From contig CANCFZ010000003.1 of assembly GCA_947377425.1 (NCBI GenBank), positions 1-32,537 on the forward strand: a stretch of DNA of 32,537 bases, in the 5' to 3' direction. Numbering within the stretch: the first letter of the stretch is position 1; every line of letters starts with the position of its first letter. This DNA comes from Flavobacteriaceae bacterium. GTDB lineage: Bacteria > Bacteroidota > Bacteroidia > Flavobacteriales > Flavobacteriaceae. Positions 1-32,537 of this stretch are shown here, in pieces. The notes below the pieces were generated by a model, which was given only the letters and a program-made list of their open reading frames with translations, was not told the origin of the DNA and searched no databases. The position numbers and the translations under genes are program-made.

Positions 1-335
1 ATAAAAATAAAATATTTGCCATGTTTCCATTAGAAGATTCTGCCGTAGAAACGTCTGGTAGTTATGAAAAATATGTGATTTTTAATGGAATTAGATATTC
101 ACATATAATTGATACTCGAACGGGCTATCCAGCTCAAGGTTTGGTAAGCGTATCTGTTTTTGCAAAAACAACCGAAGTTGCAGACGCACTAGCCACAGGA
201 GTTTTTGTATTAGGAAAAGACAAAGGAATGGAACTTGTAAATAAATTACCAGGAATAGGTTGCATCATGGTTGATGATAAAGGCAAAGTCTATTCTTCGA
301 AAAACATTGATTTAAAAAACTATAAAAATGAATAA
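1..335 (+). CDS. apbE: FAD:protein FMN transferase, C-terminal part
   Basis: This is the 3' end of a gene that begins left of the window; the frame is open from base 3. ApbE enzymes transfer FMN from FAD to a Ser/Thr of exported redox proteins, outside the cytoplasm. The visible part carries the family's C-terminal signature: a YSHIIDTRTGYP stretch (His-Ile-Asp before a TGYP turn), then ADALATGVFVLGKDKG, whose Asp-Ala-Leu-Ala-Thr segment is the conserved Mg/FAD-binding region. The in-frame ATG at 21 is internal: the reading frame runs straight through it and the N-terminal FAD-binding half would be missing. The last 8 nt overlap the start of the DUF4266 gene, so the two are probably translationally coupled. 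Identification is firm; the substrate protein is not known. Confidence 0.9.
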   Translation, partial: KNKIFAMFPLEDSAVETSGSYEKYVIFNGIRYSHIIDTRTGYPAQGLVSVSVFAKTTEVADALATGVFVLGKDKGMELVNKLPGIGCIMVDDKGKVYSSKNIDLKNYKNE

Positions 336-537
336 ATACTTAGTCTTAATTTTATTTGCAGCATCTATGACTTCATGTGTTGCTGTTAAAGAATATGAAA
401 AAGAATTGATTAATGATCCCGAAATGAAACTAGGAGCCAAAACATCAGAAAAATATGAAGTTACTTTTCAAGTATATAGAGAAGCTGCTGCTGGAGCAAA
501 CGGAGGAAAATCTGGCGGAGGTTGTGGTTGCAATTAA
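328..537 (+). CDS. DUF4266 small lipoprotein with CGCN tail
   Basis: A 69-residue protein. A hydrophobic signal (residues 3-16) ends in a lipobox-like SMTSC, so Cys17 is the likely lipidated residue and the mature protein is only about 53 residues. The mature part has an acidic and basic stretch followed by a glycine/alanine-rich tail ending GGGCGCN, with Cys66 and Cys68. This short length and CGCN ending are what I know of the DUF4266 family, which is usually found next to ApbE, DUF3570 and often a thioredoxin-like protein; the function is unknown. It overlaps apbE by 8 nt and is followed after 13 nt by the DUF3570 gene, so all three are probably one transcript. A metal-binding or redox-active tail is my inference from the two cysteines. 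Confidence 0.88.
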   Translation: MNKYLVLILFAASMTSCVAVKEYEKELINDPEMKLGAKTSEKYEVTFQVYREAAAGANGGKSGGGCGCN

Positions 538-550
538 TTATTATTAATCA

Positions 551-1981
551 ATGAAAAAAAATATTTTAATATTTGCCATTTTTAGTTCAATCGTTTCATT
601 TTCACAAGAAAAAGTAAAAGATACCATAAAAAAGTATAAAAAACCTGTATTAGAAAATGTAGAAGCCGACATATTAATGAGTTATTATAAACAAGATGGA
701 GTTCACTCAGCAGTTTCTGGCGGTATGGGATCAGAAAAACTTAAAGATTTTGCTACTAATATTACGGTTGCAGTACCAATGAATGATGATGATGTTTTAA
801 CTATTGATACTGGAATTTCGGCATATACATCTGCTTCTTCAAGTAATATAAATCCGTTTAATAGTAATAGTTCAACGTCTGGTGCTTCTGGTCACACAAC
901 AACTACAACTTCGCCTCCTTATGGAACACCATGGTTGGCATCTTCTGGGGCATCTGCATCTGATCAGTTAATTAGCTTGAGTGGAAATTACAGTCATAGT
1001 AGCAACAATAGAAACTTTATATGGAATGCAGATGTTTCTGTTTCCAATGAATTTGATTATACTTCATTTGGTTTTGGTGGAGGAATCACAAAATTATTCA
1101 ACAAGAAAAATACTGAATTGAGTTTAAAAACTAATATATATCTTGATAAATGGCGTCCAATTTATCCAACAGAATTGCACGAATATGCTAAATATGGAAA
1201 TTCATTTCAAAATAATGGTTACTTAAATGGAGTTACAATTTATAATCAAAATGGAAATGCAACAACGTCATATAAACCCATAAAGTTTACAACATTAGAT
1301 ACAGAAAAGAGAAATTCATATTCTGTTTCTTTTAGTTTTTCGCAAATTGTTACGCGCAAATTACAGTTTTCTATTTTCTTTGACTTATTACGACAAGAAG
1401 GATTGTTGTCAACTCCTTATCAAAGAATTTACTTTGCTGATGTTGCTAATTATTATATCGGACAAAAACAATATATTTCTGATTATGAATCTTCTTCCAA
1501 TATAGGTGTTTATAGATTAGCCGATGATATTGAGCGTTTACCAAGTTCAAGAGTGAAATTACCAATAGGTTTTAGAGCAAATTATTATATAAATGAACGA
1601 TTTAAGTTAAGAACTTATTATCGCTATTATACAGATGATTGGGGTATTTCTTCACAAACTGCAAATATTGAAATCCCTATTAAATTAAATGATAAATTTA
1701 CAGTTTATCCAATGTATCGTTATTATACTCAAAACGCGTCTAAATATTTTGCTCCATTTGAACAACATTTATCTACAGAAACCTATTATACATCGGATTA
1801 TGATTTGTCAAAATTCATAACCAATCAATATGGATTTGGTGTTTCTTATGTAGATATTTTTACTAATTTCCATTTGTTTGGATTTGGATTAAAAAACATT
1901 GATTTTAGGTATAATAATTATCAAAGAAATGATGGTTTAATAGCTAATATTATTACATTTGGGTTTAAATTTATTCAATAA
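551..1981 (+). CDS. DUF3570 outer-membrane beta-barrel protein
   Basis: 476 residues with a Sec signal peptide (about 1-18, ending SFSQ). Residues 50-70 hold the family-typical HSAVSGGMGSEKL segment, followed by DDVLTIDTGISAYTSASSSNI, which is characteristic of DUF3570. The rest is rich in alternating aromatic/polar strands (many Tyr/Phe pairs) and ends FGFKFIQ with a near-terminal Phe, as expected of an outer-membrane barrel. A Ser/Thr-rich low-complexity insert (about 104-138) contains two SGAS tetrapeptides (110-113 and 132-135). The function of the family is unknown. It follows the DUF4266 gene by 13 nt and precedes the response regulator by 11 nt. Barrel topology is inference; the family call rests on the N-terminal signature and the gene context. 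Confidence 0.87.
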   Translation: MKKNILIFAIFSSIVSFSQEKVKDTIKKYKKPVLENVEADILMSYYKQDGVHSAVSGGMGSEKLKDFATNITVAVPMNDDDVLTIDTGISAYTSASSSNINPFNSNSSTSGASGHTTTTTSPPYGTPWLASSGASASDQLISLSGNYSHSSNNRNFIWNADVSVSNEFDYTSFGFGGGITKLFNKKNTELSLKTNIYLDKWRPIYPTELHEYAKYGNSFQNNGYLNGVTIYNQNGNATTSYKPIKFTTLDTEKRNSYSVSFSFSQIVTRKLQFSIFFDLLRQEGLLSTPYQRIYFADVANYYIGQKQYISDYESSSNIGVYRLADDIERLPSSRVKLPIGFRANYYINERFKLRTYYRYYTDDWGISSQTANIEIPIKLNDKFTVYPMYRYYTQNASKYFAPFEQHLSTETYYTSDYDLSKFITNQYGFGVSYVDIFTNFHLFGFGLKNIDFRYNNYQRNDGLIANIITFGFKFIQ

Positions 1982-1992
1982 AACTAACTATT

Positions 1993-2658
1993 ATGGGTAA
2001 AATTTTAATTATTGAGGATGAAATTGGTATTTCAAATTTTTTAAGTCAAGGTCTTGAAGAAGAAGGATACACAGTTCTTGTGGCTGCTGACGGATTAAAA
2101 GGCTTAGAAATGGCAACAACTAAGTCAGTAGATTTAATTCTACTAGACTGGATGATACCTAATATATCGGGGCTTGAGGTATGCAAAAAATTTAGAGAAA
2201 AGGACAAAACTACTCCAATAATTTTTTTAACTGCAAAAGATACAATTCAAGAAACTATTGTAGGATTAAAAGCGGGTGCTAATGATTATATAAAAAAACC
2301 TTTCAGTTTTGACGAACTTTTAGAAAGAATAAAAGTTCATTTTAGAAAAAACAATGATAATGAAATATTAACATTGGGTGCTATTAAAATTGATATGTCA
2401 AAACGTCAAGTTTTTTCAGAAGATAAAGAAGTGGCATTAACACAAAGAGAATTTGAATTGTTAACCTATTTAATTAAAAATAAAGGTAGAGTTTGTTCAA
2501 GAACCGAAATAATCGAAAAAGTTTGGAATATTTATTTTGAATATGACACAGGTGTTATTGATGTGTTTATGAATGCGTTAAGAAAAAAATTAAATATAAA
2601 TAAAGATAATGATTGTATAAAAACAATACGAGGAGTAGGCTATATTGTTAACGACTAA
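1993..2658 (+). CDS. OmpR-family two-component response regulator
   Basis: 221 residues in two domains. The receiver domain (1-115) has the acidic pair E8/D9, the phospho-acceptor D52 in LILLDWMIPNISG, the switch T80 and the conserved K102 followed by Pro. A winged-helix DNA-binding domain (about 125-221) ends in the typical recognition helix/wing, VIDVFMNALRKKL...IRGVGYIV. It lies 11 nt after the DUF3570 gene and 5 nt before the sensor kinase, so it is probably cotranscribed with both. This suggests that the pair senses a condition related to the ApbE/DUF4266/DUF3570 proteins; the signal itself cannot be read from the sequence. All key residues are present. Confidence 0.95.
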   Translation: MGKILIIEDEIGISNFLSQGLEEEGYTVLVAADGLKGLEMATTKSVDLILLDWMIPNISGLEVCKKFREKDKTTPIIFLTAKDTIQETIVGLKAGANDYIKKPFSFDELLERIKVHFRKNNDNEILTLGAIKIDMSKRQVFSEDKEVALTQREFELLTYLIKNKGRVCSRTEIIEKVWNIYFEYDTGVIDVFMNALRKKLNINKDNDCIKTIRGVGYIVND

Positions 2659-2663
2659 ATTGA

Positions 2664-4049
2664 ATGAACAAATTTTCCTTAAAAAATAGAATTGCTTTTT
2701 TCTACATTATTTCAGCAGCGATGTTGATTTTTGTGGTCTTCTTTTCAATTTATAATATTGTATCATTAACTATGAACAATAAGGTCAATGAACATATAGA
2801 TTTTGAAGTCAAAGAATATAAAGAAAAAATAAGAATTGGAGAAAATAATATTGAACTGATAAATCCAGAAGAGTGGTTAAAAAGAGAACATAATGAAGTA
2901 TCTGTTGACCCTGTTTTTTTGCAAATTACTAACAGTGTTGGAACTGTTATAGAAACATCAGAAAATTTAAAAAGTAAAAACTTATTATTTAACTATAAAC
3001 TACTCAAGGACAAAGTAACAGATATTAAATTATCTGGTAAATCGGTTAGGCAAATTCAAGTTCCTCTATACTATAAAAATAAAATTAATGGTTATATTAT
3101 TGTTGCTGTTTCTATGGAAGAAGCAATTTTAATTATAGAAAAATTAAAATCAATACTATTTGTAATTTTTCCAATTGTACTTTTATTTTTGTTTTTTATT
3201 GCTCAATTTATTGCTGGTAGAAGTATTAAACCAATTAACGCAATTATTACTACTTCTAATGCAATTACAAATGATAATTTAAAATCTCGAATTCCTTTAC
3301 CAAGAAATAGAGATGAATTATTTACTTTAACAAAAACGATTAATAATTTGTTAGATAGGGTGGAAAGTACTATTGAAAGAGAAAAACAATTTACATCAGA
3401 TGCTTCTCATGAACTTAGAACACCTTTAGCAATCATTAAAGGTACATTAGAAGTATTAATAAGAAAACCAAGAAACCCAGAAGAATACCAAGAAAAAATT
3501 ATTTTTTGTATATCCGAAGTCGATAGAATAAACAATTTAGTAGATCAATTATTACTTTTAGCTCGATTTGAAAATCAAAAATTATCATTAAATATTGAGC
3601 ATATTAACATTAACGAATGTGTTGCTGAATCAATAAATAGATTTAAAAATAAAGCTAAATCAAAAAATATTATTGTTGTTAAGAAATTTCCAAAAGAAGA
3701 GCTTTACGCTAAAACCGATGGCTATTTTTTAACAATAATTTTACACAATTTAATATCTAATGCCTTGAAGTACTCTAAAGATAATGGACAAGTAGAAGTT
3801 GTTATAGAAAAAAATGATTATAAGACTATTGTAAAAATCATTGATAATGGAATAGGGATTTCTTCTGATGAAATTGGTAAAGTTTTTAACTCATTTTATA
3901 GAACTAAAACATCAACAAATCATCCAGAAATTAAAGGTATTGGATTAGGGTTGTCAATAGCAAAACGTTTGTGCGATATATTATCAATTACTATAACAAT
4001 TACAAGTAAAGAAAATATTGGAACCACATTAGAATTAAGCATATCTTAG
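2664..4049 (+). CDS. Two-component sensor histidine kinase
   Basis: 461 residues. The first membrane segment is at about 11-34, followed by a periplasmic domain of roughly 130 residues with no signature I recognise, a second membrane segment at about 164-184, then a HAMP linker (185-238). The dimerisation/phospho-acceptor region holds H249 in FTSDASHELRTPLA. The ATPase domain has an N box (N366 in HNLISNALKY), a G1 box DNGIGI (394-399) and a G2 box GIGLGL (425-430), so the enzyme should be active. It starts 5 nt after the regulator stop. The architecture resembles CusS/heavy-metal type sensors, but that group is broad and the ligand is undetermined. Confidence 0.95.
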   Translation: MNKFSLKNRIAFFYIISAAMLIFVVFFSIYNIVSLTMNNKVNEHIDFEVKEYKEKIRIGENNIELINPEEWLKREHNEVSVDPVFLQITNSVGTVIETSENLKSKNLLFNYKLLKDKVTDIKLSGKSVRQIQVPLYYKNKINGYIIVAVSMEEAILIIEKLKSILFVIFPIVLLFLFFIAQFIAGRSIKPINAIITTSNAITNDNLKSRIPLPRNRDELFTLTKTINNLLDRVESTIEREKQFTSDASHELRTPLAIIKGTLEVLIRKPRNPEEYQEKIIFCISEVDRINNLVDQLLLLARFENQKLSLNIEHININECVAESINRFKNKAKSKNIIVVKKFPKEELYAKTDGYFLTIILHNLISNALKYSKDNGQVEVVIEKNDYKTIVKIIDNGIGISSDEIGKVFNSFYRTKTSTNHPEIKGIGLGLSIAKRLCDILSITITITSKENIGTTLELSIS

Positions 4050-4068
4050 TAAAATATTATAATTGATT

Positions 4069-4076
4069 TATTTTTG
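4069..4076 (+). promoter_or_regulatory. Bacteroidota -7 box before the DUF2231-like gene
   Basis: TATTTTTG fits TAnnTTTG and lies 23 nt before the ATG at 4100. No good -33 TTTG is seen about 20 nt upstream. It suggests that the membrane protein can be transcribed separately from the two-component genes. Confidence 0.4.
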
Positions 4077-4099
4077 TCTAAATTTTAAGAATTCAAATT

Positions 4100-4609
4100 A
4101 TGAATGATGCACATTTACACATGGTTGTTAATCACTTTCCAATTATTGGTTCAATTTTTGGATTAGGAATTTTAATAGCCGGACTTTTATTGAAAAATAA
4201 TACTGTAAAAAATACAGCTTATTGTTTATTTGTAGTGGCTGCAATTTTTGCTGCTGTAAGTATGGCTACAGGAGATGGAGCCGAAGAAATGGTTAAAGAT
4301 ATGCCTAATATTGGTCGTAAAATAATTCATGATCATGAAGAAATGGCTGAAAAATTAGCACTCTTTTTATATTTATTAGGTGTTATTTCGTTACTTGGAA
4401 TTTATACAAATATAAAAAACCATTCTAAAGCAAAATTAATTTCATTTCTAGCTTTAACAATAGCATTTGTAACAGTTTTTCTAGCTAAGGGAACTGGAAC
4501 TAGTGGCGGCGAAATTCGTCATACTGAAATTAGAGCTAATGCTACTCCAGCACTTAATGCAAATCAAAAAGACACAATGCCGCCCGAGAATAAAAGCGAT
4601 GAAGATTAA
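4100..4609 (+). CDS. DUF2231-like four-helix membrane protein
   Basis: 169 residues with four predicted membrane helices (about 13-31, 37-57, 84-103, 111-130) and a hydrophilic tail. The N-terminus HLHMVVNHFPIIG matches the His-x-x-x-x-HFPI pattern of the DUF2231 family, often described as predicted haem-binding. Other candidate ligands are H77 and H79 in IIHDHEEMAEK and H141 in GGEIRHTEI, while TGDGAEEMV after helix 2 is also typical. These histidines sit close to membrane faces, as in b-type haem proteins. It follows the sensor kinase by 50 nt with its own -7 box and is closed by a strong terminator. Haem binding is family-level knowledge and not shown here. Confidence 0.75.
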   Translation: MNDAHLHMVVNHFPIIGSIFGLGILIAGLLLKNNTVKNTAYCLFVVAAIFAAVSMATGDGAEEMVKDMPNIGRKIIHDHEEMAEKLALFLYLLGVISLLGIYTNIKNHSKAKLISFLALTIAFVTVFLAKGTGTSGGEIRHTEIRANATPALNANQKDTMPPENKSDED

Positions 4610-4642
4610 TTTAATTATAAAACCTTTATTTTGACAGCATAT

Positions 4643-4688
4643 AAAAAGATGTGTTTAGAAAAAATATTTTTTCTAAACACATCTTTTT
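4643..4688. terminator. Bidirectional terminator, perfect 46-nt palindrome
   Basis: The sequence is a perfect inverted repeat centred between 4665 and 4666, with core GTGTTTAGAAAAAATA and its complement and T-runs on both strands. It lies between the convergent DUF2231-like gene and the 45-residue membrane protein gene and would end both transcripts. With no unpaired loop it needs at least three or four central bases open. Confidence 0.85.
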
Positions 4689-4773
4689 TTCGATTACAAT
4701 TTTGTTTTGGTAATAAGATTAATCATAATAAAATCAACCTAATGACAAAATAGTTTTTAAGTATCCTAACTTG

Positions 4774-4911
4774 CTAGTCTTTTTTGTTTTTATTACTTCC
4801 CATCATGAGAAAAATTGCGCCAACTAATCCTATGATTACTAATGCAAAAACTCCTATCATGATGAATGCTCCATTGTTCCAAGAATATAATGGAATTGTT
4901 AATTTCGTCAT
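4774..4911 (-). CDS. Small membrane protein, 45 residues, function unknown
   Basis: An ATG-to-TAG frame on the minus strand encodes MTKLTIPLYSWNNGAF, then one hydrophobic helix (about residues 16-37, FIMIGVFALVIIGLVGAIFLM), then a lysine-rich end GSNKNKKD. Positive charge at the C-terminus predicts that this end is cytoplasmic. The composition, single helix and WNNGAF segment are those of a real small protein, similar to short unannotated proteins I recall in flavobacteria, and it has its own promoter: a TAAATTTG box at 4936-4943 and an FNR-like palindrome at 4965-4980. It ends before the shared terminator at 4643-4688. The function is unknown; the upstream site suggests expression under low oxygen, and an accessory subunit of a respiratory complex is one possibility. 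Confidence 0.75.
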   Translation of the reverse strand: MTKLTIPLYSWNNGAFIMIGVFALVIIGLVGAIFLMMGSNKNKKD

Positions 4912-4935
4912 AAGAATTGGTTTTTAAAGGTTTGT

Positions 4936-4943
4936 CAAATTTA
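4936..4943 (-). promoter_or_regulatory. -7 promoter box for the 45-residue protein
   Basis: Read on the minus strand this is TAAATTTG, a perfect TAnnTTTG match 24 nt before the ATG. The -33 position falls within the neighbouring palindrome and does not match TTTG, as expected of an activator-dependent promoter. Confidence 0.6.
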
Positions 4944-4964
4944 ATATCCTTTTAACCAATTAAA

Positions 4965-4980
4965 TATGATAATTATCATA
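4965..4980. promoter_or_regulatory. FNR-like operator palindrome TATGATAATTATCATA
   Basis: A perfect 16-bp palindrome containing TGAT-N4-ATCA, the core of the Crp/Fnr-family consensus TTGAT-N4-ATCAA. Its centre (4972.5) is 33.0 bp upstream of the centre of the -7 box at 4936-4943, the geometry of a class II activator site. The inner 14 bp occur again before hemN at 31199-31212 with identical spacing. Confidence 0.7.
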
Positions 4981-5056
4981 ACAAGATTAACTTATTTTAA
5001 AGTAATATAATTCTAAGATTCAACCATTTTAACAATTTAAGCTAGTATTAGATGAA

Positions 5057-7609
5057 TTATCGATCTAATAATACAGATTTAGTTACAATGTCTTTTATAA
5101 CAACATCTAATTCTTTAGCAGCTTCTAAAATATAAGGCAGTAATTCTGATTTTTCTTCAATAATTGAAGCGTCATTTATTAGTTCAATAAATCCCATAAT
5201 TCTGGCTAATGGCGCTCTAACTACATGTGATTGCATCCAAGCAATTTCTTTAAGAATTTCGTTTTGACGTTCTATTGATTGAAGATAGTTTAATTTTTCG
5301 GTTACATCATCAATTAGAACTAAAGTACATTTCCTTCCGTTATAATCCATCACGTGAGCGTTAATATTTACAACTATTATCTCTCCACTCTTTTTTTGAT
5401 GCTTAGTTGTAAATTTAACTACTTTATCCCCTTTTTTATCTGCATTATCAATTATATATTTTACAGATGCAATCTCTTCAATAGGTCTAATTTGCATCAT
5501 ATTTAATTGTAAAAATTCTTCTCTAGTATATCCATATTTTAAGAGTACTTCATCATTACAATCAACTATATTAAGAGTTTCAAAATCGAAAACATACATT
5601 GGAGCTGGGTTGTTTTCGAAAAGATGTTTGTATTTTTTTTCAGACAAAATTAGTTCCTCTTCATGCTTTTTTTGGCTAGTAGCATCTTTTGCTGTGCAGT
5701 AAATTATTCTGTCTTTTTCATCCCATCTAATAGACCAAACAATAGGAACTATGGTTCCATCTTTTTTAATATATCGATTTTCAAAATAAGTGTATTCTGC
5801 ACCATTCATTAGTTCATCAGCCGCAGAAAGTGTACGTTCTCTATCTTCTTCAAATACTAAATTGATGAAGGGTTTACCAATTATTTCTTCGGGTAAATAG
5901 CCCCATATTTTTTCAGAGGCATTACTCACATTAATAAAATTTCCAAATTCGTCAATAGTACAGATTATATCTACTGAGGAGAACATTATTTTACTTAACT
6001 CATTACTTATTTTGTTATTTTCACTTATTACATTGCGCGTTTCAGTAACATCTCGAATCGACCCAATTAATTTAGTACAAATTCCTTTTGAATTTAAAAT
6101 AGGAGTAACGGTTGTAATGATAGTTTTAATTCCTGTAGAATAAGTTCTTACATCTTCCCAAGTTACAGTGCTTTTAGTTGAAATTGATAATTGATAATTC
6201 AATAATGTTAAGCGTAAAGATGGCTCAGGAATTACTTCATTAAGATAATGGTTAATCACTTCCTCTTCTTTTAATCCTGAAATTTTATAGTAAGCTTTAT
6301 TGATTGCTGCTATTTTAAATTTATTATTACCCTCATTTTCAATTAAAAAAATAACATCATTTACATTGTTGTAAATTAATGACAATTCTTGTTCTCTTTT
6401 CACTAATTTTCTTTCAGCATTTTTGCGTTTAGTAATGTCAAAAGCAGTAACAAAAACACCATTAATTATATTGTATCTATCTTTTGTTGGATGATATTTT
6501 AGTAAAAAATAGTTTTTTGTACCATTTATATATAGTGCAAATTCATTTTCTTCATACGAACCATTCATTACTCTATTACAAATTTCTCGTTCCAATTCTC
6601 TATCTGCTGGATGCGCATAATCAAAAAAAGAACCTCCAATCTTAATGTCAACTCCAAAATAATCATAATACATTTTATGAAATTGTTCATTAAAGGAGAT
6701 GATTTCAAATTCTGAGTTTATCATAATAAATAATACTTCGGTATTGTTCATTAACATTAAATTTTCCTGCTCAATTTTTTTCCGTTTAGTAATATCTGTG
6801 AGAATTGAGATTGATCTTAATTCGCCATCACTATGTTTAAAAATAGATGAACTTCCTTCAAAAGGAAATTGTTCACCACTTTTTTTAATACCTATTAATT
6901 CTATAGATGTAATTCCATCATCTCTTCTTTTTTGTAATATTTGATTAGCACTACTACCGTGAACAATAAATTTTTCACGAGCCAAGGTTCTAAACTCATC
7001 TGCTGAATATTCAAATAATTCACAAGCTGCTTTATTAGCATCAATCACCTGACCGTTAATAGGGTTTGAAAACAAAATAGGAATGATTGAGTTTTCAATC
7101 ATTGCTTTATATTTTTTTTCACTTAGATCTAATTCAATTTTACTCTTATGCAGTTCAATCAATTGAACTACCTGATTTGCTAATAATTGCAATGATTTAA
7201 TTTGAACATCCGAAAGAGTATTAGGAGAATAATCATATACAGCTAAAACACCAATAATAACTTTAGATGAAGTAATAAGTTGAATTCCTGCATAAAAAAC
7301 TATTTTAGGGTCGTTAACTACATATGTTTTATCTTTAAAACGACCATCTAATCTGGCATCTTCAATGATAAAAATCGGATTAGATTGATTAAAAGTATGC
7401 ATACTCAAAGATTGATCAATGGGATCTGGAATTGAACTGCAACCATAACAGGATTTATAAAATTGATGGGTGTCTGTAATAAAAGAAATTGAAGCTAGTG
7501 GAATACCACAAAGTATAGAAGCTAATTCTGTAATAGCATCATATTCTGTGTTAGGTAATGTTTCTAAAAGTTTATAAATATCAATATTCTCAAAGTAGTT
7601 CTTTCCCAT
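5057..7609 (-). CDS. GAF/five-PAS sensor ending in kinase DHp domain, no ATPase
   Basis: 850 residues, with no membrane segment or signal peptide. Order: GAF domain (about 20-155, with GIQLIT...IIGVLAVYDY), then five PAS domains at roughly 165-278, 285-397, 405-525, 540-650 and 660-772, most ending in a D-I/V-T-x-K/R motif typical of PAC segments. The end (780-845) is a HisKA-like dimerisation helix pair with H795 in WMQSHVVRAPLARIMGF. The protein stops there, without any N, G1 or G2 box, so it cannot phosphorylate itself. Flavobacteria commonly have such proteins with the SHVVRAPLA H-box. It may be a phospho-relay partner or a scaffold acting on other kinases (inference). It is probably monocistronic. 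Confidence 0.9.
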   Translation of the reverse strand: MGKNYFENIDIYKLLETLPNTEYDAITELASILCGIPLASISFITDTHQFYKSCYGCSSIPDPIDQSLSMHTFNQSNPIFIIEDARLDGRFKDKTYVVNDPKIVFYAGIQLITSSKVIIGVLAVYDYSPNTLSDVQIKSLQLLANQVVQLIELHKSKIELDLSEKKYKAMIENSIIPILFSNPINGQVIDANKAACELFEYSADEFRTLAREKFIVHGSSANQILQKRRDDGITSIELIGIKKSGEQFPFEGSSSIFKHSDGELRSISILTDITKRKKIEQENLMLMNNTEVLFIMINSEFEIISFNEQFHKMYYDYFGVDIKIGGSFFDYAHPADRELEREICNRVMNGSYEENEFALYINGTKNYFLLKYHPTKDRYNIINGVFVTAFDITKRKNAERKLVKREQELSLIYNNVNDVIFLIENEGNNKFKIAAINKAYYKISGLKEEEVINHYLNEVIPEPSLRLTLLNYQLSISTKSTVTWEDVRTYSTGIKTIITTVTPILNSKGICTKLIGSIRDVTETRNVISENNKISNELSKIMFSSVDIICTIDEFGNFINVSNASEKIWGYLPEEIIGKPFINLVFEEDRERTLSAADELMNGAEYTYFENRYIKKDGTIVPIVWSIRWDEKDRIIYCTAKDATSQKKHEEELILSEKKYKHLFENNPAPMYVFDFETLNIVDCNDEVLLKYGYTREEFLQLNMMQIRPIEEIASVKYIIDNADKKGDKVVKFTTKHQKKSGEIIVVNINAHVMDYNGRKCTLVLIDDVTEKLNYLQSIERQNEILKEIAWMQSHVVRAPLARIMGFIELINDASIIEEKSELLPYILEAAKELDVVIKDIVTKSVLLDR

Positions 7610-7665
7610 AGAATCACAGTTTAAAATATATTATGTTTTTAATATTTAAAATATAAAGTTAATAC

Positions 7666-7673
7666 CAAATTTA
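7666..7673 (-). promoter_or_regulatory. -7 box before the GAF/PAS gene
   Basis: The minus strand reads TAAATTTG, 56 nt before the ATG at 7609. No -33 TTTG is seen. The rest of the 7610-7901 gap holds only the terminator at 7810-7837. Confidence 0.4.
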
Positions 7674-7809
7674 AGATTTTATTAACTCATTTTTGATTTT
7701 TGTTAAATAAAGTTTAATTTTTTAACACATAAATTCTTTCGGAAATTTTAATTTTTCATGGTTAAAACGAAACATTTAAAAATTAATACGTTATTAATCA
7801 ATTATTTAT

Positions 7810-7837
7810 AAAAATGTAGAATAATTTCTACATTTTT
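7810..7837. terminator. Terminator after the fructokinase gene
   Basis: A 12-bp perfect stem (AAAAATGTAGAA paired with TTCTACATTTTT) with a TAAT loop, symmetrical enough to work on both strands. It follows the minus-strand fructan operon, 64 nt past the fructokinase stop. Confidence 0.75.
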
Positions 7838-7901
7838 ATTATTGCAATCTATATCTTGAAATTTTCAATAAAATTAAATGTGTTTTTTCTTACAAATAAT
7901 A

Positions 7902-8783
7902 TTATTGTAATATGCTCTCAATTTCTTTATTGGTAATCACTGGATTCGCACCATTGCAAGAAGCGACTAATGCACCAACAGCGCATGCAAACTCAACTGC
8001 TTTTTGATAATCATTAGTGTGTAAAATTTCAGACAATAATGCAGCTAAAAAACTATCACCTGCACCAATTGTATCAGCAACAGTAACTGCAAATCCTTTG
8101 TTTCTATAAAACTGATTTTCAGCGTATAATATTGCGCCATCTTTACCTTTAGTAATACAAATAGTTCTAGTATTAGTTAACTTAGAAAGAAATAATATAT
8201 TATCTTCAATAGTATCTGTTTTTGAGCCTAAAGCTTGTGCAACTTTTAATAATTCATCGTCGTTTAATTTTACAAAATCTGATAAATCCATTAGCTCTTT
8301 CAAGAATTCGATAGAATAGAATGGTGATCTAATGTTTATATCAAATATTTTGTATTTAGCTTCTTTTAATAATGTCAATAGCGTATTTCTAGAAATAGTA
8401 TTTCTACTTGCTAAAGATCCAAAAACAAAAGCGTCTGCTTCACGAACGGCATCAATATTTTCTTTTGTAATCAAAATACTATCCCAAGCTGAAGGATAAA
8501 CAATAGTATAAGTCGCACTTCCTTTAGCGTCCAATTTAACTAGAACCTCACCTGTAGAATGAGTAAAATCTGTTTGAATTAATGAAGTATCAACATTCTT
8601 CTCTTTTATTATATTCAGAAGTTCTTTACCCAATTCATCATTGCCAATTTTAGAAATCATTTTTGCATTAATTCCCAATGATTGCAAACGAATAGAAACA
8701 TTCATTGGTGCACCACCAGCAATCTTTTCGGTAGGTAATACATCCCACAAAACTTCTCCAAAACAAACTACATTTTTATTCAT
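7902..8783 (-). CDS. PfkB-family carbohydrate kinase, probable fructokinase
   Basis: 293 residues, the usual length for ribokinase/PfkB sugar kinases. The N-terminal substrate signature GGAPMN is at 23-28 and the C-terminal signature DTIGAGDSFLAAL at 237-249, with catalytic base D243 and the anion-hole GAGD motif. ATP-dependent phosphorylation of fructose to fructose-6-phosphate is inferred from its position as the third gene of an operon with a GH32 fructan hydrolase and a sugar porter; the family alone would also allow other sugars. Its start is one nucleotide past the porter's stop codon, so translation is likely coupled. A terminator follows at 7810-7837. Confidence 0.88.
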   Translation of the reverse strand: MNKNVVCFGEVLWDVLPTEKIAGGAPMNVSIRLQSLGINAKMISKIGNDELGKELLNIIKEKNVDTSLIQTDFTHSTGEVLVKLDAKGSATYTIVYPSAWDSILITKENIDAVREADAFVFGSLASRNTISRNTLLTLLKEAKYKIFDINIRSPFYSIEFLKELMDLSDFVKLNDDELLKVAQALGSKTDTIEDNILFLSKLTNTRTICITKGKDGAILYAENQFYRNKGFAVTVADTIGAGDSFLAALLSEILHTNDYQKAVEFACAVGALVASCNGANPVITNKEIESILQ

Positions 8784-8784
8784 T

Positions 8785-10122
8785 TTATTTTATTTCTTCT
8801 TTATTAGATAAACTTTCTGATAATTCTTCCAAAGTTTGACCTTTAGTTTCTGGCATTTTTAAAAATACCCATATTAATTGTAATACCATCATCAAACAAA
8901 ATATAATAAAAACAGTTGCAGTACCAATAGTTTTAAATAAATAAGGAATAAATGATGGAATTAATGCCGCTAAAATCCAATGAACGGAACATCCAAAGGC
9001 CTGTCCTGCCGCACGTAATTTATTTGGAAAAATCTCAGAAATAAACACCCAAATTACCGCTCCTTGACCAATGGCGTGTGAAGCAATAAACAAGAAGAAA
9101 AATACTGGAACTAACATTCCTTTCCATTCTAGCATAAATGCTGTAGAAACTAATCCAAGCGAGATGATATAACCTATTGAGCCAATATACATTAAAGTTT
9201 TTCTTCCATATTTATCAATTAATGTGATACCTATAATGGTGAATAAAAGATTGATTATTCCAATTCCAATACTGCTTAAAAATGAAGCTGATTTTTCTAA
9301 ACCTGCCAATTCAAAAATTCTAGGTGCATAATATAAAAAGGCGTTTATACCCGAAAGTTGATTAAAAAAAGCAATAAAAAAAGCTAATAATAATGGTTTT
9401 CTATATTTCTTCATAAATATATTTTCATCCACAGTTTCTTTCGATTTTTCGGTTTCTATTGCTTTAATTTCTTCATCTAGATTAGAATTTGGGTTTATTT
9501 GCTTTAAAATAGCAATAGCTTTAGTTTTATCTTTCAAATAGTCCAAAATCCAACGTGGACTCTCGGGTACACCAAATACTAAAATAGTATAAATTAATGC
9601 CGGAAAAGCTTGAATTCCTAGCATCCAACGCCAAGAATTTTCTCCAATATCTTGCAAGAAATAATTAGATGTAAACGCTATCAATATTCCAAAAACAATA
9701 TTGAATTGGTATAATGCAACCAGTTTACCTCTGTCTTTCGCAGGAGCAATTTCAGACACATAAGTAGGAGCAGCAATAGTTGATGCGCCAATACCTAATC
9801 CTCCAATGAATCTGAAAAATGCAAATACCACAGTGTTTTCTGCTAATGAAGTTCCTAATGCCGAAACAAAAAACAAAACACCTATAATAATTAACGTTTT
9901 TTTGCGCCCTAATTTATTAGTAGGAATAGCTCCAAAAATAGCTCCAATAACAGTTCCCCATAATGCCGATGACATGACTACTAATCCGTGATACAAATCA
10001 GAAGTATGCCAAAGTGCTTGCAATTGTTTATCTGCTCCTGAAATAACTACAGTGTCGAATCCAAATAAAAATCCAGCTAATGCTACTATAATTGACCAAT
10101 AAAATATTTTTCTATTATTCAT
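8785..10122 (-). CDS. Sugar porter, MFS family
   Basis: 445 residues with twelve hydrophobic segments and the sugar-porter signatures: GRKKT in the loop after helix 2, RFIGGLGIGA...PTYVSEIAPAKDRGKL, PESPRWIL at the end of the first half, DKYGRKTLM in the second half and PETKGQTLEEL at the C-terminus. It imports a monosaccharide or sucrose across the inner membrane, probably by proton symport. I set the start at the ATG at 10122 (MNNRKIFYW). The longer frame begins with TTG at 10146, overlaps the GH32 gene and adds only eight unhelpful residues. The ATG lies 14 nt after the GH32 stop. The substrate is probably fructose or sucrose, judged by the flanking GH32 and fructokinase genes. Confidence 0.9.
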   Translation of the reverse strand: MNNRKIFYWSIIVALAGFLFGFDTVVISGADKQLQALWHTSDLYHGLVVMSSALWGTVIGAIFGAIPTNKLGRKKTLIIIGVLFFVSALGTSLAENTVVFAFFRFIGGLGIGASTIAAPTYVSEIAPAKDRGKLVALYQFNIVFGILIAFTSNYFLQDIGENSWRWMLGIQAFPALIYTILVFGVPESPRWILDYLKDKTKAIAILKQINPNSNLDEEIKAIETEKSKETVDENIFMKKYRKPLLLAFFIAFFNQLSGINAFLYYAPRIFELAGLEKSASFLSSIGIGIINLLFTIIGITLIDKYGRKTLMYIGSIGYIISLGLVSTAFMLEWKGMLVPVFFFLFIASHAIGQGAVIWVFISEIFPNKLRAAGQAFGCSVHWILAALIPSFIPYLFKTIGTATVFIIFCLMMVLQLIWVFLKMPETKGQTLEELSESLSNKEEIK

Positions 10123-10136
10123 AAATTTATACTTTG

Positions 10137-11624
10137 TTATTTCCAAACTCTGGAAATTGAATTAATTTTTAAGTTGGTTAAAGGAATATTGTCTTTGGTA
10201 ATGATATTCAAATTTGAATAATTCTCGGTAGGAAAAAACAAATTAGTCATAGAATACTTTCCTTTATTTAATAAAATTTCGACAGATGATTTATCTAAAA
10301 CAATTTGAAATGAAGTGATTATATCGTGCAGTTGCATCACTTGTGGTTTAGTTGCAAATACGTCACTAAAGTTTTTTATTCCAGAATTACTTCTATCAGT
10401 AATTAATTGATTTTCAGATAATGTTATTGTAAAAACTTCTCCTTTTGAATTTAAAAGTGATATAATAACATCTGTATTTTTTTCAAGATTGAAATTGACC
10501 TCCGTTTGAGATAAGTCTATATTCATTTTTTCAAATGGAGTATCTACTTTTTCTTGTTCAAATACTGATTTTGTCAAAGTAGAAAATTGAGCAATCATTT
10601 TTTGATTAAGATAAAATTCGTTTTTATCTTTTTTTAATTCTAATTCTCTAGGCATTGTCATTGCACTACGCCATACTTCGGTTGGAACTTTGGTAGCATA
10701 TTGCCAATTACTCATCCAAGCCAAGAGAATTCTTTTATTATCAGGAACATTGGAGAAGGTAACTGCCGCATAAAAATCGGTGCCATTGTCCATCCAAATA
10801 GATTTTTGGTTGTTTGAAAATGTTTTACCATCAAAATCGCCAACAAAATATCGTGTTCCAGAACCGCCATTTGGAGCTTTATCTCCATGATTTACTATCA
10901 TAACCCATTTGGTTTCGCCAGAAGCAATTTTCATTGGAAACAAATCTGGACATTCCCAAACACCTAAATATTTTAAGTCATTTTGTGGTTTGAAATCACT
11001 TTCAAATTGCCATTCTTTTAAATTAACGGAAGACCAAATTTTGATTTTATCACCAACAGCCAAAACCATATTCCATTTTTTAATTGACTCGTTCCAAAAT
11101 ACTTTGGGATCTCTAAAATCTTGTTCGTTAGAGTTCTTTAAAACTGGATTTTCTTTATATTTCGTCCAGGTTTTTCCTTCATCTAAACTATAGGCAATTC
11201 CTTGACTTTCGGTATTTTTATTTCCTTTTTTCCAAATTTCATCATTATGGTATGTAAAAATGGCAACCATAGCATTCTTACCAAATCCAGAAGTATTATT
11301 TTGATCAATTACAGCGCTTCCTGAAAAAATCCATCCTAGTTTATCAGGATATAATGCAATTGGAAGGTGTTCCCAATGTAATAAATCATTACTAACAGCA
11401 TGTCCCCAATGCATTGGTCCCCATATAATTCCTTCAGGGTAATATTGATAAAACAAATGATACTTTCCATTAAGATAAACTAATCCGTTAGGATCATTCA
11501 TCCATTTGGCAGTAGGAGTAAAGTGAAATTGTAAACGATAAGGTTCGTTATAATTAGTTGATTTATTTTGAGAAAAAGTCAACTGACATAGTAAAGTCAA
11601 CAAAAAAACATGTGAAATTTTCAT
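10137..11624 (-). CDS. Secreted GH32 fructan beta-fructosidase / levanase
   Basis: 495 residues with a Sec signal peptide (1-19, ending FSQ). The five-bladed propeller carries all three catalytic motifs: WMNDPNG with nucleophile D44, FRDP with transition-state stabiliser D172, and WECPDLF with acid/base E224. The C-terminal part (about 350-495) is the usual GH32 beta-sandwich. The enzyme hydrolyses levan, inulin or sucrose to release fructose outside the inner membrane. It is the first gene of an operon with the sugar porter and fructokinase, so the three cover cleavage, uptake and phosphorylation. No SusC/SusD pair is nearby. Which fructan linkage it prefers cannot be decided from these motifs. 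Confidence 0.93.
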   Translation of the reverse strand: MKISHVFLLTLLCQLTFSQNKSTNYNEPYRLQFHFTPTAKWMNDPNGLVYLNGKYHLFYQYYPEGIIWGPMHWGHAVSNDLLHWEHLPIALYPDKLGWIFSGSAVIDQNNTSGFGKNAMVAIFTYHNDEIWKKGNKNTESQGIAYSLDEGKTWTKYKENPVLKNSNEQDFRDPKVFWNESIKKWNMVLAVGDKIKIWSSVNLKEWQFESDFKPQNDLKYLGVWECPDLFPMKIASGETKWVMIVNHGDKAPNGGSGTRYFVGDFDGKTFSNNQKSIWMDNGTDFYAAVTFSNVPDNKRILLAWMSNWQYATKVPTEVWRSAMTMPRELELKKDKNEFYLNQKMIAQFSTLTKSVFEQEKVDTPFEKMNIDLSQTEVNFNLEKNTDVIISLLNSKGEVFTITLSENQLITDRSNSGIKNFSDVFATKPQVMQLHDIITSFQIVLDKSSVEILLNKGKYSMTNLFFPTENYSNLNIITKDNIPLTNLKINSISRVWK

Positions 11625-11725
11625 TTATTTTTACAAAAGAGTATTAAAATTTTAAGAATATTAAATAAACCCTAAAAATATTAAAAAAAATGAAATATGT
11701 GGTGAAAATGTATGAAAAGGAGTTG

Positions 11726-11753
11726 TTTTCTAAAACGAAAACGTTTTAGAAAA
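11726..11753. promoter_or_regulatory. 28-nt perfect inverted repeat with LacI-like core
   Basis: TTTTCTAAAACG, four A, then the exact reverse complement. The right half contains AAAACGTTTT, a CG-centred palindrome of the kind bound by LacI-family regulators. It touches the SGNH hydrolase stop codon and lies 102 nt upstream of the GH32 start. Neither strand has a T-run after the hairpin, so an intrinsic terminator is less convincing than an operator for the fructan operon, though both are possible. Confidence 0.5.
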
Positions 11754-12431
11754 TTATTTGTTTAAAAATTTAAGAAGTAATGATTCCATAAATTTGTAAC
11801 CATTCAAGTTTGGATGAACTCCATCATCTCCGTATTTTTTATCTAATCCTTTGTTGTCATCAACCATTGCCGAATAATAATCTATATAAGAAATTTTGTT
11901 TTTTAAGGCATACTCTTTTATCATTTTATTCAGCTCAATAACTTTGTCTGCTGGTTGAAGTTTTGGATTCCAATAAAAAATATTTGAAGGTAAAACAGCA
12001 CAAAGAACAACTTTAATCTTATTTAATTTGGCCAATTCTGCCATAGAAACAATATTGCCAAAAATAGCTTCAAGAGTAATTGGTCCCGTATTTTCTGCAA
12101 TATCATTTATTCCTGCTAAAATAACAACTGTTGAGGGTTTCAAATTGATTACATCTTGTCGGAAACGAAGCAACATTTGTTGAGTAGTTTGCCCGCTAAT
12201 TCCTCTATCTATTAGATTATTATATTTAAAAAAAGCACTATCGTTTACTTTCCAAAATTCGGTAATGGAATCCCCCATTAAAACGATTGGTTTTGCACTT
12301 GGTGTTTGCAACAAAATGTTATTTTCCGTTGCATATTTCTTTAAATTAGGCCAATCTTTTTTCATAATATCATCTTGACTATATGCTAAAAATAAAGGAA
12401 AAATTAAAATCATAAAAATAATTTTTCTCAT
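11754..12431 (-). CDS. Secreted SGNH/GDSL-family hydrolase
   Basis: 225 residues with a signal peptide (about 1-18, LAYSQ). Block I is MGDSITEFW with nucleophile S55, block II has G80 in DRGISGQTT, block III is LAGINDIAEN with N109, and block V is DGVHPN with D203 and H206. All four catalytic blocks are therefore intact. The family contains esterases, lipases, acetylxylan esterases and platelet-activating factor acetylhydrolase-like proteins; the GISGQTT and GINDIAENTG details fit the latter subgroup. It begins 7 nt after the exonuclease-like gene and so probably belongs to the operon starting at 14948. Removal of acetyl groups from polysaccharide is possible but not shown. Confidence 0.88.
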   Translation of the reverse strand: MRKIIFMILIFPLFLAYSQDDIMKKDWPNLKKYATENNILLQTPSAKPIVLMGDSITEFWKVNDSAFFKYNNLIDRGISGQTTQQMLLRFRQDVINLKPSTVVILAGINDIAENTGPITLEAIFGNIVSMAELAKLNKIKVVLCAVLPSNIFYWNPKLQPADKVIELNKMIKEYALKNKISYIDYYSAMVDDNKGLDKKYGDDGVHPNLNGYKFMESLLLKFLNK

Positions 12432-12438
12432 AATTATA

Positions 12439-13035
12439 TTATTTTAATCCCAAACGAGATTTGAGTTTCAAAAATAATAATGCAATTGTATAAGAATCGT
12501 CCGTTGTAGAAATGCGTTCGGTTTTAGCAATTTTAAAAATATGACTCAACTCGTCTAATGAAAAATTTTTATCATTAATATCATGAAGTTTTTTGTACAT
12601 AACTTCAATATCTAAAGCTTCATTTTTGAGTCTTCCACAACCTAATTTTTCTAGCGCCTCATTAATCATTTCTATATCAAAATTTATGCGATGTCCCACT
12701 AAAGTTGAATTTCCAATATAATTAACTAAAAATTCCATTGCTTGAACTTCCGATAATTTAGGTTGTTCAGATTCTAAAAGAAAATCATTAGGCATGCCAT
12801 TATCGTGAAGAAATTTATATTGTGGAATAGTTACTTCAAATACATCTCCAATAATAATATTATCATTAACTACAGCAACTGCTCCAAAAGATAAAATAAC
12901 ATCTTTTTTAGGATTTAATCCTGTTGTATCAACACTTAAAGCGACATAACGGTCACTTTTCTTATCTAATTTAGATAAATAGATTTTCCAAAATTCTGGA
13001 TGATCTTTATTTATATTTTTTATCCAATCGAGCAT
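12439..13035 (-). CDS. DEDDh exonuclease-like protein with altered active site
   Basis: 198 residues with the fold signature of DnaQ/RNase T 3'-5' exonucleases, but key residues differ. Motif I, normally DxETTG, reads SVDTTGLNP here, so the first Asp is Ser and the Glu is Asp. Motif II is conserved: LVGHRINFDIEMI with D120. Motif III, normally H-x4-D, reads ERISTTDDSYTIALLF, so Ile stands where the His should be while the final Asp remains. Loss of one metal ligand and of the general base predicts weak or no nuclease activity. It starts 2 nt after the DUF294 gene stop; pairing of DUF294 proteins with DnaQ-like exonucleases is common in many bacteria. The role may be nucleic-acid or nucleotide binding. 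Confidence 0.82.
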   Translation of the reverse strand: MLDWIKNINKDHPEFWKIYLSKLDKKSDRYVALSVDTTGLNPKKDVILSFGAVAVVNDNIIIGDVFEVTIPQYKFLHDNGMPNDFLLESEQPKLSEVQAMEFLVNYIGNSTLVGHRINFDIEMINEALEKLGCGRLKNEALDIEVMYKKLHDINDKNFSLDELSHIFKIAKTERISTTDDSYTIALLFLKLKSRLGLK

Positions 13036-13037
13036 GA

Positions 13038-14948
13038 TTATGAAAATTGAGTAAGTTGAAATCTATCTTTAATTAAATCTTCCAATTCACGCATAGGAAT
13101 AAGGGCATTTTTGAGTTTTTCTTTATCTACTTTATTTAGTTCTTCTAAATTAATATACTGCCCTGAACTATCATTTTTTAAACCTTCTTGAGCTCTAAAT
13201 TTTGATAATAATAAAAAAGCATCAGCACAATTAAGATAAATTTCTGAATATTTAGGATCAATCATAGCTAATTGCTTATATCTCAAATAAGTACTGTTTA
13301 TTCCTCTTATATTGTTACTCAAAACTAATAATCGAGCACCATCAATTAATGGCATTAGTGCTTTGGTTTTAATATCAAACTTGCCTTTATATTCGCCTTC
13401 TTCTTCTAAATTAAATTTTTTAAAGAAATTTAGAGGTGCTGGTTTTTTTAGAGCATCATTTCCTAGATAATCAAAGAAAAGAGCATTATTTTTTGCGTTT
13501 TTGAAAATTACATCTGTTATTGCATCTTCAATTTTTTGTTCTCCAAAAGCAATTTCATAATCAAAGAAAACACTACTTATTTCATTGGATTTTTCACCTG
13601 GAGTATTCATCCAATTATTATATTGTTTTGACCAATCAGTCAATGATTTGCACCAAAGCATATTGCTTGCCATGTGTCCTTGTGGGCAAAAAACAAATCC
13701 AACTTTTTCTAATGTTGCAGTTGTTTTTTTAGCTAATTTCAAAAAATAATCTTTTACATCACGATATTTCTCGGCTGTGACATCTTCAAATACTAAAATA
13801 CTGTCTTGGTCTGTTAATAACAATTGCTCTTTACGTCCTTGACTTCCAATACTTAACCATGCAAAACGAGCAGGAGGAGAGCCTAAATCTAAAATAGCCT
13901 GTTCTACAGCTCTTTTTACTATAGCAAGTGTGATTTCGCCAGCAATACTATTAATGTGAGTAAGTGGAATATTTTTATTTAAAGACGATTGAATAATATC
14001 TGCTAATTTATCACGAACCAATTTTAGTTCTTTTGCTGATTGCGAGCGCTTGATTTCTTTTAAAAGAACACCAGGATTATTGGCTTGAGCAACAACTAAA
14101 TCATGCTCAGATATTATTCCTTTTACATCTGATTTATCAGTTCCATCATGAGTGACACACAAGTGAGTAACTCCATATTTTAGCATAATTAACTGCGCTT
14201 CAGCAACTGAAATATTTTCAGTTACAGTAATAACAGGTGATGCCATTATTTTATCTATTGTATTTGAAAATGCTACACGACCAGTTGCTACTTTAGAACG
14301 AAAATCTTTATCGGTTACAATACCAACAGGATAGCCATTTTCGGTAATTAAAACACTATCCAACATCGTATCTGTAACTAATTGAGCGGCATCTTTTATA
14401 ATTGTTCCGGTGCTAATTTTTAAAGGAGTTTTGTTATAAGTTAAAGATTGAAAATACAGCATATCAGACTGATTGTCAGAATAACCAACATTATCAGAAA
14501 TTAAACCGTGATCTTTATCTAAATTTCCTTTTGTATTTGCTGCAAAACTTTCTAACAAGAAGTTTAAAACATCAGAATTTTGAGCAACAAATGGTTTGAA
14601 AGTTGCTATAGGAATAGCATAAACAATACTTTCTTCACGAGCTTTTGCTGTCATTTGGTAATTATTTTTGGCAAAAAATGGACGTAAACCAAAAATATCA
14701 CCAGCGTAACATTTGTTCAAAAGAGTTTCCTCAGCATCAGAAATTACCGTTAAATGAATCACGCCAGAAGCAACTACATAAAATGAATCGTGTAAAATAT
14801 CATTAATTTGAAATAATGATTTGTGTTTTTCTAAATTGATAACACGAATTGTATTGGCAATTTTAATTAAATCATCGAACGAAAGATAATTAAATGGTTC
14901 GTATTCTTTTAAAAAATTGGCTACGCGTTGTGAAATAGCATTTGTCAT
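13038..14948 (-). CDS. cNMP-binding/CBS/DUF294 putative nucleotidyltransferase
   Basis: 636 residues, soluble. A cyclic-nucleotide-binding-like domain (about 15-135, with FYVVASGVIHLTV and AGDIFGL) is followed by a CBS pair (about 172-295, with VGIVTDKDFR and KGIISEHDLV), then a DUF294 nucleotidyltransferase domain whose signature GSQGRKEQLLLTDQDS (368-383) supplies the metal ligands D380 and D382, and the DUF294 C-terminal region (about 480-625). The layout matches the GlnD-like putative signal-transduction nucleotidyltransferases often found beside acetate genes. The substrate is unknown. It heads an operon with the exonuclease-like protein (2-nt gap) and the SGNH hydrolase. Confidence 0.9.
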   Translation of the reverse strand: MTNAISQRVANFLKEYEPFNYLSFDDLIKIANTIRVINLEKHKSLFQINDILHDSFYVVASGVIHLTVISDAEETLLNKCYAGDIFGLRPFFAKNNYQMTAKAREESIVYAIPIATFKPFVAQNSDVLNFLLESFAANTKGNLDKDHGLISDNVGYSDNQSDMLYFQSLTYNKTPLKISTGTIIKDAAQLVTDTMLDSVLITENGYPVGIVTDKDFRSKVATGRVAFSNTIDKIMASPVITVTENISVAEAQLIMLKYGVTHLCVTHDGTDKSDVKGIISEHDLVVAQANNPGVLLKEIKRSQSAKELKLVRDKLADIIQSSLNKNIPLTHINSIAGEITLAIVKRAVEQAILDLGSPPARFAWLSIGSQGRKEQLLLTDQDSILVFEDVTAEKYRDVKDYFLKLAKKTTATLEKVGFVFCPQGHMASNMLWCKSLTDWSKQYNNWMNTPGEKSNEISSVFFDYEIAFGEQKIEDAITDVIFKNAKNNALFFDYLGNDALKKPAPLNFFKKFNLEEEGEYKGKFDIKTKALMPLIDGARLLVLSNNIRGINSTYLRYKQLAMIDPKYSEIYLNCADAFLLLSKFRAQEGLKNDSSGQYINLEELNKVDKEKLKNALIPMRELEDLIKDRFQLTQFS

Positions 14949-14993
14949 AAATGTGATATAATTTTATAAAAATATAAAAAATACAGTAATCCG

Positions 14994-15001
14994 CAAAAGT
15001 A
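14994..15001 (-). promoter_or_regulatory. -7 box for the DUF294 operon
   Basis: The minus strand reads TACTTTTG, identical to the box before hemN, 45 nt upstream of the ATG at 14948. The -33 element is weak. Confidence 0.5.
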
Positions 15002-15094
15002 AAGAAGATAAAGATTGTAAAGAATTTAAAGATGTATATTTATTACAACTTAAATTATGATATCGAGCTTTATAAAATTAAGTGTTATGTTTTG

Positions 15095-15126
<32 letters not shown>

Positions 15127-15165
15127 TGCAAATTGAGACGTTTAAAAAAAGTAGATTTTTAGTCA

Positions 15166-16704
15166 TTAATCAGCTTCATTCATGACTTTTATTCGATATA
15201 TTCTACCAATAGCAATTGTTAATTTTAAAGTGTAATCTTCAATAAGCCAACTTCTGTAGTTTTTTGTAACGTTTCCTAAACAAATACAATATTGTTTAAT
15301 TCTATATTCAATATCATCATTTAATTCCTTAGAAAGTTTTCTAGCATCAGATAATTCTTCGGTATTTTCAACACACATTGTTGCATGTTGTTCTAAAGAT
15401 TTTTCAAGAATTGTTTTAGCTTTCATATTATTTTTGACTGTAAATTTAAATTCTTCATTTACATCCATAGCTATATCAATTGATTTACTAAATTTTTTAC
15501 GCAATTCATCTGGCATGATATATTTAAAATTACTTTCAATATCTGCATCATCTCGAAGGCTTTCTAAATAATATTCGGGAGATTTAAAAATATGTTGCCA
15601 ATCCATTGGATTATTCCACAAACCAAATCGTAATGCGTTGTTTCCTAAATCAATAACATTAAAATTATCTTTGTGTGGTAATTTTCTAGAACCGCGACCA
15701 ATCATTTGAAAATAAAGCGTCAATGATTTTGTAGCACGATTTAATATGATGGTTTCAACCGTTGGCTCATCAAATCCTGTAGTTAAAATCCCAACCGATG
15801 TTAAAATTGCATCTGGAGTTTTCTTGAACCAATGTAAAATTTCCTTTCGGTCTTCTGTAGTTGTTGTGTTGTCTAAATGACGAATGTTATATCCAGCATG
15901 TCTAAAACTCTCGTAAACATGCAAGGAAGTATTGATTCCGTTATTGAAAATTAAGGTTTTCTTTCCGAGGGATTTCTCAGTATAAGCGTGCAATAATTTC
16001 TCTTGCATAACCATATTACTGTACAAATCATCCGAAGATTTTACAGTATAATCACCATTTATTCCAACTTTTAATGATGTTAATCCAACATCATAACTAT
16101 AAGTTGTTGCTTTTGCAAGAAATCCTTCGTCAATAAGATTTTGAATGGTATCACCAACAATTAATTCATTGTAATTTTCATACATCGGCAACTTGATATT
16201 TGAACTCAATGGTGTTGCCGTAACTCCAAGTATAAAAGCATTTCCGAAGGCGCTAAATAACTTCCTGAATGAATTGAAGTGAGCTTCGTCAATTATCACT
16301 AAACCAACATCTTCTATTTCTAATTTTTCATCATTAAGACGATTTTTTAGAGTTTCAACCATTGCTACAAAACACGAATATTCTTGTTGATCTGGTAATT
16401 CTTTGATGGCGCTGTTTATAATTTTATTTTTAACATCAAAAGCCTTAAGCATTTTGGAAGTTTGCTTACAAAGTTCGATGCGGTGTGTTAAAACAACAAC
16501 TTTTTTATTGTGCTGTTCTAAATAACGTCTTGTAATTTCTGAAAAAATAACTGTTTTTCCACCACCAGTTGGCAATTGATAAAGCAAATGATAATTTTTA
16601 GGTGCATTATCTAATCGTTCGAATATTTTATCAATATCGCCTTTTTGGTAACTATAAAGCTCCTTTTTTTCTTCAATTTCGGCAAGTAAATCCTTTTTTG
16701 GCAT
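15166..16704 (-). CDS. SF2 DEAH-box helicase (RadD-like)
   Basis: 512 residues. Helicase motifs in order: Q-like YSYQKGDID near residue 18, Walker A LPTGGGKT (44-51), motif Ia VVLTHRIELCKQ, motif II DEAH (139-142), motif III TAT (162-164), then in the second RecA domain motif V TTGFDEPTVE and motif VI QMIGRGSRK. This is the layout of DNA-repair/restriction-type SF2 helicases such as RadD (YejH). The C-terminal 120 residues have no motif I recognise; there is no cysteine zinc cluster of the kind seen in some relatives. No restriction or methylase gene is adjacent, so repair or recombination is the more likely role (inference). The start is supported by a TAATTTTG box 20 nt upstream. Confidence 0.88.
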   Translation of the reverse strand: MPKKDLLAEIEEKKELYSYQKGDIDKIFERLDNAPKNYHLLYQLPTGGGKTVIFSEITRRYLEQHNKKVVVLTHRIELCKQTSKMLKAFDVKNKIINSAIKELPDQQEYSCFVAMVETLKNRLNDEKLEIEDVGLVIIDEAHFNSFRKLFSAFGNAFILGVTATPLSSNIKLPMYENYNELIVGDTIQNLIDEGFLAKATTYSYDVGLTSLKVGINGDYTVKSSDDLYSNMVMQEKLLHAYTEKSLGKKTLIFNNGINTSLHVYESFRHAGYNIRHLDNTTTTEDRKEILHWFKKTPDAILTSVGILTTGFDEPTVETIILNRATKSLTLYFQMIGRGSRKLPHKDNFNVIDLGNNALRFGLWNNPMDWQHIFKSPEYYLESLRDDADIESNFKYIMPDELRKKFSKSIDIAMDVNEEFKFTVKNNMKAKTILEKSLEQHATMCVENTEELSDARKLSKELNDDIEYRIKQYCICLGNVTKNYRSWLIEDYTLKLTIAIGRIYRIKVMNEAD

Positions 16705-16723
16705 AGTGATTTTTACAATTTTG

Positions 16724-16731
16724 CAAAATTA
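16724..16731 (-). promoter_or_regulatory. -7 box for the helicase gene
   Basis: The minus strand reads TAATTTTG, 20 nt before the ATG at 16704. No clear -33 element is seen. Confidence 0.5.
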
Positions 16732-16779
16732 CACCTAAAAAAGAGTTTCTCAGCTATTATTTTAAAAAATAACTTTAAA

Positions 16780-17295
16780 TTAATAATCAAATCGTTCGAT
16801 AATAGCATTGAATTCATATTTATTCATCCATTTTTGCTTTATAGTTTCATCTTTTATAGCCACTACTCTACTTTTGAAATCCTCCAAAATACCTTTTTCA
16901 ATCATAAAACTAATTGCTTGTTCAAACGAATTGAGCATACTTTTATAAAAAGCTTGACTATTTATTTGCTTTTCGGATGATAATGCTTGTGCAATTTCAA
17001 TATTGTAAAGCATAACATCTACAATAATAAATGAATCAACTCCAAGTGAAATGAAATGTTTGATGAATTTTTGAGCTACCGAACGCCGCATTTTTGGCTT
17101 TTTCCCTCGAATTGGGAAAAACTCATTGGATATTTTAAGTTTAGCATCTTTTACCAAATTTCGTTCATTTGGATTAAAAACAAAATCATAATAGACTTTT
17201 ACATCTTTAAATTTATCGTACAACTCAATTAATTGCTCTTCAAGTTGGCTTTTATTTAATTCGGATAAATATTTTTTTAAATCTCGTTTACTCAT
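16780..17295 (-). CDS. DUF6155 family protein
   Basis: 171 residues, soluble, rich in lysine and glutamate. The opening MSKRDLKKYLSELNKSQLEEQ, the YYDFVFNPNERNL segment and the central RRSVAQKFIKHFISLGV helix are those I associate with DUF6155, a family of unknown function frequent in Bacteroidota. No catalytic motif is visible and the protein looks all-alpha. It has its own -7 box (17314-17321) and faces the helicase gene in the same direction with a 75-nt gap, so it may be cotranscribed with it. Confidence 0.8.
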   Translation of the reverse strand: MSKRDLKKYLSELNKSQLEEQLIELYDKFKDVKVYYDFVFNPNERNLVKDAKLKISNEFFPIRGKKPKMRRSVAQKFIKHFISLGVDSFIIVDVMLYNIEIAQALSSEKQINSQAFYKSMLNSFEQAISFMIEKGILEDFKSRVVAIKDETIKQKWMNKYEFNAIIERFDY

Positions 17296-17313
17296 ATAAA
17301 TGCTAAATTATTG

Positions 17314-17321
17314 CAAAAGTA
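17314..17321 (-). promoter_or_regulatory. -7 box for the DUF6155 gene
   Basis: The minus strand reads TACTTTTG, 18 nt before the ATG at 17295. It shares the short divergent region with the plus-strand box at 17357. Confidence 0.5.
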
Positions 17322-17356
17322 ACGCACTTTGTAGATTTAATATTAAGGTTATTACT

Positions 17357-17364
17357 TAATTTTG
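17357..17364 (+). promoter_or_regulatory. -7 box for the DUF3817/MscS operon
   Basis: TAATTTTG lies 18 nt before the ATG at 17383. A TTTG at 17328-17331 could be the -33 element although the 25-nt spacing is long. The TTG at 17362, a possible upstream start codon, is part of this box and so cannot be the start if the promoter is real. Confidence 0.5.
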
Positions 17365-17382
17365 CATTTCAAAACAAAGACA

Positions 17383-17667
17383 ATGACAAAGATTTTTAAG
17401 GTTACAGCTATTTTAGAAGGATTTTCGTATTTAATTTTACTTTCAAACATGTTATTTATAAAGCCGAATAATATGGTTTTATATAAAACACTGCTTTTTC
17501 CAATAGGAATGACACACGGAATTCTTTTTATTGCTTATCTTTATTTGGCATTTATGATTAAGGAAAAGCAAAATTGGAGTATTAAAGATTTGGCGATAGT
17601 TTTATTAGGTTCGTTAATTCCATTTGGAGCTTTTTTTATAGAAAAGAAATATATGAAAAATGCATAA
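17383..17667 (+). CDS. DUF3817 integral membrane protein
   Basis: 94 residues (MTKIFKVTAILEG...) with three hydrophobic segments (about 5-27, 36-58, 69-88). The ILEGFSYLILL opening, the central GMTHGILFIAYL with its His, and the ending GSLIPFGAFFIEKK fit the DUF3817 family of small membrane proteins of unknown function. I placed the start at ATG 17383; a TTG at 17362 would add seven residues but overlaps the -7 box. Its last 8 nt overlap the mechanosensitive channel gene, so the two are likely translated together. Confidence 0.87.
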   Translation: MTKIFKVTAILEGFSYLILLSNMLFIKPNNMVLYKTLLFPIGMTHGILFIAYLYLAFMIKEKQNWSIKDLAIVLLGSLIPFGAFFIEKKYMKNA

Positions 17668-18919
17668 TATTTTAGAGAAATTATTTGGTTGGTTATATCC
17701 CTTGTTGCGAAAAATTTATTTTGGCGAAACATTGGCTTCTTATATAAGTTTGATTCTTAATATAATCATTTTATGCTTTTTAGCTTATATTACATATATT
17801 GTATTTAGATTAATATTAGTAACAATACTTGCAATTATTGCCAAGAAAACCAAAACTAATTTTGATGATTTATTGGTTTCAAATCAAACCGCCAAATACA
17901 TCGCCCATTTAATTCCATTTGTATTTATTTATAAATCGGTTCCAGTTATTTTAGAACATTATGTTTATTGGGAATCGATGTTTGGCAAATTAGTTGGAAT
18001 TTATATCATTTTATTATCGCTTTGGATAATACGAAGTGTTTTAAAAGCGATTAGAGATTATCTAAAAGAACAACCTCGATTTAGTGATAAGCCAATAGAT
18101 AGTTACATTCAAGTAATTATGATTGTGCTCTGGATATATGGCGTTGGCGTAATTATTTCTAAACTATTTGATATTGACAAAAACACTTTGTTAGGAACTT
18201 TAGGTGCAATTTCGGCTATTGTAATTTTGATTTTTAGAGATACTATTTTAGGATTTGTAGCCAGTGTTCAAGTTTCGTTAAATGATATGGTTCGAATTGG
18301 AGATTGGATTACATTTGATAAATATGGTGCAGATGGTGATGTTATTGAAATTAATTTGGCAACTGTAAAAGTCAGAAATTTTGATAACACAACTACTACA
18401 ATCCCAACTTACAGCTTAATTTCTGATTCGTTTAGAAATTGGCGTGGAATGTTGGATTCAGACGGACGAAGAATTAAAAGACATATTTTGGTTAAAGCTA
18501 AAAGTATCCGATTTTTAACTGATGATGAATTGCAGAAAATGAAAAAAATTCAATTGATTTCTGATTATATTGATATAAGACAAACTGAAATTAGTAAATA
18601 TAACAAAACTTATAATGTTGACAAGGAACTAGCCATAAATGGAAGAAATATGACAAACTTTGGTTTGTTTAGAAAATACATAACTAATTACTTGGAAAAC
18701 TATCCAGGTTTAAATAAGAATATGATTCTACTTTGTCGACAATTACAACCAACTGCACAGGGAATTCCATTAGAAATCTATGCGTTTTCAAAAGATCAAC
18801 GATTTGAACAATACGAATATATTATGGCTGATATTTTTGACCATATTATTGCTTCAATAGCCTACTTTGATTTAGAACTTTATGAAATGCCTTCTGATAA
18901 AAGTAACTTTTTAGGTTAG
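17660..18919 (+). CDS. MscS-family mechanosensitive channel, YbdG-like
   Basis: 419 residues. Several N-terminal membrane helices (from about 20 to 185) lead to the pore-lining helix and the MscS beta domain at about 190-260: TILGFVASVQVSLNDMVRIGDWI, then GADGDVIEINLATVKVRNFDNTTTTIPT. The following SFRNWRGMLDSDGRRIKRHI is a hallmark of the YbdG (miniconductance MscM) subgroup, and the long C-terminal alpha/beta domain (to 419) agrees. It relieves turgor during hypo-osmotic shock. It overlaps DUF3817 by 8 nt at its start and shares the last 3 nt of its end with the convergent thioesterase gene. Confidence 0.92.
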   Translation: MHNILEKLFGWLYPLLRKIYFGETLASYISLILNIIILCFLAYITYIVFRLILVTILAIIAKKTKTNFDDLLVSNQTAKYIAHLIPFVFIYKSVPVILEHYVYWESMFGKLVGIYIILLSLWIIRSVLKAIRDYLKEQPRFSDKPIDSYIQVIMIVLWIYGVGVIISKLFDIDKNTLLGTLGAISAIVILIFRDTILGFVASVQVSLNDMVRIGDWITFDKYGADGDVIEINLATVKVRNFDNTTTTIPTYSLISDSFRNWRGMLDSDGRRIKRHILVKAKSIRFLTDDELQKMKKIQLISDYIDIRQTEISKYNKTYNVDKELAINGRNMTNFGLFRKYITNYLENYPGLNKNMILLCRQLQPTAQGIPLEIYAFSKDQRFEQYEYIMADIFDHIIASIAYFDLELYEMPSDKSNFLG

Positions 18920-19308
18920 CTTTTTTTCAATCGGTCTTCGATATATTCAATTTTTGTTTTTCCATGAGGATGTGGTTTTCCTTCTAAACCAACACTTACC
19001 ATTGTAATAGTATCAATTGTAATAATAGTTTCTTTGGTCATCATGTTTCTAACTTCACACATTAGTGTTAAAGATGTAGTTCCGAATTTGATAACATCAA
19101 TTCCAATTTCAACAATATCACCTTGTTTTGCTGAACTTCTAAAGTTGATTTCAGACATGTGCTTGGTTACGATTCTAGGGCTTTCTAATTGTATTATAGC
19201 ATAAAGTGCAATTTCTTCATCAATCCATGCTAATAAACGACCACCAAATAAAGTGCTATTCGGATTCAAATCTTCGGGTTTAACCCATTTTCTAGTATGA
19301 AATCTCAT
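18916..19308 (-). CDS. Hotdog-fold acyl-CoA thioesterase
   Basis: 130 residues, one hotdog domain. The sequence NPNSTLFGGRLLAWIDEEIALYA contains the family motif with the catalytic Asp in WIDE, followed by TKHMSEINFRSSAKQGDIVEI, which matches the YciA/BFIT-type acyl-CoA thioesterases. It hydrolyses acyl-CoA to free acid and CoA in the cytoplasm, probably as a hexamer (family knowledge). Its stop codon overlaps that of the convergent MscS gene, and no terminator separates them. A TAAATTTG box (minus strand, 19332-19339) lies 23 nt upstream. Confidence 0.88.
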   Translation of the reverse strand: MRFHTRKWVKPEDLNPNSTLFGGRLLAWIDEEIALYAIIQLESPRIVTKHMSEINFRSSAKQGDIVEIGIDVIKFGTTSLTLMCEVRNMMTKETIITIDTITMVSVGLEGKPHPHGKTKIEYIEDRLKKS

Positions 19309-19331
19309 TTTGTTTTGTTTTTTTTATACAG

Positions 19332-19339
19332 CAAATTTA
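19332..19339 (-). promoter_or_regulatory. -7 box for the thioesterase gene
   Basis: The minus strand reads TAAATTTG, 23 nt before the ATG at 19308. No -33 TTTG is visible. Confidence 0.45.
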
Positions 19340-19411
19340 ATGATTTCATAGTAGACCGATGATAATTTTTGAAAAGCATTAATAAAAATAAGGTTTTTAT
19401 CTCTCAAAAAG

Positions 19412-19441
19412 TTGGTAATTTGTTGTAAACTATTATATTTG
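19412..19441 (+). promoter_or_regulatory. Promoter of the OmpA-family gene
   Basis: A -33 TTGG at 19412 and a -7 box TATATTTG at 19434-19441 are separated by 19 nt, a good Bacteroidota promoter. Transcription would start near 19447, so the TTG at 19412 cannot be the translation start; the ATG at 19478 is. Confidence 0.6.
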
Positions 19442-19477
19442 CACATAATTATACATAATTTAACTTATTATTATAAA

Positions 19478-20812
19478 ATGAAAAAAATTACATTATTGTC
19501 TTTATTGTTGATTTCTGCAATTTCAACCAATGCACAAGATAAAAAAGAAGAAGATAAAAATTCCTCAGAATATAATAAATGGACGGTTGAAGCTACTGTT
19601 GGTCAAGGCAAAGGAGTAAAACCTTATATGACTGGATATTTTTCTAGTGATTCTCGTACTTTTTTTGGGAAACCTCAAGCCAATAGCCTTTCATTAGCTG
19701 GAAGATATATGTTTGGCCCTAAATTTGGTATTAAATTAGCGTTTCATTATGAAGATTTAAAAAACATTAAGAATAATGAAAGTCTACCATTTGAAATGCA
19801 AATGATGGGTATTTCTTTTCAAGGTGTAGTTAATCTTAATAGATTATTTGGAATTGAAGATAATTTGAAAAAATTCGGACTTTTAGGTCATGCAGGTATT
19901 AAGGTAGATAGAATGACATCTAAAACTGAAAATCCAACTGTAACCTATAATGTTCCTTATTCTAATCATAACTATGGAAGAACAGAATATAATGGTGGTT
20001 TGGTTTTAGGAGTTTCTCCACAATACCGTTTTTCAAAAAAAATGGCTGTTTTGTTAGATGTTACTATCCAAAATAATTTTAGACAACATTTTAATTGGGA
20101 TGGTTCATATTCAGTAGAATCTAATAATTTGAATGGTCAAATGGTTACTACATCATTAGGTTTAACTTATTCATTAGGTAAAGCAGAGATGCATGGAGAC
20201 TGGGCTGTTATTAAAGATGAAAATCTTAAAAAAATAGAAGCATTAGACAAAAAAATAGGTGATATTGAAACACAAATGAATGATACTGATAAAGACGGAG
20301 TACCCGATTATCTTGATCAAGAAAATAATTCAGTTGCTGGTGTAGCCGTTGATACAAGAGGTAGAATGGTTGACATGAACAGAAATGGTGTTCCAGATGA
20401 ATTAGAGAGATATGTTGAAAAATCTACTAAAGAGACTGTTGAAAAATCTAAAGAAGATGCCGTATTACGTTTAGTTAATGAAGGTTATGTTTGTGCTTAT
20501 TATAAAAGCGGTAAAACTGAAGCAACAGATTCTTCTACTGAGGGTATTGACTTTATGTTAAACTTCTTGAGAAATCACCCAGGAACGATAATTGATATTA
20601 TTGGACATGCAGATGAATTAGGTAAAACTGAAACTAATAACGCATTAGCACTGAAAAGAGCTGAAAATGTTAAAAACATCTTAGTTAAAGCTGGTATTGA
20701 TCCTTCTAGACTAAATACAGTTTCACAAGGTGAAGATACTAGTGTTGCTCCAGATTCAGAAGGTGCTAGAAGACTAGTTCGAAAAGTAACTTTCAGAGTT
20801 GTAAATAATTAA
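19478..20812 (+). CDS. OmpA-family outer-membrane protein with TSP3 linker
   Basis: 444 residues from ATG 19478, with signal peptide MKKITLLSLLLISAISTNAQ. An N-terminal beta-barrel (about 25-245) rich in alternating aromatics is followed by two calcium-binding thrombospondin type-3-like repeats, TDKDGVPDYLD and MNRNGVPDELE (about 260-320), and a C-terminal OmpA/MotB-like domain (about 345-444) with IDIIGHADELGKTETNNALALKRAENV, which binds peptidoglycan. It anchors the outer membrane to the wall and may act as a porin. A clear promoter lies just upstream and a very strong terminator just downstream, so it is a single-gene, probably highly expressed unit. Confidence 0.92.
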   Translation: MKKITLLSLLLISAISTNAQDKKEEDKNSSEYNKWTVEATVGQGKGVKPYMTGYFSSDSRTFFGKPQANSLSLAGRYMFGPKFGIKLAFHYEDLKNIKNNESLPFEMQMMGISFQGVVNLNRLFGIEDNLKKFGLLGHAGIKVDRMTSKTENPTVTYNVPYSNHNYGRTEYNGGLVLGVSPQYRFSKKMAVLLDVTIQNNFRQHFNWDGSYSVESNNLNGQMVTTSLGLTYSLGKAEMHGDWAVIKDENLKKIEALDKKIGDIETQMNDTDKDGVPDYLDQENNSVAGVAVDTRGRMVDMNRNGVPDELERYVEKSTKETVEKSKEDAVLRLVNEGYVCAYYKSGKTEATDSSTEGIDFMLNFLRNHPGTIIDIIGHADELGKTETNNALALKRAENVKNILVKAGIDPSRLNTVSQGEDTSVAPDSEGARRLVRKVTFRVVNN

Positions 20813-20827
20813 CAACTATTTCTTAAT

Positions 20828-20876
20828 ACATAAAAAAAGTGCCTCTGTAAAAAATACAGAGGCACTTTTTTTATGT
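20828..20876. terminator. Strong terminator after the OmpA-family gene
   Basis: A perfect 22-bp stem with a 5-nt A loop. The GC-containing core GTGCCTCTGTA pairs with TACAGAGGCAC and is flanked by A7 and T7 tracts that also pair. The remaining 20877-21100 gap shows no convincing gene or site. Confidence 0.92.
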
Positions 20877-21100
20877 CATTAAATTAAAAAGACCAGAATA
20901 CATTTATTAAAATTTAGAGGAGTGAGGAAATTGGATTAGTTTCTTATCAATCTTTACAAGAGGATATATTACAACTTATTTGGATAAGTAAAGGATTTGG
21001 TAATACAACACAAGTGTTATTTATATTTAGTATATAAATAGATACTGAACGCATTAATACCTATCTATGGCTGACCTTTTTATTTCTACTAATATATATA

Positions 21101-22969
21101 TTACAATCTAAAAATAAAACTCTCACTTCCTTTAATACTCACTTTTATAATTCCTACTCCATCTGCAATATATAGCGTTGTAGTACTGCCATACAATTGA
21201 TCTTTAACGCTGTAAATACCATCGTGTAAATGCCATTTGGAAACTAAATCACTAGGCAGTTTTAAATCAAATGTACTGCTGTGGTCGGGTGAAAAATTGG
21301 CAACTACAATCAGCTTTTCTGTAGCTGACCAGCGAACATACGAATACAGTTTTTCATCATAGTTAGTGGTTTCTTGCCTGTTGATGCCTTGTATCTCTTG
21401 GAATTGTCCCATAAGGGCATCACTCTTTAACGAAAAGTTCAATAATCGTTTGTAAAAATCACGCAAGTCTTTTTCTGATTGCGATAATTGTCCACCGTCA
21501 AACTTTCCACCATTCATCCAGCGTTGGTGATTAGGTACACCCACATAATCAAATATTGATGTTCTAGAATGCATTCCGAACCCTCCATTTTCATTTCCCG
21601 CCTCTCCTACTTCTTGTCCAAAATATATCATGGTTGGTGATGAACTTATTGTAGTAGAAACTACCATTAGTGGTTTTCCTTTTTCGCCACTTCCTGCAAA
21701 CTCAGGACTAGCCAAACGTTGCTCATCGTGGTTGTCTAAAAAGTGAAGCATGTTTTTAGCAATATCTACATTTCGATACTGAATATCTGAAAGCCCATCA
21801 GGAACCGTTTTTCCTTGCATAACGGCTTTTAAATGGTCGTAGGTTTCAACTTTATCATACAAATAATCCATTTTACCTTTAAAGATATAATTTCTATACT
21901 CGTTTGGATTATAAACTTCTGCCATCAAAAAAGCATCTGGATTTTTCATTTTTATAGCCGAATTCATATAGCTCCAAAATTCATAAGGTACCATTTCTGC
22001 CATATCATAACGAAAACCATCAACGCCTTTAGTGGTCCAATACAAAGCAATATCTCTAAATTTTTTCCATGAACTTGGAACATCTTTATTTTTCCAAAAA
22101 TCAAAATGCTCTTTATATGATTTTTTATCAAAACCTTCTGGTAACTCCGGAAAATCTTTTGAACCATCAGGTCGAATTCCGTAATTCACTTTCACAGTTT
22201 CATACCAATCATTGATGTCTGGTTTTGCTAATCGTGAACCATTTCCTGTCCATTTTGCAGGATTTTCATCAAATGTTCCATCAATTAATGAGTTTTTTTC
22301 ACCGTTTAATGGTTTGTAACTTTCCGATGTTGGAACTTGAAAATGTTGTCCTGGAATGTAATAAAAGTTATTATTTCGAGCATATTCTACAGAAGTGTTA
22401 TCATCGGCACCAAAATCATTGAACTCATTAGGATTTGACAAACTAATATATTTACGAGCAATATGATTGGGAACAATATCAATAATAACTTTTAATCCAT
22501 TTTTGTGTGTTCGAGCAATTAATGCTTCAAATTCTTCCAACCGCTTTGCGGGATTGACAGCTAAATCTGGATTGACATTGTAATAATCTTTCACGGCATA
22601 AGGTGAACCTGCACGACCTTTTACTACTTCTGGATCATCGTTTGAAATTCCATATTTTGTATAATCATTTATCAAAGCATGATGCGGAACACCTGTGTAC
22701 CAAATATGTGTAATACCAAGATTCTTGATTTCGGTTAAGGCTTTGTCCGTAAAATCATTGAACTTCCCTACTCCATTTTCTTCAATAGTTCCCCAAGGTT
22801 TGTTGGTAGTGTTTTTATTTCCGAATAATCTTGTAAAAACTTGATAGACTACTTTTTTCTTTTCCACAATGGTAGCTTTTTTAGTATTGGTGTTAAACTT
22901 ATGTTTTTTTACTTGTGCATTTGCCGAAAGTGATAATCCAAGAACAGCAAGCAATAAGATTTTTTTCAT
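21101..22969 (-). CDS. Secreted GH13 alpha-amylase family enzyme
   Basis: 622 residues with signal peptide MKKILLLAVLGLSLSANAQ. The four GH13 regions are present: DIVPNH (164-169), GVDGFRYDMAE with nucleophile D322, FLMAEVYN with acid/base E351, and FLDNHDEQR with stabiliser D415. The C-terminal 110 residues look like the usual domain C beta-sandwich. The enzyme cleaves or rearranges alpha-1,4-glucans in the periplasm or outside the cell. It is not beside SusC/SusD genes and is transcribed divergently from a GH5 lipoprotein. Subfamily, and so product, cannot be fixed from the motifs. Confidence 0.92.
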   Translation of the reverse strand: MKKILLLAVLGLSLSANAQVKKHKFNTNTKKATIVEKKKVVYQVFTRLFGNKNTTNKPWGTIEENGVGKFNDFTDKALTEIKNLGITHIWYTGVPHHALINDYTKYGISNDDPEVVKGRAGSPYAVKDYYNVNPDLAVNPAKRLEEFEALIARTHKNGLKVIIDIVPNHIARKYISLSNPNEFNDFGADDNTSVEYARNNNFYYIPGQHFQVPTSESYKPLNGEKNSLIDGTFDENPAKWTGNGSRLAKPDINDWYETVKVNYGIRPDGSKDFPELPEGFDKKSYKEHFDFWKNKDVPSSWKKFRDIALYWTTKGVDGFRYDMAEMVPYEFWSYMNSAIKMKNPDAFLMAEVYNPNEYRNYIFKGKMDYLYDKVETYDHLKAVMQGKTVPDGLSDIQYRNVDIAKNMLHFLDNHDEQRLASPEFAGSGEKGKPLMVVSTTISSSPTMIYFGQEVGEAGNENGGFGMHSRTSIFDYVGVPNHQRWMNGGKFDGGQLSQSEKDLRDFYKRLLNFSLKSDALMGQFQEIQGINRQETTNYDEKLYSYVRWSATEKLIVVANFSPDHSSTFDLKLPSDLVSKWHLHDGIYSVKDQLYGSTTTLYIADGVGIIKVSIKGSESFIFRL

Positions 22970-22999
22970 AATTAATTATGTTTTAATAACATGATGCAA

Positions 23000-23007
23000 C
23001 AAATATA
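23000..23007 (-). promoter_or_regulatory. -7 box for the GH13 gene
   Basis: The minus strand reads TATATTTG, 30 nt before the ATG at 22969. The -33 region is weak. It shares a 117-nt divergent gap with the GH5 promoter. Confidence 0.45.
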
Positions 23008-23032
23008 AAAATTTGCGTAACTGATTTGTTAT

Positions 23033-23066
23033 TTTGACATCATTAATTTTATTATAACTAACTTTG
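23033..23066 (+). promoter_or_regulatory. Promoter of the GH5 gene
   Basis: A TTTG-like -33 element (TTTTG, 23032-23036) and a perfect -7 box TAACTTTG (23059-23066) are separated by 22 nt, and the box ends 20 nt before the ATG at 23087. Confidence 0.55.
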
Positions 23067-23086
23067 ATAAAACAAGTCATATTAAT

Positions 23087-24115
23087 ATGAAGAAAAAAAT
23101 GCTCATTGTATTTGGAATTACTTTATTAATTACAGTTAAAATTACCATTTCTTGTCAAAAAGAAACCATTCCAACCGAAACAATTCAATCTTTAACTTAT
23201 TCCATTTCTGGGAATAAAATTATTAACCAAAATCAACCCATTCAATTAATTGGTGTTAATGCATTTCATTCATTTAGTGCAGGAAGTAACGACATGAGCA
23301 ATTGGAACATAGATGTTGTTAGAGAATTTATAGGAAACGTAAAAGAAAACCCAATAGATGGAAATCCAATTCAAGACACCAATGGCAGTTATTTACATTC
23401 TTTACAAAAAATTGTAGATGGAAATAGATTGAACAATAAGGTTACTATTCTTTGCGCTTTTGGTTGGGATGGAACAAATGTAAATTTATATACCGGAAAA
23501 AGACCTGCTCAAACTTTTTGGTGGAATGATTATAAAATAAAATTGCAACAATGGGCAACTTTTTTCAAAAATCAACCCGACGTTTGGATTGAAGTTTGGA
23601 ATGAACCCTACAATTATAATAGAACCGATGGATATACTGATGCAATTTGGATGAGTGACATGAACGAATTGACGCAAGTTGTAAGAGCAGCTGGTAACGC
23701 GAACATTATTTTAATTCCATGTTGTGAGCAAGGTCAAGATGAAAGCGTTGTGGTAAATCAAGGAGCAAACTTTTTGAATAATAAGAGCAATATTATATTT
23801 GATATTCATGCTTATGAAAAATGGCTTTTAATAGACGATTCAACCAATCAAAATCGTTTAGAGGTATTGAAACAAAACAATTTACCAATTATTTTTGGAG
23901 AAACCGCACCAATGAATGCAGGAGTATTAATGAATCCACAATCTTTTTTAAATATTCTTTACAATCGTGGATTATCCGTTTGTGCTTGGACATGGAAAAA
24001 TGACGAAACTGATCAAGATGCTTTGTTAACAACAACTGGACTTCTGAATAATATTAACAATAATAATTGGGGATCAATTTATAAAGAATTAACAACAAGA
24101 GTTAGAAATCCGTAA
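23087..24115 (+). CDS. GH5-family glycoside hydrolase lipoprotein
   Basis: 342 residues. A hydrophobic signal ends in ITISCQK, so Cys23 is a probable lipidation site, although the residue three before it is Thr and not the usual Leu. Clan GH-A features: IQLIGVNAFHSF near the first strand, VWIEVWNEPYNY with acid/base E173, FDIHAYEKW on strand 6, and IIFGETAPM with nucleophile E272 after strand 7. It is therefore probably an active GH5 enzyme (endoglucanase or mannanase type) displayed on a membrane. It is transcribed alone, divergently from the GH13 amylase. No carbohydrate-binding module is visible. Confidence 0.85.
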   Translation: MKKKMLIVFGITLLITVKITISCQKETIPTETIQSLTYSISGNKIINQNQPIQLIGVNAFHSFSAGSNDMSNWNIDVVREFIGNVKENPIDGNPIQDTNGSYLHSLQKIVDGNRLNNKVTILCAFGWDGTNVNLYTGKRPAQTFWWNDYKIKLQQWATFFKNQPDVWIEVWNEPYNYNRTDGYTDAIWMSDMNELTQVVRAAGNANIILIPCCEQGQDESVVVNQGANFLNNKSNIIFDIHAYEKWLLIDDSTNQNRLEVLKQNNLPIIFGETAPMNAGVLMNPQSFLNILYNRGLSVCAWTWKNDETDQDALLTTTGLLNNINNNNWGSIYKELTTRVRNP

Positions 24116-24160
24116 TAGTATAATTTCTTAATAATATAACACATCTTATCTCTATTTTTA

Positions 24161-24168
24161 TAAATTTG
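24161..24168 (+). promoter_or_regulatory. -7 box before the aminotransferase gene
   Basis: TAAATTTG is a perfect match, but lies 108 nt before the ATG at 24277, giving a leader of about 100 nt. I see no riboswitch structure in it. Confidence 0.4.
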
Positions 24169-24276
24169 CCACAGAAGTAAAATCATTAAAAACAAATTTT
24201 ACTTTGAAAATCTATAATTAAGTACTAAAGAAATACTTAAAAAAATCCCTCAAAATTTAGTCTTATTAGCAAAATT

Positions 24277-25470
24277 ATGAATAACGATTTTATAAAATAC
24301 CAAGCGCAGACATCACCATATCCATTGGGAATGGAGGTTTCACATGCAATTGGTTCGTATATTTATGACACCAACAACAAAAAATATTTAGATTTTGTGG
24401 CTGGCGTTTCGGCTTGTTCACTCGGACATCAAAATAAGCGAGTAAATGATGCTATTAAAAATCAATTGGACAAATATTCGCATGTAATGGTTTATGGAGA
24501 ATATTCTCAAAGCCCAGCAGTGCAATACTGCAAATTATTAGTCGAACATTTACCTAAAGAATTAAACAAAGTCTATTTAGTAAACTCCGGAACAGAAGCT
24601 TGTGAAGGTGCATTAAAATTAGTGCGACGAGTTACAGGCAGAAGTCAATTGATTTCGTGTCATAATGCTTATCATGGAAATACAATGGGCTCCATGAGTG
24701 TCATGGGATTTGAAGAACGCAAGCAAGTTTTTCGTCCATTGATTCCTGATGTAGATTTTATAACGTTCAATAACGAAGATGATATTCAAAAAATAACTAC
24801 AAAAACGGCTGGAATCATTCTTGAAAGTATTCAGGGTGGTGCTGGTTTTATTCAACCTGAAAATGATTTTTTAGCCAAAGTAAAAAAACGTTGCGAAGAA
24901 GTTGGTGCCTTAATGATTATTGATGAAATACAACCCGGATTTGGAAGAACTGGAAAATTATTCGGATTTGAAAACTACAATGTAGTCCCTGATGTTATAA
25001 TCATCGGCAAAGGAATGGCTGGCGGAATGCCTGTTGGCGGATTCATTGCTCATGAAAAACACATGGATTTGTTAAGTCATGATCCAAAACTGGGTCACAT
25101 TACAACCTTTGGCGGTCATCCAGTTATTGCTGCGGCATGTTTGGCTACACTGCAAGAAGTATTAGAAAAAGACTACGCCAAACAATCATTAGAGAAAGAA
25201 AAATTATTTCGTGAGCTTTTGGTACATCCTTTGATACAAGAAATTAGAGGAAAAGGATTGATGCTTGCTGCCATGACATCAGATGCAGAAATAACCAATC
25301 AAATTATTTTGCGTTGTCAAGACAAAGGACTAATTCTGTTTTGGTTATTGTTTGAAGGAAAAGCCATCAGAATCACACCACCATTAACAGTTTCGGAAAA
25401 TGAAATTCGTGAAGGTTGTAAGATTATGTTAGAAGTAATGGATGAAGTTCAATTGATAATGAATAATTAA
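24277..25470 (+). CDS. Class III PLP-dependent aminotransferase
   Basis: 397 residues, typical of the acetylornithine/ornithine aminotransferase fold type I group. Visible elements: GTEACEGALKLVRR (105-118), the cofactor-binding HNAYHGNTMGSMS (129-141), D216 in MIIDEIQPGFGRTG, which pairs with the pyridine nitrogen, and the Schiff-base lysine K245 in IIIGKGMAGGMPVGG. THFGGHP-like TFGGHPV follows at about 275. It transfers an amino group from an omega-amino or alpha-amino acid to 2-oxoglutarate or pyruvate; the specific substrate is not determined. It stands alone, not beside arginine-biosynthesis genes. Confidence 0.9.
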   Translation: MNNDFIKYQAQTSPYPLGMEVSHAIGSYIYDTNNKKYLDFVAGVSACSLGHQNKRVNDAIKNQLDKYSHVMVYGEYSQSPAVQYCKLLVEHLPKELNKVYLVNSGTEACEGALKLVRRVTGRSQLISCHNAYHGNTMGSMSVMGFEERKQVFRPLIPDVDFITFNNEDDIQKITTKTAGIILESIQGGAGFIQPENDFLAKVKKRCEEVGALMIIDEIQPGFGRTGKLFGFENYNVVPDVIIIGKGMAGGMPVGGFIAHEKHMDLLSHDPKLGHITTFGGHPVIAAACLATLQEVLEKDYAKQSLEKEKLFRELLVHPLIQEIRGKGLMLAAMTSDAEITNQIILRCQDKGLILFWLLFEGKAIRITPPLTVSENEIREGCKIMLEVMDEVQLIMNN

Positions 25471-25575
25471 TAATTGTTTTTCTGTTAATTAAATTGTTCA
25501 AAACAAAAAACATTTTTCCACGTTTGCACGTAAGAGTTAATTATCTTTATTCTGTTTAATTCTAAACAAAAAGCT

Positions 25576-26970
25576 ATGTATTTGGATCACGACGAAGAAG
25601 ACTACAATTTATCCTTATCAAAGTTTGAATCGATGTTGAAAACCAATAAAGTTTTCTTTTTTGATTCCGAGGAATTTGAAGAGATTATTCTTCATTATCT
25701 TGACATGGGCAAAGCCAATTTAGCCAAAAAAGCATTAAAATTAGGTTTAGAACAGCATCCAAAATCAACTGGTTTAAAGCTAGTTCAGGTAGAAATGTTG
25801 GTTTATGACGACAAACTCGATATTGCTGAAAAAATGCTGAACGAGTTGTATGCAATTGAGCCAACGAATGAAGAGATTTTTATACAAAAAGCAAATATTT
25901 ATTCCAAAAGAGATAACCACGAAAAAGCTGTTGAACTACTCCAAGAAGCACTAAAATACACCGAAGATTATGCCGATGTTTATAACTTAATTGGCATGGA
26001 ATATCTATTTATGGACAATTTAGAGAAAGCAAAAGAAAGCTTTATAAAATGTTTGGAAGAAGATATTGAAGACCAATCAGCACTTTATAATGTAGTTTAT
26101 TGTTATGAGTTTTTAGATCAAAATGCAGAAGCGATAGACTATCTTAAAAAATATATTGATAAAAATCCGTACAGCGAAATTGCTTGGCACCAACAAGGAA
26201 GATTATATTATGGATTGAAAGAATATGAAAATGCAGTTCAAGCCTTTGAATTTGCAACCTATATTGACGATGAGTTTTTAGGCGCATTCATGGAAAATGG
26301 TAAAGCTTTAGAACGGTTAAAACGTTATGAAGATGCTATTGAAAACTACCAAAAAACTATTGAGTTAGATGACCCAACTTCGTATGCCTTATTACGAATA
26401 GGAAAATGTCATGAAAAACTAGGACACAAAGCTGAAGCATTAAAATATTTTAATAAAACAGTTCATGAAGATCCTCTTTTAGATAAAGGTTGGATTGCTA
26501 TTACTGATTTTTATTTGCGTCAAAAAAACTACCAAAAATCACTATATTATGTAAATAAAGCTTTAGCAATAGATAATCAAAATCGTGCTTATTGGAAGCG
26601 TTACGCAACAATAAATAAAGCAATGGGATTCTATGAAGAAGCAGAACAAGGTTATAGAAAAGCAGTAGAATTTGGCGATGCCAATTTAGATACATGGTTA
26701 TTTTGGGTAGATATTTTACAACATTTAGGAGAGTTTGATAATGCCGTAATGACGTTACTTCAAGCATCTGAATTTTTCCCAGAAGAATATCAAGTAGAAT
26801 ACCGTTTGGCTGGATTGTACTACACCTTAAACGAAGAAGAAAAAGGAAGTTTTCATTTAAGTAATGGTTTGCGTTTGAATTATAAAAATCGTAAACTTTT
26901 ACAAGAATTATTTCCAATTGTTTGGGAAAATGAAATTGTTAAAAAGTATATTGAAAACCATAAAAAATAG
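25576..26970 (+). CDS. Tetratricopeptide-repeat protein
   Basis: 464 residues, soluble, no signal peptide. About ten TPR-like helical pairs cover the whole protein, for example EEIFIQKANIYSKRDNHEKA, ADVYNLIGMEYLFMDNLEKA, EIAWHQQGRLYYGLKEYENA, SYALLRIGKCHEKLGHKAEA and RAYWKRYATINKAMGFYEEA, each with the small/large residue pattern of the TPR consensus. A strongly acidic N-terminus (LDHDEEDY) precedes them. TPR proteins hold protein complexes together; the partner is unknown. The TonB-domain gene begins directly after its stop codon with no gap, so the two are translationally coupled. Confidence 0.9.
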   Translation: MYLDHDEEDYNLSLSKFESMLKTNKVFFFDSEEFEEIILHYLDMGKANLAKKALKLGLEQHPKSTGLKLVQVEMLVYDDKLDIAEKMLNELYAIEPTNEEIFIQKANIYSKRDNHEKAVELLQEALKYTEDYADVYNLIGMEYLFMDNLEKAKESFIKCLEEDIEDQSALYNVVYCYEFLDQNAEAIDYLKKYIDKNPYSEIAWHQQGRLYYGLKEYENAVQAFEFATYIDDEFLGAFMENGKALERLKRYEDAIENYQKTIELDDPTSYALLRIGKCHEKLGHKAEALKYFNKTVHEDPLLDKGWIAITDFYLRQKNYQKSLYYVNKALAIDNQNRAYWKRYATINKAMGFYEEAEQGYRKAVEFGDANLDTWLFWVDILQHLGEFDNAVMTLLQASEFFPEEYQVEYRLAGLYYTLNEEEKGSFHLSNGLRLNYKNRKLLQELFPIVWENEIVKKYIENHKK

Positions 26971-27504
26971 ATGAAGAAATTAGCATTATTAAGCTTATTC
27001 TTATTGATGAGTTTTTCTTATGGACAAACTCAAAAAAAGAAAAATAAATCTAAAAAAGATGTTGCCACAACTAAAGTTATTTCTTTAGAAGAAAGAAGTA
27101 ATGATATTAAGGCTGATTCTGATGCGGTAATTTCTCCAACTGGATATGAGCCAAAAACGCTACAAGAAGATGAAAATATCATTTATAACCCTACAGGAAT
27201 AGAGGTTCAACCAGATTTTCCAGGTGGAAATAAAAACCTATTTGCTTTTATTTCTAAAAACTTTCAATATTCTAATGAAATGAAAGAAAACGAATTAAAA
27301 GGCAGAATAATTGCTTCTTTTATTGTAGAAAAAGATGGTTCTATTAGCAACATTAAAGTTGTTAGAAGCATCGGTTATGGAACAGAAAATGAAGTCATAA
27401 GAGTATTAAAATTAATGCCAAAATGGGCTCCAGGAGAGCAAAATGGTAAAAAAGTTAGATGTTCATATAATGTTCCAATAATGATTTATGCCACCAAACA
27501 ATAA
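26971..27504 (+). CDS. TonB C-terminal-domain protein
   Basis: 177 residues. A signal peptide or anchor (about 1-18, ending SYGQ) is followed by a lysine-rich linker and, from about 85, a TonB-like domain: VQPDFPGGNKNLFAFISKNF, then GRIIASFIVEKDGSISNIKVVRSIG, ending in RCSYNVPIMI. This is the short, Bacteroidota-typical form. TonB domains deliver energy to outer-membrane receptors, but the missing ExbB/ExbD neighbours and signal-peptide-like anchor leave the partner open. It starts immediately after the TPR gene stop and overlaps aroE by 17 nt. Confidence 0.87.
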   Translation: MKKLALLSLFLLMSFSYGQTQKKKNKSKKDVATTKVISLEERSNDIKADSDAVISPTGYEPKTLQEDENIIYNPTGIEVQPDFPGGNKNLFAFISKNFQYSNEMKENELKGRIIASFIVEKDGSISNIKVVRSIGYGTENEVIRVLKLMPKWAPGEQNGKKVRCSYNVPIMIYATKQ

Positions 27505-28234
27505 AAAATACGGATTATTAGGTAAAGATATTTCTTATTCTTTTTCTAAAAAATACTTCACCGAAAAATTCTCACAAGATTTATTTAATGATTGTGTTTA
27601 TAAGAATTTTGATATTCCAACTTTAGAAGAATTTCCAAATATTATAAAAAATAATCCTGATTTAAAAGGCCTTAATGTTACAATTCCCTACAAAGAATCA
27701 ATTATTTCCTACTTAGATACTTTATCCGAAAAAGCCTCTAAAATTGGAGCGGTAAATGTAATCAGATTTACAAAAAAAGGAAACTTAAAAGGCTATAATT
27801 CAGATTGGTATGGCTTTAAAAAATCATTAGAACCTCTACTCCAACCCCATCACAAAAAAGCTTTAATACTAGGCACAGGTGGTGGCGCCAAAGCAGTAGC
27901 CTTTGCTTTAGAACAAATGGGGATTTTCTATACTTATGTTTCTCGTGAAGCCACAGAAAATACAATTGATTATAGTAGAGTAAACATAACTACTTTTGAC
28001 AATTATCATATTATAATCAACTGTACACCAGTTGGAACTAGCCCTAACACAAAGGAATTTCCTCCTATTCCTTACGGTTTTTTTACAGACAAACACATTG
28101 CTTTCGATTTAATATACAACCCAGAGGAAACACAGTTTTTAAAAAAAGCAAAACAGAAAGGTGCTGTGATAAAAAATGGTTATGAAATGTTAGTTTTTCA
28201 AGCAGAAAAAGCTTGGAAGATATGGAATAAATAG
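27488..28234 (+). CDS. aroE: Shikimate dehydrogenase
   Basis: 248 residues, slightly short for AroE but complete. It reduces 3-dehydroshikimate to shikimate with NADPH in aromatic amino acid synthesis. The N-terminal substrate domain has the S-x-S region SYSFSKKYF (16-24), NVTIPYKE with catalytic K69, and NSDWYGF with D106. The NADPH-binding loop is LGTGGGAKAVAFAL (127-140), followed by INCTPVGTSP and the C-terminal NGYEMLVFQAEKAWKIW. The ATG at 27488 overlaps the TonB-domain gene by 17 nt, and no later ATG keeps the first strand, so I accept it. It is the last enzyme gene of a probable TPR-tonB-aroE transcript. Confidence 0.95.
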   Translation: MPPNNKKYGLLGKDISYSFSKKYFTEKFSQDLFNDCVYKNFDIPTLEEFPNIIKNNPDLKGLNVTIPYKESIISYLDTLSEKASKIGAVNVIRFTKKGNLKGYNSDWYGFKKSLEPLLQPHHKKALILGTGGGAKAVAFALEQMGIFYTYVSREATENTIDYSRVNITTFDNYHIIINCTPVGTSPNTKEFPPIPYGFFTDKHIAFDLIYNPEETQFLKKAKQKGAVIKNGYEMLVFQAEKAWKIWNK

Positions 28235-28248
28235 AAACATGAAAATTC

Positions 28249-28764
28249 ATGAACAATCAAAAAAACTATCAATTCTCCTATTATCCAATTAAATTATGGA
28301 TAGATTCAATGATAACTATAATAATATTTATTTCATCAACATTAATCTTTCTTATAAACAATAATCAACCATTTGGAATATTAATAACACTTATTATTTG
28401 GTTCATTGGTAGAAATCATTTTCTTAAAACTATAAAAAATTTAAATAGAATTTTAAACAAAAAACCTGCAATAGAATTAACTGATGAATATTTTTATGAC
28501 CATATAAACAACATCAAAATTTATTGGAAAAATATTAATAAAATATCATTAATATCTATTAAAAGTAACACTTACATATGTTTCAATTTAAAAGACATTA
28601 AAAGCTACATTATTCAATCTAAAAGTTTTCTAGATAACTTTTTATTCAAAATAAATCTATACAACGAAGAAAAATTTGTAAAAACAGAGATCAGTTTGGT
28701 TGAAGGTAAAAATGAAGACATATTCAACAAAATTTCTACTTTTCACAAAATTAAAAACAACTAA
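28249..28764 (+). CDS. STM3941-like small membrane protein
   Basis: 171 residues. Two hydrophobic helices (about 20-37 and 42-56) form a hairpin near the N-terminus, after which a hydrophilic domain contains KKPAIELTDEYFYDHINNIKIYWKNINKISL, the pattern of small proteins with an STM3941-like/PH-like beta domain. The function is unknown. Its base composition is even more AT-rich than its neighbours (many ATA/AAA codons). It begins 14 nt after the aroE stop and is probably cotranscribed. The family call is tentative. Confidence 0.65.
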   Translation: MNNQKNYQFSYYPIKLWIDSMITIIIFISSTLIFLINNNQPFGILITLIIWFIGRNHFLKTIKNLNRILNKKPAIELTDEYFYDHINNIKIYWKNINKISLISIKSNTYICFNLKDIKSYIIQSKSFLDNFLFKINLYNEEKFVKTEISLVEGKNEDIFNKISTFHKIKNN

Positions 28765-28843
28765 TGTTTTTAGAAATTGATAATTTATTTTTATGATATT
28801 CAGGTGAGCTTTAAATAAATTTTAACAGAAACCATTGATTTTC

Positions 28844-28874
28844 TTGGTTTTTTGGCTACACTTTAGTATCTTTC
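28844..28874 (+). promoter_or_regulatory. Possible promoter of the DUF349 gene
   Basis: TTGG at 28844 and TATCTTTC at 28867-28874 (one mismatch to TAnnTTTG) are separated by 20 nt, 36 nt before the ATG at 28911. Confidence 0.4.
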
Positions 28875-28910
28875 GCCCTTAAAATTGTATAACCTTACAC
28901 ATTTAAAAAA

Positions 28911-31160
28911 ATGTCAGAAGAAATGAATGATAACCTACCAGTTAACGGAAACGCGGTAGACGGAAACCTAAACAATGAATCTCAAGAGTTTATTCGTGCT
29001 GAAAATCAGGAAGTTGAAACAATTACTGATGAAGTTGAACCTTCAGAAGAATTAGTTCCAGATACAGAAATTGAAGCTCCTTTAGTAGCTGAAAATGAAC
29101 AAGAAAAAGTTCTTGAAGTAGAAGATTTAGTTGGAGAAGAAATTGAAGAAACCGCTATTGAAGTTGAACCAGTTGCAGAAATTGAAGAAGAAGTTATTGA
29201 AACTACTCCTGAACCAGCTGCTGAAATTGAAGAACCAGCAGTAGAAGAAGTTAATGAAACGCCAATTGCAACAACTGAAACAGAAAATACAATTGAACTT
29301 ACTGACGAACAAGTTGATGACGAAACAATCGTACTTGAAGAAGAAAGCGATGTTGCCATGAATGCTATTGCCAAAGCCAATGCAGAAGAAAGTGAAGACG
29401 AAACGATAAAAGGTCGCCACGATATTCCGCTTCAAGATTATGAAGCCTTACCAATGGAAAAATTGGTTGAAGAATTGGAAACCCTTGTTGTTGCTGACCA
29501 AGTAATGTCGGTAAGAGAACATGTTGAAGAAATAAAAAAAGCATTTTTATCTAAATATTACCATTTTATTGATGAGAAAAAAGATGAATTCCATGCTGAA
29601 AACCCAGATACATTAGAAGACTTTCACTATAGTTTTCCGTTAAAAACAAAATTTGACACTTTATACAATCAATATAGAGATAAGAAAAATACGCACTTTA
29701 AGTCATTGCAAAACAACTTAAAAGCGAATTTAGAAAACAGAATGGCAATTGTAGAAGAATTGAAAAATTTGGTTCACAATCCAGGTGCAAATATTGCCAA
29801 TTCTCTAAAACAACTTAATGATATTAGAGAACGTTGGAATGTGGCTGGTCCGATTCCAAAAGACAAATACAATCACGTTTGGAATAATTTCCATTTTCAT
29901 ATTGAAAATTTTTACGACTTTTTACATTTAGACAGAGAAGCTCGTGATATTGAATTCAAAAACAATTTAGAACACAAACAACGTATTATTGCTCGTGTTT
30001 CTGAATTAGTTAATGAAACAGATATCAATAAATCATTCCGTGAATTGCAAGATTTACATAAAATTTGGAAAGAAGATATTGGTCCAGTTTCAAGAGAAAA
30101 CCGTGAAGAACTTTGGAAACAATTCAGTGAATTGACCAAACAAATGCACGATAAACGTGAATCTTTTTATGAAGGATTCAGAGCTAAAGAAACTGATAAT
30201 CTAGAAAAGAAAAACGGAATTATTGCGCAACTTGAAGTTTTAGCTCAAGAAAAAGTAGATTCTCATCAAGCTTGGTTAAATCAAATTGTTAAAGTAGAAG
30301 CGTTACGTAACGAATTCTTTGCTACAGGAAAAGTTCCAAGTGAAGTAAACGAAGCTACATGGGCATCGTTTAAAGTTGCTGTTAGAAACTTTAATGTATT
30401 AAAAAACTCTTTCTACAAAGAAATCAAGAAAGATCAAAACGATAATTTAAGCAGAAAACAAGCATTAGTTGATAAAGCAAATGAACTAAAAGAAAGTGAT
30501 GATTTTGCTGCTACAACTCAAATGATGAAACAAATCCAAGAAGAATGGAAATTAGTTGGTCATGTTCCAAGAAAGTTTTCAGATGTACTTTGGAAAGAAT
30601 TTAAAGGTGCTTGCAATCATTATTTTGAACGTTTGAAAGAAAGTAAATCAGAAGAAAATGCTGACGAAGTTGCTGCTTTTGAAAAGAAAAAAGAATATCT
30701 AGAAGGTTTGCGTTCTTTTGAATTAGTTGGTGAACACAAAACTGATTTAGATGCAATAAAAGCTCATATCGAAGCATGGAAATCTATCGGAAAAGTTCCT
30801 TTTAATAGAAGACACGTTGAAGGAAAATTCAATAAAATCCTTGATGCTTTATTCGAAAAATTAAGTTCAAGTAAAAAAGAAGGCGAACAAATGCGTTTCG
30901 CAAATAGATTGGATAATTTAGCAGGTTCGGAAGATAGCAGAAAATTGGATAATGAAAAAATATTTATCATGCGTAAGATTGATGAAGTTCAGAATGAGAT
31001 TTTCCAATTAGAAAACAACATTCAATTTTTCCAAAATACTAAAAATGCCAAGAAAGAAAATTCAATTGTAACCGAAGTAAGAAAAACTATCGAAAGACAT
31101 AAAGAAGATTTGGTAACTTGGAAAGACAAATTAAAACAAATCAAAAATTTGGCTAAATAA
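28911..31160 (+). CDS. DUF349 repeat protein with long acidic N-terminus
   Basis: 749 residues, soluble. The first 165 residues are a disordered, highly acidic region (runs of Glu/Asp/Val/Ala such as EEIEETAIEVEPVAEIEEE). After GRHDIPLQDYEALPMEKLVEELE come about five DUF349 three-helix repeats, each with the W-x4-G-x-hP...LW-x-x-F signature: for example ERWNVAGPIPKDKYNHVW, EEWKLVGHVPRKFSDVLW and EAWKSIGKVPFNRRHVE. The end is a coiled-coil (about 675-749). DUF349 proteins are widespread in Bacteroidota with no settled function. A terminator follows directly. Two apparent antisense frames over the acidic region are composition artefacts. Confidence 0.9.
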   Translation: MSEEMNDNLPVNGNAVDGNLNNESQEFIRAENQEVETITDEVEPSEELVPDTEIEAPLVAENEQEKVLEVEDLVGEEIEETAIEVEPVAEIEEEVIETTPEPAAEIEEPAVEEVNETPIATTETENTIELTDEQVDDETIVLEEESDVAMNAIAKANAEESEDETIKGRHDIPLQDYEALPMEKLVEELETLVVADQVMSVREHVEEIKKAFLSKYYHFIDEKKDEFHAENPDTLEDFHYSFPLKTKFDTLYNQYRDKKNTHFKSLQNNLKANLENRMAIVEELKNLVHNPGANIANSLKQLNDIRERWNVAGPIPKDKYNHVWNNFHFHIENFYDFLHLDREARDIEFKNNLEHKQRIIARVSELVNETDINKSFRELQDLHKIWKEDIGPVSRENREELWKQFSELTKQMHDKRESFYEGFRAKETDNLEKKNGIIAQLEVLAQEKVDSHQAWLNQIVKVEALRNEFFATGKVPSEVNEATWASFKVAVRNFNVLKNSFYKEIKKDQNDNLSRKQALVDKANELKESDDFAATTQMMKQIQEEWKLVGHVPRKFSDVLWKEFKGACNHYFERLKESKSEENADEVAAFEKKKEYLEGLRSFELVGEHKTDLDAIKAHIEAWKSIGKVPFNRRHVEGKFNKILDALFEKLSSSKKEGEQMRFANRLDNLAGSEDSRKLDNEKIFIMRKIDEVQNEIFQLENNIQFFQNTKNAKKENSIVTEVRKTIERHKEDLVTWKDKLKQIKNLAK

Positions 31161-31164
31161 ATTT

Positions 31165-31190
31165 AAAGCTCACTGTGAAAAGTGAGCTTT
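31165..31190 (+). terminator. Terminator after the DUF349 gene
   Basis: A 10-bp stem, AAAGCTCACT with AGTGAGCTTT, a 6-nt loop and following T-run, 5 nt past the stop codon. Confidence 0.88.
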
Positions 31191-31198
31191 TTTCTTAC

Positions 31199-31212
31199 AT
31201 GATAATTATCAT
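31199..31212. promoter_or_regulatory. FNR-like operator ATGATAATTATCAT before hemN
   Basis: A perfect 14-bp palindrome with TGAT-N4-ATCA, identical to the core at 4966-4979. Its centre (31205.5) lies 33.0 bp upstream of the centre of the -7 box at 31235-31242. It covers the place where a -33 element would sit, as for a class II activator. FNR control of hemN is established in other bacteria; here it is inferred. Confidence 0.75.
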
Positions 31213-31234
31213 TTTATCTTTTAGTTAACTAGAG

Positions 31235-31242
31235 TACTTTTG
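31235..31242 (+). promoter_or_regulatory. -7 promoter box for hemN
   Basis: TACTTTTG, a perfect TAnnTTTG match, 18 nt before the hemN ATG at 31261, which gives a leader of only about 12-14 nt. No TTTG is present at -33. Confidence 0.6.
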
Positions 31243-31260
31243 GAACTTAAAATAAATGTT

Positions 31261-32537
31261 ATGTCTCTTTCGTTAATCCAAAAATACAATGTTCCTGGTC
31301 CTAGATACACTAGTTATCCAACGGTTCCTTATTGGGAAGAAGATTTATTTACTACAAAAAAATGGGAGAGTTCTTTTATAAAATCATTTGAGGAAAGTAA
31401 TAAAAAAGAAGGTGTTAGCTTGTACATTCATTTACCTTTTTGCGAAAGCTTATGTACATTTTGCGGCTGTAATAAACGAATTACAAAGCGACACGATGTT
31501 GAAAATCCATACATAAAAGCAGTTTTAAAAGAATGGAACATCTATTGTGATTTATTTCCAGAAAAGCCAATAATTAAGGAGATCCATTTAGGTGGTGGAA
31601 CTCCAACGTTCTTTTCGCCAGAGAATTTAGTAACTTTAATCAACGGAATTTTTGATAGAGCTGAAAAAGCAAAAGAACACGAATTCAGTTTTGAAGGACA
31701 TCCAAATAATACTACTCGAACACATTTACAAACACTATATGATGTAGGATTTAGACGAGTAAGTTTTGGGGTTCAAGATTATTCTGAAAAAGTACAAGCA
31801 GCAATTCATAGAATTCAGCCGTTTCATAATGTTGCAAAAGTTACTTTTTGGGCTAAAGAAATTGGTTATACATCAGTTGGACATGATTTGATTTTTGGAT
31901 TACCATTTCAAACTATTGACGATGTAATTGATACTATTGATAAAACTAATTCGTTACAACCCGATAGATTGGCATTTTATAGTTATGCACATGTGCCATG
32001 GATAAAAGGCAACGGACAACGCGGTTTTAAAGGAGAAGATGTGCCAAAAGACGATGCCAAAAGAAGACTTTATGAAGAAGGAAAAAAGCGTCTTGCTGCC
32101 AATAATTATCATGAAATTGGGATGGATCACTTTGCTTTAGCAACTGATAGTATGAGTGAAGCTTTTAAAGAAGGAAAGTTACATCGCAACTTTATGGGCT
32201 ATACCTCATCTAAAACACAGTTAATGATTGGATTGGGTGTTTCTTCTATAAGTGATAGTTGGTATAGTTTCGCACAAAATGAAAAAACTATCGAAGAATA
32301 TTATACTAGATTAGAAAATAATGAATTACCTATTTTTCGTGGTCACATATTAACTGACGAAGATTTAATTATCCGAAAACATATTTTAAATTTGATGTGT
32401 CAATTTGAAACTTCTTGGGAAAATGACAATCAGTTTTTTAATGAATTACCCGAAATCATTCATCAATTACACGAAATGGAAGTTGATGGATTGATAGAAA
32501 TTTTAAGTAAAAAAATAAAAATTACAGAAAAAGGAAA
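31261..32537 (+). CDS. hemN: Oxygen-independent coproporphyrinogen III dehydrogenase, partial
   Basis: The gene runs off the right edge; 425 codons are visible of a usual 450-460. It is a radical SAM enzyme that oxidatively decarboxylates coproporphyrinogen III to protoporphyrinogen IX without oxygen, for haem synthesis. The N-terminus has YNVPGPRYTSYPTVP, typical of true HemN. The [4Fe-4S] cluster motif is C61-x3-C65-x2-C68 (CESLCTFC) followed by GC, and HLGGGTPTF (109-117) is the SAM-binding glycine motif. EGHPNNTT, GVQDYSEKVQAAIHRIQP and the C-terminal HFALATDSMSEAF and HRNFMGYTSSKT further mark HemN and not the HemW-type relative. The promoter carries an FNR-like palindrome. Confidence 0.95.
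   Translation, partial: MSLSLIQKYNVPGPRYTSYPTVPYWEEDLFTTKKWESSFIKSFEESNKKEGVSLYIHLPFCESLCTFCGCNKRITKRHDVENPYIKAVLKEWNIYCDLFPEKPIIKEIHLGGGTPTFFSPENLVTLINGIFDRAEKAKEHEFSFEGHPNNTTRTHLQTLYDVGFRRVSFGVQDYSEKVQAAIHRIQPFHNVAKVTFWAKEIGYTSVGHDLIFGLPFQTIDDVIDTIDKTNSLQPDRLAFYSYAHVPWIKGNGQRGFKGEDVPKDDAKRRLYEEGKKRLAANNYHEIGMDHFALATDSMSEAFKEGKLHRNFMGYTSSKTQLMIGLGVSSISDSWYSFAQNEKTIEEYYTRLENNELPIFRGHILTDEDLIIRKHILNLMCQFETSWENDNQFFNELPEIIHQLHEMEVDGLIEILSKKIKITEKG

Follow-up and report, generated by a model that had tools for sequence, protein, structure and literature searches.

The window, by which we mean the whole 32,537-nucleotide stretch of Flavobacteriaceae DNA that was analyzed, carries a 45-codon open frame on the minus strand, here called SP, that begins with an ATG at 4911 and has a stop codon ending at 4774. 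The features needed to describe this gene and its promoter, together with those of hemN, are as follows.

4643 to 4688, unstranded: perfect inverted repeat of 46 bp (23 + 23 nt) with T-runs on both sides, read from the sequence
4774 to 4911, minus strand: SP gene, encoding a 45-aa single-helix membrane protein, MTKLTIPLYSWNNGAFIMIGVFALVIIGLVGAIFLMMGSNKNKKD; evidence is the open frame, conserved homologs, dN/dS, and a helix at residues 15 to 42
4936 to 4943, minus strand: −7 box TAAATTTG of a Bacteroidota sigma-A promoter, upstream of SP, read from the sequence
4966 to 4979, unstranded: FNR/CRP-type operator ATGATAATTATCAT, 14 bp, upstream of SP, with its center at −41.5
31199 to 31212, unstranded: operator ATGATAATTATCAT upstream of hemN, a 14-mer identical to that of SP, 23 bp from the −7 box
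31235 to 31242: hemN −7 box TACTTTTG
31261 to 32535, plus strand: hemN (oxygen-independent coproporphyrinogen III dehydrogenase, radical SAM), with a Radical_SAM match and an ATG at 31261, running off the window end

The original prediction, made from the letters of the sequence, was a single-helix protein with an ATG start and a positive tail, and the frame agrees with that description. AlphaFold2, run on 25 homologs, placed one helix at residues 15 to 42, with a pLDDT of about 95 over residues 21 to 30, and the C terminus is Lys-rich. By the positive-inside rule, the short N terminus (PLYSW-NG) would lie at the periplasmic face and the Lys-rich tail in the cytoplasm. Residues that are conserved include Leu8, Gly14, Phe22, and Val25, and Asn13 is nearly invariant. 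SP matched no Pfam, NCBIfam, or PDB family and had no match in Rfam; hits to FliL, NuoM, Hol_Tox, and other one-helix entries of Pfam, NCBIfam, and PDB were weak and scattered and were rejected as composition. The usual floor of gene callers lies below 45 codons.

The inverted repeat is a probable bidirectional terminator, shared by SP and a convergent gene for a DUF2231 membrane protein (4100 to 4609). In a different Flavobacterium (L146), a DUF2231 gene is preceded by the same FNR-type promoter, and DUF2231 may belong to the low-oxygen regulon described below; a functional link between the DUF2231 neighbor and SP was rejected, as the two are not conserved as neighbors. Elsewhere in the window (328 to 1981), between an ApbE-like end and a two-component pair, lie genes for a 69-aa Cys/Gly-rich lipoprotein-like protein and for a DUF3570-like protein of 476 aa, neither of which had an NCBIfam match.

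A search for homologs among Flavobacteriia had been proposed as the check on this gene, with a frame broken in close relatives as the evidence against it. Homologs were present in 64 of 200 same-genus genomes by a tblastn-type search and in 69 of 200 by a profile search, and named hosts include Flavobacterium aquatile, F. filum, F. fontis, F. croceum, and several Myroides species. A wider profile found SP in 136 of 350 Flavobacteriaceae genomes at an E value of ≤0.01, of which 124 were accepted at a limit of E below approximately 3e−6, and a class-level sample beyond Flavobacteriaceae yielded no credible match. The frame and its conserved residues are kept across at least 80 to 82 genera, and the median dN/dS was 0.095 over 72 usable pairs. 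Judged by these comparisons, SP is a genuine conserved protein-coding gene under strong purifying selection. Broken frames turned up in a few same-genus genomes only. The frame is intact in the nearest relatives (91 to 93% identity), but decayed remnants sit at the orthologous locus in five same-genus genomes (L270 to L274), between a DCC oxidoreductase gene and an ABC-F gene, with the FNR-type palindrome left in four of the five. Because of these remnants, SP is considered to have been lost repeatedly.

The SP promoter consists of the palindrome ATGATAATTATCAT, 23 bp, and then the −7 box, with the palindrome taking the place of the −33 element; the predicted transcription start is near 4931, leaving a 20-nt leader. 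The −7 box and operator-like palindrome that had been proposed are present, as is an inverted repeat for the proposed terminator, and the predicted resemblance to the hemN promoter extends to an identical palindrome at an identical spacing. Within the window, the palindrome class by itself was not significant (4 found versus 3.15 expected). Its significance comes from conservation and from genome-wide enrichment. The form TGAY-N4-RTCA occurs 61 to 82 bp upstream of the SP frame in 41/41 neighborhoods and 80/80 orthologs, where approximately 0.04 per 120 nt would be expected by chance for each ortholog, and the combined operator pattern was found at 7 to 16 sites per genome, versus 0 to 3 for a reversed control, in ten same-genus genomes. 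A regulated promoter belonging to SP itself, as first suggested, is therefore well supported.

Of the 80 orthologs, 69 have the sequence TAnnTTTG exactly 23 bp past the palindrome, and none has it at any of the other spacings from 20 to 27. The outer operator base was A in 69 orthologs, C in 11, and never T, so that the Escherichia coli FNR half-site consensus TTGAT is absent from all 80 sites. Activators of the FNR/CRP family classically occupy −41.5 at class II promoters. In F. psychrophilum, the sigma-A box TAnnTTTG is located at −12 to −5 from mapped starts (PMC9723704), which therefore places the center of the SP palindrome at −41.5. Strong comparative evidence thus points to an FNR/CRP class II design. 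No published description of a Flavobacterium FNR motif was found in the literature searched.

The genes downstream of the operator, read in five of the ten genomes with Pfam support, include ccoS-ccoNO, hemN, feoA-feoB, and uspA (universal stress protein), along with an MBL-rhodanese persulfide dioxygenase, a truncated globin, cytochromes c, and a DUF2231 protein. Where SP is missing from a genome, the operator element is still found at other loci. Beside ccoI, near the cbb3 operon (L382), lies the gene for a Crp/Fnr regulator that has a CxxC at its N terminus and a Crp-type HTH. Of 101 same-genus genomes, 91 encode a CxxC FNR-type regulator, in most cases about 5 kb from FixO, and its cysteines are kept. 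This cco-linked FNR was not found in the window's own genome, which is 76% complete; the contig with the cco site there spans just 8.4 kb and could stop short of the gene. The regulator beside ccoI is the probable activator of the SP promoter, and its sensing would be of the iron-sulfur type. In F. psychrophilum, the genes for cbb3 and heme are strongly induced when oxygen is limiting (PMC9723704). SP is probably switched on by an oxygen sensor at low oxygen.

A second palindrome variant, TGACYATGGTCA / TGACCGTGGTCA, was seen in same-genus genomes (L128:3492 and L143:3412), where it has on one side a Crp-family regulator gene, with a gene for an NnrS-like membrane protein after it, and on the other a divergent gene. 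A related site also belongs to a Ric/YtfE-type protein of the same genome, and the variant looks like the mark of a separate, nitric-oxide-type regulon.

Gene neighborhoods differ between genera. In approximately 33 of 41 loci from the genus, SP follows mutS2 and a DCC-type oxidoreductase gene, while in the window, where it stands alone, and in the nearest relatives it lies away from this pair. A functional link to mutS2-DCC was rejected, given that SP has its own promoter there and lies elsewhere in the window, in the nearest relatives, and in other genera. Among 60 loci from other genera, 16 have SP at the end of the cbb3 operon, in the order FixP-FixG-FixH-DsbD_2-SP, and a convergent hemN comes next in most of the 16; the hemN family is found beside SP in 11 of the 60. 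In one fully read locus (L336), the cbb3 operon that ends in SP also has FixQ upstream. None of the 16 operon-borne copies has an operator of its own, compared to 37 of the 44 stand-alone copies (Fisher p = 1.6e−9, in a test that takes no account of shared ancestry), and because of this split, the same control appears to be kept through either operon membership or a private operator.

Other neighbors also recur. A gene for an MBL-rhodanese persulfide dioxygenase is near SP in 20 of the 60 loci, with a SulP transporter in 12 and a thioredoxin in 9. A different Crp-family regulator recurs beside the dioxygenase and SP (L383 and 8 of 60 loci) and may control a sulfide island. In one genus (L280), cydA-cydB come immediately after SP on its strand, although SP has no general link to cytochrome bd.

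Co-occurrence ties SP to the cbb3 oxidase. Among 350 Flavobacteriaceae genomes, 124 carried both SP and FixO, none carried SP without FixO, 170 carried FixO without SP, and 56 carried neither (Fisher p = 1.4e−12, in a test that ignores shared ancestry, which inflates the association). The absence of SP from FixO-negative genomes holds across many genera. SP was detectable in 124 of 294 cbb3-bearing genomes (42%), and as about 58% have no detectable copy, it is dispensable rather than an obligate subunit, although some of these genomes may hold diverged copies below detection. As a control, cydA was present in 8/30 SP-positive genomes, 15/30 genomes with FixO but no SP, and 3/20 FixO-negative genomes. 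The lower frequency with SP (8/30 versus 15/30) indicates no positive link to cytochrome bd, and the bd connection prompted by the copy upstream of cydAB was rejected on this control.

The comparison itself supports the coding status of SP, the architecture and conservation of its promoter, its membership in the cbb3 operon elsewhere, and its dependence on cbb3. With moderate confidence, we propose that SP is a small accessory of the cbb3 oxidase, either a peripheral subunit or an assembly/stability helper, within the low-oxygen regulon. Strong comparative evidence suggests that an FNR-type activator, activated by falling oxygen, would bind ATGAY-N4-RTCAT centered at −41.5; it would then recruit RNA polymerase at the class II promoter, turning SP on with the cbb3 oxidase, hemN, and feoAB. 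SP would insert as one helix in the orientation predicted above and would join or assist the cbb3 oxidase, most likely as a peripheral small subunit or assembly/stability helper, contributing to its stability, assembly, or tuning. From operon, regulon, and co-occurrence, we infer that SP acts on cbb3, with which it may associate physically. Counting against a cbb3 role are the loci near the persulfide dioxygenase and the single copy upstream of cydAB.

The original prediction had offered two functions. A small subunit of a respiratory complex gains support as a respiratory link from the cbb3-operon loci, from detection in 124/294 cbb3-bearing versus 0/56 cbb3-less genomes, and from the promoter design common to hemN and ccoS-ccoNO; a membrane stress peptide received no specific support. 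A more definite version of our proposal is tentative, and we would hesitate to rely on it: that the Flavobacteriaceae cbb3 oxidase carries an unrecognized subunit of one helix, without sequence kinship to CcoM or CcoQ, whose gene moved out of the operon in Flavobacterium and retained its regulation via a private FNR class II promoter.

Some of the same evidence can be read differently. SP could be a general low-oxygen or membrane-stress small protein without a fixed partner, for instance a modulator of other membrane proteins, found near respiratory genes through common regulation. It does stand alone in many genera and at several different loci, and it is dispensable and decayed in some lineages, yet such a protein would not be expected to be missing from all 56 cbb3-less genomes, and strong purifying selection and the conserved N-terminal motif suggest a specific partner; we regard this explanation as unlikely. 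Somewhat harder to accept is a member of the same FNR regulon that acts in sulfide or persulfide handling and not on an oxidase. The frequent neighborhood of the dioxygenase, SulP transporter, and thioredoxin genes would fit, as would the presence of the same operator at the dioxygenase gene in the window's own genome and in relatives. However, SP at those loci usually has its own operator and thus forms a separate transcription unit, and the oxidase is favored both by the place of SP in cbb3 operons and by its never occurring where cbb3 is missing.

Two further explanations have very little probability. Size and hydrophobicity are what a type I toxin-antitoxin toxin or holin-like peptide would have, and 5 of 25 members gave Hol_Tox matches (best E, 0.00089) and 2 gave PepG1 matches, but every one of these profile matches is weak, and they are spread among one-helix families that are unrelated to each other, and SP of the window had no match at the curated Hol_Tox cutoff, the best value coming from other members. 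An activator-driven low-oxygen promoter, single copy number, operon membership, and cbb3 dependence fit a toxin poorly. The least credible explanation is that there is no protein gene at all, the conserved promoter being followed by a chance frame or a small RNA. The palindrome and −7 box are indeed the most conserved DNA of the locus and persist beside decayed frames, but a dN/dS near 0.1, a frame that is kept, operon copies without the promoter, and the absence of an Rfam match all argue for a protein. The reading we prefer, a cbb3 accessory, makes SP at best reading a new family of a known kind, a small respiratory accessory or subunit; no published description of the family was found in the literature searched.

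SP is a conserved, testable candidate, without a family model, from Flavobacteriaceae, among which are major environmental bacteria and fish pathogens. The FNR-type low-oxygen promoter rule for Bacteroidota that emerges with it (ATGAY-N4-RTCAT, 23 bp, and TAnnTTTG) makes regulon prediction possible.

The SP promoter resembles E. coli FNR class II promoters in its TGA-N6-TCA core centered at −41.5 and in a regulator that combines an N-terminal CxxC with a Crp-type HTH; it differs from TTGAT-N4-ATCAA in the outer base and in the −7 box TAnnTTTG. Small oxidase subunits are routinely missed, and CcoM, CydX, and CydH were found biochemically. Like SP, CcoS/FixS (PF03597) is a small membrane protein with the same FNR-type promoter, but it is a distinct gene at the operon start, and SP has no PF03597 match. 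CcoQ/FixQ (PF05545) is likewise small, has one helix, and is encoded in the cbb3 operon; the operons that end in SP have their own FixQ gene, however, placed between ccoNO and ccoP, and SP had no match to PF05545 and no sequence similarity to CcoM, CcoQ, or any other chain in PDB. The cytochrome bd proteins CydX and CydH/YnhF are comparable in their way of working, as small one-helix oxidase subunits, but SP shows no positive bd association and matches neither family model. Two reports describe CcoM of the Pseudomonas stutzeri cbb3 oxidase as a one-helix protein of 36 aa, linked to oxygen-limited conditions and long missed by annotation (PMC10433244 and PMC9264385). SP had no Pfam match to CcoM (PF05032 as cited) and no oxidase chain among its PDB matches; the two also belong to different phyla, and CcoM was found in purified enzyme, whereas SP is a candidate identified from sequence. 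Both are very short one-helix proteins tied to a cbb3 oxidase and to oxygen limitation, and CcoM would be the closest analog of SP by way of working, as distinct from a homolog.
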